This document shows, one piece after another, positions 1-64,000 of a stretch of DNA of 64,000 nt; within the stretch, counting starts at the first letter, position 1, and every line of letters begins with the position of its first letter. Both the position numbers and the translations under genes were made by a program. The DNA comes from Sphingomonas mucosissima (GTDB taxonomy: Bacteria; Pseudomonadota; Alphaproteobacteria; Sphingomonadales; Sphingomonadaceae), in contig NZ_NBBJ01000001.1 in NCBI RefSeq assembly GCF_002197665.1, forward strand, positions 1,054,001 through 1,118,000, given 5' to 3'. The notes below the pieces were generated by a model, which was not told the DNA's origin, searched no databases, and saw nothing but the letters and a program-made list of their open reading frames with translations.

Positions 1-1
1 T

Positions 2-3000
2 GCGCGCGTCAGCCAGCGGCTGGCGGCGTGGGTGCGGATGAAGGACCGTGACCTGTTTGCCGACCTCGTCGCCCTCGGGGAGCCGGGAGATCCGGCGCAG
101 CGGGATCGCGCGCGCACGTTGTTTGCCAAGGTGCTCGATGCGCCGGGCGGCGGCTTGCGCATCCAGACGATTCACGGGTTCTGCCAAGGGCTCCTCGCCG
201 CATTTCCGACCGAGGCCGGCCTCGTGCCCGGCTTCCGCCCGATCGAGGCGCGCGAGGAATCGGTGCTGGCCCGTGCCACGCTGGCAGATCTTCTGGTCGC
301 GGCGGAGGTGGAAGGCCGGCTTGCGCCCGTCGAGGCCGTCGGCAAGCTCAGCATCCGCTTGGGCGAGGTCGCCGCCGAACGCTACCTCACCGATTGTGCG
401 CGCGCCGCCCCAGCGCTTGAGGAACTGCCCGCCGGCATCCAGCCGTGGTTGCGCCGCGAGCTCGAGCTGCCGAGCGGCGATGTGGAGGAGCATATCCGCG
501 GCGCCTGCGACGACGACGCGATCGATCGCACCACGCTCGAAGCACTTGCCGCGCTGAACCGCGGCTGGGGCGGGAAGAAGGGCACGGCGCGCGCGGAAAC
601 GATTGCTATCTGGCTGTCGGCCAACGCCGAGCAGCGCGCGGCGACACTCGACGATTTGCATCTCGTATGGGCCAAGGCGGACGGCGATCCACGCTCCTTC
701 GGCAAAGGGCAGGCTCCGCCGGATCCGGACTATGCCGAGCTCGCGGCGCGACTGCACGGCACGTGCGGGGAATTGCTCGGGCTGCGGGTGCGCGCAGCCT
801 ATGCGGATCTGCTGGCGGAGGCGCTGACCGTCGGGCGGGATTATGCGCGCGCCTATGCCGCGGCGAAGCGCCGCCGCGGGCTCGTTGATTTCGACGATCT
901 GATCACGGCAACCGTGCGCCTCCTAGACGTGCCCGGCATCGGCGATTGGGTGCGGTTCAAGCTCGATCAGACCACCGAGCACGTGCTGATCGACGAGGCA
1001 CAGGACACCAACGTCGCGCAATGGCGGATCGTCCGTGCGCTGGTGGACGAATATTTCGTCGGGCGCGGGGTTTATGCGCCGTCGATGCGCACCCTCTTCA
1101 CGGTGGGTGATCACAAGCAGGCGATCTTCGGCTTTCAAGGCACCGATCCGGTCAACTTCCGCGCGGCGGAGATGCATTTCGCGCGCAAGGCAGCCGAGGT
1201 CGCCGGTGATGATCGAATGCCCGACGAGGAACGCGGCCTGCCGTTTGAACAATTGTCGCTGGTCTCCTCGTTTCGCTCTACCCGGCCGGTGCTGGAGTTC
1301 GTTGACGCGGCGGTCGAGGCGCTCGGGTCCGACGCGCTCGGGCTCGACACGGCCATGCCGCCGCACGCCAGCGAAGTTCCCCGCCCAGGGTGCGTCGAAT
1401 TGTGGGCGCCCATCAGCGCGGGCAACATCGAGGACGACGCCGGCGATGAAGAGTGGATCGACGATGCGGTGCGCGCCAACGCCACCCGCATCGCGCGCCA
1501 GATCCGCGGCTGGCTGGACAGCGGCGCGATGCTCGAAAGCAAGGGGCGCCCGATCCGGCCCGAGGACATCATGGTGCTGGTCAAGCGGCGAGGCGAAATC
1601 GCGCAGCTGCTAGTTGCTCGCCTGTATGCAGAAGGCGTGCCGGTGGCCGGGGTGGATCGGCTGCGGCTGAACGCACCGCTTGCCGTGCAGGATCTGCTGG
1701 CTGCCGTCCGGTTCGTGCTTCAGCCGGACGATGATCTCAGCCTGGCGAACCTGCTCGTGTCCCCGCTCATCGGCTGGACACAGGAGGAACTGCTCGCGCG
1801 CGCGGTCCCGCGCACGGGAAGCCTGTGGCGCCACCTGTCCGAGCATCATCGCGACCTCCTCGGCCCTTTGGACAGAATGCTTGCACGGGCGGACTTCACC
1901 ACGCCCTATCGCTTCCTTGAGGAGATCCTGTCCGGCCCGCTCGAAGGCCGCCGTCGCCTGCTTGCGCGGCTGGGCGAAGAGGCACGCGATCCAATCGAGG
2001 AGCTGCTGAGCGCCGCCCTCGATTTCGAAACCACCGCCACCCCCTCGCTGCAACGCTTCCTGGATTGGTTCGACCGCGGCGAAGTGGAGGTGAAGCGCGA
2101 GGCCGAGGGCGTTCTGAACGCCGTCCGTGTGATGACGGCGCACGGCGCGAAGGGCCTTCAGGCGCCAGTCGTGATTTTGGCCGATGCCACAGCCGATCCG
2201 GATGCCACGCGCGGCGGAACGCTGATGTGGACGCCCCAGGGTGCCGACGCGCCGATCCCGGTATTCCCGCCTCGGCCCTCCGAGCGCGCTGGGCCGATCG
2301 CTGACGTGGCGGCGCAGGCAGCGACGCGCGAGCGGCAGGAGCATTGGCGGCTATTCTACGTCGCTGCGACCCGCGCTGAGGAAAGGCTGGTCGTCGCGGG
2401 CTCGCTCAGCCCCAAATACCGCGCCGGGCCGCCGGAGCTGAGCTGGTACGCCGCCGCGCAGCGTACGTTCGACAGCCTGGACGTGCCGGCAGGGGATGTG
2501 CGCGTGTTTCGCGGCGCCACTCCGGCGGAGGCGGTGCCGCTCCGGCCATCCGCTGCGTCCGATACGTTGCCCGCCGAACCGCTCCCGGACTGGGCGCTGC
2601 GGCCGGCGCCGCCGGAGGCACGTCCCCCGCGTCCGCTGGCGCCGTCATCGATCGGGGAAGACGCCGTTTCCGATCCACCGCCAACGCCTGCGATGCGCGC
2701 CGCCGCGCAGCGCGGCCGCCTGATCCACGGGTTGTTCGAACGCCTTCCGGCGGTACTCCCGGAGAACCGCAGGGCAGCGGCTGATCGATGGTTGTTGCAG
2801 GTCGGCCAAGTGTCCAATGCCGCGGAGCGATCGGATCTGATCGATACCGTGTGCGGCATTCTTGCCGACCCGCAAACCGCCTCGCTGTTCGGCCCCGGCT
2901 CGCTCGGCGAAGCGCCGATCAGCGCGGTTGTGGAAGGGGGCTTGGTGATCGCCGGCACGGTCGACCGCCTGCTCGTCACACCTGACCGGGTTCAGCTGGT

Positions 3001-3235
3001 CGATTTCAAGACCGGCCGCTTCGCGCCTGCCGGGCTCGATGACGTTCCAGCATATCACCTCCGTCAGATGGCGGCCTATGCCGCAGCGCTGTCGGTTATC
3101 TTTCCCGATCGGCCAGTGGAGGCGTCATTGCTGTACACCGCGGCGCCATTGCTGATCCGGCTGCCCCCGGCGCTCCTGGCCGCGCACAAGCCCGGCTTGG
3201 GCCGCGCGGAGCAAAGCTTGCCTGCCGATCGTTGA
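2..3235 (+). CDS. addA: AddA, double-strand break repair helicase-nuclease (5' end outside window)
   Basis: This is the A subunit of the AddAB helicase-nuclease, which resects double-strand DNA ends for RecA loading. The frame is open back to base 2, and the residues before the first possible start (RVSQRLAAWV) already look like AddA, so the gene begins upstream with its Walker A motif off the window. Visible UvrD-type motifs are DEAQD (about 990-1006), GDHKQAIFGFQG, FRSTRPVLEF, a TAHGAKGLQ motif and FYVAATRAEERL. The C-terminus carries the PD-(D/E)XK nuclease core LVDFKTGR, followed by QMAAYAAAL. About 1,078 residues are present, near full family length. It probably follows addB and precedes trxA. 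The family assignment is firm. Confidence 0.95.
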   Translation, partial: ARVSQRLAAWVRMKDRDLFADLVALGEPGDPAQRDRARTLFAKVLDAPGGGLRIQTIHGFCQGLLAAFPTEAGLVPGFRPIEAREESVLARATLADLLVAAEVEGRLAPVEAVGKLSIRLGEVAAERYLTDCARAAPALEELPAGIQPWLRRELELPSGDVEEHIRGACDDDAIDRTTLEALAALNRGWGGKKGTARAETIAIWLSANAEQRAATLDDLHLVWAKADGDPRSFGKGQAPPDPDYAELAARLHGTCGELLGLRVRAAYADLLAEALTVGRDYARAYAAAKRRRGLVDFDDLITATVRLLDVPGIGDWVRFKLDQTTEHVLIDEAQDTNVAQWRIVRALVDEYFVGRGVYAPSMRTLFTVGDHKQAIFGFQGTDPVNFRAAEMHFARKAAEVAGDDRMPDEERGLPFEQLSLVSSFRSTRPVLEFVDAAVEALGSDALGLDTAMPPHASEVPRPGCVELWAPISAGNIEDDAGDEEWIDDAVRANATRIARQIRGWLDSGAMLESKGRPIRPEDIMVLVKRRGEIAQLLVARLYAEGVPVAGVDRLRLNAPLAVQDLLAAVRFVLQPDDDLSLANLLVSPLIGWTQEELLARAVPRTGSLWRHLSEHHRDLLGPLDRMLARADFTTPYRFLEEILSGPLEGRRRLLARLGEEARDPIEELLSAALDFETTATPSLQRFLDWFDRGEVEVKREAEGVLNAVRVMTAHGAKGLQAPVVILADATADPDATRGGTLMWTPQGADAPIPVFPPRPSERAGPIADVAAQAATRERQEHWRLFYVAATRAEERLVVAGSLSPKYRAGPPELSWYAAAQRTFDSLDVPAGDVRVFRGATPAEAVPLRPSAASDTLPAEPLPDWALRPAPPEARPPRPLAPSSIGEDAVSDPPPTPAMRAAAQRGRLIHGLFERLPAVLPENRRAAADRWLLQVGQVSNAAERSDLIDTVCGILADPQTASLFGPGSLGEAPISAVVEGGLVIAGTVDRLLVTPDRVQLVDFKTGRFAPAGLDDVPAYHLRQMAAYAAALSVIFPDRPVEASLLYTAAPLLIRLPPALLAAHKPGLGRAEQSLPADR

Positions 3236-3283
3236 GAGTGCCGTTTCGCGGACCTAGATGGGTGCGCAAAGGAGAAAGTAGAC

Positions 3284-3607
3284 ATGGCCACCAAGCAGAT
3301 CACCGACGACAGCTTCCATGCGGACGTGATCCAGTCGGACAAGCCCGTGCTTGTGGATTTCTGGGCGGAATGGTGCGGCCCGTGCAAGATGATCGGCCCG
3401 AGCCTTGAGGAGATTTCCGAGGAGCTTGGTGAACAGGTCACCATTGCGAAGATCAACATCGACGAGAATCCGGATGCCCCCGGTCGTTACGGCGTGCGCG
3501 GCATCCCGACGATGATCCTGTTCAAGGCCGGTGCTCCGGCTGCCACCAAGGTCGGCGCCGAGCCGAAGGGCCGTATCAAGGCATGGCTCGAAGGCGAGCT
3601 CGCCTAA
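3284..3607 (+). CDS. trxA: Thioredoxin 1
   Basis: This 107-residue cytoplasmic protein disulfide reductase is recycled by thioredoxin reductase and supplies electrons to, for example, ribonucleotide reductase. The redox motif WCGPCK has its two cysteines at residues 31 and 34, and the cis-proline segment GIPT is present. Length matches the family exactly. A strong Shine-Dalgarno (AAAGGAGAAAG) lies just upstream of the ATG. The gap of about 50 bases to addA suggests either read-through from addA or its own promoter. The gene is ordinary and the call is secure. Confidence 0.97.
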   Translation: MATKQITDDSFHADVIQSDKPVLVDFWAEWCGPCKMIGPSLEEISEELGEQVTIAKINIDENPDAPGRYGVRGIPTMILFKAGAPAATKVGAEPKGRIKAWLEGELA

Positions 3608-3612
3608 AAGTT

Positions 3613-3634
3613 TTCGCTGAGTTTACTCGGCGAA
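3613..3634 (-). terminator. Hairpin at the 3' end of the hisN-like gene
   Basis: An inverted repeat with arms 3613-3622 and 3625-3634 (one G-T wobble) contains the stop codon of the minus-strand gene. Read on the minus strand it is followed by AAACTTTT. It could end transcription from argJ-hisN and also face trxA read-through. Confidence 0.45.
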
Positions 3635-4417
3635 CACCGCCGCGGCCCGATCCCAAAGTTGGGGTGTGGCCGCGGCCAGCAGCCCGGTCGCCGCATCGTC
3701 GATGCGGTACGGCCCGCCATCAAGCCGCGCGACCTTTCCCCCGGCTTCCTCGACGAACAGCGCGCCGGCGGCGTGATCCCAGGGATATGTTCGTTCAAAG
3801 AGCGCAACGTCGCAGCGACCATCGACCAGCGCAGGATATTGCGCGGCCGCACATCGCAGCCCCTCCTCCAGCGCCAGAGTGCCTTGCGCCCGCTGCTCCA
3901 GCCGCGCAGCCTTCTCGCTCGACATCCAGTAGCGCGAAAACGTTGCGATTGGCAGCGAGCGTCCCGATCCCGTCGCGCTGACCCGAACGCCGTCAACGAA
4001 AGACCCGATGCCGCGCCCGGCATGGCAGAGCCGATCGGCAACCGGATCATAGAGCCAGCCGTGGCGAACAATCCCGTCTTCCGCCAGGGCGATGAGCATC
4101 CCGAACGGCGTGCGGCCGGCCGCAAAATTGTTCGTCCCGTCGAGCGGATCGACCAGCCACAAGCGCCCTCGGCCAATATCCTCAAGCAGCGTCGGATCGA
4201 GCGCGCATGCCTCCTCGCCGACCACCCGCGCATCGGGATCGATCGCCTGCAGCCCCGCTGCCAGCAGTAACTCGCTTTCGCGATCGGCGATGGTCACCCA
4301 GTCGCCGGGCGACTTCTCCTCCCGATCACCGTCGGCCATGCGGCCGAAGCGCGGCAGGATCGCCTCGCGCGCCACATCGGCGAGCAGCGCCCGAACCTGG
4401 CGATCGCGCGGCGTCAA
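3623..4417 (-). CDS. hisN: Inositol monophosphatase family protein, probable histidinol-phosphatase
   Basis: A Mg2+-dependent sugar/alcohol phosphatase. In alphaproteobacteria this family often supplies histidinol-phosphate phosphatase, the step missing when no HisB-type enzyme exists. The metal-binding motifs are all visible: a GEEA glutamate, DPLDGTNNF (the WLVDPLDGT signature) and the C-terminal PWDHAAG. I chose the TTG start at 4417 because it overlaps the argJ stop as TTGA and gives an N-terminus [12 protein letters not shown] that resembles relatives. An upstream start at 4471 would add 18 residues within argJ. The gene is translationally coupled to argJ. Histidinol phosphate is the likeliest substrate, but inositol phosphate or another sugar phosphate cannot be excluded. 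Confidence 0.85.
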   Translation of the reverse strand: MTPRDRQVRALLADVAREAILPRFGRMADGDREEKSPGDWVTIADRESELLLAAGLQAIDPDARVVGEEACALDPTLLEDIGRGRLWLVDPLDGTNNFAAGRTPFGMLIALAEDGIVRHGWLYDPVADRLCHAGRGIGSFVDGVRVSATGSGRSLPIATFSRYWMSSEKAARLEQRAQGTLALEEGLRCAAAQYPALVDGRCDVALFERTYPWDHAAGALFVEEAGGKVARLDGGPYRIDDAATGLLAAATPQLWDRAAAVFAE

Positions 4418-5640
4418 CTCCGGTAATCGGCGTTGATGGAGATGTAGCCATGCGTCAGATCGCACGTCCAAACAGTAGCCCGCCCGTCGCCCAGCCCCAG
4501 GTCGACGCCGATCTCGATTTCCTGACCCTTCAGGTGCGCCGCCACCGGCGCCTCGTCATATCCTTCAACGGCGAGACCGCCGCTCGCGACCTGTGTGGCG
4601 CCGAAGCGGATGGCCAGCTTGTCGCGCTCCGCCGGCTCGCCCGCCTTGCCCACCGCCATCACCACGCGGCCCCAATTTGCGTCCTCTCCCGCGATCGCGG
4701 TTTTGACCAGGGGGGAGTTGGCGATCGACATCGCAATCCGATGCGCCGAACGGTCGCTCTCGGCGCCTTCCACCGTGATTTCGATCAGCTTGGATGCGCC
4801 TTCGCCGTCGCGCACGACAAGCAGGGCCAACTGATGACACAAGTCGGCTAAAGCTGCCCGGAAGGCATCCGCACCCAGGCTGTTTTCATCCGACAACGCG
4901 ACATTGCCGGCCGCTCCCGTGGCAAAGGCCAGCACCGTGTCGCTCGTTGACGTATCTCCGTCGACGGTGATGCACGAAAAGGTGCGCGCGTTTGCGGCAT
5001 TGAGCGCAGCTTGCAGAAACGGCGCCTCGACAGCGGCATCGGTGAAGATGAACCCCAGCATGGTCGCCATGTCCGGCGCGATCATCCCCGATCCCTTGAT
5101 CACCCCGACCAACGTCACGGTCCGCCCATCGACAACCGCTGTGGTGACGGCGCCCTTGGGGTAAGTATCTGTTGTACCAATAGCTTCCGCGATCTGGCGC
5201 CAGTCGCTCGGGGACGCGGTGAACGCCGCATCAAGCCCTGCCTCGGCCTTGTCGATCGGCAGCGGCACCCCAATCACCCCGGTCGAGGCGACGAACACGT
5301 CCGACGGCTGGCAGCCAAGATGGGCCGCCGCCCGCGCCGCAATCGCCTCCACCGCCGCACGCCCGCGATTGCCGGTGAACGCGTTGGAATTGCCTGCATT
5401 CACCACCAACGCCCGCGCTTGCCCGAGCACCAGCGCCTTGCGGCACCATTCCACCTCAGGCGACGGACACTGCGACTGTGTCAGTACGCCCGCAACGCTC
5501 GTCCCGGCGTCAAGAGTAACGAAGCTGAGGTCACAGCGGTCCCAGGTCTTATATCGTGCACGTGCCACTCGCGGAGTAGCACCCGCCACTGGGGGCAGGT
5601 CGGGGAAGGGCAGGGCGAGGGGAGACACGGCGTGCGACAT
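4414..5640 (-). CDS. argJ: Bifunctional ornithine acetyltransferase / N-acetylglutamate synthase
   Basis: ArgJ transfers the acetyl group from N-acetylornithine to glutamate, closing the cyclic arginine pathway; the bifunctional form also makes N-acetylglutamate from acetyl-CoA. The precursor self-cleaves into alpha and beta chains at the Ala-Thr bond of the motif MATML, seen here after [19 protein letters not shown] and DGDTSTSDT are further family signatures. The likely start is the ATG of MSHAVSPL (5640), giving 408 residues; an upstream GTG at 5676 would add 12. It runs into the hisN-like gene with a 4-base overlap and diverges from a small exported orphan. Monofunctional or bifunctional status cannot be read from the sequence alone. 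Confidence 0.95.
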
Positions 5641-5774
5641 GGCCGACGCCATGCCGCGCGTGATGCAGAATGTCACCTGGAAGCGCGAGCAAGTGCATGC
5701 CGATTGTCGTGACGCTCGAACGCCGGATAAATCAGCAAACTGTCGCGAGGCGTCAACAGCGGGAGACGGCGCTC

Positions 5775-5808
5775 AACCCGCGTGCGTCATATCTGACGCT
5801 TTTGGGTT
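5775..5808. promoter_or_regulatory. Hairpin in the argJ / small exported protein divergent region
   Basis: The stem GCGTCA (5784-5789) / TGACGC (5794-5799) with a 4-base loop is extended after a symmetric 4-base internal loop by AACCC (5775-5779) / GGGTT (5804-5808). It sits between divergently read genes, so it is not an obvious terminator for either. An operator or a leader structure of the orphan gene is possible. Confidence 0.3.
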
Positions 5809-5830
5809 GGCCACGCCCACTTGCCACCCT

Positions 5831-6100
5831 ATGTCCGCACCCGTGAACCTGCTGCTGCTTCTCTCCGCGGTGCTCTCGGCGCTGACCGGCGTCGGTGGCG
5901 GCGTGCGCGCGCAGGGTCGAGCGCAAGCGGTAGCGGAAGGCACGGTCGCGGCCGTACGGGTGGCGACATCGCCGCGGATCGCACCAAGTCGGCCGTCCGT
6001 TGGGCTCCCGACGCTGGTCAAGGCTGCTGCTTTCAACGGCGGCGATATCCTCGCGCTAACGCCGATCGAGCCCGTATTCGCGACCCGTCGACGGGAATAG
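5831..6100 (+). CDS. Small exported or membrane-anchored protein of unknown function
   Basis: An 89-residue protein starting MSAPVNLLLLLSAVLSALTG. The hydrophobic N-terminus could be a signal peptide or a single membrane anchor. The rest is rich in Ala, Val and Arg with no motif I recognise. It lies between divergent argJ and secA and ends 96 bases before secA, so the two may be co-transcribed. I recall similar small Ala/Val-rich proteins in sphingomonads, but without a search this is weak. Base composition and codon use look native. The ATG at 5831 is preferred because the frame upstream is antisense to argJ. Confidence 0.6.
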   Translation: MSAPVNLLLLLSAVLSALTGVGGGVRAQGRAQAVAEGTVAAVRVATSPRIAPSRPSVGLPTLVKAAAFNGGDILALTPIEPVFATRRRE

Positions 6101-6196
6101 GCGCACTTCCCCGGCGCTCGCGCCGGACCAGCATCGCTTTATCTCGCGCGCGCCCGCACGGGCTAGTCGCGCCGTACCGCTATCAGGGATCCATCC

Positions 6197-8932
6197 ATGT
6201 TCGGCAACATTGCCAAGTCGCTCTTCGGTTCGTCCAACGACCGCTACGTCCGCTCGCTCAACCCTCTTGTTGCGAAGATCGCCTCTTTTGAGCCCTCGCT
6301 CGAGGCGATGGATGATGCCGCGCTCTCCAATCAGACCGTGCTGTTCCGTGAGCGGCTGGCGAACGGAGAGAAGATCGACGATCTGTTGCCGGAGGCATTC
6401 GCCACGGTGCGTGAGGCGGCGCGACGGGTGCTTGGTCAGCGGCATTATGACGTTCAGATGATTGGCGGTATCGTGCTCCACCGCGGAGAGATCGCCGAAA
6501 TGCGCACCGGCGAGGGCAAGACGCTCGTCGCGACGCTCGCCACCTACCTGAACGCGCTGCCGGGCGAGGGCGTTCACGTCATCACCGTGAATGATTATCT
6601 GGCCGCCCGCGACGCGGACTGGATGGGCCGGGTCTACCGATTCCTGGGCCTGACCGTTGGGGTGATCGTCCCCAATCTATCGGACGAGCAGCGGCGTCAG
6701 GCCTATGCCGCAGACATTACCTACGGGACGAACAACGAGTTCGGCTTCGATTATCTGCGCGACAACATGAAGTACGATCGTGCGTCGATGGTTCAGCGAC
6801 CCTTCGCCATGGCGATCGTTGACGAGGTCGACTCTGTCCTGATCGACGAGGCGCGCACCCCGCTCATCATATCCGGCCCCACCGACGACAAGAGCGACCT
6901 CTACATGAAGGTCGATGCCGTCGTGAAGCAGATCACGCCTGATGATTACGAAAAGGACGAAAAGCAGAAGACGATCGTCCTGACCGAGGAAGGCACCGAA
7001 CGCATCGAGCGGCTGCTGGAGGCGGCGGGGCTGCTGGAAGGCGCCAACCTGTATGACTTCGAGAATACGCAGGTCGTCCACCACCTGAACCAGTCTCTGC
7101 GCGCCAATGTCATGTTCAAGCGCGACACGGACTATATCGTGAAAGACGGCAAAGTCGTCATCATCGACGAGTTCACCGGCCGCATGATGGACGGCCGGCG
7201 GTGGTCGGATGGTCTCCACCAGGCGGTTGAGGCGAAGGAAGGCGTGCAGATCGAGCCCGAGAACCAGACCATGGCCTCGATCACTTTCCAGAACTACTTC
7301 CGCATGTACCCCAAGCTCGCCGGCATGACGGGAACGGCCTCGACCGAGGCGGCGGAATTCTTCGACATCTACAAGATGAACGTCGTCACTATTCCGACCA
7401 ACAACCCGATCCGCCGGGTCGATGAGGAAGACGAGTTCTACAAGGACACGCATGACAAGTTTCGTGCGATCGCCAAGCGCATCCGACAGCATGCGGAGAA
7501 GGGTCAACCGGTTCTGGTCGGCACGGTGTCGATCGAGAAGTCGGAGCTGCTTTCCGACTTCCTCAATCAGGAAGGTGTCGACCACTCGGTACTGAATGCC
7601 CGCTACCACGAACAGGAAGCGCATATCGTCGCACAGGCCGGCCGTCTGGGTGCCGTGACAATCGCGACCAACATGGCCGGCCGCGGCACCGACATTCAGC
7701 TTGGCGGCAACCTCGAATTTCGCGTCGAGGACGAGCTTGCCGGAATGCCGGACGGGCCGGAACGCGACGCTGCGGTTGAGCAGATCAGGGCGGAGATCGC
7801 GGCCGAGAAGGCGCGGGTGCTTGAGGCAGGCGGGCTGTTCGTGCTCGGCACGGAGCGGCACGAAAGCCGCCGCATCGACAATCAGTTGCGCGGCCGCTCG
7901 GGACGTCAGGGCGATCCGGGTCTCAGCCGCTTCTATCTCAGCCTCGACGACGATCTGCTGCGTATCTTCGGCCCGGACACGCTGTTCGCGCGGATGATGC
8001 GTAACAACATTGAGGACGGCGAGGCGATCGGCAGCAAATGGCTGAGCAAGGCGATCGAGACCGCCCAGAAGAAGGTCGAGGCGCGCAACTACGATATCCG
8101 CAAGCAGGTCGTCGAATATGACGACGTGATGAACGATCAGCGCAAGGTAATTTACGAGCAGCGCGCCGACATCATGGACGCAGAGACGGTTGGCGACGTT
8201 GTCGAGGACATGCGCGCAGAAACGGTCAACACGATCGTCGGTGAAGCCTGCCCGGTCGGCTCTTATCCGGAGCAATGGGATATCGACGGCATGAAGGCAC
8301 GGCTGGCCGACGTTCTGAACGTGCGGCCTGCGATCGACGATTGGCTGAAGGAAGACGCAATCGATCCGGAGTTGGTTACGGAGCGCGTGCGGGCCGAAGC
8401 TGATGCGATGATCACCACCAAGTCTGCCGAATTGGAGCCGGACACGTGGACCCAGGTCGAGAAATCGATCCTGCTTCAGAATCTAGATCACCACTGGAAA
8501 GAACACCTCGCGACGCTCGATGCGCTGCGGCAGGTCGTTCACTTGCGCGCTTATGCCCAGAAGACGCCAATCAACGAATATAAGCAGGAGGCGTTCGCGC
8601 TGTTCCAGCGTATGCTCGACAACATACGCGAAGATGTGACGAAGACGATCGCGCACGCCGAGTTCCACCTGCAGGCGCCGCCTCCGCTGCCGGATCTGCC
8701 GGACTTCATCACGACGCACTTCGATCCGTTCTCGGGCGAGGACAACTCGGCGGATATTGATGCCGGGACCCTCGGCCTTATTCAGACGCAAATGCCGCCC
8801 ATGCAGATCCCGCAGCCGACTGCGGCGGATATGGGGGAAGATCCGGAAATCTGGCGGGGCCAAGTGAGCCGAAACGCTCCGTGCCCATGCGGCTCCGGTC
8901 GCAAGTACAAGCACTGCCACGGCACGGTTTGA
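6197..8932 (+). CDS. secA: Preprotein translocase ATPase SecA
   Basis: SecA is the motor that pushes unfolded preproteins through SecYEG. It has 911 residues, normal for the family. Walker A is MRTGEGKT (residues 102-109). The DEVDS box and the [11 protein letters not shown] segment mark NBD1 and the preprotein-binding domain; NMAGRGTDI and [10 protein letters not shown] mark NBD2. The C-terminal zinc-binding SEC-C motif ([16 protein letters not shown]), which binds SecB and phospholipid, is intact. The ATG has AGGGAT upstream. A strong terminator follows at about 9042. Confidence 0.98.
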
Positions 8933-9034
8933 GCAACGCGTAGGAACGCAGGCGCCTGCTCTGCCGAAAGCGCAGGTGCTCGCGTGTTCTCAGCGCTACT
9001 GAAGGTTGCGTTCTTGCCGAGTAGCCCACGGACA

Positions 9035-9072
9035 CAAAAAAGCCCTCGCCAGTGATGGCGAGGGCTTTTCGC
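9035..9072. terminator. Bidirectional rho-independent terminator after secA
   Basis: A perfect 10-bp stem (9042-9051 with 9056-9065, loop GTGA) is flanked by AAAAAA on the left and TTTT on the right. It can terminate both secA from the left and the converging lipoprotein gene from the right. Confidence 0.9.
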
Positions 9073-9091
9073 ATTCACATCGAGGCGGAGA

Positions 9092-9703
9092 TCAGCGGCG
9101 GCGCTGCTGCTCCGGCAACACGATCGTCGGCCCAAGCCGATCCATCACATCACGCGCCCTGAAGGCCCGGACCTCGCCGGCAGGCGGTGTGCCCCTGCCC
9201 ATCACGATCTCGGCCGAAGCCTCGTAGCGATCAACTGTGCGAACGTCGAAGTCGTTGAAGCCGCCGCCCCACGGACCCCAGCCTCCCCAGCCGCCCCATG
9301 GCCGGCCGTAGAAGCGCCAGGACGGACCCCAGTAGCCCCCCAAGCCGCCGTAACCCCAGCCAGGGCCGAAGCCAACGCCAGCGCCCGGCGTCGAATAGGT
9401 CCGCGCCTGGCGATCGGTCTGCCGATCGACGGTCACGAAATAGTCGAAGCCGTTCTGAACTGTCAGTTCCGCCGCCCGGAACAGCAGGTAGCGCTCAACC
9501 GTGTCACGGTCAGTGACCGTATTGCCGGCGAAATTGACTAGGAACCGATTCGCTTCAACCTGGCGTTCGCTGAACCCGGTGCGGTTGAAGCCAGAACCTG
9601 TTGCCGGCCGATATGGCGTCTCTGTGGCGCAGCCAGCGACCAGCAAGGCGCCGGAAACGGCCGTGGCCATCAGCAGGCTGCGACCGGTACGCAAGATTCC
9701 CAT
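9092..9703 (-). CDS. CC0125/CC1285-family lipoprotein with Gly/Trp-rich insert
   Basis: A predicted 203-residue outer-membrane or periplasmic lipoprotein. The start at 9703 follows GGAG at good spacing and opens a signal peptide ending in the lipobox LLVAGC. The middle segment (RQVEANRFLVNFAGNTVTDR, then YLLFRAAELT and DYFVTVDR) matches my recollection of the alphaproteobacterial CC0125/CC1285 lipoprotein family, related to DUF4136; its function is unknown. After it comes a low-complexity stretch of about 45 residues dominated by Gly, Trp, Pro and Tyr, and then a conserved-looking tail. It converges on secA. An upstream start at 9790 would destroy the signal peptide and is less likely. Confidence 0.8.
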   Translation of the reverse strand: MGILRTGRSLLMATAVSGALLVAGCATETPYRPATGSGFNRTGFSERQVEANRFLVNFAGNTVTDRDTVERYLLFRAAELTVQNGFDYFVTVDRQTDRQARTYSTPGAGVGFGPGWGYGGLGGYWGPSWRFYGRPWGGWGGWGPWGGGFNDFDVRTVDRYEASAEIVMGRGTPPAGEVRAFRARDVMDRLGPTIVLPEQQRRR

Positions 9704-9811
9704 TATGAAGTCTCCGAAACCGCCAAGGCGGCGGTATGACTCGCCTTTAGCTGTTAAAAGTGGAACGTCCGATGAACGGATTGGCTCCAAAAAACACCGG
9801 CCTGTCGCGCG

Positions 9812-10987
9812 TTACGCCAAAATCCTGAATGCATTGCTCATGGCGTGAGCATCCTGAAGATACGCGCTGAGTACGGCCTCGTTGATCACGTCCCACCGAT
9901 AACCCCCGGCGTGCAGGTTGCCGGCGCGGCCCATCTCCTGGCGACGGCTGGGATCCCCGATCAGGATTGAGAGCGCGTCGGCATAAGCAGCCGTATCCCG
10001 TGGCTGGACGAGAAACCCGGTGCGCTCGTCATCAACCAGGCCGACTGCGCCCGAAGCTCGGGCCGCCACCACCGGTACGCCCGCAGCCATCGCTTCTAGG
10101 GTCACATTCCCGAACGTCTCGGTCACACTAGGGTTGAAGAAAACGTCCATGGAGGCAACGGAGCGTCCAAGCTCATCTCCTGCCTGAAAGCCGGCGAATG
10201 CCGCATCCGGAACCTGGGACGCAAACCAGTCCCGCGCAGGGCCTTCGCCGATCACCAGAACGCGGTGGGCAACCTTGCGACGTTTTAGCTCGGCCGCAAC
10301 CGCTGCAAAGACGTCCAGTCCCTTCTCCTTCACCAGGCGCCCGAGAAAGCCGATGGCGACCTCATGATCGGCGATCCCTAAACGTCTCCGCCATTCCAGG
10401 TCGCGTCGCGCCGGAGAGAAGCGGTCATGGTCCACACCCCGGGACCAAACGGTGGTTGGCGTTTGCACACCCCAGCTTTCCAGAATTTCGCCAAGCAACG
10501 GTCCAGGAACGAGCACGCGATCGACCCGATCATAGAAGCGCGCGAGCATGCGTTCGAAAAGCGGCTCGATGAAACCCAGGCCGTAATAGCGAGGGTAGGT
10601 TTCGAAGCGCGTGTGGAGCGAAGCGACGCGAGCGATACCATGGCGGCGAGCGTAGCTGACCGCTCGATGGCCCAGGATGTCGGGGGCCGATACGTGGATG
10701 AGGTTGGGCGCAAAGGCCGCAAGGTCTTGTCTCACCTTCGCAGGCAAGCCGCGCGCTAGACGATATTCTCCGCGTTCGCCCGGAAGTGGTATGGCGGGAA
10801 CATCAACGAGGTCACCGGTCGCGGGGAATGCCGGGTTGGCAACCGTCGGTGAATAGACCCGCACGGTCACACCGCGGCTGAGAAGGTGGCCCACCAGCAG
10901 GTTGAGCGCCTGGTTCGCGCCATCTCGCGTATAGTTATAATTGCCGCTGAACAGTGCGACACGAAGATCCGACGGATGCATGATCAT
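9812..10987 (-). CDS. Glycosyltransferase family 4 (MgtA / PimB-like)
   Basis: A 391-residue GT-B glycosyltransferase with retaining mechanism expected for GT4. The N-terminal Rossmann domain contains FSGNYNYTRDGANQ and NLIHVSAPD. The C-terminal donor-binding domain has IGFLGRLVKEKGLDVF and the E-x7-E motif ETFGNVTLE. Relatives transfer mannose or sulfoquinovose to diacylglycerol lipids, or build envelope glycans; donor and acceptor cannot be read from the sequence. The start may be the first ATG (10987) or the ATG of MHPSDL (10981); no clear Shine-Dalgarno precedes either. It probably acts at the inner face of the cytoplasmic membrane. The antiporter gene ends 51 bases upstream on the same strand. 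Confidence 0.88.
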   Translation of the reverse strand: MIMHPSDLRVALFSGNYNYTRDGANQALNLLVGHLLSRGVTVRVYSPTVANPAFPATGDLVDVPAIPLPGERGEYRLARGLPAKVRQDLAAFAPNLIHVSAPDILGHRAVSYARRHGIARVASLHTRFETYPRYYGLGFIEPLFERMLARFYDRVDRVLVPGPLLGEILESWGVQTPTTVWSRGVDHDRFSPARRDLEWRRRLGIADHEVAIGFLGRLVKEKGLDVFAAVAAELKRRKVAHRVLVIGEGPARDWFASQVPDAAFAGFQAGDELGRSVASMDVFFNPSVTETFGNVTLEAMAAGVPVVAARASGAVGLVDDERTGFLVQPRDTAAYADALSILIGDPSRRQEMGRAGNLHAGGYRWDVINEAVLSAYLQDAHAMSNAFRILA

Positions 10988-11038
10988 AGGAGACTAACGA
11001 TTGATTGCGGCGAACGCTGGGCAGCCCGCGCGTGCAGC

Positions 11039-12820
11039 CTAAGAGGCGGAATTTAGCTCGCCTTTACGTGGCAAGCGCCGAATGCGCGGCTCCCGGCTAA
11101 GCTTCGCCTCCTGCCGGATCGTCTGGCGGAGTTCGTCGCGCTTTTCATGAATCGAAGCGATCACTGGTCCCATGGCAACGCCCAGGTCGACCAGCAATGC
11201 CTCCGAAAGCTGAAGCGAGCTTTCCAGCGTCTCAGGCACGGCATCGGTGGCTCCTGCACGGTAAAGCTCCGCAGCGTGCGCTGCGTCGCGCGCCCGAGCG
11301 ACGATTGGCAGCTCCGGCGCGAGGGCGCGCACGCGCCTTGTGAGACGCACCGTGAGGACTGGTTCATCCATGGTCAGAACCAACGCGCGCGCGCCGGGCA
11401 AGTTGAGCCGGTCCACCAACTCGGGGCGGATGACGTCCCCATACATGATGGACTTTCCGGCCGACCGGGCGGCTTTCACCACATCGATGTCCGCCTCGAC
11501 CGCCAGGTAGGGCTGGGCGTGGCGATCGAGAAGGTCCGCGACCATTCGGCCAACGCGTCCAAACCCGATGATGACGGTATGCTTGCCGTCCTCTGGCGGT
11601 GCTGCCGAGAGGTCGGCTGCTCCCTCGATCCGCTTGGAAGCGGCGCTCCCTGCCTTGGCGAGTACGGGCGTAATGGTCAGCCCTATCGCGGTGACGGTTT
11701 GCCAGAATGCCGCTGTTGATGCTTGAATCAGCTGCGCCTGTGCGGCGGTGGCGAGCACGATCAGCGTCGTTTCGGACGGGCTACCCATCAGCAACCCTGT
11801 TTCCGCCGCTATACCGCGCCGCGCATTTGCGAGGCGCAGCAGGAAGTAGGTCACCATGGTCTTGACTGCGACGACGCCGACCACAGCGATCAGCAGGTCC
11901 GACCAGTTTTTCGCGATCAATCGCAGATCGAGGCTCATTCCCACGCTGATCAAAAAGACGCCGAGCGCCAAGCCCTTAAAGGGCGCTGTGATCACCTCGA
12001 CTTCGGTGTGATATTCCGTTTCGGCGATCAGCAGCCCAGCCAGCAGCGCTCCGACGATCGGCGACAGGCCGGCCGCCGTGGTCGCAACGCTGGCGACGAT
12101 GACGACTAGGAGAGAGGCAGCAAGGAAGAGTTCGGGGCTCTTGGTGCGGGCCGCCTGTGCAAACAGGCGGGGAAGAATCATCCGGCCCGCGATGTAGATC
12201 GCGACCACGGTCAGGCCGCCACGCAATGCCACCATGCCAATGTTGCCCATCCCCCCCTCCGCGCCGGCGGAGGGGGCGAGCGCTCCCAACGCAAAGATAA
12301 TCGGTACTAGCGCCAGATCTTCAAACAACAGCATGGCAAAGGCCCCACGACCGACGGCGCTGGTGGTGCCAACGAGCGGGAGGACCAGAGCCGTAGAAGA
12401 CAGTGCGAGCGCGAGACCAAGCCCGATCGCTCCCGGCCAGCTCTGTCCGAGAAGGTGCAGGGCGGTGCCGATGATCAGCGCGGAGCCGAGTAGCTCCGCC
12501 GGGCCGATCCCGGAAATAAGGCGACGCATGGCCCAAAGTCGCCTGAAAGAGAGTTCCAGCCCGATTGAGAAAAGCAGCAGAACAATGCCGAATTCGGCAA
12601 ACGGCTCAATCGAATGGGGATCAGAAATCGTCACATAGTAAAGCCAGGGGGCGCGCTCCACTTGGCTTCCGAGACCCGCCGGACCGACCAGTAGCCCAAC
12701 GAGGATAAAGCCGATCACTGGGCTGATCCTGAAGCGAGCGAATGCGGGGATAACGAGGCCGGCCGCGCCGAGGATCACCAACGCGTCAGAGAATTGCGGG
12801 TTTTCGAGACCGATCGCCAT
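11039..12820 (-). CDS. CPA2 family monovalent cation:proton antiporter with RCK domain (KefB/YbaL type)
   Basis: A 593-residue inner-membrane antiporter expected to exchange K+ (or Na+) for H+. About 12 membrane segments fill residues 1-390, starting ALVILGAAGLVIPAFARF. A cytosolic RCK/TrkA-N Rossmann domain begins at HTVIIGFGRVGRMVADLL, with a conserved acidic residue after the second beta strand (AVEADIDVV) suggesting NAD(H) regulation. A charged tail follows. The ATG at 12820 has AAGGG upstream. Members respond to electrophile stress (KefB/C with glutathione) or to other cues (YbaL). Which one applies here is unknown. No KefG/KefF-like partner gene is adjacent. Confidence 0.9.
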   Translation of the reverse strand: MAIGLENPQFSDALVILGAAGLVIPAFARFRISPVIGFILVGLLVGPAGLGSQVERAPWLYYVTISDPHSIEPFAEFGIVLLLFSIGLELSFRRLWAMRRLISGIGPAELLGSALIIGTALHLLGQSWPGAIGLGLALALSSTALVLPLVGTTSAVGRGAFAMLLFEDLALVPIIFALGALAPSAGAEGGMGNIGMVALRGGLTVVAIYIAGRMILPRLFAQAARTKSPELFLAASLLVVIVASVATTAAGLSPIVGALLAGLLIAETEYHTEVEVITAPFKGLALGVFLISVGMSLDLRLIAKNWSDLLIAVVGVVAVKTMVTYFLLRLANARRGIAAETGLLMGSPSETTLIVLATAAQAQLIQASTAAFWQTVTAIGLTITPVLAKAGSAASKRIEGAADLSAAPPEDGKHTVIIGFGRVGRMVADLLDRHAQPYLAVEADIDVVKAARSAGKSIMYGDVIRPELVDRLNLPGARALVLTMDEPVLTVRLTRRVRALAPELPIVARARDAAHAAELYRAGATDAVPETLESSLQLSEALLVDLGVAMGPVIASIHEKRDELRQTIRQEAKLSREPRIRRLPRKGELNSAS

Positions 12821-13150
12821 TCACATCCCTTGCCCCGATAACGGACGCTTGTCAGCAGCGCTGTCGGCGAATGCGCCCATGGGTACGGCATTGCTGGGCC
12901 GCGGCGGCGCCCAAGGCCGGCCTGACGATAAGCGATGCTCAACGGCTGCAGATCTTTAGGAAGGTACTTAGGCGCAGGACGGCTGCCAGTGTGCCGCGGA
13001 CCGCGGGTCGTTGATGTCCTGGCAATCGATAAAAGGGGGTGTGAACGCACGCCGTCAGAATCGCCGATCCGCGGATCACTCGAAGGAATGATGTCCGTTT
13101 GCAGGTCCCGGCCATCCGCCGGGACCTGTCTTGGTATCAAGCGGCTGAGC
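12821..13150. other. 330-base gap between icd and the antiporter gene
   Basis: I find no convincing gene here; the open minus-strand frame across it lacks family resemblance and a ribosome site. It must hold the promoter of the antiporter gene and the 3' end of the icd transcript. One strong hairpin lies near its right end. Confidence 0.5.
13102..13128. terminator. Hairpin downstream of icd
   Basis: A perfect 10-bp inverted repeat (13102-13111 with 13119-13128, 7-base loop) lies 22 bases beyond the icd stop codon. On the minus strand it is not followed by a T-run, so it may be an mRNA-stabilising 3' stem or a weak terminator rather than a classic one. Confidence 0.5.
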
Positions 13151-14371
13151 TTATGCCCAAGTCGCCATCTTGTTCTCGAGGTTTACGCGCACAGCCTCGA
13201 AGAACTGCTCGGTCGTCATCCACTTCTGATCCGGGCCGATCAGGATCGCGAGATCCTTAGTCATGTCGCCGTTTTCGACCGTCTCGATGCATACCTTCTC
13301 CAGTTCCTCAGCGAAGCGGGTCACGTCGGGCGTGTTGTCGAACTTGCCGCGGAACTTGAGGCCGCCGGTCCAGGCGAAGATGGACGCGATCGGGTTGGTC
13401 GAGGTCGCCTTGCCCTGCTGGTGCTGGCGATAGTGACGCGTCACGGTACCGTGCGCCGCTTCCGCCTCGATCGTCTTGCCATCCGGCGTCATCAGCACCG
13501 AAGTCATGAGGCCCAGCGAGCCGAAGCCCTGTGCCACCTGATCCGACTGAACGTCGCCGTCATAGTTCTTGCAGGCCCATACGAACTCGCCGTTCCACTT
13601 CAGCGCCGATGCGACCATGTCGTCGATCAGGCGATGCTCGTAGGTAATCCCCAGTTCCTTGAACTTCTCGGCGAATTCCGCCTCGTAGATCTCGGCGAAG
13701 ATGTCCTTGAAGCGACCGTCATATGCTTTGAGGATCGTGTTCTTGGTGCTCAGGTACACCGGCCAGTTGCGGTTGATGCCGTAATTCAGGGAGGCGCGCG
13801 CGAAATCGCGGATCGACTCGTCGAGATTGTACATGCCCATCGCGACGCCGGAGCTCGGAAAGTCGAACACCTCATGCTCGATTTCATGGCCGTCCTCGCC
13901 CGTCCACTTCATGGTCAGCTTGCCAGCGCCCGGCACCTTGAAGTCGGTCGCGCGATACTGGTCGCCAAAAGCGTGACGACCCACAACGATCGGGTGGGTC
14001 CAACCGGGAATCAATCGGGGAACGTTCTTGATCACGATCGGCTCGCGGAAAACAACGCCGCCCAGAATGTTGCGGATCGTGCCGTTCGGCGACTTCCACA
14101 TCTTCTTGAGGCCGAACTCCTCGACGCGCGCCTCGTCGGGGGTGATGGTCGCGCACTTCACGCCCACGCCATACTTCTGGATCGCCTTGGCGCTGTCCAC
14201 CGTGACCTTGTCGTCGGTGGCGTCGCGGTGCTCCATGCCGAGGTCGTAATAATCGAGATCAATATCGAGATATGGCTTAATCAGGCGCTCACGGATCCAT
14301 TCCCAGATGATCCGGGTCATCTCGTCGCCGTCGATCTCCACGACGGGCGTTTTCACCTTGATCTTCGCCAT
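13151..14371 (-). CDS. icd: NADP-dependent isocitrate dehydrogenase (homodimeric, eukaryote-like type)
   Basis: This TCA-cycle enzyme oxidises isocitrate to 2-oxoglutarate with NADPH formation. The product is 406 residues from [20 protein letters not shown], with AAAGGA upstream of the ATG at 14371. Segments [36 protein letters not shown] and [18 protein letters not shown] are typical of the eukaryote-like dimeric subfamily rather than E. coli Icd. It diverges from psd across about 115 bases that must hold both promoters. An upstream in-frame start would add 22 Pro-rich residues and is unlikely. Confidence 0.97.
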
Positions 14372-14486
14372 CTTCTGTTTCCTTTGAGGGAGGTTCTGGC
14401 GTGGTCGATACGGGCAAGGGGGCGGGGGATCAACCATCGGTGCACCCGCGTTGTGCCCATCGGCTCACCCCGCTACACGAGGCCAC

Positions 14487-15221
14487 ATGCCTTCATTACC
14501 AAAACCCGAAGATCAGGGTCTGCCCATCACCACCACCGTCAAGTGGCGCTTTCCCGCGGTTCATCCCGAGGGGCAGAAATTCACTGCGATCGCTTTTGGC
14601 ATCACCTTGTTGATGACGATTGTTCACAGCGTGTTTTTCTGGCCGCTTCTCGGCGTCACGCTGTGGGTCGCGGCCTTTTTCCGCGATCCGATCCGCACCA
14701 CACCGCGTGGTGAAGACCTGATCGTATCACCGGCGGATGGCCTGGTGACCATGATCGCCGATGTTCCTGTGCCGCGCGAGCTGGTGATGGAACTGGGCGC
14801 CGGGCGCATGACCCGCGTGTCCGTGTTTATGAGCGTGTTCGATGTTCATATTAATCGCTCGCCGATCGCCGGAACGATCCGCCAGGTGGTCTATATTTCG
14901 GGCAAGTTTCTCAATGCCGATCTCGACAAGGCATCTGAGGACAATGAGCGTCAGCATTTCGTGGTAGAGGGCTTTGACGGTCGCAAGGTCGCCTTCACGC
15001 AGATCGCAGGGCTCGTCGCGCGCCGCATTATGGGATTCGTCAAGGTCGGCGATATGGTTGCGGCAGGCCAACGCATCGGGCTCATCCGCTTTGGTAGTCG
15101 TGTCGATGTTTACCTCCCTGCTGGCTACGCGCCGCAGGTGGCGCTCGGGCAGCGGGCAATCGCCGGGGAGACCGTCCTAGCGCGCGCGGGCGCGGCATCG
15201 GCATCGGGGGTGGCGCAGTGA
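14487..15221 (+). CDS. psd: Phosphatidylserine decarboxylase (short form)
   Basis: Psd converts phosphatidylserine to phosphatidylethanolamine at the inner membrane. The 244-residue proenzyme self-cleaves between Gly203 and Ser204 in RFGSRVDV, turning the serine into the pyruvoyl cofactor. A hydrophobic hairpin (about residues 32-66) anchors it, and SPADG and DVHINRSP are family motifs. The start [10 protein letters not shown] is preferred; an earlier in-frame start at 14451 adds 12 residues. Its stop overlaps the pssA start (GTGA), so the two steps of phosphatidylethanolamine synthesis are translationally coupled. Confidence 0.95.
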
Positions 15222-16084
15222 GGCGCCCAACTCGTCCGCGCCGAGGGCTTCCGCTTCGCGCGGTCGCGCCCAATGCGATCACCGCGCTGGCGCTTTGCTC
15301 TGGTCTCAGTGGCGTTCAGTTCGCCGTTAAAGCGCGGATGATGGAAAATGATCTGCCCCTGCTGCAAGGGGCGGAGCTTGCCGCCTTGGCCGATCGTGTG
15401 GCTACCCACTGGCAGCTGGCCGTGGCCTTTGTTCTCATTGCCGGCCTGCTTGATGGCATTGACGGCCGCATTGCTCGATTGCTGCACGGGGAAAGTCGAT
15501 TCGGCGCCGAGTTGGATTCTCTGGCGGACGCGATCTCCTTCGGCGTCTCGCCCGCGCTCATTCTCTACCTATGGTCGCTTTCTTCGCTGCCGCGCTTTGG
15601 CTGGATAGCCGCGTTGATGCTCGCAGTGTTCGCGGCGCTGCGTCTCGCGCGGTTCAACGCAAACATTGATGCGGATGATCAGCCACATAAATCGGCCGGC
15701 TTTCTCACGGGCGTACCAGCGCCCGCCGGTGCCGGGCTGGCGCTGCTTCCGATATTTCTCTGGTTCTGGACGGAGCAGCCAGCGCTCCGATCGCCTTACA
15801 TTGTCGCACCATGGACGGTGCTAGCAGCGCTACTGATGGTCTCTAGCGTCGCAACCTGGTCATGGTCGTCGCTGCGACTACGGCGGAATATCCGTTTCGA
15901 GGCGCTGGCGCTGGTGGTGATTGTTGCTGCGGCGGCCGTTACGGCGCCGTGGCACACCGTTAGCGCTCTGAGCTTCGGCTACCTGCTAGCATTGCCTTTC
16001 AGCATCGCCAGCTATGCCCGCGTTAAGCGGCTACGCGCGTCCGGTATCCCGGCGCAGGGCGCGCCTGTGCCGCCCAGCGCCTGA
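15218..16084 (+). CDS. pssA: CDP-diacylglycerol-serine O-phosphatidyltransferase
   Basis: PssA makes phosphatidylserine from CDP-diacylglycerol and serine, feeding Psd encoded just upstream. The CDP-alcohol phosphotransferase signature is visible: DGRIARLL, then G-x3-D-x3-D as [10 protein letters not shown]. The 288 residues contain about eight hydrophobic segments, starting after a basic N-terminus ([10 protein letters not shown]). The GTG start overlaps the psd stop by 4 bases. The 3' end overlaps a converging small membrane protein gene by 62 bases. CDP-diacylglycerol is supplied by CdsA, encoded at 20.9 kb. Confidence 0.95.
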
Positions 16085-16259
16085 CGGCGATGCGCTGTTC
16101 TGCACGAACCAGCGCCGCCAACGGTTGACGTTCTTCCGGCGTTTGCTTGCGCAATGCCCCCAAGATCCGGTCGAGACGCGGCGTTATGGTAATGGACAGA
16201 GTGTAAACTGAAATCGCAAACGCACCGGCAAAAACCGCAAAACTTACCACTGCCATCAT
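16023..16259 (-). CDS. Small single-span membrane protein of unknown function, candidate SOS gene
   Basis: A 78-residue product starting MMAVVSFAVFAGAFAISVY, with one hydrophobic span (about residues 3-25) and a basic, Ala/Arg-rich tail predicted to be cytosolic. GGAG lies 7 bases before the ATG at 16259, better than the upstream ATG at 16277. It overlaps the converging 3' end of pssA by 62 bases. Two tandem GTTC-N7-GTTC motifs lie 132-169 bases upstream, so LexA control is possible. I recognise no family. By size and topology it resembles small membrane regulators such as Caulobacter SidA or DidA, but this is analogy only. Confidence 0.6.
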   Translation of the reverse strand: MMAVVSFAVFAGAFAISVYTLSITITPRLDRILGALRKQTPEERQPLAALVRAEQRIAVRRWAAQARPAPGYRTRVAA

Positions 16260-16390
16260 CGTCCGTCTCCATGGCACTTGCGAACCATAACCCGTAAACC
16301 GCTGAAAACAGATGCTGTTCCGCCATATGCCGAGGGAACGTCACGGCTTCATCTGAAAAGGTGCAGCATTTTCGTCGGTCTGGAAGGCAG

Positions 16391-16428
16391 GTTCTCCATC
16401 CGTTCTTTGGAATGTTCCACATATGTTC
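16391..16428. promoter_or_regulatory. Two tandem LexA-type boxes (GTTC-N7-GTTC)
   Basis: GTTC occurs at 16391, 16402, 16414 and 16425. The first and second pair is GTTC-N7-GTTC, as is the third and fourth, with 8 bases between the pairs; all four repeats are 11-12 bases apart and so lie on one face of the helix. GTTC-N7-GTTC is the established LexA recognition sequence in alphaproteobacteria. The site lies between divergent genes, so either the small membrane protein or rpsB could be the target. The former is more plausible. Confidence 0.6.
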
Positions 16429-16527
16429 ACGCTGGTCAAGGGCGATCTGTTTGCTTGCCAGTTTGTGGGAGTTTCGCTAATGGCGCGGGCCTCAACTCCG
16501 CATGGGAAGCATAACCACCGGTGCGCC

Positions 16528-16564
16528 GGCCTTTGAGGCAAGCGCCATCCGCTCCCCAGAGGCC
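16528..16564 (+). promoter_or_regulatory. Leader hairpin upstream of rpsB
   Basis: GGCCTTTG (16528-16535) pairs with CAGAGGCC (16557-16564) with one G-U wobble, ending 21 bases before the rpsB start and just before its Shine-Dalgarno. Leaders of rpsB are sites of S2 autoregulation in other bacteria; whether this one is homologous is unknown. Confidence 0.35.
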
Positions 16565-16585
16565 TAACCGGAAGGAACACAGATT

Positions 16586-17392
16586 ATGGCGGCACCAGTC
16601 GTCACGATGCAGCAGCTTATCGAAACCGGCGCGCACTTCGGCCACCAGACCCATCGCTGGAACCCGAAGATGAAGCCGTATCTGTTCGGTGATCGCAATG
16701 GCGTCCACATCATCGACCTCTCGCAGACGGTGCCGCTGTTCGCCCGCGCGCTCGAGTTCATCAGCTCGACGGTCGCTTCCGGCGGCAAGGTGCTGTTCGT
16801 CGGCACCAAGCGTCAGGCGCAGGAGCCCGTTGCTGACGCAGCACGTCGCGCTGGCCAGCATTTCGTCAATCACCGCTGGCTGGGCGGCATGCTCACCAAT
16901 TGGAAGACGATCTCGAACTCGATCAAGCGCCTGAAGGCTCTTGAAGAGCAGCTGTCGGGCAACACCGCGGGCCTCACCAAGAAGGAAGTGCTGCAGCTCA
17001 CACGGGAGCGTGACAAGCTCGAGATGAGCCTGGGCGGCATCCGCGACATGGGCGGTATTCCCGACATCATGTTCGTGATCGACGCGAACAAGGAAGAGCT
17101 GGCGATCAAGGAAGCGAACACGCTGGGCATCCCGGTTGTCGCCATCCTCGATTCGAACGTGTCGCCGGATGGTATCGCGTTCCCGGTTCCGGCGAATGAT
17201 GACGCCAGCCGCGCGATCTGGCTCTACTGCGAAGCCGTCGCGATCGCGGCGACCCGTGGCAATGCCGAGCAGCAGCGCCGTGGCGGTGTTGACTTCGGCG
17301 CGATGGCTGAGCCGCCGGCTGAGGAAGCACTGGGCAGCGACCCGGTCGTGGCGACCGCCGGTGCAGAGGAATCGCGCCAGATCGACGCGTAA
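16586..17392 (+). CDS. rpsB: 30S ribosomal protein S2
   Basis: S2 binds late to the 30S subunit at the head-body junction with S1 and is essential for translation initiation. The 268 residues begin [21 protein letters not shown], and family signatures [33 protein letters not shown] and DSNVSPDGI are all present. GGAAGGA lies upstream of the ATG. A C-terminal extension rich in Ala and Glu follows the core. tsf lies downstream across 168 bases that contain a repeat-like palindrome. Confidence 0.98.
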
Positions 17393-17400
17393 GAACTGCG

Positions 17401-17505
17401 GCTTCGACAAGCCTTTCACCTTTTTCGTGCCGAGTTTGTCGAAGCACTGTCTCTTTCCTGCAATGACGCGGAGAGAAGGGCGGTACTTTGGTAGGCTCGG
17501 CACGA
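17401..17505. repeat. REP-like palindromic element between rpsB and tsf
   Basis: GCTTCGACAA (17401-17410) is a perfect inverted copy of TTGTCGAAGC (17436-17445), and TCGTGCCGAG (17425-17434) is a perfect inverted copy of CTCGGCACGA (17496-17505). The words TTCGACAAG and TTGTCGAAGCACTGTC resemble a short repeat that I recall being scattered through sphingomonad genomes. It could also act as a processing or termination site between the two translation genes. Confidence 0.55.
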
Positions 17506-17560
17506 GCGGTTTTCATTTGGGCTGATCCCACCTCACCGGATCGATAGGAAGGATTATACG

Positions 17561-18514
17561 ATGGCCGATATCACGGCAGCGATGGTCAAGGACCTGCGCG
17601 AGAAGAGCGGCGCAGGCATGATGGACTGCAAGAAGGCGCTGAACGAGACCGGCGGCGACATGGATGGGGCGCTCGATTGGCTGCGTACCAAGGGCCTGGC
17701 AGCCGCCGCCAAGAAGTCCAGCCGCACCGCGGCCGAGGGCCTCGTCGGCGTGGCAACCAGCGGCACCGTGGGCGCAGCAGTGGAAGTGAATTCGGAAACC
17801 GACTTCGTAGCGAAGAATGACCAGTTTCAGGATTTCGTTCGGGAAGTGACCCAGATCGCGCTCGCCACCGGTGGCGACATCGACGCGATCAAGGGCGAGA
17901 AGATGCCCTCCGGCACCACCGTCGAAGAGGTGCTGACGAACAACATCGCGACCATCGGTGAGAACCAGTCGCTGCGCCGCGCAAAGCGCCTCGAGGTGTC
18001 CAAGGGCGCAGTGGTCGGATACGTCCACAATCAGCAGTCCCCGGGTCTTGGCAAGATCGGTGTTCTCGTTGCGCTTGAGAGTGAGGCGTCGGACGAGGTG
18101 CTTCAGAGCCTTGGCAAGCAGCTTGCAATGCACGTTGCGGCTGCCTTCCCGAAGGCGCTGAACGAGGAAGACCTCGACGAGGCGGAGATCGAGCGCGAGC
18201 GCGCGATTGCGACCGAGAAGGCCGGCGAAAGCGGCAAGCCGGCGGATATCATCGCCAAGATGGTCGAGGGTTCGATCGCCAAGTACCGCAAGGAGCACGC
18301 GCTCGTCAGCCAGTTGTTCGTAATGGACGGCAAGACGCGCATCAGCGACGTTATTGCAAAGGCCGGCAAGGACGCGGGCACCGCGATCGTGCTCAAGGAC
18401 TATGTCCGCTTCCAGCTGGGCGAGGGCATCGAGAAGGAAGCGTCTGACTTTGCCGCCGAAGTTGCCGCCGCCTCGGGTGTTCCGCAGAACAAGCAGGCCG
18501 AACCAACTGCCTGA
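17561..18514 (+). CDS. tsf: Elongation factor Ts
   Basis: EF-Ts is the guanine nucleotide exchange factor that releases GDP from EF-Tu. The 317 residues begin with the UBA-like domain [20 protein letters not shown], including the DCKKAL motif. The TDFVAKN segment that contacts EF-Tu is intact, and two core subdomains follow. TAGGAAGGA precedes the ATG. It lies in the conserved rpsB-tsf-pyrH-frr order, although the gap from rpsB is longer than usual and carries a palindrome. Confidence 0.98.
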
Positions 18515-18551
18515 TCGCGCAGGGCGGCGGTAGATCGTCGCTTTGCAATCA

Positions 18552-18631
18552 TCATCCCGGTCTCGCCGGAACCGACTCTGGGCTGCTCGCAGTCAGTTGG
18601 GAGATTGGTTCGCGGAGCGAGGCCGGGATGA
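18552..18631. repeat. Long imperfect palindrome between tsf and pyrH
   Basis: TCATCCCGG..CTCGC (18552-18566) pairs with the inverted GCGAG..CCGGGATGA (18617-18631), and GGAACC (18568-18573) pairs with GGTTC (18607-18611), giving an interrupted stem around a loop of roughly 30 bases. No T-run follows, so this looks more like a dispersed palindromic repeat than a terminator. Confidence 0.55.
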
Positions 18632-18742
18632 ACCATGTTAGAGGGGCAGCGCTCGTTCGCGAGGCGGCCGCCATGTAGTGGTTGCGGCTGCTGCGTAGCT
18701 TCCCTAAGGTTTCGCTGCCCGACCTCAGTCGTATCGGATCAA

Positions 18743-19486
18743 ATGACCAGCCCTCGTTACAAACGCATCCTCCTGAAGCTTTCGGGCGAAGTTCTGATGG
18801 GGGCAGATGGTTTAGCCATCGATCCTGCCGTCACCGGAAGGGTTGCTGAAGAGATCGCGGATGTTAAGGCGCAAGGCTATGAGCTTTGTATCGTCGTTGG
18901 CGGCGGCAACATCTTTCGCGGACTTGCAGCGGCCGCCAAGGGGTTCGAGCGCGCTACCGCGGATTACATGGGGATGCTGGCGACGGTCATGAACGCGCTG
19001 GCCGTCCAGAACGCGCTGGAGCAGATCGGGATCGATACCCGCGTACAGTCAGCGATCCCGATGCAATCTGTTTGCGAGCCGTTTATCCGGCGCCGGGCGG
19101 TCCGTCACCTCGAGAAGGATCGCGTTGTGATCTTCGCAGCGGGTGTCGGCTCGCCCTTCTTCACTACCGATAGCGGCGCGGCCTTGCGTGCCGCGGAAAT
19201 GAACTGCGATGCTCTGTTCAAAGGCACGAGCGTTGATGGAATCTACAGCGCCGACCCCAAGCAGGATCCCGGCGCGACGCGTTACGAGACAATCTCGTAC
19301 GACACGGTATTGTCCAAGAACCTCAAGGTGATGGATGCGAGTGCCGTGGCGTTGTGCCGCGACTCGAATATCCCGATCGTCGTTTTCAACATCCGCGAAC
19401 ACGGTAACTTTGCTGATGTGCTTCGCGGTGAGGGCGTATCGACGGTCGTCACGAACGAACAGGAGATGATCGATGCCCGCGTATGA
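18743..19486 (+). CDS. pyrH: UMP kinase
   Basis: PyrH phosphorylates UMP to UDP in pyrimidine nucleotide synthesis; it is a hexameric member of the amino acid kinase superfamily, not an NMP kinase. The 247 residues begin [20 protein letters not shown], with the LKLSGE and GGGNIFRG phosphate-binding motifs, [13 protein letters not shown], and the conserved [10 protein letters not shown] segment. The ATG at 18743 is chosen; the longer frame from 18635 runs through the palindrome. The 3' end overlaps frr by 14 bases, which couples the two genes. Confidence 0.97.
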
Positions 19487-20030
19487 CAAAGCGGATCTGG
19501 AGCGCCGCATGGCCGGCGCGGTGGAATCGCTGAAGAGCGACCTGGCCGGTCTGCGCACCGGCCGCGCTTCCACGGCGCTGCTCGACCCGGTGACCGTTGA
19601 AGTCTACGGCTCGCATATGCCGCTCAACCAGGTTGCTACGGTTTCCGTGCCCGAACCGCGTATGCTGTCCGTGCAGGTGTGGGACAAGAGCAACGTCGGT
19701 CCGGTGGAAAAGGCGATCCGGTCAGCCGGTCTTGGCCTCAACCCTATCAATGATGGCCAGACGCTCCGCTTGCCCATCCCGGATCTCACCGAAGAGCGCC
19801 GCAAGGAACTGGCGAAGCTCGCAGGTTCCTATTCTGAGAAGGCGAAAATTGCTGTGCGCAACGTGCGCCGCGACGGCATGGATAACCTGAAGACCGACGA
19901 AAAGAAGGGCGTGTTCGGCGAAGACGATCGCAAGCGTCACGAGGTCGAGGTGCAGAAGCTTACCGACGCCACGATCGCCGAGATCGACACAGTCGCGAGT
20001 GCCAAGGAAAAGGAAATCCTGGGCAAGTGA
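19473..20030 (+). CDS. frr: Ribosome recycling factor
   Basis: RRF, with EF-G, splits post-termination ribosomes. The 185 residues form the expected three-helix bundle plus beta domain. [10 protein letters not shown] near the start, and [10 protein letters not shown] followed by AVRNVRRDG, are family signatures. It overlaps the end of pyrH by 14 bases, and an in-frame AGGAG lies just upstream of its ATG inside pyrH. Full length and unremarkable. Confidence 0.98.
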
Positions 20031-20148
20031 GCTCGGGACTTTCTGGTTCTTATCTGCGCGCCCGTGCCGCTTTGCCGGCAGCGCAGTGTTTGCCCGTGAA
20101 GACCGTTCGGCGGGAGTCCAGCGCCGGTGCGGGCGGGAACTCGTATCG

Positions 20149-20865
20149 ATGAGCGTCGCGCCGGTGCTCCAATCTGCCACCTCGGCACGACCGCGGCATG
20201 TCGCCATCATCATGGATGGCAATGGGCGGTGGGCCAAGAAGCGCCTGCTGCCGCGCGCCGCCGGGCACAAGGCCGGCGTCGAAGCGGTTCGTCGCGTCAC
20301 CCGCCATGCGCGTGCGATCGGCATCGAAGCCCTGACGATCTACGCCTTTTCCTCCGAGAACTGGCGACGACCAGAAGAGGAGATCGGCGATCTGATGGGA
20401 TTGCTGCGGTTGTTCATCCGCAGCGACCTCGCCGAGCTCGTTCGTGAGAACGTGCGCCTGAAGATCATCGGCGACTATCGACGCTTTCCGCACGACGTAG
20501 TGGCGCTGATTGACGATGCGGTCGCCCGCTGTGCAGCCAACACAGGTCCCATTCTGGCGATCGCGCTTAATTATGGCGCTCAGGACGAGCTGGTCCGCGC
20601 CGCGCGCCGGCTTGCGGAGCGGCTTCCGCCCGACCAGATCGATGCCGCGGCGATTGAAGGGGAGTTGGAGACGCGCGACATGCCGCCGCTCGATTTGCTA
20701 ATCCGCACGTCGGGCGAGCATCGGCTGTCCAATTTCCTGCTGTGGCAGGCGGCCTATGCCGAGTTGTTGTTTGTGGATACACTCTGGCCCGATTTCGGCC
20801 CGTCGGATCTTGATGCGGCGGTTTCGGCATTCGGCACGCGCAATCGGCGGTTCGGAGGCCTGTGA
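20149..20865 (+). CDS. uppS: Undecaprenyl diphosphate synthase
   Basis: UppS adds eight cis isoprenyl units to farnesyl diphosphate, making the lipid carrier for peptidoglycan and other envelope polymers. The 238 residues contain the catalytic aspartate in IIMDGNGRWAKKR, SSENWRRP, and the C-terminal RTSGEHRLSNFLLWQ and AYAELLF blocks. The ATG at 20149 is chosen because upstream sequence to 19999 shows no similarity to the family and overlaps frr. The gene overlaps cdsA by 4 bases and starts a tightly coupled envelope operon. Confidence 0.97.
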   Translation: MSVAPVLQSATSARPRHVAIIMDGNGRWAKKRLLPRAAGHKAGVEAVRRVTRHARAIGIEALTIYAFSSENWRRPEEEIGDLMGLLRLFIRSDLAELVRENVRLKIIGDYRRFPHDVVALIDDAVARCAANTGPILAIALNYGAQDELVRAARRLAERLPPDQIDAAAIEGELETRDMPPLDLLIRTSGEHRLSNFLLWQAAYAELLFVDTLWPDFGPSDLDAAVSAFGTRNRRFGGL

Positions 20866-21668
20866 CGCCACCCGACGCGCAGTTTCGGACGCCATCGAAC
20901 CTGCGGCTGCGGATGATCGCCAGCGTGGCGATGATTGCGGTTGCGAGTGCTGCGCTCTGGTTCGGCGGCATTGCCTTCTGGGTTCTGGCTGCGGCCATTG
21001 CCCTGTTCATGATGGCCGAATGGTCCGATCTCCATGCCGTGACCTCGCGCGAGAAACGCATGGCTCAATATGGGCTTTCGGTCCCGTTAGCGGTGATGGC
21101 GCCTGCGTCATTGGTGCTGGAGGAGCACAACTTCTTCTCACTGGGGTTGCTCGTCGGCGCGGCCTTCTTTGTCGCAATCGTCACACGCCGGTCAGCGTTG
21201 GGGAAGGGGGTCGTGTATTGCGGCCTGCCGGTCCTCGCCCTCGTGTTCCTGAGGCGTCAGGATGAAGGACTGCTGTTCGCCTTCTGGGCCCTGGCGTTGG
21301 TATGGGCGACCGACATTGGCGCCTTTTTCGCCGGGCGCTCGATCGGCGGGCCGAAGCTCGCGCCGAAGCTCTCTCCCAACAAAACATGGGCGGGGTTGAT
21401 CGGGGGCGTCGCCGCTGCGAGCGCCCTCGCGATGATTTTGCACGTACGCTATGGGCTGCCTTGGCGGATGACGCTCGGGACACCATTCCTCGCTGTCCTC
21501 GCACAGGGAGGCGATCTTTATGAAAGTTGGCTCAAGCGGCAGGCGGGCGTGAAGGATTCAGGCAACATCCTCCCGGGCCACGGCGGTGTCCTCGATCGGC
21601 TTGACGGGCTCGTACCCGTCGCCCCCGTCGCGGCTCTGCTCATGCTCGCGCCGCATCTTCACCGATGA
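20862..21668 (+). CDS. cdsA: Phosphatidate cytidylyltransferase (CDP-diglyceride synthase)
   Basis: CdsA makes CDP-diacylglycerol from phosphatidate and CTP, the precursor used by PssA and by cardiolipin and phosphatidylglycerol synthesis. The 268-residue membrane protein has about seven hydrophobic spans. The C-terminal signature is KDSGNILPGHGGVLDRLDGL, and SPNKTWAG precedes it. The GTG start overlaps the uppS stop and the gene's own stop overlaps the dxr start (ATGA). The uppS-cdsA-dxr-rseP-bamA order is widely conserved in proteobacteria. Confidence 0.97.
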   Translation: MTPPDAQFRTPSNLRLRMIASVAMIAVASAALWFGGIAFWVLAAAIALFMMAEWSDLHAVTSREKRMAQYGLSVPLAVMAPASLVLEEHNFFSLGLLVGAAFFVAIVTRRSALGKGVVYCGLPVLALVFLRRQDEGLLFAFWALALVWATDIGAFFAGRSIGGPKLAPKLSPNKTWAGLIGGVAAASALAMILHVRYGLPWRMTLGTPFLAVLAQGGDLYESWLKRQAGVKDSGNILPGHGGVLDRLDGLVPVAPVAALLMLAPHLHR

Positions 21669-22822
21669 AGACAGTCACTATTCTCGGGGCCACCGGTTCG
21701 GTCGGCACGTCGACGCTCGACTTGGTAGAGCGCTCGCCCGAGGCCTTTCGTGTTGTGGCGTTGACGGCCAATTGTGACGTGGCCGGGCTTGCAGCCGCTG
21801 CCATCCGCACATGCGCCGAGCGGGCGGTCGTAGCCGACGAAACGTGCCTGCCGGCGCTGCGTGATGCTTTGGCCGGTAGCGGCGTAGAAGCGACCGGCGG
21901 CGAGGCGGCGGTTGTTGAAGCGGCTGCTATGGGCGCCGAGGTCACGGTGGCCGCTATCGTCGGCTGTGCGGGGCTCCGGCCGGCGATGGCCGCTGTTGAG
22001 CAGGGCGGCACGCTCGCCCTCGCCAACAAGGAAGCGCTGGTTTCAGCTGGTGACGTGATGAAGGCAGCCGTGGCCCGCACTGGCGCCACTCTCCTCCCGG
22101 TCGACAGCGAACACAGCGCCATTTTTCAGTGCCTAGACCCGCAACTCGCCGGTCGGGTCAGCCGCATCATCCTGACGGCAAGTGGCGGGCCTTTCCGCGA
22201 CCGCTCGCTGGACGATATGCGGGCCATCACGCCGGCGCAGGCCGTGGCGCACCCGAATTGGTCAATGGGCGCAAAGATTTCCGTCGATTCGGCGACGATG
22301 ATGAACAAGGGCCTCGAATTGATCGAGGCCTATCATTTGTTCCCCGTCAGGGCCGCGCAGATCGAGATTGTCGTTCATCGCCAGTCGGTGATCCACTCGC
22401 TCGTCGAATATGTCGACGGGTCCGTGCTGGCACAACTCGGCACGCCGGACATGCGGACGCCGATCGCGTGTGCGCTCGCATGGCCCGATCGCATGGCGAC
22501 CCCGGGAGAGCGGCTTGATCTCGTCCGCATCGGCCGCCTGGACTTCGAAGCTCCCGATGAGCAGCGGTTTCCGGCGCTGCGGCTGGCGCGTGAGGCGCTG
22601 GAGGCAGGCGGTGCCCGACCGGCAATCCTCAATGCGGCCAATGAGGTAGCCGTCGAAGCCTTCCTAAAGGAACGGATCGGTTACCTCGAAATCGCCGCAA
22701 TCGTAGCCGATACGTTGTCGCGCTTTGATCCGGCTGCACCTATGTCGCTTGACGCGGTTCTCGATGTGGATCGCGAGGCGAGGGCGCTGGCGGAAGAGCG
22801 TGTGAAGGATCGCGTCGCTTGA
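21665..22822 (+). CDS. dxr: 1-deoxy-D-xylulose 5-phosphate reductoisomerase
   Basis: Dxr commits carbon to the MEP isoprenoid pathway, rearranging and reducing DXP to MEP with NADPH; it is the target of fosmidomycin. The 385 residues show the NADPH-binding GATGSVGTSTLDLV, LANKEALVSAG, the metal-binding DSEHSAIFQ, ASGGPFRD, and HPNWSMGAKISVDSATMMNK. It is linked functionally to ispDF at 47 kb, two steps later in the pathway. It overlaps cdsA and rseP by 4 bases each. Confidence 0.97.
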   Translation: MKTVTILGATGSVGTSTLDLVERSPEAFRVVALTANCDVAGLAAAAIRTCAERAVVADETCLPALRDALAGSGVEATGGEAAVVEAAAMGAEVTVAAIVGCAGLRPAMAAVEQGGTLALANKEALVSAGDVMKAAVARTGATLLPVDSEHSAIFQCLDPQLAGRVSRIILTASGGPFRDRSLDDMRAITPAQAVAHPNWSMGAKISVDSATMMNKGLELIEAYHLFPVRAAQIEIVVHRQSVIHSLVEYVDGSVLAQLGTPDMRTPIACALAWPDRMATPGERLDLVRIGRLDFEAPDEQRFPALRLAREALEAGGARPAILNAANEVAVEAFLKERIGYLEIAAIVADTLSRFDPAAPMSLDAVLDVDREARALAEERVKDRVA

Positions 22823-23952
22823 TCGAAACTCCCGGCCTGCCATTGACGCTGCTCGCATTCGTGCTGGTAATCGGTCCTCTCGTGTTCGTGCACGAAATGG
22901 GGCATTATCTGGCTGCGCGCTGGTTCGGCGTGAAGTCCGAGGCCTTCTCGATTGGTTTCGGCCGGGAAATTGCCGGTTGGACCGACAAGCGCGGTACGCG
23001 GTGGAAGGTCGGATGGTTGCCGCTCGGCGGCTACGTCCGCTTCGCTGGTGACATGAACGCGGTGAGCCAGCCGTCGCCGGAATGGCTGTCCTTGCCTGCC
23101 GAAGAGCGCGGCAAGACTTTCCAGGCCAAGCCCGTCTGGCAACGTGCCATCATCGTGGCGGCCGGGCCGATCGTGAACTTCGCGATTGCGATGGTAATCC
23201 TTGGTGGCTTTGCCATGGCGTTTGGCGACACCCGTACACCGCCAGTGGTTGGAAAGGTTGTTCAGGGCAGCGCGGCGGAGCGCGCAGGATTGCAGGCGGG
23301 TGACCGCATCACGCGCCTGGGCGATCGGGACATCGCCATTTTCGAGGACATGCTTTCCTATACTCGAATACACCCGGGCGAGGCGACGCAGGTTGTCTTC
23401 GAGCGCGGTGGTCAACAGCGGACCAGCCCCGTGACGATCGGCGTCGATCAACAGAGGGATCGCTTCGGCAACAGCTATCGTATCGGCATGCTCGGCATCG
23501 CGCGCGGGGAGCGCGTGACGGTGCCGGTGAGCCTCCTCGAAGCTCCGGTGATCGCAGTTCGGCGGACCGGCGAGATCGTTTCCATGATGGTCGAGACGAT
23601 CGGCCAGATCATTTCCGGGCGCCGTTCCGTGAAGGAATTGGGCGGGCCGCTTTCGATCGCGAAGGTCTCGGGCGAGCAGATCACACTGGGGCCAGAGGCC
23701 TTTGTGTTTCTGATCGCGCTCGTTTCCATCAATCTGGGGTTCATCAACTTGCTGCCAGTTCCCATGCTGGATGGTGGACATTTGCTCTTCTATGCGATCG
23801 AGGCGCTGCGCCGGCGCCCGCTGGGGCCGGAAGCGCAAGAATGGGCGTTTCGCGGCGGTCTTGCGGCGATCCTCAGCCTCATGCTGCTGGTGACCTTCAA
23901 TGATCTTGGGAATTTCGGCCTTTGGCGCAGCCTCGCCCGCTTGATCGGTTGA
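22819..23952 (+). CDS. rseP: Site-2 membrane metalloprotease RseP
   Basis: RseP is an intramembrane zinc protease that cleaves anti-sigma factors and remnant signal peptides. The 377 residues carry the zinc motif HEMGHYLAARW in the first membrane span, a PDZ domain around VVQGSAAERAGLQAGDRI, and the second catalytic motif NLLPVPMLDGGHLLF with the third zinc ligand Asp. I infer a TTG start overlapping the dxr stop as TTGA. Proteins of this size usually have a single recognisable PDZ domain by eye, although E. coli RseP has two. The anti-sigma substrate is not encoded here. Confidence 0.95.
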   Translation: MIETPGLPLTLLAFVLVIGPLVFVHEMGHYLAARWFGVKSEAFSIGFGREIAGWTDKRGTRWKVGWLPLGGYVRFAGDMNAVSQPSPEWLSLPAEERGKTFQAKPVWQRAIIVAAGPIVNFAIAMVILGGFAMAFGDTRTPPVVGKVVQGSAAERAGLQAGDRITRLGDRDIAIFEDMLSYTRIHPGEATQVVFERGGQQRTSPVTIGVDQQRDRFGNSYRIGMLGIARGERVTVPVSLLEAPVIAVRRTGEIVSMMVETIGQIISGRRSVKELGGPLSIAKVSGEQITLGPEAFVFLIALVSINLGFINLLPVPMLDGGHLLFYAIEALRRRPLGPEAQEWAFRGGLAAILSLMLLVTFNDLGNFGLWRSLARLIG

Positions 23953-24011
23953 CGATTCAAGGGCAGGGCGCTGCGCTTACGGGCTTGTTTGGGCTTACCG
24001 GGGTGGATTTG

Positions 24012-26723
24012 GTGACTGTATTGAACACTTCGTTTGCTCGACCGCGTGCGGCTGCGCTTCTGCTCGGCTGCACGATGCTTGCGGGTATTCCGTCGATGGC
24101 TTTGGCGCAGCAGCAGACGACTGCTCCGGCCCAGGCAGCGCCAGCTGCGACAGCGGTTGCTCCTGCGGTTGAGCGAACGATCCGTTCGTTGCGCGTCGAA
24201 GGCTCGCAGCGCATCGAGCCAGATACGGCGCTTAGCTACACCAAGCTGCGCGTCGGCCAGGCGTATACCAATGAGACGCTCGATCAGGCGATCAAGGACC
24301 TCTACGCCAGCGATCTATTCGCGGACGTGACCGTCGCTGGCGCGGAAACGGGCGATATCGTCCTGCGCGTGCGCGAGAACCCGATCATCAACCGTGTGAT
24401 CCTTGAAGGCAACAAGCGCCTGAAAGAGGACAAGATCACCAAGGAGATCCGGCTGAAGCCCCGCCAGGTCTTCACCCGTTCTTCGGTGCGGCAGGACGTC
24501 GCCCGCATCGTCGAGCTATACCGCCGCCAGGGACGTTTCGGTGCCAGCGTCGAGCCCAAGATGGTGTCGCTTGATCAGAACCGCGTAGACGTGGTTTTCG
24601 AGATCAGCGAGGGCCCGAAGTCCAAGGTTCGCCAGATCAACATCATCGGCAACGAGGTGTTCGACGACGACAAGCTTCGTCAGCAGATGGCGACCAAACA
24701 GTCTCGCCTGTTCCGCCTGCTTTCATCGAACACCACCTATGATCAGGATCGCCTTGCGTACGATCAGCAGAAGCTGCGGCAGTTCTACCTGACCGAAGGC
24801 TATGCCGATTTTCGCGTCACCAGCGCGGTCGCCGAACTGACGCCGGACAAGGAAGACTTCATCATCACCTATGTGGTGGAGGAGGGGCCGCGCTACAAAT
24901 TCGGTGAGATCACGGTCGACAGCGACATTCGCGACTTCGACGACAAGGCGCTCGCCCGCACTTTGGCGGTGAAGCAGGGCGACTGGTACAATGCCAAGGC
25001 GGTGGAAGACACCGTTGACGGCATAAGCCAGACCACCGGCCTGTTCGGCTATGCGTTTACGGAGATCAATCCGGAGTTCCAGCGCGATCGCGAAGCGCTC
25101 ACCATGTCCATCAACTTCCACATCGCGGAAGCCAAGCGGACATATGTCGAGCGGGTCGATATCACCGGCAATACGCAGACGCAGGACAAGGTGATCCGTC
25201 GCGAGATCCGCCTGGCGGAAGGCGACGCATTCAACAGCTTCCAGGTGCGCCGCTCGCAGGATCGCATCAACAGCCTGGGCTATTTTCAAGACAAGTTCGA
25301 GATCAAGCAGACGCCGGGCTCCGGTCCGGACCGTGTAGTCCTGGGCGCGAATGTCGAGGAGCGGTCCACCGGCGAGCTTCAGCTGTCGGCCGGCTTCTCG
25401 AGCCTCGAGCGCTTCATTCTTCAGTTCAACCTCACCCAGCGCAACTTCCGCGGCAAGGGCCAGGAGCTGCGCTTCGGCGTGAACTACTCGACCTATTCGA
25501 AGTCGGTCGAGGCAGGCTTTACCGAGCCTTACTTGTTCGACAAGAACATCGCGGTCGGCGTCGACGTCTTCCGCCGCGATTTCAACGCGTTCAATTTCAC
25601 CAACAACAGCCGCCAGACCACCTACGGCCAGGTCTCGACTGGTTTTCAGGTGCGCGCGGGCGTTCCGCTGACGGAATACTGGTCTTTGTCGGCGCGATAC
25701 GGGCTGTCGTATGACGAGGTGTCGCTCGATCGCAACCAGTTCTTCCGGAACGGACAATGCGATCTTCTGCTGGCAGGTCGCTACTTGTGCGACGCGCTGG
25801 GTAATCGCCTGACGTCGTCGGTCGGCTACTCATTGATCTACGACAGCCTCAACAGCCGGCTTCGGCCGACTAAGGGTCAGCGCTTCACCTTCAGCCAGGA
25901 TTTTGCCGGACTGGGCGGTGACGTGAAGTATCTGCGTGCCCGTGCGGACGGCGCGAAATATTGGGGTATCGGCGGTGGGTTCGTCCTCTCCACGCTTGCG
26001 GAAGGTGGCTACATCCATCCGCTGGAAGACAGCCCCAGAGAGGGCGTTGACCCAATCCGGATCACCGATCGCTTCTATCTTGGCGAGCCGCAGTTCCGCG
26101 GGTTCAACATCCGCGGCGTTGGTCCGCGCGTGCTGCGTCAATTCTACACTACCGATGAAAGCGGTAAGCAGGTCCTGATCACGGATCGTGACCAGATCGT
26201 AGACGACGCGCTTGGCGGAACGGCTTACTACCTTGGGCGGATCGAGCTCGAAATTCCGCTCGGCTCTGGGGCGCGCGAGCTTGGCCTGCGCCCGTCGGTC
26301 TACGTGCAGGCCGGCAGCCTGTTCAATATCACCCGTCCGCGACCAACCGCCGTGTTCCCGACGACCACGGATGCCAATGGCAACACGATCGTGCTGCCCC
26401 TGCCGCAACTCGACGCCAATGATAACCCGCTGTATTTCTACACCAATCCAGCTGGTGGCGTGGTATCGACAATCTGCGCCGCCGGCATTCCGGATGGTAG
26501 CGGCACGTGCAACGGCGTGATACCGAACACGCCGCAGATCGCGTCGCAGCCGTTCGCGGAACGGTTCCTCGGCAATTCGGCAAAGCCAAGGCTGTCGATC
26601 GGTTTCGGCGTGAACTGGACTTCGCCGTTTGGCCCGCTGCGGATCGATATCGCTCGCGCCTTGATCAAGCAGGAAGGCGACGACGACAAGCTTATCACCT
26701 TCAACGTAGGGACTCAGTTCTGA
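24012..26723 (+). CDS. bamA: Outer membrane protein assembly factor BamA
   Basis: BamA is the essential core of the BAM complex that inserts beta-barrel proteins into the outer membrane. The GTG start at 24012 follows a GGGGTGG ribosome site and opens a signal peptide ending at SMALAQ. Five POTRA domains follow (beginning TIRSLRVEGSQRIEP), then a 16-strand barrel with the lid-loop motif FRGFNIRG. The protein ends in Phe (NVGTQF), as required for barrel folding. At 903 residues it is longer than E. coli BamA, with extra residues in extracellular loops near 26,340-26,540. The stop overlaps the skp ATG. Confidence 0.97.
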   Translation: MTVLNTSFARPRAAALLLGCTMLAGIPSMALAQQQTTAPAQAAPAATAVAPAVERTIRSLRVEGSQRIEPDTALSYTKLRVGQAYTNETLDQAIKDLYASDLFADVTVAGAETGDIVLRVRENPIINRVILEGNKRLKEDKITKEIRLKPRQVFTRSSVRQDVARIVELYRRQGRFGASVEPKMVSLDQNRVDVVFEISEGPKSKVRQINIIGNEVFDDDKLRQQMATKQSRLFRLLSSNTTYDQDRLAYDQQKLRQFYLTEGYADFRVTSAVAELTPDKEDFIITYVVEEGPRYKFGEITVDSDIRDFDDKALARTLAVKQGDWYNAKAVEDTVDGISQTTGLFGYAFTEINPEFQRDREALTMSINFHIAEAKRTYVERVDITGNTQTQDKVIRREIRLAEGDAFNSFQVRRSQDRINSLGYFQDKFEIKQTPGSGPDRVVLGANVEERSTGELQLSAGFSSLERFILQFNLTQRNFRGKGQELRFGVNYSTYSKSVEAGFTEPYLFDKNIAVGVDVFRRDFNAFNFTNNSRQTTYGQVSTGFQVRAGVPLTEYWSLSARYGLSYDEVSLDRNQFFRNGQCDLLLAGRYLCDALGNRLTSSVGYSLIYDSLNSRLRPTKGQRFTFSQDFAGLGGDVKYLRARADGAKYWGIGGGFVLSTLAEGGYIHPLEDSPREGVDPIRITDRFYLGEPQFRGFNIRGVGPRVLRQFYTTDESGKQVLITDRDQIVDDALGGTAYYLGRIELEIPLGSGARELGLRPSVYVQAGSLFNITRPRPTAVFPTTTDANGNTIVLPLPQLDANDNPLYFYTNPAGGVVSTICAAGIPDGSGTCNGVIPNTPQIASQPFAERFLGNSAKPRLSIGFGVNWTSPFGPLRIDIARALIKQEGDDDKLITFNVGTQF

Positions 26724-27367
26724 TGACCAAGTTCAAGCACATGCTGCTCGCCGCAGCTCTGGTGGCACCGATGGCGATCTCCGCAGGCACTGCCTCGGCG
26801 CAGGTGTCCGGTATCGCCGTGGCGAACCCCGAGCAGGCGGTCGCCAACTCCCGCGCGTGGACCGCTGCGCGCCAGCAGATCCAGACCCAGTACAAGGCGC
26901 AGCTCGATCAGGCGAACACCCGCCGCACCGCAATCCAGGCCGAGCTGCAGCCGTTGGTGACGGCTTACCAGACGGCGGCACGTGCGCCGGGCGCGTCCGA
27001 AGCATCGTTGCGTCCCCAGGCACAGGCTATCCAGACGAAGCAGCAGGCGGCGCAGCAGGAACTGGGCCGTCTGACCGAGCCAGCCCAGCGCGCCGAAAGC
27101 TACGCCATCGAGCAGATCAGCGCGAAGCTCTCGGATGCCGTTCAGGCTGCCGTACGCGCCCGCAACGTCACGCTGCTGCTGCGTCCGGAAGCGGCATTGT
27201 TTGCGCAGCCGGCAGCCGACATCACCTCGGCGATCACGGCAGAGCTCGACAAGGCAGTTCCCAGCGTCGGCATCACGCCGCCGGCAAATTGGCAGCCTGG
27301 GCAGGGTCAGGGGCAGGGTCAGCCCGCAGCGCAGCCGGCGCAGCGTAGTCAGCCGCAGGGTCGTTGA
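26723..27367 (+). CDS. skp: OmpH/Skp-family periplasmic chaperone
   Basis: Skp is a trimeric periplasmic chaperone holding unfolded outer-membrane proteins for BamA, encoded immediately upstream with overlapping TGATG. The 214 residues begin with a clear signal peptide ([20 protein letters not shown], cleavage after ASAQ or nearby). A long Gln/Ala-rich helical region (about residues 45-135) forms the expected coiled-coil tentacles. The C-terminus is an odd low-complexity tail rich in Gln, Gly and Pro, absent from E. coli Skp. Sequence identity within the family is always low, so the call also rests on position. Confidence 0.88.
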
Positions 27368-27852
27368 TCCCGGCCATGACTGATACGGCGATCGAAGCGG
27401 CGCGCGGTCCCATGGACGTCACACGGGTGATGGCGGCGCTGCCGCATCGTTATCCGATGCTGCTGGTGGACCGTGTGGAAGAACTGGTGCGGGACGTGTC
27501 GATCACCGCCATCAAGGCGGTGACGATCAACGAAGGCTTCTTCCAGGGCCATTTCCCGGGTCGGCCGATCATGCCCGGCGTGTTGATCGTGGAGGCGCTG
27601 GCGCAAGCCGCCGGCGTCCTCGCGGTCGAGAGCCTGGGTTTGTCCGGCAGCGGTAAGCTGGTGTACTTCATGTCGATCGACGGGGTGAAGTTTCGCAAGC
27701 CGGTGGAGCCTGGCGTGCTGCTGCGGCTGGAAGTCTCCTTCGTTCAGAAGCGTTCCAGAGTGTGCAAGTTCGCCGGACGCGCGCTGATCGGCGATGAACT
27801 GGCCGCCGAGTGCGAGTTCACGGCCATGATCGCGGATCCGCCCGCCGCCTGA
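27364..27852 (+). CDS. fabZ: 3-hydroxyacyl-ACP dehydratase FabZ
   Basis: FabZ dehydrates 3-hydroxyacyl-ACP in fatty acid elongation and supplies chains for phospholipid and lipid A. The hot-dog fold catalytic residues are visible: the His in [11 protein letters not shown] and the Glu in [14 protein letters not shown]. The frame opens with a TTG at 27364 that overlaps the skp stop; the ATG at 27376 (MTDTAIEA) is an equally likely start, giving 158 residues. No lpxD, lpxA or lpxB gene flanks it, unlike the arrangement in many proteobacteria. Confidence 0.96.
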
Positions 27853-27959
27853 GCGGCCGGGCTGGGCCAAAAGCTCTGCATTGCAGGGCGCGCGCGCGTC
27901 TGCTAGGCGCGCCGCTTCCTTCAGGCTGGTCGGAACCAGCCATTTCCGGAGACGAAGAC

Positions 27960-28187
27960 GTGAAGAAAGATACCCACCCCGACTACCACATGATCAAGGT
28001 GCAGATGACCGACGGCACCGTGTACGAAACCCGCTCCACCTGGGGCAAGGAAGGCGACACGATGACGCTCGAAATCGATCCGCTCGCGCATCCGGCATGG
28101 ACCGGCGGTCGCGGTCAGATGCTTGACCAGGGTGGTCAGGTCGCACGCTTCAACAAGCGTTTCGGCGGGCTCACGCTTCGCAAGTAA
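27960..28187 (+). CDS. rpmE: 50S ribosomal protein L31
   Basis: L31 bridges the large and small ribosomal subunits. The 75-residue product begins [19 protein letters not shown] and ends [12 protein letters not shown], matching the alphaproteobacterial form. It lacks the CXXC zinc-ribbon cysteines, so it is a zinc-independent form. The start is GTG at 27960 preceded by CCGGAGACGAAG. It follows fabZ by about 107 bases and is followed at once by a PilZ gene. Confidence 0.96.
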
Positions 28188-28224
28188 ACGTCCGGTTTAC
28201 CACCGCGGTCATAGCGTCATCGTA

Positions 28225-28536
28225 ATGTTCGCGGCGGAATATGAACCAGCTGAGATAATGAGCCGGCGCCGCAACCCGCGTGCGCCGGTTTCTTTTGATG
28301 TACCGATCGGCGAGGGCGGGCTTCGGCGCGCATTATGCAAGATCGTCGACATCTCGGTTCACGGCGTGCGGATGCAGACCCATTCCGCGCTGCGCGTGGG
28401 AAGCACCATTTGGCTGACCCTGCCGCTGGTCGGCATCGTCACGGCTGATGTGATGTGGGCCGACGACTTCAACGCCGGCTGCCGCCTGCGCAAGCCGTTG
28501 GCCGATAAGCTGTTGCAACAACTGCTCGCCCTCTAG
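28225..28536 (+). CDS. PilZ domain protein, probable cyclic-di-GMP receptor
   Basis: A single-domain PilZ protein of about 103 residues. The two c-di-GMP-binding motifs are present: an Arg-rich RRRNPRAP near residue 17 (RxxxR type) and DISVHG (D/N-x-S-x-x-G). No other domain is attached, so it probably acts by binding a partner such as a motility, pilus or polysaccharide machine. The ATG at 28225 gives a standard-length protein; an upstream start at 28123 overlaps rpmE. The effector target cannot be inferred from the neighbours. Confidence 0.85.
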   Translation: MFAAEYEPAEIMSRRRNPRAPVSFDVPIGEGGLRRALCKIVDISVHGVRMQTHSALRVGSTIWLTLPLVGIVTADVMWADDFNAGCRLRKPLADKLLQQLLAL

Positions 28537-28721
28537 CAGGGAAGCGTGTGCCCGCACCTGTGATCGAGCGGCACAACCCAGCATCAAGACCGTGAGGCAG
28601 CGCGGGATCGCCAAAGGTGATGTACAACCGACACTCACCTATGCTCACCAACCTACGGGGCTTAGGCGCGTCCGGCGGTGAGCTCGCGGAACGTGTCCTA
28701 CAGTCTCACGCGAGTGTCGTG

Positions 28722-28811
28722 TGGCGGATGGGGTGGGATTCGAACCCACGGTGAGCGCAAACCCACGGCGGTTTTCAAGACCGCTGCCTTAAACCACTCG
28801 GCCACCCATCC
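28722..28811 (-). tRNA. tRNA-Ser (anticodon UGA)
   Basis: The minus strand folds into a class II tRNA with 7-bp acceptor stem GGATGGG/CCCATCC, discriminator G, and encoded CCA at 28724-28722. The D arm starts TGGCCGAGTGGTTTAAGG, the anticodon loop is CTTGAAA with anticodon TGA, a long variable arm (GTGGGTTTGCGCTCAC) follows, and the T arm carries GGTTCGAATCC. The long variable arm agrees with serine identity. Confidence 0.97.
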
Positions 28812-28905
28812 GTCTGCGATGCCCTGTGGCGCGGTGCGGCGATACGTGCAAGCCCGTCGATGATTGACGGTTCCGAATACGGGCCGCCTGTGTCACACAG
28901 CGGGG

Positions 28906-29949
28906 GTGAAGGTTTTCAACATCACCGCTCGTTTTTTGCGGCTCGCCGTCGCCTCGCTCGTGGGCTGCACCGTGGCAGGTGCCGCCGCCGCGCAGGACGA
29001 AACAGGCTTTCAGGCCTACCTGCCCGAGCTTCGGGCGCAGGCGCTGCGCGAAGGCGTGCGTCCATCGACGATCGATGCCGTGCTGCCCACGCTGACATAC
29101 AGCGCCCGCGTGGTGGAGCTGGACCGCGCGCAACCTGGCAATCCGCAGTCAACAACCAGTCCGCCGTTCGCGCCGTACAAGGCCCGCCATGTGGATGCCG
29201 CACGGATATCCCGCGGGCGTAGCGCTTACGCCGCCAACAGGAGCAAGCTGGCGCAGGTTGAGGCGGAAACCGGCGTGCCCGAGTCGATCATGGTCGCGAT
29301 CTGGGGCCATGAAACCAATTACGGCAGCTACACCGGCAATTTCGATCTCCTGCGCAGCCTCGCCACGCTGGCCTATGAAGGCCGGCGCCGCTCGCTGTTC
29401 GCTGGCGAATTCGTGGCGACGCTGAAGATCATGGAGCGCGGCATCCCGCGCGAGACGCTCAAGGGAAGCTGGGCCGGCGCGACGGGCAATCCGCAGTTCC
29501 TTCCATCCATGTATCTGCGGCTCGGCAAGGACGGGGACGGGGACGGCCGCGCCGATATCTGGAACAGCCAGGCGGATACGCTGGCTTCGATCGCGAACTA
29601 CTTCGTCAACGCTGGTTGGCGGCCAACCCAGCCTTGGGGGCTTGCGGTCTCGGTCCCGTCCGGTTTCGACCGATCGGGCCAGCGGAACCGCCTGGTCTCG
29701 CCGCGCTGCCCGCGCGTGTTCGAGCGGCACAGCGGCTGGCGAACCATGGCCGAATGGCGCGCGCTCGGCATCGTGCCGCAGGGCCGCGCCTGGCCGGCGG
29801 ATGACGTGCTGGCGACGCTGATGGAGCCCGATGGCCCTGGCCAGACGGGCTATCTCCTGACCGGCAATTACCGGGTGATCCTGGATTACAATTGCTCGAA
29901 CTTCTACGCGCTTTCGGTGGGTCTGCTGGCCGATGCCGTGGAGCAATAG
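28906..29949 (+). CDS. Lytic murein transglycosylase, MltB family
   Basis: A periplasmic enzyme that cleaves the MurNAc-GlcNAc bond with 1,6-anhydro ring formation. The GTG start at 28906 opens a signal peptide ending near AGAAAAQ. The SLT_2 catalytic domain contains the catalytic Glu in AIWGHETNYG, followed by NFDLLRSLATLAYEGRR, GSWAGATGNPQFLPS and LASIANYF, all typical of MltB. The full length is 347 residues. No lipobox is seen, so unlike E. coli MltB it may be soluble. It overlaps the next gene by 17 bases, which links glycan cleavage with a SPOR protein. Confidence 0.93.
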   Translation: MKVFNITARFLRLAVASLVGCTVAGAAAAQDETGFQAYLPELRAQALREGVRPSTIDAVLPTLTYSARVVELDRAQPGNPQSTTSPPFAPYKARHVDAARISRGRSAYAANRSKLAQVEAETGVPESIMVAIWGHETNYGSYTGNFDLLRSLATLAYEGRRRSLFAGEFVATLKIMERGIPRETLKGSWAGATGNPQFLPSMYLRLGKDGDGDGRADIWNSQADTLASIANYFVNAGWRPTQPWGLAVSVPSGFDRSGQRNRLVSPRCPRVFERHSGWRTMAEWRALGIVPQGRAWPADDVLATLMEPDGPGQTGYLLTGNYRVILDYNCSNFYALSVGLLADAVEQ

Positions 29950-30832
29950 CGCGCGGCTGCTGCTGGTCGCGCTCGGCCTTGCCGCAGTTGCCACCGCACA
30001 TGCCACGCCGACGCCGCTTCAAACGGCGGCGCAGGTCCCGCTGCCGCCAGAGGCGGGGCAACCCAGCGGCCCCGCCGCCACGTCGGGTATGGGCACCTCG
30101 CGCTACGACCAGGTGGGTTTGGCAAGACAAGCGCCGGCCGACGTACCGCTTGGGAACATGACTGGAAACACGGCGGCCAGCACCGGTCCGATCGTCGCTG
30201 GCCATCGCCAGCTTGGGCCCGGCTCCGTGGCGGAAGTCACGGCTTTGGACACCGGGCGCACGATCCTCGTTCTGATCGACCGCCGAACAGACTCGGCTCC
30301 TCATGGGGTGGAAATCGAGCTTTCGTCCGCCGCCGCCGCGATGCTGAGTCTTGCGGGCAAGACGGACGTTCCCGTTCGTGTCCGCAGCGTCGTTGCGAGT
30401 GCGGCCGATCTTGGCGAGTTGAAGGCGGGTCGTCCCGCGGGAACACGGCTCGATGCTCCCCCGGCATTGCTGGCGGCACTACGGCAACAGCTGAAACCTG
30501 CGTCGCCGCCATCGGCGACCGTCGCAAAGCCACCCGTGACGGATCCTCGAACGCCGCAGCGCTCCGCCGCCGCACCCGTCCGGGCGGCCGTCCGGCCAGC
30601 GGCTGTCACGCGGCAGCCCACATCGGGCAAGTATCTGGTGCAGGTGGCCGCACTATCGAACGCGGCGCGCGCCCGCGCACTGGCACAGACGCTGGGCGGG
30701 TATGTGGAAAGCGCAGGTCAAATGCACCGCGTCCGCCTTGGGCCGTTCGCAGACACGAATTCGGCCCAACGCGCGCGTGACGCAGCCAAAGGCCGCGGCT
30801 ATGGCGATGCCACGATCATTATCCAGCCCTGA
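29933..30832 (+). CDS. RlpA-like / SPOR domain protein
   Basis: An exported 299-residue protein with signal peptide (cleavage near ATAHA). The middle (about residues 85-150: GPIVAGHRQLGPGSVAEVT then TGRTILVLIDRR) resembles the double-psi beta barrel of RlpA. The usual catalytic segment IND-RGP appears as IDRRTD, so glycosidase activity on denuded glycan is doubtful. A Pro/Ala-rich linker leads to a C-terminal SPOR domain (about 225-298; GKYLVQVAALSN, VRLGPFAD), which binds denuded septal peptidoglycan. It is coupled to the MltB-type gene, so the pair probably acts at the division site. Confidence 0.82.
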   Translation: MPWSNSARLLLVALGLAAVATAHATPTPLQTAAQVPLPPEAGQPSGPAATSGMGTSRYDQVGLARQAPADVPLGNMTGNTAASTGPIVAGHRQLGPGSVAEVTALDTGRTILVLIDRRTDSAPHGVEIELSSAAAAMLSLAGKTDVPVRVRSVVASAADLGELKAGRPAGTRLDAPPALLAALRQQLKPASPPSATVAKPPVTDPRTPQRSAAAPVRAAVRPAAVTRQPTSGKYLVQVAALSNAARARALAQTLGGYVESAGQMHRVRLGPFADTNSAQRARDAAKGRGYGDATIIIQP

Positions 30833-30855
30833 GAAAAGCACCGAGTAGAGCGTCC

Positions 30856-32031
30856 ATGACCAAGCTTTTGTCCTATCTGGCGGTGCCGGCGATCGCCCTT
30901 TCGATCGCCTACCCTTCCGCCGCTTCCGCGCCTCAATTCCAGACGGTCGCCCCCGTTGCCTTCATGAAGGATCTGTCCTCGGGCGCGGTGCTGTTCGCGA
31001 AGGATGCCGATCGTCGCATGCCTCCCGCATCGATGGCCAAGATGATGACGGCCTATGTGGCGTTCGATCTCATCAAGCGGGGCGAGTTGAAGCTTGATCA
31101 GGAGTTCGAGGTTCGGCCCGAGACGTGGCAGCGCTGGCACGGCCCAGCGGCGGGCTCGACCATGTTCCTTTCGCCTGGCGAGCGGGTCTCGGTCGAAAAC
31201 CTGCTGTACGGGATCGTTGTGCTCTCAGGGAACGACGCATGCGTCGTCCTGGCCGAGGGGATCTCCGGCACCGAAGAAGCCTTCACGCAGCGGATGAACG
31301 AAGCTGCCAAGAGGCTCGGCCTGGCCAACAGCAACTTCGGCACGTCCAATGGCTGGCCAGACAACGGCCGCACCTATGTGACGGCGCGTGATCTCGCAAA
31401 GCTGGCGGCCTCCACCATTGAGGATCACCCCCGCCTCTACAAGCAATTCTACTCGCGCCGGGAATTCACCTGGGGCAAGACGCTGGGCGCGGGTAACGCG
31501 ATCACGCAGGCAAACCGCGATCCGCTGCTTGGGCGCGTCGCCGGTGCCGACGGGCTGAAGACCGGGCACACCGAAGAGGCAGGCTATGGCTTCACCGGCT
31601 CTGCTGAGCAGAACGGTCGCCGCCTTGTCATGGTGCTCGCCGGCCTTACCAGTTCCAATCAGCGCATCAGCGAATCCGTTCGCTTCATGGATTGGGGCTT
31701 CCGTGCCTGGCAGGCGAAGCCAGTCGTGAAGCAGGGCCGCAAAGTGACGGATGCCGACGTGCAGCTTGGCGATTCGTCCACGGTCGGGTTGGTCGCGCCG
31801 CGTGATCTGAAGGTCGCCCTGCCGTCTGGTGCCGTGCCTGCAATGACGGCAAAGGTCGTGTACCAGGGGCCGATCAAGGCGCCGATCAAGGCCGGCGCGC
31901 ATGTTGCCGATCTCGTTATCACGTCACCGGGCTTGCCAGTGCAGACGCTGCCGCTCGTCGCCGAGAAGGACGTTGAGGAAGCCGGCTTCTTTGGGCGGGC
32001 GTGGACCGGGCTCACCGGATTGTTCGGATGA
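30856..32031 (+). CDS. dacC: D-alanyl-D-alanine carboxypeptidase (PBP5/6 family)
   Basis: A low-molecular-weight penicillin-binding protein trimming the terminal D-Ala from peptidoglycan pentapeptides. The 391 residues contain the three active-site motifs: SMAK (within PPASMAKMM), SGN (within VLSGNDA) and KTG (within DGLKTGHT). A signal peptide covers about residues 1-24. The C-terminal PBP5 beta domain ends in an amphipathic helix (FFGRAWTGLTGLF) expected to attach to the inner membrane. The stop overlaps the tmk start (ATGA). The dacA/dacC/dacF symbol is used loosely across this family. Confidence 0.93.
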   Translation: MTKLLSYLAVPAIALSIAYPSAASAPQFQTVAPVAFMKDLSSGAVLFAKDADRRMPPASMAKMMTAYVAFDLIKRGELKLDQEFEVRPETWQRWHGPAAGSTMFLSPGERVSVENLLYGIVVLSGNDACVVLAEGISGTEEAFTQRMNEAAKRLGLANSNFGTSNGWPDNGRTYVTARDLAKLAASTIEDHPRLYKQFYSRREFTWGKTLGAGNAITQANRDPLLGRVAGADGLKTGHTEEAGYGFTGSAEQNGRRLVMVLAGLTSSNQRISESVRFMDWGFRAWQAKPVVKQGRKVTDADVQLGDSSTVGLVAPRDLKVALPSGAVPAMTAKVVYQGPIKAPIKAGAHVADLVITSPGLPVQTLPLVAEKDVEEAGFFGRAWTGLTGLFG

Positions 32032-32654
32032 GCGGACGCTTCCTCTCGCTCGAAGGCGGGGAGGGGGCGGGGAAGTCGACGCAGGTTCGGGCGCTGGCAG
32101 CGGCGCTCGAATCGCGTGGGCTGTCCGTGGTAGTCACCCGCGAGCCTGGCGGCAGCGAAGGTGCCGAAGCGATCCGTGAGCTGTTGATGCAGGGTGATGT
32201 CGCCCGCTGGGGTGCACGGGCTGAGGCGCTGTTATTCGCCGCCGCCCGGTCGGATCACGTCGATAAGGTGATCAGGCCGGCGCTCGAGGCGGGGACCTGG
32301 GTGATCACTGATCGCTTCATCGATTCGACCCGCGCGTATCAGGGCGCGGCAGGAGGCATCGACGATGCGTCGATCATGGCGCTGCACGGCTTCGGGTCGC
32401 GCGGGCTGCTGCCCGATCGCACCTTCATCCTCGATCTACCCGCTGCCGAAGGAGCGCGCCGCGCGGCTCTGCGCGATGGCGAGCGGGCCGACCGGTTCGC
32501 GCAGCGTAGCGCGCATTTCCATGCCGATGTCGGCCGCGCCTTTCGCACCTATGCCGCTCGTGAACCCGGCCGCTTCCGCATCGTCGATGCCGGTCGGTCT
32601 CCCGGGGACGTGACGGCCCTTTTGCTGTCCGACCTGAGCGACCTTCTGCCGTGA
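32028..32654 (+). CDS. tmk: Thymidylate kinase
   Basis: Tmk phosphorylates dTMP to dTDP for DNA synthesis. The 208 residues start MSGRFLSLEGGEGAGKST with a canonical P-loop, then REPGGSEGAE and the DRFIDSTRAYQG motif. A LID region rich in Arg follows (GARRAALRDGERADRF). The ATG overlaps the dacC stop, and its own stop overlaps the holB GTG start. The tmk-holB-metG-tatD run is a conserved proteobacterial order. Confidence 0.97.
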   Translation: MSGRFLSLEGGEGAGKSTQVRALAAALESRGLSVVVTREPGGSEGAEAIRELLMQGDVARWGARAEALLFAAARSDHVDKVIRPALEAGTWVITDRFIDSTRAYQGAAGGIDDASIMALHGFGSRGLLPDRTFILDLPAAEGARRAALRDGERADRFAQRSAHFHADVGRAFRTYAAREPGRFRIVDAGRSPGDVTALLLSDLSDLLP

Positions 32655-33598
32655 CGGCCCTGCGCGGCAACGAGGCGGCGCGCGGAGCTTTTCAAGCGGC
32701 GGTGACCAGCGGCACCATGCACCACGCCTGGCTCTTCGCCGGTCCGCAAGGCATCGGCAAAGGCAGCTTCGCGCGTGAGGCGGCGATCGATCTGCTGGCC
32801 CGCGCTTCGGGCGACTTAGGGGCGGACCGGACGCGGGCACTGGTCGAGGCCGGCTCACACCCGGACTTTCGCGTGCTCGAACGCTTGCCCAAGGACGGCA
32901 AGCCTGATGGTGACCTAGCGCGCAGCGTCACCATCGCACAGGTTCGAGGTCTCCAGTCGCTGTTTGCGACAACGCCTTCGCTGGGGCCGCGCCGCGTAGT
33001 CCTGATCGACGCGATCGACGATCTCGAGCGCGCGGGGGCCAACGCCCTGTTGAAGAATTTGGAAGAGCCGCCCGCCGGCACCGTGTTCCTGCTGATCAGC
33101 CATGCGCCCGGCCGGCTTCTCCCGACGATCCGGTCGCGGTGCCGTCTCCTTCGGTTCGATCCGCTCAACGGTGCCGAGATGCTCGCCGCGCTGGCGGATC
33201 TGCTGCCCGAAGCGAGCGATGATGAACGCGGGACACTGGCACGGGCAGGGGCGGGGTCACCGGGGCGCGCGCTGCGCTTCGCGGGCCTGGAACTCGATAG
33301 GATCGACGCGGCGCTCGCAACAATCGCGCAGCACGGCGATCGAGACAACGTGGAACGGGTCAAGCTGATGCGCGCGCTGTCCCTCAAGGCGGCGCAGCCC
33401 CGTTACGAGGCATTCCTCGATCGGGTGCCGACCTTTGTTGCCGAGCAGGCGCCATACCGGTCGGGGCCCGCGCTACGGGTGACGCTGGACGCCTATGACG
33501 AAGTGCGCCGGATCGCGGCCAGCGCCCGCGGCTTGTCGCTTGATCCCGGCGCCACGGTGTTTGAACTGGCGGGGGTGGTCGCGCGGCTCGCACGATAG
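32651..33598 (+). CDS. holB: DNA polymerase III subunit delta'
   Basis: HolB is part of the clamp loader that places the beta clamp on DNA. The 315-residue AAA+ protein has a P-loop-like GPQGIGKGS and a sensor-1 region. The NALLKNLEEPP motif and the SRC sequence (TIRSRCRLL) are clamp-loader signatures. The four zinc-binding cysteines of E. coli delta' are absent; only one Cys is obvious. The GTG start overlaps the tmk stop as GTGA. Confidence 0.93.
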   Translation: MTALRGNEAARGAFQAAVTSGTMHHAWLFAGPQGIGKGSFAREAAIDLLARASGDLGADRTRALVEAGSHPDFRVLERLPKDGKPDGDLARSVTIAQVRGLQSLFATTPSLGPRRVVLIDAIDDLERAGANALLKNLEEPPAGTVFLLISHAPGRLLPTIRSRCRLLRFDPLNGAEMLAALADLLPEASDDERGTLARAGAGSPGRALRFAGLELDRIDAALATIAQHGDRDNVERVKLMRALSLKAAQPRYEAFLDRVPTFVAEQAPYRSGPALRVTLDAYDEVRRIAASARGLSLDPGATVFELAGVVARLAR

Positions 33599-33613
33599 TA
33601 GAGGCGGCCTCCT

Positions 33614-35161
33614 ATGGGCGAACCCTTCTACATCACCACTGCGATCAGCTATCCCAACGGCAAGCCGCACATCGGCCACGCCTATGAAGCGATCGCTGCC
33701 GACGCCATCGCGCGGTTCCAGCGCCAGGCCGGCCGCGACGTGCGTTTTCAGACCGGCACCGACGAACACGGGCTGAAGATGGTGCAAACCGCGCGGGACC
33801 GCGGCATGCCCGTTGCTGACCTCGCGTCGGAAATGTCGTCTCATTTCCGCAGGATGTGCGACACTCTCAATATCTCTTATGACCGGTTCATCCGCACGAC
33901 CGATGCGGATCATTATCGCGCCAGCCAGGCGATCTGGCAGGCGATGGAGGCTTCGGGCGACCTGTACCTCGACCGTTACGAAGGTTGGTACTCGGTTCGC
34001 GACGAAGCCTTCTATGACGAGAAGGAGCTTGTCGTTGGGGAAGGGGGCGAGAAGCTCTCCCCGCAGGGCACGCCCGTGACTTGGACGGCGGAGGAAACCT
34101 GGTTCTTCCGTCTTTCGAAGTATCAGCAGCCGTTGCTCGATCTTTACAGCGCCAATCCCGACTTCATCCGTCCGGAGGCGCGCCGCAACGAGATCATGCG
34201 TTTCGTCGAAGGCGGGCTGTCCGATCTGTCCGTTTCCCGCACGAGCTTTGACTGGGGCGTGCCGGTTCCGGGCAGCCCCGGCCACGTCATGTACGTGTGG
34301 GTCGACGCACTGACGAACTACTTGACCGGGGCGGGCTATCCGGAGGCCGATATGCATCACTGGCCGGCCGATCTGCACCTGATCGGCAAGGACATTGTCC
34401 GCTTCCACACCGTTTACTGGCCGGCATTTCTGCTTTCCGCTCAGCTCCCGCTGCCACAATCGGTCTTCGGGCACGGCTTCGTTCTCCACCGCGGCGAGAA
34501 AATGTCCAAGAGCGTGGGTAACGTCGTTGACCCGGCAGACCTGGCGTCGGCCTTCGGCGTCGATGCCCTGCGCTACTTTCTCCTGCGCGAGGTGAGCTTC
34601 GGACAGGACGGCAGCTATTCCGCGGAAGCCATTGTAACGCGGGTCAATGCGGAGCTCGCAAACGCGTTCGGCAATCTCGCGCAGCGCACGCTCTCGTTTA
34701 TCGCGAAGAACCTCGGCACCTTGCCCGACACGGGCCGGGCGGAGGATGCTGATGGTGTTCTGATTGAAGAGGTTGTCGTTGCCGTTGCGGGCCTTAACCA
34801 GACCTTTAGTGATCTCATGCTAAGTCAGGGGATCGAAGCTTGGATGCGCGGGGTGTTCGCCTGCAATCAATATATCGATGCGCAAGCGCCCTGGACCTTG
34901 CGCAAGACTGATCCCGACCGGATGAACGCGGTGCTCCGCACCTTGGTGCGCGCCATTCGCATCCTCGCCATCGCAATCCTGCCGGTCGTCCCTGCCGGTG
35001 CCGGAGCGATCCTGGATCAGCTTGGCGTGCCGGAAGACGAGCGCGACCATGCCGCGATCGATGACGATGGCTGGTATGCGCGGCGGGTCGCAAGCGGCGC
35101 ACCCTTGCCGCCACCAACCCCAGCCTTCCCGCGCCTCGAGTTGCCAGCGGAGACTGCCTGA
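33614..35161 (+). CDS. metG: Methionyl-tRNA synthetase (short form)
   Basis: MetG charges tRNA-Met in initiation and elongation. The 515-residue class I synthetase has the HIGH motif (KPHIGHAYE) and the KMSKS motif (GEKMSKSVGN). There is no zinc-knuckle cysteine cluster in the connective peptide and no C-terminal tRNA-binding dimerisation domain, matching the short alphaproteobacterial type. Its stop overlaps the tatD start as TGATG. Confidence 0.97.
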   Translation: MGEPFYITTAISYPNGKPHIGHAYEAIAADAIARFQRQAGRDVRFQTGTDEHGLKMVQTARDRGMPVADLASEMSSHFRRMCDTLNISYDRFIRTTDADHYRASQAIWQAMEASGDLYLDRYEGWYSVRDEAFYDEKELVVGEGGEKLSPQGTPVTWTAEETWFFRLSKYQQPLLDLYSANPDFIRPEARRNEIMRFVEGGLSDLSVSRTSFDWGVPVPGSPGHVMYVWVDALTNYLTGAGYPEADMHHWPADLHLIGKDIVRFHTVYWPAFLLSAQLPLPQSVFGHGFVLHRGEKMSKSVGNVVDPADLASAFGVDALRYFLLREVSFGQDGSYSAEAIVTRVNAELANAFGNLAQRTLSFIAKNLGTLPDTGRAEDADGVLIEEVVVAVAGLNQTFSDLMLSQGIEAWMRGVFACNQYIDAQAPWTLRKTDPDRMNAVLRTLVRAIRILAIAILPVVPAGAGAILDQLGVPEDERDHAAIDDDGWYARRVASGAPLPPPTPAFPRLELPAETA

Positions 35162-35937
35162 TGCTTGCCGACAGCCATTGTCACCTCAATTACAAGGGCT
35201 TGGCGGAGGAACAGCAGGCGGTTCTTCAACGTGCGCGAGCCCGCGGAGTGACGGCAATGCTGAACATCGCCACGCGCGAAAGCGAGTGGGACGATGTTCT
35301 TGCAACGGCTGAGCGTGAGCCAGACGTCTGGGCGACCGTCGGCATCCACCCGCATGAGGCGGACCAGCATGCGCATGTCGACACAGTACGGCTTGTGGAG
35401 CGTGCGCGTCATCCGCGCGTGGTCGGTATCGGCGAAAGCGGATTGGACTACTTCTACGACCACTCCGACCGCGGTAAGCAACAGGCAAGTTTCCGCGCTC
35501 ACATCGCGGCAGCCCGCGAAGCTGGCGTTCCCATTGTGGTTCACACGCGCGATGCCGAAGATGATACCGCGGCAATACTTAGGGATGAGTTGGGGAAGGG
35601 TGCCTTCACCGGCGTGATCCACTGTTTCACGGGGACGAAGGCCTTTTCCGACGTCGCAATCGACCTCGGCTTCTACATCTCGATTTCGGGCATCGTGACA
35701 TTCAAGAACGCACGGGATCTACAGGAGACCGCATCGCAACTACCGATTGAGAGATTGTTGGTCGAGACGGATGCACCGTTCCTGGCGCCTGTCCCGCATC
35801 GGGGTAAAACCGGTGAGCCGGCGTTCGTGGCAGATACAGCGGCGTTCCTGGCAGAACTTCGTGGCGAAAAGGTCGAGTATCTTCAGGAGGCTACCGCCAG
35901 AAACTTCCATGCCTTGTTCACCAAGACCGGCGCGTGA
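35161..35937 (+). CDS. tatD: TatD family metal-dependent hydrolase (DNase)
   Basis: A 258-residue TIM-barrel hydrolase of the TatD/YcfH family, with 3'-5' exonuclease activity on DNA shown for relatives. The metal ligands are visible: DSHCHL, the Glu in GESGLDYF, and His/Asp in VVHTRDAEDD, VIHCFTG and ETDAPFLAP. It lies between metG and an MBL hydrolase with overlaps on both sides. The position beside metG is typical of the YcfH/TatD subgroup. Confidence 0.94.
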   Translation: MLADSHCHLNYKGLAEEQQAVLQRARARGVTAMLNIATRESEWDDVLATAEREPDVWATVGIHPHEADQHAHVDTVRLVERARHPRVVGIGESGLDYFYDHSDRGKQQASFRAHIAAAREAGVPIVVHTRDAEDDTAAILRDELGKGAFTGVIHCFTGTKAFSDVAIDLGFYISISGIVTFKNARDLQETASQLPIERLLVETDAPFLAPVPHRGKTGEPAFVADTAAFLAELRGEKVEYLQEATARNFHALFTKTGA

Positions 35938-36698
35938 GAGTCAGGGTTCTCGGCTGCGGCACATCGTCCGGTGTGCCCAGGATCGGCAATGACTGGGGCG
36001 CCTGTGATCCGGCCGAGCCCCGAAATCAGCGAACGCGCGTATCCGTGTTGGTGGAGCATGACGACACCCGCATCCTAGTCGATACCGGCCCCGACATGCG
36101 CCAGCAATTACTGGCGGCAAACGTCGGCACCATCGACGCCGTCGTGTGGACTCATGAGCATGCCGACCACGTGTTCGGGATCGACGATTTGCGGCAAGTG
36201 TATCATCAACTTGGACGTCCGGTTCGGGGATTTGCGCGCGCGCGCACCGGTGCACGGTTGGAGACGATGTTCGGCTATGTGTTTCACGGGAAGGACGAGT
36301 ATCCGCCCACGGTCGATCTTCAGGTGTTGCCAGACGAACTGACAATCGGATCGGTGAAGCTGAGCGTGGTTGATCAGCCTCATGGATCGATCACGTCCGC
36401 CGGCTTGCGCTTCGAAGCGGATGGTAAAGCATTCGGCTATGCCACTGATATTAGCGCTATGTCGGTTGCAATGCGCGAGATGTACCGCGGCCTTGACCTT
36501 TGGATTGTAGACGCATTGCGTCGGCGGCCACATCCCACGCACCCGCATCTGGCGCAGGTGCTTCGATGGGTCACCGAGCTCGCGCCGCGCCACGCTGCGT
36601 TGACCCATATGGATCATTCCATGGACTACGCGTCGCTGATTGCCGAACTGCCCGACGGGGTCGAGCCAGCCTATGATGGGCAGGAGTTTGCCTTGTGA
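35934..36698 (+). CDS. MBL fold metallo-hydrolase (PhnP-like)
   Basis: A 254-residue metallo-beta-lactamase fold phosphodiesterase. The zinc motif THEHADH is intact. DTGPDMRQQ upstream and HMDHSMDY near the C-terminus supply further ligands. The N-terminus GCGTSSGVPRIG resembles PhnP, a cyclic phosphate phosphodiesterase of phosphonate catabolism, but no phn genes are present. A nucleotide phosphodiesterase role beside tatD and mazG is therefore an alternative. The GTG start overlaps the tatD stop, and the gene's stop overlaps a 59-codon membrane peptide gene. Confidence 0.88.
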   Translation: MRVRVLGCGTSSGVPRIGNDWGACDPAEPRNQRTRVSVLVEHDDTRILVDTGPDMRQQLLAANVGTIDAVVWTHEHADHVFGIDDLRQVYHQLGRPVRGFARARTGARLETMFGYVFHGKDEYPPTVDLQVLPDELTIGSVKLSVVDQPHGSITSAGLRFEADGKAFGYATDISAMSVAMREMYRGLDLWIVDALRRRPHPTHPHLAQVLRWVTELAPRHAALTHMDHSMDYASLIAELPDGVEPAYDGQEFAL

Positions 36699-36874
36699 GC
36701 AACGGGCCTGAGGTATTCCTGCTGGCGATGATGCTGATCCTGCCGCTATCCGCCTTGGTGGCCCGTCGCTTGCCATTCACACGCATCGCCAAACTGGCGG
36801 TGCTTTGGACCTTGATCTTCGCAGCTGCAACTGCGGCGGCGCTCATGTGGAACAGTTGGGGCGTTGAACAGTGA
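36695..36874 (+). CDS. 59-residue membrane peptide, possible remnant of a membrane-anchored protease
   Basis: A short gene with GTG start overlapping the preceding stop (GTGA). The product MSNGPEVFLLAMMLILPLSA... has two hydrophobic stretches (about 7-22 and 31-51) separated by the basic loop ARRLPFTR. From memory, this pattern resembles the N-terminal membrane segment of sphingomonad clan AA (retropepsin-like) aspartic proteases, but the stop comes before any protease domain and no such domain follows. It could be a truncated relic or a genuine small protein kept by coupling to the MBL gene. Confidence 0.6.
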   Translation: MSNGPEVFLLAMMLILPLSALVARRLPFTRIAKLAVLWTLIFAAATAAALMWNSWGVEQ

Positions 36875-36914
36875 TCGACCGTCAGAAGCTCACCGCATCC
36901 GGCCCTGCCTTAAC

Positions 36915-36945
36915 ATAATACATATTATCGGCGTATGACATGTCA
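36915..36945. promoter_or_regulatory. Two palindromes at the mazG start
   Basis: ATAATA (36915-36920) and TATTAT (36923-36928) form an AT-rich palindrome in GC-rich surroundings. TGACATGTCA (36936-36945) is a perfect 10-base palindrome that contains the mazG ATG. No Shine-Dalgarno precedes this start. They could be a -10 region and operator giving a near-leaderless mRNA; I cannot identify the regulator. Confidence 0.35.
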
Positions 36946-37707
36946 CATGAAGAGCGCTCCCCCCTTGAACGACTAAAAGCCATCATGGCGCGGTTGCGTG
37001 ATCCCGAACGAGGCTGCGAATGGGATCGCGAGCAGACGTTCGAGACGATAGCGCCTTACACGATCGAGGAGGCCTATGAGGTAGCGGATGCGTGCGCCCG
37101 CGGTGATCTGATCGATCTTAAGGATGAGCTGGGCGACTTGCTACTCCAGGTTGTCTTCCACAGCCGAATGGCGGAGGAAGCTGGCGCCTTCAGCTTCGAT
37201 GAGGTGGCGACCGCCATCAGCGACAAAATGGAGCGCCGCCATCCACACATTTTCGGTGATGCGCCTGAGGGCGGTCACCACCTGTGGGAGGTCATCAAAG
37301 CGCAGGAGCGCACCGCCAAAGCCGAGTCCGGCGCCCTAGCTGGCGTGGCCCGCGGCTTACCTGCTTTGCTGCGCGCCGAGAAGCTGCAGAAACGCGCGGC
37401 GAGAGTGGGGTTCGATTGGCCCGATGCAACTGGGCCTCGTGCGAAGATCGACGAGGAACTGGAAGAGGTTTCGACCGCCCGCGATCAGGACCGTGCTGAG
37501 GAAGTCGGCGATCTGTTGTTTGCGGTTGTGAACTGGGCTCGTCACCTCGGCATCGATGCCGAAGCCGCGTTACGAAATGCAAATATGAAGTTCGAGCGTC
37601 GCTTCGCGGCGATGGAAAAGGCGGCTGGCGGGTCCATCGCTGGGCGCGAGCTTGCCGACCAGGAGGAGCTGTGGCTTGCCGCGAAGCGCGCTGAGCGGGG
37701 TCACTAA
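36940..37707 (+). CDS. mazG: Nucleoside triphosphate pyrophosphohydrolase MazG
   Basis: MazG hydrolyses NTPs and dNTPs to NMP plus pyrophosphate, cleansing aberrant nucleotides and tempering ppGpp responses. The 255 residues contain two MazG folds; the first has the metal motif EEAYEVADA followed by LKDELGDLLLQVVFH, the second KIDEELEEV followed by RAEEVGDLLFAVVNW. The N-terminal block is RLRDPERGCEWDREQT. The ATG lies within a palindrome and lacks a Shine-Dalgarno. It converges on hflX. Confidence 0.95.
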   Translation: MSHEERSPLERLKAIMARLRDPERGCEWDREQTFETIAPYTIEEAYEVADACARGDLIDLKDELGDLLLQVVFHSRMAEEAGAFSFDEVATAISDKMERRHPHIFGDAPEGGHHLWEVIKAQERTAKAESGALAGVARGLPALLRAEKLQKRAARVGFDWPDATGPRAKIDEELEEVSTARDQDRAEEVGDLLFAVVNWARHLGIDAEAALRNANMKFERRFAAMEKAAGGSIAGRELADQEELWLAAKRAERGH

Positions 37708-37756
37708 CACCTCTTCCGGCTCGTCTTCGCCAGAGACGCACCGCTTACCCGCTCAG

Positions 37757-39067
37757 CTAAGAGGAGACCCCGCTTTCTCCCCTGCTTTCGGCAAAGCGCT
37801 CAAAATCCGTCGGCGACATTCGCACTTCATATACAGCCTTGTCGCCTTCGACCGATCGGTCGAGCACCTCGCCGTGCTGGTGCAACCAGGCCGCGCTTGC
37901 GCCATCTCCGGGCTCCAGCGTGATGGAATAGCGCTTGTGTCCTTCGGTGAGGCGGGTGGAGAGCAGACGAACGAGCGTCTCCGTTCCCTCCCCGCTCAGC
38001 GCGGATAACGCGACCACATCATCGCGGCGCGCTGCCTCACTCGTCATCTCCTCACGCGCGTCAGGATCAAGGAGATCGACCTTGTTCCACACCTCGATCT
38101 GCTGGGTGGCTTCCGACACGCCAAGCTCGGCCAGCACCGCCTCGACGTCCGCTTTCTGTGCGAGCGTATCTGGGTGCGCAACATCACGGACATGGACAAG
38201 CAGGTCCGCCGATATGACCTCCTCAAGCGTCGCCTTGAACGCGGCTACCAACTGGGTCGGTAGCTCGGAGACGAAGCCCACGGTGTCCGACAGGATCGCC
38301 TTGTCGATCCCCGGCAGGCTGATTTGCCGAAGGGTCGGGTCCAATGTCGCGAAGAGGAGGTTCTCCGCCATGACATGAGCCCCGGTCAAACGGTTGAAGA
38401 GCGTGGACTTTCCCGCGTTCGTATACCCCACCAGCGCTATCACCGGCCACGGCGCACGTTGCCGTCGCTCGCGATGGAGCCCGCGCGTACGGGTGACTTG
38501 ATCCAGTTCGCGCCGGAGTCGCGCCATCCGGTCCCGGATCAAGCGACGATCCGCCTCGATCTGGGTTTCGCCCGGACCGCCTAGAAAGCCGAAGCCGCCG
38601 CGCTGCCGCTCGAGGTGGGTCCAGCTACGGACCAACCGACCCGCCTGATAATCGAGATGCGCTAGTTCGACCTGGAGCCTGCCCTCGGCCGTGGCCGCGC
38701 GCTCACCGAAGATCTCCAGGATCAGACCCGTGCGATCGATCACCTTTGCTTCGAGCGCCGTCTCTAGATTGCGCTGCTGGATTGGCGACAGCGAGGCATC
38801 GAACACGAACAGCGAGGCTTCATCCTGCCGCCCCAACACGGCAAGCTGCTCGATCTGGCCGGAGCCGATCAGCGTAGCCGCACGCGGGGTGCGAACCCGC
38901 ACTGCCTGCCGTTCGACCACTTCAACGCCGATGGCCGCAGCGAGGCCGGCGGTTTCCTCCAGCCGTGCGTCAGCATCGCGGGAGGAACCGCCAAGATCGG
39001 GATATACTACGATCGCGCGCGCGCCACGCGCGAACTCCTCACGATCGCGATCAAAGCCGGTGGTCAA
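37757..39067 (-). CDS. hflX: GTPase HflX
   Basis: HflX is a ribosome-splitting GTPase that rescues stalled 70S or 50S particles, notably in heat or antibiotic stress. The 436 residues contain the N-terminal glycine-rich GGPGETQIE segment, a coiled coil ([15 protein letters not shown]), then the G domain with [10 protein letters not shown] (G1), DTVGF (G3, [10 protein letters not shown]) and NKVDLL (G4). It overlaps the hfq stop by 4 bases (ATGA), the same hfq-hflX order as in E. coli. Confidence 0.96.
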
Positions 39068-39555
39068 TCGTCCTCCGAACCCGCAGCATCATCCGACAGA
39101 TTCAGCGGCCGGGCCGGCTGGATCGTGGAGACCGCGTGCTTGTACACGAGCTGCGACGTGCCATCACGTTGAAGCAACATGCAAAAAAGATCAAAGGCCG
39201 CGATTTGGCCCTGAAGCATGACACCGTTCACGAGGAACATGGTGACTGAGTCTTCCGACTTGCGAACGGCGTTCAGGAAGATTTCCTGCAGCAGCGGCTG
39301 TTTACGGCTCTGTTCGCCCAGCTGATCGACAATGGCATGTACGTCGACCTGAGCCCCGGGCATGATCGTCGAGATGGCATGCTTATAGATCAGCTGGCTC
39401 TGCCCGTCCCGACGCAGGAGCACGGAGAAGTTATCAAACCAGGTTACGATCCCCTGCAGCTTCACACCTTTCACCAGGAACAGGGTAACCGGCGTCTTGG
39501 ACTTGCGGAGTGCGTTGAGGAACAGATCCTGTAAGGAGCTTTGCTTGTCGGCCAT
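39064..39555 (-). CDS. hfq: Hfq RNA chaperone with two tandem Sm domains
   Basis: Hfq pairs small RNAs with mRNA targets. Normal Hfq has one Sm domain and forms hexamers; this 163-residue product has two. Copy 1 spans about residues 7-66 and copy 2 about 88-147, with an exact 81-residue offset (Gln9/Gln90, Phe43/Phe124, YKH at 57-59/138-140). Both keep Sm1, Sm2 (YKHAIST and YKHAVST) and the proximal-face residues; the acidic partner of Gln is Asp10 in copy 1 and Glu91 in copy 2. Rim residues are LRKS in copy 1 and VRKS in copy 2. Three chains could make a pseudo-hexamer. A short acidic tail follows. It is coupled to hflX and lies downstream of ntrX. Confidence 0.96.
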
Positions 39556-39579
39556 AGGACGATGCCCTTTCGTTTTTTG

Positions 39580-39595
39580 GCGGAGTTTGCTCCGC
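39580..39595 (-). promoter_or_regulatory. Hairpin and A-rich segment in the hfq leader
   Basis: GCGGAG (39580-39585) and CTCCGC (39590-39595) form a 6-bp stem with a 4-base loop. On the hfq transcript it is followed by CAAAAAACGAAAGGG leading to the start codon. The A-rich stretch would suit Hfq distal-face binding, so autoregulation is conceivable. Confidence 0.35.
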
Positions 39596-39680
39596 GATGC
39601 GCCGGTGCCCGGCGTCGGATTGCGGCTAGTGCCGCTCGCGAAGGGTCATGTAGGAAGCGCCTCGCCAATGGTCCAGCGGA

Positions 39681-41051
39681 TCAATCGTCCTTGGTCTCCG
39701 TAATGCCGAGCAATTTCAGCTTTCGATGAAGCGCGGAACGCTCCATCCCGATAAAGGTCGCCGTGCGCGAGATGTTGCCGGAGAACCGACGTATCTGAAC
39801 CTTGAGGTATTCGCGTTCGAACGTCTCGCGTGCTTCGCGCAGCGGCGCCCCCATGATGGCGTTCGCACCGCCGCCGCCGCCCTGATCGCCCAGCACCTCC
39901 TGCGGTAGCAGATCCACGTCGATGCGGCTGATCCGGTCACCGGGCGCAAGAATGATCGTTCGCTCCACCACGTTGCGCAGCTGGCGTACGTTTCCGGGCC
40001 AATCGAAGGATTGCAGCGCCACCATGGCATCCGTTGCCACTTCCGGCGTGCTCACCCGTCGTTCGGCGGCATAATGAGCGACGAAATGCTCCACCAACGC
40101 TGGAATGTCTTCACGTCGCTCGGACAAGGGCGGGATGGAGACAGGCACCACGTTGAGCCGGTAGTACAAATCTTCCCGGAAGCGACCCTCGGCAATCTCC
40201 TGCGTCAGGTCACGGCCGGTCGCCGAGACCACGCGCACATCCACTTTCACGATCCTGGTGCCACCCACGCGCGTGAAGCTTTGATCGGTTAGGACGCGGA
40301 GGATCCTGCCTTGCGTCGTGATCGGCATATCGGCGATCTCGTCGAGGAAGAGCGTCCCGCCATGCGCCTGCTCGAGCAGGCCGGGGCGGACCAGATCGCC
40401 ACCCTCCTCTACGCCGAAAAGCTCCTCCTCCACGCGTTCCGGCGTCATGTTCGCCGCGCTGACTACGACAAAAGGGCTGCTCGCGCGCTGGCTCCACCCA
40501 TGAAGCAGCCGCGCCGCCACTTCCTTGCCGACGCCGGCGGGGCCGACGATCATCACGCGGCTGCCCGTCGCCGCGACCCGCTTCAACGTCGCGCGCACCG
40601 TGTTGATCGCGCCCGAGCTGCCGGTCAGGTCCGTATCGCGTCCGGCAGAAACGCGCAGGCTCGCCACCTCACGCCGCAGACGCTCAGTTTCCGTGGCGCG
40701 CTCCACCATCAGCAGCAAGCGCTCGGCTTGGAACGGCTTCTCGATGAAGTCCGCCGCCCCCTGCCGTATCGCCGCAACGGCGGTGTCGAGGTTGCCGTGT
40801 CCGGAAATAACCAGCACCGCGATCGACGGGTCGCGCCGCTTAATTTCCGCCAGAAGCTCAAGCCCGTCCAGCCTCGAGCCCTGCAGCCATACATCTAGAA
40901 TGACCAGGCTGGGACGGCGTGCCGCGATTGCTTCCAGGGTAGCATCGCTGTCGGCAGCCGTGCGCGCCTCATATCCTTCGTCTTCAAGGACGCCGGATAC
41001 CAATTCGCGAATGTCGAGTTCGTCGTCGACGACAAGAATGTCTAGCGCCAT
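39681..41051 (-). CDS. ntrX: NtrX response regulator (AAA+ domain without GAFTGA)
   Basis: The response regulator paired with NtrY, controlling nitrogen, redox and envelope genes in alphaproteobacteria. The receiver domain has its phospho-acceptor Asp53 (VILDVW). The AAA+ domain has Walker A GPAGVGKE and Walker B GGTLFLDEIADMP. A Fis-type helix-turn-helix closes the protein (NISRTATFIGMERSALHRKL). Between ELFG and GLLEQA, where sigma-54 activators carry GAFTGA, the sequence is VEEGGDLVRP, shorter by four residues than in NtrC. It therefore probably does not activate sigma-54 promoters. The ntrY stop lies just upstream. 456 residues. Confidence 0.95.
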   Translation of the reverse strand: MALDILVVDDELDIRELVSGVLEDEGYEARTAADSDATLEAIAARRPSLVILDVWLQGSRLDGLELLAEIKRRDPSIAVLVISGHGNLDTAVAAIRQGAADFIEKPFQAERLLLMVERATETERLRREVASLRVSAGRDTDLTGSSGAINTVRATLKRVAATGSRVMIVGPAGVGKEVAARLLHGWSQRASSPFVVVSAANMTPERVEEELFGVEEGGDLVRPGLLEQAHGGTLFLDEIADMPITTQGRILRVLTDQSFTRVGGTRIVKVDVRVVSATGRDLTQEIAEGRFREDLYYRLNVVPVSIPPLSERREDIPALVEHFVAHYAAERRVSTPEVATDAMVALQSFDWPGNVRQLRNVVERTIILAPGDRISRIDVDLLPQEVLGDQGGGGGANAIMGAPLREARETFEREYLKVQIRRFSGNISRTATFIGMERSALHRKLKLLGITETKDD

Positions 41052-41053
41052 GA

Positions 41054-43291
41054 TTATGCGGTCCGATTTCGCGTGAGAGCGGCGAGCTCCCCGCCGTCGT
41101 TGTTGCTGGCGTCGTTATCCTGGCCGGTCAGGCCGCCCAGCATGGTTGCGTCGAAAGTCATCGTTACAAGCGTTCCGCCACCGGGACGGTCGGCGAACGA
41201 AATCGTTCCGAAATGTTCCTCCACGATCTTCTTGACGATCGCGAGGCCGAGCCCGGTACCGCGCGCGCGCGTGGTCATATAAGGTTCAACGATCCGATCT
41301 CGCTCGGCGGGCAGGCCTACCCCGTCGTCGGCCACCGTGATCACCGCGCGCCCGCCTGCCTCAGCCACTTCCATCAGGATTTCTCCTCCACCGCGGCCGG
41401 TGGCTTCGATCGCCTCCACGGCGTTCTTGACGATATTGGTGAGCGCCTGGCCGATCTGGCGACGGTCGCAGACCAATGTCGGGCCGGGCTCGTCATGGCG
41501 CATTTCGAAGCGAATGGCGGCATGTGCGACTTCGTGGAGGAACATCGTCTGGCGCGCGACGTCGACCAACGCTTCCTCGCGAAACTCCGGCTTCGGCATT
41601 CGTGCAAACGAGGAGAACTCATCCACCATGCGACGCAGGTCGCCCACCTGACGAACAATGGTCTCGGTAAGCCGGGCGAAGGTCGTGTCTCCCTCCTCCA
41701 CCTTCGCGCCATATCGCCGTTGCAGCCGCTCGGCGGCGAGTTGAATGGGCGTAAGCGGGTTCTTGATCTCGTGCGCGATCCGACGGGCGACGTCGGACCA
41801 GGCGGCCCGCCGTTGATCGAGCAGCTGCTGAGTGATATCGTCGAACGTCAGGATCGGGCCGGTTCCGTCGCGCGCGATCCGCACGGCAAGCGTCCTGGCT
41901 TCCCCAGCTGCGTTCAACTGAATGATGGCCTCACGCGCCGTCCCCTCAAGCAGCGCATCCAACTCGGGCGCCACCATCGCGAGCGGTCGCCCGGTCGGGG
42001 TATCGGACAATCCCAGCAGTGATTGCGCGGAGCTGTTGATCAACCGGATAGTCCGGTCGGGTGCGATCGAGATCACGCCAGCCGACACGCCGGACATCAC
42101 CGCCTCGATCAGCGCGCGCCTGTTATCGAGCTGCGAATTCGCCGTGACCAATGCGGTATTCTGCTCCTCCAGCCGCTCGGTCATGCGGTTGAAGGTATTG
42201 GAAAGCGTGCCGACTTCATCACGCGCCCGTGTTTCCGGCACCCTTGCCGCCAAGTCCCCGCGCTCAACGCGACGCGCCGCATCGACGAGCTCCGCGACGG
42301 GACGCACCAACCGGTCAGCGACCGCGAGTGCAATCCAAACCGCCACGCCGACGATCAGGAGCGACAACAGGAGCAACGCAGCGTTGAACTGGAGTTGCAG
42401 CGTTCGCGCGCGGACCAGCAGGCTCCGGTAATTCGCCAGAGCGCCTTCTGCCCGCTGCGTCTGGGTCGTCATCTCCTTCGGGTTCGTAACTCGCGCAGCA
42501 TAGAGATACACCCTGTCCGATCCGGGAAGCCGAGTAACGGTCTGGATACGATCGCCCGTAACCGTCACCACGCTGCGCTGTCCGCGCCTGAGTTGCTTCA
42601 CCGCATCGGCGGACACTTGCCGTGCGAGATCAAGATCGTACGGGTTAACGAAAGCGAGCGTCTGTAACTCGCCGTTCTGCGAAACTTGAAACAACAGCGC
42701 TTCCGACAAGCTACGGAAATACGTCTGCTGAAATAAGAAAGCGCCGAACTGCGGATCATCGATCGCGCGTTCCTCCAACTCACGGCTCACGTCGGTGGCC
42801 ATGGTGACGGTGGCTTCTTCCCACCGCTGGAGGATCTGATTGTAGGACGTTCTGGTCAGTGAGGTTGCGTTTTCGAACACGCCGCGCGCGCGATCCGAAT
42901 ACCAGAATTGCACGCCATATTGGAACAGCAGCGAGGCGGCGATGGTAACAAGAACCATCGGCACTGCAGCAACGCTGGAAAACAGCGCAACGAGGCGAAC
43001 GTGCAGCCGACCCTCACCCCCGACCGGGGAGCGCGCCGCGCGCCGGCGCGCGATCCGCCTGCCCAGCAGCATCATCAGCGCCACGCCCGGCACGAGATTG
43101 GCAACGAGCAGCAGCGCGATCACACCGGGTGCGATCAGCCCCTCGGGTCGGCCCGTGTGCGCGATCACATAATAGGTCGCCAATGCGATCGCGACGGCGA
43201 TCACGAGAACCCCGGCCTCGATGGCAGGTGTGACCGTCAAGCGCTGCGGCGCGGCGGCTGGGTCAATCGCTGGTGCCGAACCGGCGTTCAT
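41054..43291 (-). CDS. ntrY: NtrY sensor histidine kinase
   Basis: The membrane sensor kinase for NtrX. From the ATG at 43291 it has about 745 residues: N-terminal membrane spans (AIEAGVLVIAVAIALATYYV, then two more before the periplasmic region), a periplasmic segment, another span (LLLLSLLIVGVAVWIALAV), a HAMP linker, a PAS domain, and the kinase core. The H box is RRIAHEIKNPLTPIQLAAER; N, G1 and G2 boxes include IVKNAVEAIEATGRGGG, VADDGVGLP and ARGTGLGLAIVK. An upstream GTG at 43330 would add 13 Cys-containing residues and is less likely. It lies between ntrC and ntrX with the ntrX start 2 bases from its stop. Confidence 0.95.
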   Translation of the reverse strand: MNAGSAPAIDPAAAPQRLTVTPAIEAGVLVIAVAIALATYYVIAHTGRPEGLIAPGVIALLLVANLVPGVALMMLLGRRIARRRAARSPVGGEGRLHVRLVALFSSVAAVPMVLVTIAASLLFQYGVQFWYSDRARGVFENATSLTRTSYNQILQRWEEATVTMATDVSRELEERAIDDPQFGAFLFQQTYFRSLSEALLFQVSQNGELQTLAFVNPYDLDLARQVSADAVKQLRRGQRSVVTVTGDRIQTVTRLPGSDRVYLYAARVTNPKEMTTQTQRAEGALANYRSLLVRARTLQLQFNAALLLLSLLIVGVAVWIALAVADRLVRPVAELVDAARRVERGDLAARVPETRARDEVGTLSNTFNRMTERLEEQNTALVTANSQLDNRRALIEAVMSGVSAGVISIAPDRTIRLINSSAQSLLGLSDTPTGRPLAMVAPELDALLEGTAREAIIQLNAAGEARTLAVRIARDGTGPILTFDDITQQLLDQRRAAWSDVARRIAHEIKNPLTPIQLAAERLQRRYGAKVEEGDTTFARLTETIVRQVGDLRRMVDEFSSFARMPKPEFREEALVDVARQTMFLHEVAHAAIRFEMRHDEPGPTLVCDRRQIGQALTNIVKNAVEAIEATGRGGGEILMEVAEAGGRAVITVADDGVGLPAERDRIVEPYMTTRARGTGLGLAIVKKIVEEHFGTISFADRPGGGTLVTMTFDATMLGGLTGQDNDASNNDGGELAALTRNRTA

Positions 43292-43336
43292 CGAAGCAAG
43301 GCTACAACAAGAGTGTTGCAGAGAAAACACATAAAT

Positions 43337-43350
43337 GCGGTATTCACCGC
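43337..43350 (-). terminator. Short hairpin at the ntrC stop codon
   Basis: GCGGT (43337-43341 on the plus strand) and ACCGC (43346-43350) form a small stem overlapping the ntrC stop; read in the ntrC direction it is followed by ATTTATGTGTTTTC. It may attenuate read-through into ntrY. It is weak. Confidence 0.3.
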
Positions 43351-44789
43351 ATGTCGTGCGCGGGCGGTCGCAGTCCTGGATCGATGCCGAGCATATCCAG
43401 CCGCTTCCGAAGCGTGTTGCGGTTCAGCCCGATTGCCCGGGCAGCGCGCAACTGGTTGCCACCATGCCGTGCCAGCATCGCCTCGATCAGCGGCCGTTCG
43501 ACTTCGGCAAGCAGCCGATCGTACAGCGTGCCGTTATCCATCACCGCCGGCTCGGACATCGCCAGCCTGTCGAGGTAAGTGCGCACGGCTGCGTCCAGCC
43601 CGACATCCTGCAGCGGGGATGGCGGTTGATGGCCCGAGCCGAGCATGGCCGCGATCTCGGGCGCGGAGATCCGATCGTCACGAGACAAAGCGGCAAGGCG
43701 CCGCATCAAATTTTCCAGCTGCCGCACATTGCCCGGCCAGTCGTGCTGTTCCAGCAATGTCACCGCATCATCATCGAGCATCTTGCGCGGCAGCCCGGAC
43801 TCAGCGGCCCGTTCCAAGAAGTGCCGCGCCAGCATGGCGATATCGCCGCGTCGTTCACGCAGCGCCGGTAGGGCGACCGGCACCACGTTGAGGCGGTAAT
43901 ATAGGTCTTCGCGGAATTGCCCGGTGGCAACCGCTTGCTGAAGTTCGCGGTTCGTCGCGGCAACGATGCGCACATCAGCCCTGATCGTGCGGGCACCGCC
44001 CACCGTGGTGAACTCGCCCGATTGCAGGACACGCAGCAAGCGCGTCTGTGCTTCGATCGGCATGTCCCCGATCTCGTCCAGGAAAAGCGTTCCTCCCGCT
44101 GCTTGCTCGAAGCGACCGGCCGTCCGCTGCGCCGCGCCGGTAAAGGCGCCGCGCTCATGCCCGAACAATTCGGCCTCGATCAGCTCGCGCGGGATGGCCG
44201 CCATGTTGATCGCGATGAATGGCGCCGAACGACGGTGTCCGAGATCATGGATCGCCCGCGCGACCAGTTCCTTGCCCGTGCCCGATTCGCCCGAAACGAG
44301 CACCGTGAGGTCGTTGGAAACAACCCGGGCGATCACGCGATAGACCTCCTGCATCGCGGGCGAGCGCCCGATCAGCGGAAGGCTCTTGTCCTCCTCCTCC
44401 ACGTGCACGGGCAGCTTCGCACCGCGGCGGTCCAGGGCTGCGGCTACCGTCCGGGTCAGCGTGTCGAGGTCGAATGGCTTGGGCAGGTAATCATACGCCC
44501 CGGCCTCATTGGCCCGAACCGCGGTCGTCAACGTGTTGCGCGCCGACAGAACGATCACCGGCACTTCCGGCGATGCTGCATTCAGCCGCGCCGCGATCTC
44601 GATCCCGTCCCCGTCCGGCAGCACCACGTCGGTAAGCAACACGTCGGGCAGGCCCTGTTGAAGCTCACGGTCCAGATCGGCGACACAAGCGGCGGTCCGC
44701 ACGCGATGGCCCGCGCGGCGAAGTGCGTGCGCAACTACGGTGCGGATAGCATCATCGTCGTCGACGAGCAGGACGTTACCACCGCTCAC
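43344..44789 (-). CDS. ntrC: NtrC nitrogen regulation response regulator
   Basis: NtrC activates sigma-54 promoters of nitrogen assimilation genes when phosphorylated by NtrB. The 481 residues contain a receiver domain with Asp54 (LLTDVVLPDGDG), the AAA+ domain with GESGTGKE, an intact GAFTGA loop (HERGAFTGAAQRT), Walker B GGTLFLDEIGDMP, and a Fis-type helix-turn-helix (NQLRAARAIGLNRNTLRKRL). The GAFTGA loop is the marked difference from the neighbouring NtrX. It overlaps ntrB by 4 bases. Confidence 0.97.
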   Translation of the reverse strand: MSGGNVLLVDDDDAIRTVVAHALRRAGHRVRTAACVADLDRELQQGLPDVLLTDVVLPDGDGIEIAARLNAASPEVPVIVLSARNTLTTAVRANEAGAYDYLPKPFDLDTLTRTVAAALDRRGAKLPVHVEEEDKSLPLIGRSPAMQEVYRVIARVVSNDLTVLVSGESGTGKELVARAIHDLGHRRSAPFIAINMAAIPRELIEAELFGHERGAFTGAAQRTAGRFEQAAGGTLFLDEIGDMPIEAQTRLLRVLQSGEFTTVGGARTIRADVRIVAATNRELQQAVATGQFREDLYYRLNVVPVALPALRERRGDIAMLARHFLERAAESGLPRKMLDDDAVTLLEQHDWPGNVRQLENLMRRLAALSRDDRISAPEIAAMLGSGHQPPSPLQDVGLDAAVRTYLDRLAMSEPAVMDNGTLYDRLLAEVERPLIEAMLARHGGNQLRAARAIGLNRNTLRKRLDMLGIDPGLRPPAHDMR

Positions 44790-45850
44790 CCTTGCGGTGC
44801 CCGCGGCAGGAGGATGCGGAAAACCGTCTCATTTGGTGTGCCCTCGCGCGAATATTGCACGATTCCGCCCATGTCGCGCACCAGCTTGTCCACGAGTGCG
44901 AGGCCAAGCCCCTTCCCCTCCGGCCGACTGGACACAAAGGGGTCGAACAGATGCTCCGCTATGTCTTCCGGGGCGCCCGGCCCGGTATCAACGACGCAAA
45001 TCTCGATCGGCAATGGCAGGCGGGGCCGCCCTGGCGCCGGGGCGATCGACATGCCGTGCCGGTATGATGTCGTCAGCGTAATCCGCCGCTCGCCGCGATC
45101 ACCTAAAGCGGTGGCAGCATTTTTCATCAGATTGATCAGCACCTGAAGCAAGGCGTCCCGGTTGGCGAGGACGCGCGGCAGCGACGGGTCAAACCGCTCC
45201 TCGATCGCAATGCCCCGCGCAAAACCCGCCAGCGCCGCGTCCCGTGCATGCGCCAGCAGCGGATAGATGTTCAGCGGCTCGACCGCGAGCGGGCGCGTGT
45301 CCGTGAAGTCCTCCATGCGGTCGATCAGCGCGGTGATACGGTCGACCTCATCGATGACGAGCTTCGTCATGCCATGCGCATCCACCCCATCGGCGATCAA
45401 CTGGGCGGCGCCGCGAATGCTGGACAACGGGTTCTTGATTTCATGCGCCAGCATGGCAGCCGCGCCCACGGCGGAGCGGGCGGCTGCGGCACGATCGGCG
45501 GAGACGCCCAACCGGCGCGAGCTTGCCGCATTGTGCAGTGTGATCATGCGCCAGCCGGGATGGTCGACCAGTTCGACCGCGGCAAGATCGACGCGCAGCC
45601 GGTGCCCGCGCGCCGTCTCCAGTGCCAGATCAAAAGCGGTGAACGCCCGTCCGTCCTGCCCCACGGCTTCCTTCGGCAGCGCGAGAATGTCGCCAATCGA
45701 CCGGCCGCGCATGGCGCGTTCCGACAGGTTCAGCAACAATTCGCATTCCGCATTGGCCTGCGCGATGCGACCCTCGGCATCAACAACCATCAACGCGACG
45801 GGAAGCGCCCCCAGCAGTTCCGCCGCTTCGGGGCCGCGCCGGCTCAGCAT
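44786..45850 (-). CDS. ntrB: NtrB nitrogen sensor histidine kinase/phosphatase
   Basis: NtrB is the soluble kinase/phosphatase for NtrC, controlled by PII proteins. The 354 residues include a PAS domain (about 15-110), the H box AMLAHEIKNPLSSIRG, and ATP-binding boxes (INLMKNAATALGDRG, CVVDTGPGAPE, RPEGKGLGLALVDKL). There are no membrane spans. It sits immediately after dusB with a one-base overlap and before ntrC, the classic nifR3-ntrB-ntrC operon. Confidence 0.96.
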   Translation of the reverse strand: MLSRRGPEAAELLGALPVALMVVDAEGRIAQANAECELLLNLSERAMRGRSIGDILALPKEAVGQDGRAFTAFDLALETARGHRLRVDLAAVELVDHPGWRMITLHNAASSRRLGVSADRAAAARSAVGAAAMLAHEIKNPLSSIRGAAQLIADGVDAHGMTKLVIDEVDRITALIDRMEDFTDTRPLAVEPLNIYPLLAHARDAALAGFARGIAIEERFDPSLPRVLANRDALLQVLINLMKNAATALGDRGERRITLTTSYRHGMSIAPAPGRPRLPLPIEICVVDTGPGAPEDIAEHLFDPFVSSRPEGKGLGLALVDKLVRDMGGIVQYSREGTPNETVFRILLPRAPQG

Positions 45851-46851
45851 CAGGCCGCCACGCGGCTCCGATACGGCGCGTAGAAGTCGGCTAGCATGCT
45901 GAGCACCACCTTCGCGTCGGGCTCCTTGTTCACGGCGTTGCGGAACTCGGCCGAGCCGTGAATGCCCTTGGTGTACCAGCCGATGTGCTTGCGTGCCATG
46001 TTGACGCCGGTCAGCGTGCCATAGTGGCTTAGCATCGCCTCGTAATGCTCGACAATCACATGATATTGTTCGTTAAGCGAAGGCTCGTCCCGGATCGGCC
46101 GCCCGGAAAGCGCGTCCATTACCTGACCCAGCAGCCACGGCCGGCCATAAGCCCCGCGGCCGATCATCACGCCATCGGCGCCCGAATGCTCCAGAGCCGC
46201 CTGGGCGTCCTCGACGGAGCAGATATCGCCGTTGACGATAACCGGCACGGTCACGGCTTCCTTCACCCGCTGAACGAAGCGCCAGTCTGCCGAGCCCTTG
46301 TACATCTGATTGCGCGTACGCCCGTGCACCGTCACCATCTTGGCGCCGAGATCCTCAGCGATGCGCGCAAGCTCCGGCGCGTTCAGGCTATCGTGGCACC
46401 ATCCGATCCGCATCTTCACGGTGACGGGTGCCGCCACCGCCTTCACCACCGCGTCGATGATCGCGCCGGCATTCTTCAGATCCCGCATCAGGGCCGACCC
46501 GGCGTCGCCGCTCGTCACCTTGCGCACCGGACATCCCATGTTGATGTCGATGATCGCCGCGCCTTTTTCCTCGGCCAGCTTCGCTGCCTCGGCCATTTCA
46601 TACGGCGTGCAGCCAACGAGCTGCATGGAAACCGGCTCTTCGGACAGATGCCAGGCCGCCTTCTGAATAGACTGGCGTGTTTCACGGATCGCCGCCTGGC
46701 TGGCGATCATCTCCGTGACGTTAAGGCCGGACCCATAGCGCCGCACCAGCGTCCGAAACGGTTGATCGGTGACGCCCGTCATGGGGGCGAGAACCACCGG
46801 TTCATCGATCCGTACCGGGCCAATCTCAATGGGGGCGAGCGTGCGCATCAA
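45850..46851 (-). CDS. dusB: tRNA-dihydrouridine synthase DusB (NifR3)
   Basis: DusB reduces uridine to dihydrouridine in tRNA D-loops with FMN and NADPH. The 333-residue TIM-barrel protein shows [13 protein letters not shown], the [11 protein letters not shown] block with the catalytic Cys, [12 protein letters not shown], and [12 protein letters not shown]. It is first gene of the dusB-ntrB-ntrC cluster, the arrangement that gave it the name nifR3 in Rhodobacter. It diverges from ispDF over about 80 bases. Confidence 0.96.
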
Positions 46852-46931
46852 ACCGTTTGCCTGAAAAACAGGCAGGTAAGCGATGACGGCAGCGCTGGCA
46901 AGGCGCGTCCGATCCCGCTACGGGCGCGCCG

Positions 46932-48056
46932 ATGAAGACCGTTGCGCTGATTGTGGCTGCTGGAAAGGGAGAGCGCATGGGCGGCGCACTGCCCAAGCAG
47001 TTCGCCCCTCTTGCTGGCCGACCGATGCTGGCGTGGAGCTACGCCGCTCTGTTGGCGCATCCGGCGATCGACGAGGTGCTCGTGGTCGTCGGGGAGGGCC
47101 ATGAGCCGTTGCTCCGATCCGCCCTGCCCGGCGCCCGATCCACGATTGGCGGCGCAACACGGCGGGAATCGGTGCGTCGGGGTCTGGACGCGCTGCGAGA
47201 GGCCGATCGCATCCTGATCCACGATGCGGCGCGGCCATTTATTTCTGCCGACGTCATAGATCGCCTCCTCGCGGCGCTGGATGAGGCCGACGGTGCCGTT
47301 CCCGTGCTGCCGGTTGCGGACACGCTGGTGGCGGCGAATGGCGCCAACGTGCCGCGCGACGGTCTTTCCCGCGTTCAGACGCCGCAGGCGTTCCGCTTCG
47401 CCACCGTCCGCCGTGCGCACGCGGACTGGTCAGGTGACGAAGCAACCGATGACGCGCAAATGGTTCGCGTTCTTGGCGGATCGGTGGCACTCGTGCAGGG
47501 CGATGCGATGCTTGAGAAGGTGACCTGGGCTGGAGATCTCTCCGCGGCCGAAGCACGGATCGGCTGGGAAACGCGCACCGCGACCGGCTATGACGTCCAC
47601 CGCCTGGCCGAGGACGAAGAGCTTTGGCTCGGCGGCGTGCGCATCCCGCACACGCACGGGCTCTCCGGCCACAGCGATGCCGATGTTGCGCTCCACGCAC
47701 TGACGGACGCCCTGCTCGGCACCATCGCGGCGGGTGACATCGGCCTTCACTTCCCGCCCAGCGATCCACAATGGCGCGGCGCCGAATCCGGGCAGTTCCT
47801 GCAGCATGCGGCCGGGCTTATCGCGGCGAAAGGCGGTCAGATCACCTTCGTTGACCTGACCATCATCTGCGAAGCGCCGAAGATCGGCCCGCATCGTGAA
47901 GCCATCCGCATAAGGATCGCGGAACTTCTACGCCTCTCGCCCGATCGCATCAGTGTGAAAGCAACAACAACAGAGCGGCTGGGGTTTACCGGACGAAGCG
48001 AGGGCATTGCGGCGCAAGCAGCGGCCACCATTCGTCTGCCGGGAGTACGCGTATGA
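46932..48056 (+). CDS. ispDF: Bifunctional IspDF (CDP-ME synthase / MECDP synthase)
   Basis: A fusion of two MEP-pathway enzymes, typical of alphaproteobacteria. The N-terminal IspD domain (about 1-215) attaches CTP to methylerythritol phosphate, with the nucleotide-binding AAGKGERMGGALPKQF and HDAARPF. The C-terminal IspF domain (about 217-374) cyclises the product to ME-cPP and releases CMP, with zinc ligands in YDVHRL and HSDADVALHALTDALLG. The non-consecutive steps (IspE lies between) make this fusion notable. It overlaps the next orphan gene by 4 bases (ATGA). Confidence 0.97.
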   Translation: MKTVALIVAAGKGERMGGALPKQFAPLAGRPMLAWSYAALLAHPAIDEVLVVVGEGHEPLLRSALPGARSTIGGATRRESVRRGLDALREADRILIHDAARPFISADVIDRLLAALDEADGAVPVLPVADTLVAANGANVPRDGLSRVQTPQAFRFATVRRAHADWSGDEATDDAQMVRVLGGSVALVQGDAMLEKVTWAGDLSAAEARIGWETRTATGYDVHRLAEDEELWLGGVRIPHTHGLSGHSDADVALHALTDALLGTIAAGDIGLHFPPSDPQWRGAESGQFLQHAAGLIAAKGGQITFVDLTIICEAPKIGPHREAIRIRIAELLRLSPDRISVKATTTERLGFTGRSEGIAAQAAATIRLPGVRV

Positions 48057-48583
48057 AGCGCATGTTAGCCGTTCTTGCCGTGCTGGGAATGCCAAGCGCC
48101 GCGCTCGCCCAAACGCCGTGCCTGACGACGTCGGAGGCCGAGTCGATCACGCTAGTCGCCTTCCCTGACATCATTCTCGAAACCGGACGCGTTTGCACCA
48201 CCCTCCCCGCGCGCAGCCTTGTTCGCCGCACCTCGGGCCCGTTCATCAGCCGGTATCAGGTGGAGGCGGACCGCGCATGGCCGGCGGCGCGGGCGGCGCT
48301 CGCGAAGCTGAGTGATCCGCGCCTCTCCATGCTGTTGCTTCAGTCCGACTTTGCGCGTCCGCTGATCACGTCCCTGATCGCGCCGCTGATCGTCGGGCGG
48401 GTGCAGCCCTCTGACTGCGGCACCATAGACCGGCTGGCTACGCTGCTCGAGCCGCTGCCGCCGCGCAACACTGCAGGGATCGTGGTGACCAGTCTTCAGC
48501 ACCTGAAAGCCGAAAAGGCGCGCGGCGTTGCTGCCGTGCGCGACGTACCCGATCTGCCCGTGTGCTCGGCGCCCCGCTCGTGA
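48053..48583 (+). CDS. Exported protein of unknown function
   Basis: A 176-residue exported protein with signal peptide MKRMLAVLAVLGMPSAALAQ. The mature part has four cysteines, in TPCLTTSE, GRVCTTL, SDCGTID and PVCSAP, which could form two disulfide bonds. It is mostly helical in appearance, with repeated Ala/Leu segments. I recognise no family. It is translationally coupled to ispDF upstream and to cinA downstream (GTGA), so it is a stable operon member. A role in the envelope is an inference only. Confidence 0.75.
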   Translation: MKRMLAVLAVLGMPSAALAQTPCLTTSEAESITLVAFPDIILETGRVCTTLPARSLVRRTSGPFISRYQVEADRAWPAARAALAKLSDPRLSMLLLQSDFARPLITSLIAPLIVGRVQPSDCGTIDRLATLLEPLPPRNTAGIVVTSLQHLKAEKARGVAAVRDVPDLPVCSAPRS

Positions 48584-49110
48584 GCGACAGCTTGCTTCCT
48601 GAAGCATTGGTCGCATCGGCGACGCGGGTGATCGAGGCCAATCGGGCTGCTGGCCGCCGGATTGCGGTTGCCGAAAGCTGCACCGGCGGCTTGGTCGCGG
48701 CCGCCCTCACCGAGATTGCTGGGTCTTCCGACGTGCTGGAAGCGTCGATCGTCAGCTATGCGAACGAGGCAAAGATGGGGCTCCTGCATGTGTCAGGGGA
48801 CGTCATCGAAACCTTCGGCGCGGTCTCCATCGCGACGGCCTGGAGCATGGCGCAGGGCGCCCTGGAAGTGACCACTGCCGATGTTGCAGTGGCCATCACC
48901 GGGATCGCAGGGCCCGGCGGCGGCAGCGCAAAGAAGCCGGTCGGGACCGTGGTGTTCGCGCGGGCCGAACGCGGCGGAGATCCCGCCAATGTCGTGGCGG
49001 ATCGCCGCGAGTTCGGCGATCTCGGTCGGGCCGGCATCCGCCTTCAGGCGGCGCTGTGCGCGCTCGACTTGCTGATGCCCCCGCCGGCGGAGGAGCCGCC
49101 CGCGCCGTAA
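48580..49110 (+). CDS. pncC: CinA-family C-terminal nicotinamide-nucleotide amidohydrolase
   Basis: A 176-residue stand-alone CinA C-terminal domain. Relatives (E. coli YdeJ/PncC) deamidate NMN to nicotinic acid mononucleotide in NAD salvage. Signatures are IAVAESCTGGLVAAALTEI, SIVSYANEAKMGLL, and AITGIAGPGGGSAKKPVGTV. The N-terminal MoCF domain of full CinA is absent. The GTG start overlaps the preceding gene. The 3' end overlaps ratA, read from the other strand, by 67 bases. Confidence 0.92.
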   Translation: MSDSLLPEALVASATRVIEANRAAGRRIAVAESCTGGLVAAALTEIAGSSDVLEASIVSYANEAKMGLLHVSGDVIETFGAVSIATAWSMAQGALEVTTADVAVAITGIAGPGGGSAKKPVGTVVFARAERGGDPANVVADRREFGDLGRAGIRLQAALCALDLLMPPPAEEPPAP

Positions 49111-49529
49111 AGCTTGCGCGCACGCTCTTCGAATGCGCCGATCATCTTGCGCAGCGCCATGGTGAACACCTGGCCTGCCAGCATCTCGAACATTCGGTTC
49201 TTGAACTGGAAGTCGACCGAAAAGTCGACAAGGCACCCGCCGCCATCCGGCCGGAAACGCCATTCGTTGTGCAGGTACTTCAAAGGTCCATCGATGTAAT
49301 CGACGTGGATTTGACCCGGCCGCTGCTTCTGGACCCTTGAGGTAAACGTCTCGCGCAGCCCCTTGAAGCCGACGATCATGTCGGCCACCGTTTCTTCCGG
49401 CCCGTCCTGGCGCACGCGCATGGCGATCACCCAGGGAAGGAACTCCTGATACGCCTTCACATCAGCAACCAGATCGAACATCTGTTCCGGCGTGTAGGGC
49501 ATCGCCCTCGTTTCGCTATGCTTTGGCAA
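49044..49529 (-). CDS. ratA: RatA/Coq10-type START domain protein
   Basis: A member of the polyketide cyclase/START family, like E. coli RatA (proposed to block ribosome subunit joining) and yeast Coq10 (ubiquinone chaperone). The 161 residues begin [21 protein letters not shown] if translated from the TTG at 49529; this matches the family N-terminus and overlaps the lipA stop by 14 bases. [14 protein letters not shown] and [11 protein letters not shown] are family motifs. The C-terminal Gly/Ser tail overlaps cinA. A ubiquinone role is more likely in this lineage. An ATG at 49502 is a shorter alternative. Confidence 0.88.
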
Positions 49530-50436
49530 GCTGCGCCTCACGTGCTGCCCGCAGCCTCGCGAAATCATCGCCCGCGTGATAGCTCGAGCGGGTTAACGGG
49601 GACGAGGCGACCAGCAGAAAGCCTTTGGCCCGGGCGATCGCGGCATAAGCATCAAACGCCTTTGGCGTGACGAACTCGGCGACCTTTGCGTGGCGCGGGG
49701 TGGGCTGGAGATATTGGCCCATCGTCAGGAAGTCGATGTCGGCCGAGCGCATGTCGTCCATCACCTGGTGGATTTCCAGCCGCTCCTCGCCCAACCCGAG
49801 CATCACGCCCGACTTGGTAAAGATGGAAGGGTCATGCCGCTTCACGCTCTCCAGCAGGCGAAGCGACGCGTAATAGCGCGCGCCCGGTCGAATGGTCGGG
49901 TACAGCCGCGGCACCGTTTCCAGATTGTGATTGTACACGTCGGGGCGCGCCGCAACGATCGACTCCACCGCCGCTTGCGTCTTGTTGCGAAAATCCGGTG
50001 TCAGAATCTCAATCGTGGTCGTTGGCGTGTTCCGCCGCAGCGCCTCGATCACCTTCACGAACTGAGACGCGCCGCCATCCGGCAGGTCGTCGCGGTCAAC
50101 GGAGGTGATCACGATATGCTGCAGGCCCATCTCGGCCGCCGCGACCGCGACATGCTCCGGCTCCAGCGGATCGACGGCACGCGGCATCCCCGTCTTCACG
50201 TTGCAAAAGGCGCAGGCCCGTGTGCAGGTGTCCCCCAGGATCATCACCGTGGCATGCTTTTTCGTCCAGCATTCACCGATGTTCGGGCACGCCGCTTCCT
50301 CGCACACGGTGGCGAGGTTGAGGCGGCGCATCAGCTGCTTGGTTTCGGTAAACCCGACGGATGAGGGCGCCTTTACCCGGATCCAATCTGGTTTGCGGGC
50401 GCGTTCGGGCCTAGCGAGCGGAAGTATCTCGGTCAT
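49516..50436 (-). CDS. lipA: Lipoyl synthase
   Basis: LipA inserts two sulfurs into protein-bound octanoyl groups, completing lipoic acid for 2-oxoacid dehydrogenases. From [10 protein letters not shown] there are 306 residues. The auxiliary iron-sulfur cluster ligands Cys45, Cys50 and Cys56 ([12 protein letters not shown]) and the radical-SAM cluster Cys71, Cys75 and Cys78 (CTRACAFC) are all present. The conserved C-terminal Ser segment TRSSYHAGD binds the auxiliary cluster. An upstream start at 50475 would add 13 residues. It is followed by ratA with a 14-base overlap. Confidence 0.97.
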
Positions 50437-50491
50437 GTCGCAGTGCGAGATAGCGACTGGCAGCGGCTGAAACAACGCGTATAGGGCGTTG

Positions 50492-51124
50492 ATGACCGTC
50501 TTCTCCGATCTTGTAGCCGGCTACAGCCGCTTCCGCGAACATGGCTGGGCACAGGAACGCGAACGGTGGGCAAACCTGGCAGAGGGGCAGTCGCCCAAGG
50601 TCATGGTGATCGCCTGCTCCGACAGCCGCGCCGACCCGGCAACCGTTTTCGACACGTCGCCCGGCGAAATCTTCGTGGTACGGAACGTGGCGAACCTCGT
50701 GCCCCCATTCGAAACTGGCGGCGGTCGCCATGGCGTCTCAGCGGCGCTTGAATTCGCCGTCACGCAGCTGAAAGTTCAGGAAGTGGTCGTAATGGGCCAT
50801 GGGATGTGCGGCGGCGTGCACGCGTCGCTGACGAGCCGCTTCGTCGACTCAACCCCGGGCGAAGGCGGGTTCATCGCCCACTGGATCGATCTGCTCGACG
50901 AAGCACGCGACCGCGTGATGGCCGAACATGGCACCGGCGACGACGCGGCGCGCGCCCTGGAGCTTGAAACCGTTCGGGTCAGCCTCGCCAATTTGCGCAC
51001 CTTCCCCTTCGTTCAGGAGGCGGAATCGGTGGGGCAGCTGACGCTGCACGGGGCATGGTTCTCGATCAAAGAGGGCGTGCTCTGGGTCATGAACGAAGAA
51101 GGCCGTTTTTCTCCAGCGGACTGA
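50492..51124 (+). CDS. can: Beta-class carbonic anhydrase
   Basis: This zinc enzyme interconverts CO2 and bicarbonate, supplying bicarbonate for carboxylations. The 210-residue product has Cys42 in ACSDSRADP with the Asp-Arg dyad (Asp44, Arg46) and the second ligands His and Cys in [18 protein letters not shown] and [11 protein letters not shown] are further family blocks. The ATG at 50492 is adjacent to a TTG that would add one residue. It diverges from lipA with only about 55 bases between the starts. Confidence 0.95.
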
Positions 51125-51158
51125 CCGCCGCATACCGTGCCGCGGCCGAATTGTGCGC

Positions 51159-51638
51159 TCACGCGGCCGATACGGGGCCCGCGATCCCGGCGAGCAATTG
51201 TGCAAGTTGCGCTTCGATGGCGCGATCCTCCGCGTAATTGGCGGAGAGCGCGGGCAACATCGCCGGCGATTCGCTCCCAGCCAGCGCCATCGCCGTCTCT
51301 ATCGAGACGATCTCGGCCGCCTTCGCTTTGCGCAATGCGCCGATCAGCGCGATGTCGCGGATCGGGCCCCGCTGATGGCTGCGGGCGTCCCGGTCGGCGT
51401 CGTCCAGGATCCCGCTCATCCACAGGTTGGCCGGCGCTCCCTGAAGGTCTGACATATCGTCTAGCCGCGCGGCATGGTGCCGAGCGTTGACGCTGTCGCG
51501 CTCAATCACATCCCGTAACCCGCTGTCCGTCGCAGCGTGGGCCAGCGGCGGCAGGCGCTCGACCAGCAACTGCTTGCCAGCGCGCAGATCCTGCAAGGCA
51601 ATGTGAAGCAGGGCGGCGCGCGATGCGGTAAGCGACAT
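51159..51638 (-). CDS. DUF892/YciE-YciF-type ferritin-like protein
   Basis: A 159-residue, mostly alpha-helical protein. The N-terminal block IALQDLRAGKQLLVERLPPL, followed by AATDSGLRDVIERD and ARHHAARLD, resembles the DUF892 ferritin-like family (YciE/YciF), four-helix proteins often induced by osmotic or general stress. Metal ligands cannot be assigned with certainty, and parts look degenerate. It converges on the carbonic anhydrase gene and lies 39 bases beyond the aspS stop, on the same strand. Confidence in the family is moderate. Confidence 0.7.
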   Translation of the reverse strand: MSLTASRAALLHIALQDLRAGKQLLVERLPPLAHAATDSGLRDVIERDSVNARHHAARLDDMSDLQGAPANLWMSGILDDADRDARSHQRGPIRDIALIGALRKAKAAEIVSIETAMALAGSESPAMLPALSANYAEDRAIEAQLAQLLAGIAGPVSAA

Positions 51639-51677
51639 TTTGGCTTAGCGCATGCGTCGCCGCCGAGTTCCCGAGCT

Positions 51678-53501
51678 TCAGCCCGCGTCGGGTGCAACCG
51701 CTTTGGCGACGTCCTTCGGCTGCTCTGCCGTCACCCGGATGTTGAGCTCCCGCAATTGCTTCGCGGTGGCGAAGTTCGGCGCACCCATCATCAGGTCTTC
51801 GGCCTTTTGCGTCATGGGGAAGACAATCACTTCGCGGATGTTCGGCTCGTCCGCCAGCAGCATCACGATGCGATCGATGCCCGGTGCGGAGCCGCCGTGC
51901 GGCGGGGCGCCATATTTGAACGCGTTGATCATTCCGGCAAAGTTGGTGTCGACATCCTGCTGGCTGTACCCGGCGATCTCGAATGCCTTGTACATGATCT
52001 CGGGCCGGTGGTTCCGGATCGCGCCGGATGACAGCTCGATGCCGTTGCAGACGATGTCGTACTGATAGGCCAGGATATCGAGCGGATCCTTGGTCTCCAG
52101 CGCCTCCATCTCGCCCTGCGGCATGCTGAACGGATTGTGGCTGAAATCGACCTTCTTCGCCTCTTCGTCATACTCGAACATCGGGAAGTCGACGATCCAG
52201 CAGAACTCGAAGCGGTTCGTGTCGATCAGACCCAGCTGCTCGGCGACCCGGGTACGGGCAAGCCCCGCGAGCTTCGCGGCCTGCGCTTTCTTGCCGGCCG
52301 CGAAGAACACGCCATCATCTGGCCCAAGCCCCAGCGCTTCGGCAAGTTCACGCATGCCGATGTCACCGTGGTTTTTGGCGATCGGCCCGCCGAATTCGCC
52401 GCCCTTGCGGCTGGCATAGCCCAGGCCCGCGAACCCCTCGGATTGCGCCCAGGCGTTCATGTCGTCGAAGAACTTGCGGCTCTTGTCCGCGGTGTTCGGT
52501 GCTGGGATCGCGCGCACCACATCGCCTGCTTCCACGATCGAAGCGAACCGGCCGAAGCCCGAGCCCGAGAAGAAGCCGCTCACGTCAGAGATGATCAGCG
52601 GATTGCGCAGGTCCGGCTTGTCGTTGCCGAACTTAAGCATCGATTCACGATAAGGAATGCGCTTGAACGGCAGCGGGCTCACCGTGCGGCCTTTGCCCTG
52701 CCAGTTGGCGAACTCCTCGAAGACGCCGTGCAAAACCGGCTCAATCGCCGCGAACACGTCTTCCTGCGTGACGTAGCTCATCTCGAAGTCGAGCTGGTAG
52801 AATTCACCGGGCGAGCGATCGGCGCGCGCGTCCTCGTCGCGGAAGCACGGCGCGATCTGAAAATAGCGATCAAAGCCAGCCACCATGAGCAGCTGCTTGA
52901 ACATCTGCGGCGCCTGCGGCAGCGCGTAGAACTTGCCGGGGTGGACACGGCTGGGCACGAGATAATCGCGCGCGCCCTCCGGCGAGGAAGCCGTGAGGAT
53001 CGGCGTCTGGAATTCGGTAAAGCCCTGGTCGACCATCCGGCGACGGATCGAGGAAATGACGCTCGACCGCAGCATGATGTTGGCGTGCAGCTTTTCGCGA
53101 CGGAGATCGAGGAAGCGATAGCGAAGGCGAATGTCCTCTGGATAGTCCTGCTCGCCGGCGACAGGCATCGGCAGTTCCTGCGCCTGGCTCTGCACGGTAA
53201 CGCCGCGCGCGAACACCTCGATCTCGCCAGTAGCGAGATTTGCGTTCACGGTGCCTTCCGAGCGAGCTTTCACGACCCCATCGATCGTGATCACCGATTC
53301 GGCCCGAAGCGACTCCAGTATCGGCAGTGCGGGCGAATCGGTGTCCGCCACGATCTGCGTGATGCCATAATGATCCCGCAGATCGACGAAGAGCACGCCG
53401 CCGTGATCGCGCTTGCGGTGGATCCAGCCCGACAGGCGGACCTCGGCTCCGACATCAGCGGCGGTAAGCGCGGCACAAGTGTGCGAACGATAAGCGTGCA
53501 T
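51678..53501 (-). CDS. aspS: Aspartyl-tRNA synthetase
   Basis: AspS charges tRNA-Asp and, in species lacking AsnRS, may also charge tRNA-Asn. The 607 residues comprise an OB-fold anticodon domain ([20 protein letters not shown]), the class IIb catalytic domain with motif 2 ([18 protein letters not shown]), a GAD insertion, and motif 3 ([11 protein letters not shown]). The start [18 protein letters not shown] is conserved. The 175-base region upstream is shared with the divergent rnd gene. Confidence 0.97.
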
Positions 53502-53553
53502 GTTTCGTTTCTCTCGTCACCCCGGCGGGCGGCCGGAGTCTCGTGCAGCAAGG

Positions 53554-53570
53554 GTGGCGCTCTCCGCCAC
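53554..53570. repeat. Inverted repeat between aspS and rnd
   Basis: GTGGCG (53554-53559) and CGCCAC (53565-53570) form a 6-bp stem with a 5-base loop inside the divergent promoter region. The nearby CACCCCGGCGGGCGGCCGGAG segment resembles a degenerate palindromic intergenic repeat. No function can be assigned. Confidence 0.3.
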
Positions 53571-53676
53571 GAAGCACCAACGGGTGTCGGAACAACGGGC
53601 AAGGCGATAGATCGCGCCCCTCCCCTTCCATCCCCTCTTTGTCAACCCGCCCACACGGGTCTATGGGGCGCCGCTT

Positions 53677-54852
53677 ATGCACGTTCACCCGCTTATCACC
53701 GACAGCGCCACGCTCGCCAATCTGTGCGCCCGTCTCGCCGACGCCCCCTTTGTGTGCGTTGATACCGAGTTCATGCGGGAGAACACGTACTGGCCGGAAC
53801 TCTGCCTGATCCAGATCGCCGACACCGAGGAAGCGGCCGCGATCGACCCGAAGGCACCCGGTCTTGATCTGCAACCGTTGCTCGATCTCCTGGTCAACAA
53901 CGATGATGTGTTGAAAGTCTTCCACGCCGGCGGCCAAGACATCGAGATTATCTACAATCTCACCGGCAAGACGCCTTACCCCATGTTCGACACGCAAGTC
54001 GCGGCAATGGCGCTCGGGCAGGGTGAGCAGATCGGGTATTCGAACCTGGTCGATAGCTGGCTGGGTATTCAGGTCGACAAGGGCGCGCGGTTCACCGATT
54101 GGTCGCGTCGCCCCTTGGATCAGCGACAGGTCGATTACGCGATCGGCGATGTCACTCACCTCTCCGCGATCTTCCCGCGCATGCTGGAGCGTCTAAAGAA
54201 GACCAATCGTGGCCAGTGGCTTGATCAGGAGATGGAGCGGATTTCCGATCCCGCCAATTACGCCAACGATCCCGATCTCGCATGGAAGCGCGTGCGCATC
54301 TCTGGCCGGCGCCCCGACGTGCTTGGCCGCCTGAAGGCGATCGCCCGGTGGCGTGAGGTGGAGGCGCGCGCAAAGGATCTGCCGCGTGGCCGCATCGTCA
54401 AGGACGAGACGATTGCGGACATCGCCGGCCATCCGCCGCGCAAACAGGCCGATCTTGCCAAGGTGCGGGGCCTCTCCGCAACATGGGCATCGAACGACAT
54501 CGGCAAACGGCTGATGGCCGCGATCGAAGCCGCGGAGCCGTTGTCGGCAGATGAAATGCCGCCGCGCGAGGATCGCAAGCCCGGCCTCGGCAAGGACGGG
54601 GCGCTCGTTGCCGATCTGCTGAAACTCCTGCTGAAGATTCGGGCGCGCGACATTGACGTCGCGCCACGGCTTCTGGCGCGCAGTGAGGAGCTAGAGGCGC
54701 TCGCTGCCGGTCAGCGTGATCAGCTGGCGATCCTGCAGGGATGGCGCTTTGATCAGTTCGGCCGCGATGCGCTCGATCTGGTCGAAGGACGGCTTGGCTT
54801 TGGCGTGCTCGGCGGAAAGCTCAAGATGACTCGGACGGAGGATCTGGCGTGA
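53677..54852 (+). CDS. rnd: Ribonuclease D
   Basis: RNase D is a 3'-5' exonuclease for tRNA and small RNA 3' ends. The 391 residues contain the DEDDy motifs DTEFMRE (Asp29, Glu31), the second Asp in KVFHAGGQDIEI, and YAIGDVTHL. One HRDC domain (about 210-290: ALARWR-like segment with DLPRGRIVKDETI) follows. Its stop overlaps a small lipoprotein gene by 4 bases. The C-terminal region is weaker in similarity. Confidence 0.94.
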   Translation: MHVHPLITDSATLANLCARLADAPFVCVDTEFMRENTYWPELCLIQIADTEEAAAIDPKAPGLDLQPLLDLLVNNDDVLKVFHAGGQDIEIIYNLTGKTPYPMFDTQVAAMALGQGEQIGYSNLVDSWLGIQVDKGARFTDWSRRPLDQRQVDYAIGDVTHLSAIFPRMLERLKKTNRGQWLDQEMERISDPANYANDPDLAWKRVRISGRRPDVLGRLKAIARWREVEARAKDLPRGRIVKDETIADIAGHPPRKQADLAKVRGLSATWASNDIGKRLMAAIEAAEPLSADEMPPREDRKPGLGKDGALVADLLKLLLKIRARDIDVAPRLLARSEELEALAAGQRDQLAILQGWRFDQFGRDALDLVEGRLGFGVLGGKLKMTRTEDLA

Positions 54853-55130
54853 AAGCAATCGTTCTTGCGGCCGTTCTACTTGCAGGGTGCGCGACCACGG
54901 ATCGGGAATCAACCTCGGCTGAGCCCAAAGCCGGCTGCAACGCAGCCGCCGTGCAGGACCTCGTCGGCAAACCCTTGAGCGCCGCGCAGGCCGATGCGAA
55001 GCGTCGCGCGGGTGCCGCCATGGTTCGCAGCTATGAAACGGGCGCAGCGCTCACCATGGACTATCGCGCCGATCGCTTGAACATCGAAACCGATACGAAC
55101 GGCACGGTCGTCAAGCTCTCCTGCGGCTAA
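54849..55130 (+). CDS. I78-family peptidase inhibitor lipoprotein
   Basis: A 93-residue lipoprotein: signal peptide MKAIVLAAVLLAGC with lipobox LLAGC. The rest matches the I78 inhibitor family (Aspergillus elastase inhibitor type): CNAAAVQDLVGKPLS, RRAGAAMVR, and LTMDYRADRLNIETD with a final Cys. Relatives inhibit serine proteases, and this one is probably anchored in the envelope. The GTG start overlaps the rnd stop. Which protease it inhibits is unknown. Confidence 0.82.
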   Translation: MKAIVLAAVLLAGCATTDRESTSAEPKAGCNAAAVQDLVGKPLSAAQADAKRRAGAAMVRSYETGAALTMDYRADRLNIETDTNGTVVKLSCG

Positions 55131-55151
55131 GACAATGCCTGTGCGGTGGTG

Positions 55152-56609
55152 CTAATGTTTTCGGCTGAGGCGAGCGGGCAGGCCCAGCGCAGCGCCTAAC
55201 GCCTTTAGCCGTTTCTCCACAGCCTCCCCGCTCAGCGCCAGATCGCCGTCGTCGAAGATCAACTCGATACCATCGCCGGTGCGGCAGATCGCTGTCCCAT
55301 GCAACGGACCAGCGACGCCGCCCGACAGCCGCTGCGCCAGCCGGATCGCTAGGCCCCAGGCCGTAGCGGTGGAGATATCCTTCGCCGGTGCGAGCAAAGG
55401 GATAGGCGTCGGATAAGGTGGCTGCGCGCCCAAGCTGGCCGCCAGCGCTGCCGCCATCATCGCCCGTCCGCGCCCATCTACGGCGACCCAATTGCCGTGC
55501 AAGGCCGTTTCGATTCCTAGCTCGACCCGAAATTCGGGATTCGCCCGCCAGCTTGTGTCTGCGAGCAGGCAAGCGGCATGACGGAGCCGCGAATCTGTCA
55601 CCGGCTCGCTCTCGAACAACGGCGCGATCCACCGGTTCAGCAAATCCCCATGCTCTGGGAAGCGGCCGAGCTGCCGGCCCTCATCGCGCGCTGCGACCAC
55701 CAGTGGATCCATTGCCGCTTCCGACGGAGACAGTCGTTCGAACAGCAAGCCTTCGCGTAATCCGAAAGCCGAGACGATTGTTCCGGAGCAGCCAAGCACC
55801 GGCAAGATCGCGCCCAGCAGATCGGCGGCCGCACACAGGGTGGGAACACGGCCAGCCGAGAGGTGCGGCACTGCCTTGAACTGCGCCTTGTCCAGCATGG
55901 GAAGCTTGCGGCGGAGCAGGTCGATGCGGGACGCCGGCATCTCATATCCATGCAGCACGGGCAGCGGATATCCCCGATCGTGAATGTCAACGCGCCCCAG
56001 GGAGCGCCAAGATCCCCCGACGAGGTAGAGTGGCTTGCCCCGGCCCGCGCCTGACCAGCCAGCGTCTTCCAGGATGCGCTCTACCCGGCGGGGGAACCCA
56101 CCCTTGCTGCGCAGGGCAGCCAGGCGGAGAACGCCTAGGGGAAAGGACACATGCTCATGCACGTGGCCCCAAGCGATTCGCACCAGCTCCAGGCTGCCGC
56201 CACCCAAGTCTCCGACAATGCCGTCCGCCTCGGGAATGGCGGACAGTACGCCACGTCCCGCGGCTTTTGCCTCCTGTGCTCCGGATAATAGCTCAACGTT
56301 GAGGCCCAGCCGCTCTGCAAGCCGGATCAGGTCTGCGCCGTTGGCCGCATCACGCACCGCTGCCGTCGCAACCGTGCGTACGTCGTGGCACGCCATCTCC
56401 TGAACAAGCGCGCCGAAGCGCCGAAGCGCGGCACCCGCCAGCTTCATCGCCTCCGCATCGATAGCGCCCGTTTCCGCCAGGCTTCGCCCCAGCCCAGCAA
56501 GCACCTTTTCGTTGAACAGAATTGCGGGGAGCCGAGGCGGCCCCTGATACACCACCAGTCTGATCGAGTTCGATCCGATATCGATGATGGCGGTGCGCTT
56601 TCCCTCCAC
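55152..56609 (-). CDS. ppx: Exopolyphosphatase / pppGpp phosphohydrolase (Ppx/GppA)
   Basis: Ppx removes phosphates processively from polyphosphate chains, or in GppA mode converts pppGpp to ppGpp. The 485 residues have the actin-like ATPase motifs IIDIGSNSIRLVVY, TAAVRDAANG, SGAQEAKAAG and GIVGDLGGGSLELV. A C-terminal HD-like helical domain follows (SRLRHAACLLAD). It is the last gene of the hdaA-ppk-ppx unit and starts 5 bases beyond the ppk stop, so synthesis and breakdown of polyphosphate are encoded together. Confidence 0.94.
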   Translation of the reverse strand: MEGKRTAIIDIGSNSIRLVVYQGPPRLPAILFNEKVLAGLGRSLAETGAIDAEAMKLAGAALRRFGALVQEMACHDVRTVATAAVRDAANGADLIRLAERLGLNVELLSGAQEAKAAGRGVLSAIPEADGIVGDLGGGSLELVRIAWGHVHEHVSFPLGVLRLAALRSKGGFPRRVERILEDAGWSGAGRGKPLYLVGGSWRSLGRVDIHDRGYPLPVLHGYEMPASRIDLLRRKLPMLDKAQFKAVPHLSAGRVPTLCAAADLLGAILPVLGCSGTIVSAFGLREGLLFERLSPSEAAMDPLVVAARDEGRQLGRFPEHGDLLNRWIAPLFESEPVTDSRLRHAACLLADTSWRANPEFRVELGIETALHGNWVAVDGRGRAMMAAALAASLGAQPPYPTPIPLLAPAKDISTATAWGLAIRLAQRLSGGVAGPLHGTAICRTGDGIELIFDDGDLALSGEAVEKRLKALGAALGLPARLSRKH

Positions 56610-56613
56610 CCGA

Positions 56614-58782
56614 TCAGCCCCGCAGGGACAATTTGGGCACGGCGCCGCCCTCGGCCAGCGCGGCGCCTCGTCCCGAAAGCGAAGGGTTGGTCATAAAGTA
56701 CCGATGTAGATTAAAGGGTTTGTCGCCGGGCGGCGTACGCCCGTAAGTGCCGTCCGCATACAGGTCCCAGCTTTGCTCCGTGTCGATCAGATTGGCGAGC
56801 ATCACCTGATCCAAAACCTGATCATGCACGCTGCCGCTCTTCAAGGGCAGCATATATTCGACTCGCCGGTCGAAGTTCCTCGGCATCCAGTCCGCCGATG
56901 AGATGTAGATGCGAGCGTCGTCGTTGGGCAGCGGTGCGCCATTGCCGAATACGGCGATGCGGCTGTGCTCGAGGAACCGGCCGACGATCGATTTTACACG
57001 AATATTCTCGGACAGCCCGGGGATGCGCGGACGAAGGCAGCATATCCCTCGAATGACGAGGTCGATTTCGACGCCCGCGCCGCTGGCTTCATAGAGCTTC
57101 TCGATAATGGCTGGATCAACCAGGCTGTTCATCTTGCCCCAGATCGTCGCGGGACGGCCCGCACGGGCGTGTTGGATTTCCGCCTCAATCTCCTCGATCA
57201 GTCGTGCGCGCAGCGAACGCGGCGAGAGCACCAGCCCCTCCATATTCTCCGGCTCGACGTAGCCTGTGATGTAATTGAACATCCGGGCGGCGTCTCTTCC
57301 GGTAGCAGGATCGGCCGTGAAGAAGCTGAGATCGGTATATATTTTTGCCGTGATCGGGTGGTAATTTCCGGTCCCGAAATGACAGTAGGTGCGGAACTGC
57401 CCGGCCTCCCGTCGCACTACCATTGATACCTTGGCGTGCGTCTTCCAGTCGATGAATCCATAAACCACTTGGACACCGGCTCGCTCCAGGGCCGATGCCC
57501 AGAGGAGATTTTGCTCCTCTTCAAACCGCGCCTTCAGCTCGACCACCGCGGTCACGGACTTGCCGGCTTCCGCGGCCTGGATCAGCGCGTTGATCACGGC
57601 GGATTGCTTACCCGCGCGATAGAGCGTCTGCTTGATCGCAACCACGTCGGGGTCGTTCGCCGCTTGCTTCAGAAAGGCGAGAACGACGTCGAAGGTTTCG
57701 TAGGGGTGGTGGACGATGATGTCCTTGGCGCTGATCGCTGCAAAGCAATCTCCGCCGAATTCTCGAACTCGTTCGGGGAACCTGGGTGAGAACGGTAGGA
57801 ACTTGAGGTCCGGCCGGTCCTCTTCGACGATCTGGTCCAGATCGCCAATACCTAGGAACGATCCCGATTCAGTGACGAGCGCCTGCTCGCCAAGCTCGAC
57901 GCGCAATACCTTGGCGAGCGACTCCGGCATGCCGCTTTCCAGCTCCAATCGGATCACCCGGCCGCGCCGGCGCCGCTTGATGGCATTGGCGAAATACCGA
58001 ACAAGGTCCTCCGCCTCTTCCTCGATCTCGATGTCGCTGTCGCGCAGCACGCGAAACTCCGCTGCTCCTTCCACCCGGTATCCGGGGAAGAGCATGGCGG
58101 AGAAACGCTTGATCATCGATTCGACCGCGACATAGCGCGCGGGCGTTCCCGGCAGCCGGACAAAGCGGGACATGCCGTTGGGCACCATCACCAATTCCCG
58201 GATCGGCTCCTCATCCGAAATGCGGACAAGGTCGAACATTACCGCCAGCCCCTTGTTCGGCATGAAGGGGAACGGATGCGCCGGATCGAGCGCCTGCGGC
58301 GTGATCACCGGGAAAATCTGTTCGCGGAAATGGGTCTCCAGCCAGGCCACCTCCTCCTGCGAGAGCATGGCGTCAATCCGGCTCGACCCAAGTACCTGCA
58401 GACCCGTGTCGCTGAGCGCGTGGCGGATTTCCCGCCACACCGTCTCCTGGCTGACGAGCAGCGCATCCGCCTCTGCGGTGATGGCGCCCAATTGCTGCGA
58501 CGGCGTGAGCCCGTCAGCGGAACGCGCTTCGACCTCGAGGATTTGCTGCCCCTTCAGGCCAGCCACGCGGACCATGAAGAATTCGTCCAGGTTCGAGCCC
58601 GAGATCGACAGGAACCGCAGCCGCTCGAGCAACGGGTGCGCGACATTGCGGGCTTCTTCCAGCACGCGCCGGTTGAACGCCAGCCAGGACAACTCGCGAT
58701 TGAAATAGCGATCCGTACCCCGCTCCTGGAACGGATCGTCATCACTGTCGAGACGAGCTTGGCGGACGGATCGGTTCATCAT
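56614..58782 (-). CDS. ppk: Polyphosphate kinase 1
   Basis: Ppk1 makes polyphosphate from ATP at the inner membrane. The 722 residues from [10 protein letters not shown] show the N domain ([18 protein letters not shown]), the H domain, and two phospholipase-D-like catalytic domains with [13 protein letters not shown] and [20 protein letters not shown]; the first His of [10 protein letters not shown] is the predicted phospho-acceptor. The ATG at 58782 overlaps the hdaA stop as ATGATGA, so a second ATG at 58779 is equally possible. An N-terminal extension from 58893 is rejected. Confidence 0.95.
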
Positions 58783-59396
58783 GGCTCCGGCGGTGTCGTA
58801 ATCAACGCGGCATTTGCGAGCGCTGTCCTGGCTAGAGGAATGGACAGTCGCTTGCGACGTTCCATCACCTCCTGATCGAGCGCATCGACGCATCGTATGA
58901 CTGCCAGATGACTCCGCTCGATCCTGGTCAACAGCCAGTCGATCAGATCGGGTCGGGCGTCGAGGCTGCGGCGGCCGAACTCGCGCTCCAGCAGCGCGCG
59001 CATCAAGGCATCATCGGGTGGCCCGATCTGCGCGAGCGGGGTGGCGGCAAGCCTTGAGCACAGGTCGGGCAGTTGCACCTCCCAGTCGGGCGGCGCCACG
59101 TCCGCTACCAGAAGAAGCGGCCGACGCTGCTCCTGTGCGCGGTTCCATTCGTGGAACAATTCGGTGTCCGGCCGGGACGGTGCGTCATCAATGATCGTGC
59201 CGCCGCTTTTCGCCGCAAAGATGCGCGCCAACAGGCTTCGGCCCGATTTGCGCGGCCCGACAAGCAGCGCTGTCATGACCGGCCACGTCGCCCACCGATC
59301 CAGCGTATGCACGGCCCGTTCGTTTGACGGCGAAACCAGGAACTCATCGTCGCGCGGATCGGCGGGCCAGACCAGCGGCAGCGCGATCTGGCTCAT
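58779..59396 (-). CDS. hdaA: DnaA regulatory inactivator HdaA/Hda homolog
   Basis: A short DnaA-like AAA+ protein that, with the beta clamp, stimulates hydrolysis of DnaA-bound ATP and prevents re-initiation. The N-terminus [11 protein letters not shown] carries the clamp-binding motif QIALPL. A P-loop-like segment, [14 protein letters not shown], and the Walker B region [10 protein letters not shown] are seen; the P-loop is not a perfect GxxGxGK[ST] and Walker B is not DD/DE, as in other alphaproteobacterial HdaA proteins. The rest matches DnaA domain III. 205 residues. It precedes ppk and follows a DUF2066 gene. Confidence 0.9.
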
Positions 59397-59406
59397 CGGT
59401 CGGCCA

Positions 59407-60642
59407 TCATCCCGCGGTCGCATTGTCAGGAGCGAGGTCTGGCGGCAGCAGCCGCGGCGCGCGGCGGATGCGAATGGTCGTGCCGGAACCGAATACCTGC
59501 CAGCCGCGCGCTTCCAGCGCGGCCTTCAGCGCCTCCGGTGGTCCTGCGAAGCCGACAGTCATCACCGAAAGCCCGCCGAGCGCCAGGCTGCTGGTCGTCG
59601 CAGAGGATACGCCGGGTACCGCGCGCAAGGCCGCCTCGCCCGCGGTCACGGCTGCCACGCCTGGCGTATCGAACTGCACGGAGACGGTGACGACCGGCGC
59701 CGCCGGTGCATCGGTCACCAATGTCTCGCCTGCCTCGTCCTCCTCCTCGACGGGCTCGTCGCTGGGCGGCACGTAGGAAAGGCCAGGATCGCTGCGGAGA
59801 TAACCGGCACGAAGCGCGGATTGATAGGTTTCGTCCAGCCGCTTCACGCCAGCATCGAGCAACTGCGGAATGCCGGCGACACTGCCGACCCGCAACGTGA
59901 ACTGCGACAACAGACGATTGTCAGGCCCTTGCCGCGCCTGGAAGACGCCAATCACCGGGCCGCCCGGCCATTGACGAAACAGCCGCACGGTCGGAATCAG
60001 CACGTCCGTGCCGCCATATTGGTTCAGCACCGCCCGCCACCAGCCGCGGCCAGGGCGCTGCGTCTGTCCCAGATTCAACAGCAGCGGATCAGGGCCGCTG
60101 CCGATCGGCCGGATATAATCGATCGCGCTCCCGCCGGTGCGGTATCGCGCCCAGGCCTCCTGCCACAACGTGCGCTGTTCGAAGGCGGTGGCCACGCCCC
60201 CGGACCAAGTAATCGGGATCACCACCATCGGCGGAGATCGCATCACATAATTTGAGATGCCGAAGATCGCCCCCGCGCGGTTGCGATCGAACAGCACGCC
60301 CAGCTTCGCCACGTAGCGCTTGGGCCCGATCTGCTCGTTCTCGACCACAATGCCTGTCACGATCGAATCGAGCGTGGAATCGGGCACCAGCCCCTTGCCT
60401 GCCCCGAGTCGCTTAGACAGGTCGAGCCACGCCTTGCGCTGCGCCACGCGCCAGCCACCCAGCCGCGCGGCGTCCGCATCCTTGGCCGCCACATCGACGC
60501 GCACGCCGGACACTTCATAATCGCTGGAGCTGTCAACCGGCGCCACGCCGCGGCCCCCGCCCTCGATTTGGGCGATGCTGACTCCGGCGCCGAGGACAAG
60601 CGCCACGGCGGCAGGAACGAGGAACAAGGGCTTCAGGCGCAT
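59407..60642 (-). CDS. DUF2066-type exported protein
   Basis: An exported protein of about 411 residues with signal peptide [20 protein letters not shown] ending near VSIAQ. The segment [20 protein letters not shown] followed by [16 protein letters not shown] matches what I recall of DUF2066 proteins. The C-terminus (about 325-400: [19 protein letters not shown]) resembles a heavy-metal-associated-like fold lacking obvious CXXC. Function unknown. It lies 10 bases upstream of hdaA on the same strand and diverges from purM across about 64 bases. The long start at 60726 is rejected in favour of the signal peptide start. Confidence 0.78.
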
Positions 60643-60706
60643 AAGCTGGCGTCTTTTGGCGAAGCAGGCGTGGAAATCCAAGCGCGTTGTGGCTAGGCGG
60701 CACGAC

Positions 60707-61798
60707 ATGAGCGGAAGCGGGTACACTTACGAGCAGGCTGGCGTGTCGATCGCGGCAGGTAATGCATTGGTGCGAGCGATCGCCCCTTTGGCACGGGCGA
60801 CGCGGCGCAAGGGGGCGGATGCCGACCTGGGCGGCTTCGGCGGATTCTTCGATCTGAAGGCAGCCGGCTTCACCGATCCGCTGCTGGTGGCCGCAAATGA
60901 CGGCGTCGGTACGAAGCTGAAGCTGGCAATCGAGCACAACCGGCATGACGGTGTCGGCATCGATCTTGTCGCCATGTGCGCCAACGATCTGATCGTGCAA
61001 GGCGCCGAGCCGCTGTTTTTCCTCGATTATTATGCGTCCGGAAAGCTGGACGCCGCTGTGGCCGAGCGCGTGATCGCTTCCATTGCCGAGGGGTGCCGCA
61101 TCGCTGGATGCGCCCTGATCGGCGGCGAGACTGCGGAGATGCCGGGCATGTACGCCGATGGGGATTATGATCTCGCTGGCTTTTGCGTCGGTGCGGTGGA
61201 GCGCGATCAGGTGCTGACCGGCACTGAGATCGGCGCCGGCGACGTCTTGCTTGGTCTCGCCTCCTCCGGCGTGCACTCCAACGGCTTCTCGCTCGTCCGG
61301 CGACTCGCAGCGGACAAGGGCTGGAAGCTTGATCGCCCCGCGCTGTTCGAGCCGGACGTGCTGCTAATCGAGACGCTGATGGCGCCGACTCGTATTTACG
61401 TGAAGAGCCTTTTGCCGCTCGTCACCGCCGGCCGCATCAACGGGCTCGCCCATATCACCGGCGGCGGCCTGCTGGAAAACATCCCGCGCGTGCTGCCTGC
61501 CGGCGCCCACGCCCGGGTCGACGCAGATGCGTGGCCTCAGCCGCGCCTGATGGCCTTCCTGCAGGCGCAGGGCACGATCGAGCCGGAGGAAATGGCCCGT
61601 ACCTTTAACTGCGGCGTCGGCATGGTCGTGGTTGTCGCAGCCGACCAGGCGGACGGCGTGGCTGCCGACTTGGAGGCTGCCGGCGAGCAGGTGTTCCGCA
61701 TCGGCAACATTGAGGCGGGTGAGCGCGGTTGCACTGTCGCTGGCTCCGTGGAGACGTGGAGCGCGCGCGCGCCTTGGTCTGCCACGCATCACGCATGA
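60707..61798 (+). CDS. purM: Phosphoribosylformylglycinamidine cyclo-ligase
   Basis: PurM makes aminoimidazole ribotide in purine synthesis. The 363 residues begin [20 protein letters not shown], with the ATP-binding segments [48 protein letters not shown], and [15 protein letters not shown]. Its stop overlaps the purN start as ATGA. The next pathway step that PurN catalyses is two steps earlier; the pairing purMN is common in bacteria. Confidence 0.97.
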
Positions 61799-62352
61799 CG
61801 GCCAAGCTCGGCATATTGATCTCCGGGCGGGGGTCGAACATGCAGGCGCTCGTGGCGCACGCGGGTTCGGCATATGAGGTCGTCGTTGTTGCCTCGGACC
61901 GGCCGAACACCCCTGGCCTCGCCTGGGCGCTGGAGCACGGCATCCCCACGTTCGCGCTGTCCCCCAAGGAGGTGGGCAAGGCGACGTACGAGGTCGCGCT
62001 TGACGCTGCGCTTCGTGCGGCCGGCGCGGAGCATCTCGCGCTCGCCGGGTATATGCGGTTGCTGTCGAACGATTTCGTTGGCCGCTGGCGCGGGCGCATC
62101 GTGAACATTCACCCGTCGCTGTTGCCGAAGTACAAGGGGCTGGATACCCATGGGCGGGCGATCGCGGCTGCGGATGCGGTGGGCGGCTGCTCCGTGCACC
62201 TCGTGACGGAGGAATTGGATGGTGGCGACGTGCTCGGCCAGGCAGAGGTGCCGATCCTACCTGGCGACACACCCGAGATGCTGGCGGCGCGCGTGCTCGC
62301 CGAAGAGCACCGCCTTTATCCGCGCGTCGTGTCCGAATGGCTGAGCCGGTAG
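61795..62352 (+). CDS. purN: Phosphoribosylglycinamide formyltransferase
   Basis: PurN formylates GAR with 10-formyl-THF in purine synthesis. The 185-residue product has [13 protein letters not shown], the catalytic Asn-His pair and Asp in [20 protein letters not shown], and [12 protein letters not shown]. The ATG overlaps purM by 4 bases and the 3' end overlaps the following YjbR gene by 16 bases. Confidence 0.97.
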
Positions 62353-62723
62353 GACCCGTCGCCGAGGCGCTCGCAAAGGTGCGGGCGATCGCGCTCGCGC
62401 TGCCTGAAACGGCCGAACGCCTGTCACACGGCGCGCCCGGCTTCCACATCGCCAAGGGCAAGTTCTTCGCCTATTTCTCTCATGATCTTCACGGGAGCGG
62501 TGAGACAGCGGTGGTCCTCAAGACCAGCGGAGCCGAGGAGCAAGCCATGCTGATCGAGGCGGACCCGGATCTCTACTACAAGCCGCCCTACCTCGGCTCA
62601 TCGGGCTGGATCGCGATCCGCGTCACGGCGCCGGAGACGGACTGGGACCATGTCGCGGATCGGATCGCCGCCAGTTGGGAAATGGTGGCGCGCCGTCGTT
62701 TGCTGGAAATGGGCGGCCGATGA
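62337..62723 (+). CDS. MmcQ/YjbR family DNA-binding-like protein
   Basis: A 128-residue protein of the MmcQ/YjbR (DUF419) family, with a CyaY-like alpha/beta fold. ALALPETAERLSHGAPGFHI and KFFAYFSHD are typical; the C-terminus WDHVADRIAASWEMVARRRL matches the family. The precise biochemical role is unknown; some members bind DNA. It overlaps purN and the next gene, so it is part of the purMN operon. Confidence 0.85.
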   Translation: MAEPVGPVAEALAKVRAIALALPETAERLSHGAPGFHIAKGKFFAYFSHDLHGSGETAVVLKTSGAEEQAMLIEADPDLYYKPPYLGSSGWIAIRVTAPETDWDHVADRIAASWEMVARRRLLEMGGR

Positions 62724-63319
62724 CAACCTCTTCTGAGGAGCAGAAGCGCCGTCGCCGGTTCATCACGCTTCCGGAAATGGTCGCTGTGCTTGGGTTGGTG
62801 ATCGGCGCGCTGACGCTCGGGCTCAACTGGAGCGAGAAGCGGCAGATGGCGGAGGAGAAAGCCGCTTCCACCGCAGCCGCCAGCGCGGCCAAGGCGCGCC
62901 TTGGACTGGATGCGGACCTGGCACGAGGCGGCAAGGAGATCCGCCTTTCGGACCCGCGCCACGAGTTGATCGATACCGCCATCGACTTCCCAACCGCGCT
63001 TCGCATCGAGCGGCAAACGCCAGCCACGGCGCGTATCGATAAGGACTGGTTCGAGCACGCCGTGCTGAAAGCCACCGATGGCGGTGCTGATGACCGGGAG
63101 GGCCGCCTCCCCGTTCTCGTCACCGCGCGCTACATGGTGGGAGACACGCCGCGCACAGGCCACGGCATCGTCGAAATCATCTGGCGCACACAGGGCCGTC
63201 TGGTCGGCGGCCGAACGCTGACCATCGAGGCAGTCCGGGTGCGGGAATTAGGCGGCGACCGCAAACGGATCGAGGCGCTATGGATGGCCGAGATGAAGCG
63301 TCAGAGCGCCCGCGCGTAG
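62720..63319 (+). CDS. Membrane-anchored protein of unknown function
   Basis: A 199-residue protein with a basic N-terminus (TSSEEQKRRRRFITLPE), a single membrane segment (MVAVLGLVIGALTLGL), a charged, Ala-rich probable coiled-coil stretch (SEKRQMAEEKAASTAAASAA), and a globular C-terminal domain (from about residue 72). The anchor topology suggests that the domain is periplasmic. No family is recognised. Its ATG overlaps the YjbR stop (ATGA), and its 3' end overlaps the converging GNAT gene by 19 bases. Confidence 0.75.
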   Translation: MTTSSEEQKRRRRFITLPEMVAVLGLVIGALTLGLNWSEKRQMAEEKAASTAAASAAKARLGLDADLARGGKEIRLSDPRHELIDTAIDFPTALRIERQTPATARIDKDWFEHAVLKATDGGADDREGRLPVLVTARYMVGDTPRTGHGIVEIIWRTQGRLVGGRTLTIEAVRVRELGGDRKRIEALWMAEMKRQSARA

Positions 63320-63825
63320 ATCACGTCATCATACCAGCCAGCACCGACGTTGAACCGCCGCGTCCCGGCAAGTGCAAAGCCTTCCCGCTCGTAAAAAGCG
63401 CGCGCCTGCATGTTGGTCCCCAATACGCCCAGCAACACGCGCTTCCCGCCAAGAGCTGCCGCATCGGCCAGCGCCAGCGTCATCAATCGGTGGCCCAAAC
63501 CGGTGCGCCGCGCCACGGAAAGCGTGTAGATGCGGCGAAGCTCGACGTCGCCGGGCAGCGGATCAATCGGAAGATCCGGCTGCGTGATCACCGAATAGCC
63601 CACGGGCGCGTGGCCGACCGGATGTTCGGCCACCGTCACCACGCTGCCGCGATCATCAGCCCACGCCGCGAACTTTTCCGGCGAACTGTTGCGCGCACAA
63701 TGCGCCACGATATCGTCACCGGGCAGGATACCGGCGAACGTTTCAAGAAAACTGGCGGCAGCTACCATCGCCACCGCCGGCGCATCCGCTGCTGTGGCGC
63801 GGCGCAGCCGCCAGTCTTGCGTCAT
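63301..63825 (-). CDS. GNAT family N-acetyltransferase
   Basis: An acetyl-CoA-dependent N-acetyltransferase of 174 residues from MTQDWRLRRATAADAP. Motif A is LSVARRTGLGHRLMTLALAD (R-x-x-G-x-G pyrophosphate loop) and motif B region NMQARAFYEREGFALAGTRR. The substrate is not inferable; the N-terminal LRRATAADAPAVAMVAAASF and ETFAGILPGDD block resembles peptide or amine acetyltransferases. It begins 5 bases from the ndk stop on the same strand, so it may be co-transcribed with ndk. Confidence 0.88.
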   Translation of the reverse strand: MTQDWRLRRATAADAPAVAMVAAASFLETFAGILPGDDIVAHCARNSSPEKFAAWADDRGSVVTVAEHPVGHAPVGYSVITQPDLPIDPLPGDVELRRIYTLSVARRTGLGHRLMTLALADAAALGGKRVLLGVLGTNMQARAFYEREGFALAGTRRFNVGAGWYDDVIYARAL

Positions 63826-63829
63826 TGGA

Positions 63830-64000
63830 TCAGCCGACGAGTTCTTCGGGCTTGAAGAAGTAAGCGATCTCGATCGCTGCATTCTCGTCCGAATCCGAAC
63901 CATGCACCGAGTTCGCCTCGATCGACTCGGCCAGCTCCTTGCGGATCGTGCCCGGCTCGGCGTTCTCCGGGTTCGTCGCGCCCATGATGTCGCGGTTGCG
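63830..64000 (-). CDS. ndk: Nucleoside diphosphate kinase, 3' end only
   Basis: The last 56 codons of Ndk, which equilibrates NTPs through a phosphohistidine. The frame runs off the right edge at base 64000. Visible sequence includes [19 protein letters not shown] and [20 protein letters not shown], the conserved C-terminal part of the kinase. The catalytic histidine (NxxHGSD motif) is present as NSVHGSD. The 5' part is outside the window. Confidence 0.95.

Follow-up and report, generated by a model that had tools for sequence, protein, structure and literature searches.

The tandem hfq locus

The window, a stretch of 64,000 nucleotides from Sphingomonas mucosissima, carries on its minus strand, at 39064–39555 (stop codon at 39064–39066), the gene hfq for a double-domain RNA chaperone of 163 amino acids. 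Profile match and alignment place Hfq domain 1 at residues 8–70 (39346–39534, minus strand) and Hfq domain 2 at residues 89–151 (39103–39291, minus strand), separated by a linker of residues 71–88 (39292–39345, minus strand) and followed by residues 152–163 (39067–39102, minus strand), the sole acidic tail of the chain, at its C-terminus. The sequence AAGGG at 39565–39569 on the same strand, 9 nt before the ATG, is the likely ribosome-binding site. Both neighbouring genes are also encoded by the minus strand. Downstream lies a GTPase gene (37757–39067) that overlaps the hfq stop codon by 4 bases and that we take to be hflX, a name also annotated next to hfq in two related records; the upstream gene (39681–41051) encodes a response regulator and is presumably ntrX-like.

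Two matches to PF17209 were found in the whole protein (E 2.3e-58, 194.1 bits against a cut-off of 27), with single-domain scores of 105.1 bits for 39346–39534 and 92.4 bits for 39103–39291, and the match to TIGR02383 reached 182.8 bits against a cut-off of 61.7. The double-domain model NF010691 was matched over its full length by this one open reading frame, residues 1–161 aligning with model positions 16–175 at 287.7 bits (cut-off 270). The reading of the gene as two complete Hfq domains in one 163-residue chain, made earlier from sequence only, is thereby confirmed by PF17209 and NF010691, with the strand being minus; the plus strand is interrupted by stops in the same frame. Its constant offset of 81 residues was likewise recovered (L8/L89, Q9/Q90), and so were the Sm2 motif YKHA and the proximal glutamine of each copy (Q9 and Q90), the uridine pocket being complete in both halves: Q9/F43/Y57/K58/H59 in domain 1 and Q90/F124/Y138/K139/H140 in domain 2. 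The basic rim residues that had been assigned to each copy are all present in copy 1 (R17, K18, K20, R48) and only partly in copy 2, where R98 and K99 are followed by E101 and Q129. On the distal face, domain 1 has K29 and K32, and domain 2 has N110 and M113.

A search of the whole genome with PF17209 returned these two matches only, and the tandem gene is thus the only hfq found. The reading frame is backed by its homologues, the best 80 of 562 being 71–96% identical, and by purifying selection. Over 4200 pairs of doubles whose dS lay at 0.2–1.2 in both halves, dN/dS averaged 0.11 in half 1 and 0.20 in half 2; the average for single-domain sequences was 0.11 (50 pairs, dS 0.2–1.2). The tandem open reading frame is a real gene and no chance pattern, and the substitution rates indicate that purifying selection acts on both of its halves.

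Distribution and origin of the double form

Tandem Hfq is a described sphingomonad trait, of which the S. mucosissima gene is one more member. All samples used to delimit the lineage were drawn within Pseudomonadota. The order sample comprised 296 genomes, 213 of them carrying family code f1, which was taken as Sphingomonadaceae from its mostly Sphingomonas-named relatives, and 83 lying outside it. Two PF17209 matches were present in 202 of the 213 f1 genomes and one in the remaining 11. Outside f1, 76 genomes had one match, six had none and one (G001) had a match plus, on another contig, a partial match to 38 of the 64 positions; none of these 83 genomes had a tandem Hfq. In f1, which has 49 genus codes in total, loci were read from each of the 42 codes with two hits, and every one showed both domains in one open reading frame; for two-hit f1 genomes beyond the loci read, tandem order is assumed. 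Among the matches listed, NF010691 was not exceeded beyond its cut-off outside f1 in either the class sample (385 genomes; five above, all f1) or the phylum sample (398 genomes; 17 above, all f1), with the limit that this cut-off misses diverged doubles, 23 of 30 f1 doubles passing and seven falling below. Ten non-f1 genomes with two matches were rechecked with PF17209, and a side-by-side pair was seen in none of them, G661 showing a single match. The suspicion that the architecture is a sphingomonad trait is therefore borne out within Pseudomonadota.

The 80 kept homologue loci were mostly titled Sphingomonas, with Sphingobium, Stakelama, Hephaestia, Rhizorhapis and two misfits among the rest. 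The misfits, L065 (titled Microvirga sp. SRT01) and L105 (titled Bacillus sp. 2B10), each contain a Sphingomonas-like double Hfq, and probably their record titles are wrong, rather than the gene having been transferred. Among the best 10 of 85 plasmid matches, one was a true double, on an 880-kb Sphingomonas parapaucimobilis record, and the other nine were single domains, each matched by both halves. Matches in six phage records were all single-domain by length. Of these records, MT835489.1 (63 kb, human faeces) has at 10089–10337 a segment similar to single-domain Hfq at 42.9% identity, and the Salmonella records of about 500 kb among the phage matches appear to be contigs of the host that were deposited as phage.

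An HflX tree, used as a proxy for the species tree and calculated by a quick method from 118 of 226 rows, united all 85 double-Hfq rows in one clade (SH-aLRT 96), so that one state change suffices. The proposed mapping of tandem PF17209 domains onto a tree gave f1 only, and one clade. In a tree of the separate domains, which has 64 columns, most forks unresolved and four of the 22 rows of genus code g12 picked among the less diverged, N-terminal and C-terminal halves were each found on one side of a branch. Several independent fusions are unsupported, given the single change on the HflX tree and the branch that splits the two kinds of halves. Both trees point to one duplication, with no visible exchange between the halves since, and the double appears to have arisen once, in an ancestor of most of the family.

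Single-domain Hfq within f1 was found at 11 loci (L019, L143–L150, L152 and L153) of seven genus codes, giving 10 distinct rows. These resemble the doubles in the core, in hflX adjoining hfq (10/10) and in an ntrX match of at least 100 bits (8/10); they differ in having one domain, with N28 and K31, and in not belonging, on the HflX tree, to the clade that unites the doubles. That position, with N28 in 10/10, rules out an origin of these genes by secondary loss, and the loci mark the state before the fusion. One of them, L148 (G053), has a long branch and was not grouped with the remaining f1 rows, a placement that is unsure. In the fetched flank of about 1.5 kb upstream of hfq, ntrX was matched with at least 100 bits in 139 of 143 doubles and in 0 of 28 order singles outside f1; the change of the gene directly upstream of hfq thus falls at roughly family level.

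Unequal halves

The two halves were compared in 143 distinct doubles outside g12, of which 73 came from the best 80 homologues and are mostly near relatives, and 70 from sampled genomes. They were set beside 61 single-domain rows (10 from f1, 28 from the order, 23 from the class); 51 of these are the best-scoring order and class matches, plus G001, and lean to the well-conserved, the f1 singles having been taken whole. Positions are numbered after an E. coli Hfq sequence that we assume as reference, and Q8, F42, Y55, K56 and H57 are taken by us to form the uridine pocket. Q8, Y55, K56 and H57 are present in both halves of 143/143 doubles, and F42 in 143 first and 141 second halves. The distal residues F25, G29, V30, L32, Q33, Q52 and T61 are also kept in both.

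The rim differs between the halves. Its charge over positions 16, 17, 19 and 47 is +4 in half 1 of 143/143 doubles and in 61/61 singles; in half 2 it averages +0.32 (range −3 to +4) and is below that of half 1 in 142/143. The S. mucosissima protein follows this rule, with +4 in half 1 and R, K, E, Q, or +1, in half 2. Taking one row per genus code, half 1 had +4 in 41/41 and half 2 was lower in 41/41 (−3 to +3), and the distal face showed K28/K31 in half 1 against N28/M31 in half 2, again in 41/41. Half 1 departs from ordinary alphaproteobacterial Hfq very little: its one fixed change is N28 to K (143/143), and leucine stands for valine at position 15 in 138/143. Half 2 is marked by M31 and Q63 (both 143/143), L41 (137/143), Q or E at position 47 (135/143), C43 (135/143), A37 (134/143) and A38 (109/143), and varies at positions 13, 16, 17 and 19; consistent differences between the halves thus lie at 28, 31, 37, 38, 41, 43, 47 and 63. 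The asymmetry is solid as a matter of sequence. That the halves have diverged was correctly seen in the sequence-only reading, and the real asymmetry (rim, Lys31, Lys28 and residue 41) is stronger than it stated; the contrast of QD with QE to which it pointed fell away, since at this position 30 of the 41 genus codes carry D in copy 2 and the other 11 carry E. Exceptions with a basic second rim were L109 (+4) and L085, L187 and L236 (+3).

Part of the loss at the second rim may be relaxed constraint, because the rate of evolution of half 2 is about double that of half 1. Taken further, this would mean that an alternating ring is formed and that all changes of half 2 come from relaxed constraint only, with function unchanged. 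The twofold dN/dS of half 2, its between-genus distances of 0.28 against 0.15 for half 1, and nine g12 genomes in which half 2 has sunk to 45–58 bits are what would be expected of such decay. However, the dN/dS of half 2 is still 0.20, several of its derived residues are fixed (M31 and Q63 in 143/143, L41 in 137/143), the gain of a fixed K28 in half 1 is not predicted by relaxation, and on the HflX tree there is no double lineage without its second half. Decay as the whole explanation is hence considered unlikely.

Linker, tail and rim

In the 143 doubles outside g12 the linker has 15–19 residues, and its median of 17 equals the tail of 11 plus the N-terminal extension of 6 of single-domain f1 Hfq. 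By these lengths, the chain resembles two entire hfq reading frames fused end to end. The linker has a mean charge of −0.36; in the 10 single-domain f1 rows the final ten residues average −4.2, and the tail of the doubles has a mean charge of −4.9. An acidic tail, with at least three D or E in the last 10 residues, closes 139 of the 143 doubles; the tails with fewer acids are those of L050 (at a contig end), L187, L204 and L221. In L187 (genus code g19) the non-acidic tail occurs together with a basic second rim (K, R, R, N), and this protein could have reverted to a chain with two rims.

The partner of the acidic tail is known from other Hfq proteins. As described for Caulobacter crescentus Hfq in PMC6561178, a subunit places the acidic tip of its tail against R18, K19 and K21 of the neighbour's rim, and K21 bonds to R49. 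In the present analysis R18, K19 and K21 were matched to E. coli positions 16, 17 and 19, and R49 to 47. According to PMC5606850, the tail contacts R16, R17, R19 and K47 in models of the E. coli protein, limiting access of RNA to the rim, and R16A, R19D and K47A weaken tail binding.

Genus code g12 departs from the common pattern. In its 13 tailed rows the half-1 rim is +4 throughout, and in the nine rows with little or no tail it ranges from 1 to 4, being at most 3 in 7/9 (Spearman −0.60, p 0.003, uncorrected for kinship). The four tail-poor g12 rows sampled group together on the HflX tree, and the link between tail and rim counts as about one event because the tail-poor rows are one clade. 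In nine g12 doubles (L167–L171 and L197–L200) the second domain scored 45–58 bits, the linkers were short and an acidic tail was almost lacking; H57 is replaced by Q in half 1 of 4/22 g12 rows. By their sequences, the nine decayed doubles are possibly an Hfq that hardly anneals RNA.

Assembly of the chain

AlphaFold modelled the S. mucosissima chain (47 rows) as two Hfq folds with a helix in the linker (pLDDT 90, pTM 0.85), pLDDT running from 90 down to 46 over five models, and a Sphingobium sequence (20 rows) reached pLDDT 55 and pTM 0.46. The best model agrees with a fixed placement of the domains relative to each other, which is not firmly predicted. Covariation between the halves gave no clear pattern in a shallow alignment (165 rows, Neff 39). 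Sequence and fold searches found no solved structure of a tandem Hfq; the nearest solved structure, first in the lists of both searches, was 6gwk, and the fold search, in which mostly residues 3–76 were tested, gave only single Hfq chains among the best 50 of each list.

From the sequence differences observed we infer a three-chain ring and an effect on RNA pairing. By its sequence, the gene goes back to a single-domain hfq that was duplicated in tandem and in frame in an ancestor from which most of the family descends. What had been the tail of half 1 became a linker that runs to half 2, and three chains would close into one ring with first and second halves alternating. The linker and the rim of half 2, as one putative pair, have both lost their charge (linker −0.36, rim near neutral), and the half-2 tail and the half-1 rim of the next chain, as the other, have both kept it (tail −4.9, rim +4). 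In a ring of alternating halves, one tail–rim pair would thus be kept and one lost, which is the pattern seen. Such a ring would offer six uridine pockets but no more than three sites of annealing at the rim, with one acidic tail guarding each of them, and on its distal face the six K31 of an ordinary ring would give way to two lysines (28 and 31) in every half 1 and zero in every half 2.

Alternatively, six chains may form stacked rings, a hexamer of first halves and a hexamer of second halves tied by the linkers, each symmetric and specialised separately. The Hfq fold and uridine pocket are kept in both halves, like halves are more alike than unlike ones, and a linker of 15–19 residues could reach by length alone. 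Yet the paired losses of tail and rim have no reason in stacked rings and are expected if the halves are neighbours in one ring, and the pTM of 0.85 of the one-chain model suggests contact between the domains, although the Sphingobium model is poor (pTM 0.46). Stacking is therefore regarded as quite improbable. It is also conceivable that half 1 alone makes a working hexamer, from which half 2 hangs outside in the manner of a tail, for instance for partner proteins, half 1 having kept nearly all features of single Hfq. Residues Y55, K56 and H57 lie at subunit borders in known Hfq rings, and they are retained in half 2 of 143/143 doubles; moreover, six extra domains would presumably crowd the rim of such a ring. 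This arrangement is very improbable.

Our preferred reading, an hfq duplicated in frame whose product forms a three-chain ring of alternating halves with six uridine pockets, three tail-guarded rim annealing sites and distal lysines in the order two-zero-two-zero-two-zero, is probably correct in these features. In published work, N28 makes a water-mediated contact with the second adenine site (PMC10628458), and K31(N) of Pseudomonas aeruginosa Hfq bonds an adenine phosphate oxygen (PMC8121710). Because 28 and 31 touch adenine sites, the six distal sites may be of two kinds. A fuller account of the alternating ring is put forward more tentatively, as something that could hold in all its parts but may well not: each of the three rim annealing sites would be blocked by one acidic tail since fusion removed every second tail–rim pair; the two kinds of adenine site (Lys28 with Lys31, Asn28 with Met31) would differ so that mRNA may sit in a fixed register; and part of g12, having lost the tail and some of the rim, would have an Hfq that binds but anneals very little.

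Because a mutation in a homohexamer reaches all six subunits, it is difficult to test the number of equal subunits or rim patches on which pairing by Hfq depends. With a tandem Hfq, one change in one gene alters every second subunit, and throughout most of a family nature appears to have made such an alteration already. Should the ring have three rims, it would allow the model of Hfq autoinhibition by tail and rim to be tested cleanly, and it would be a counterpart in bacteria of the eukaryotic step from equal to unequal Sm rings.

Comparison with known systems

The first note on a double Hfq in Novosphingobium is reportedly that of Sun et al. 2002. The mention of such a protein in the sequence-only reading agrees with PMC3474761, where two copies of hfq-like genes are listed for Novosphingobium aromaticivorans. 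For Zymomonas mobilis, Yang and others (2010, PMC2877685) described the Hfq protein ZMO0347 as one chain with two Sm-like domains, reported reduced stress tolerance of an hfq insertion mutant, noted six other Sphingomonadales species with a two-domain Hfq and posed the three-chain ring as a question; the portions of this account that were available contain neither a comparison of one half with the other nor a survey of the whole family. According to a review (PMC6563040), silencing of thnR by SuhB in Sphingopyxis granuli depends on Hfq, and a double form is assumed for this organism. Neither a study of asymmetry between two Hfq halves nor an experiment on how a tandem chain assembles was found in the open-licence papers covered, and the available portions of PMC4004385, PMC9797736, PMC7546472, PMC10725011 and PMC4337610 yielded nothing on two halves. 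Within those open-licence papers, the consistent inequality at rim and distal face, the paired loss that leaves one acidic tail, and the one old duplication behind all doubles appear to be new.

Two known systems frame the S. mucosissima protein. The NCBIfam entry NF010691 (PRK14091), 'RNA chaperone Hfq', is a double-domain model of 176 positions whose architecture is identical to that of the 163-residue chain, its entry fields carrying no statement on asymmetry. Caulobacter crescentus Hfq (6gwk) has a basic rim as in half 1 and an acidic tail as in the tandem chain; in contrast, it has one domain per chain, and in its homohexamer all six subunits have a tail and the same rim.
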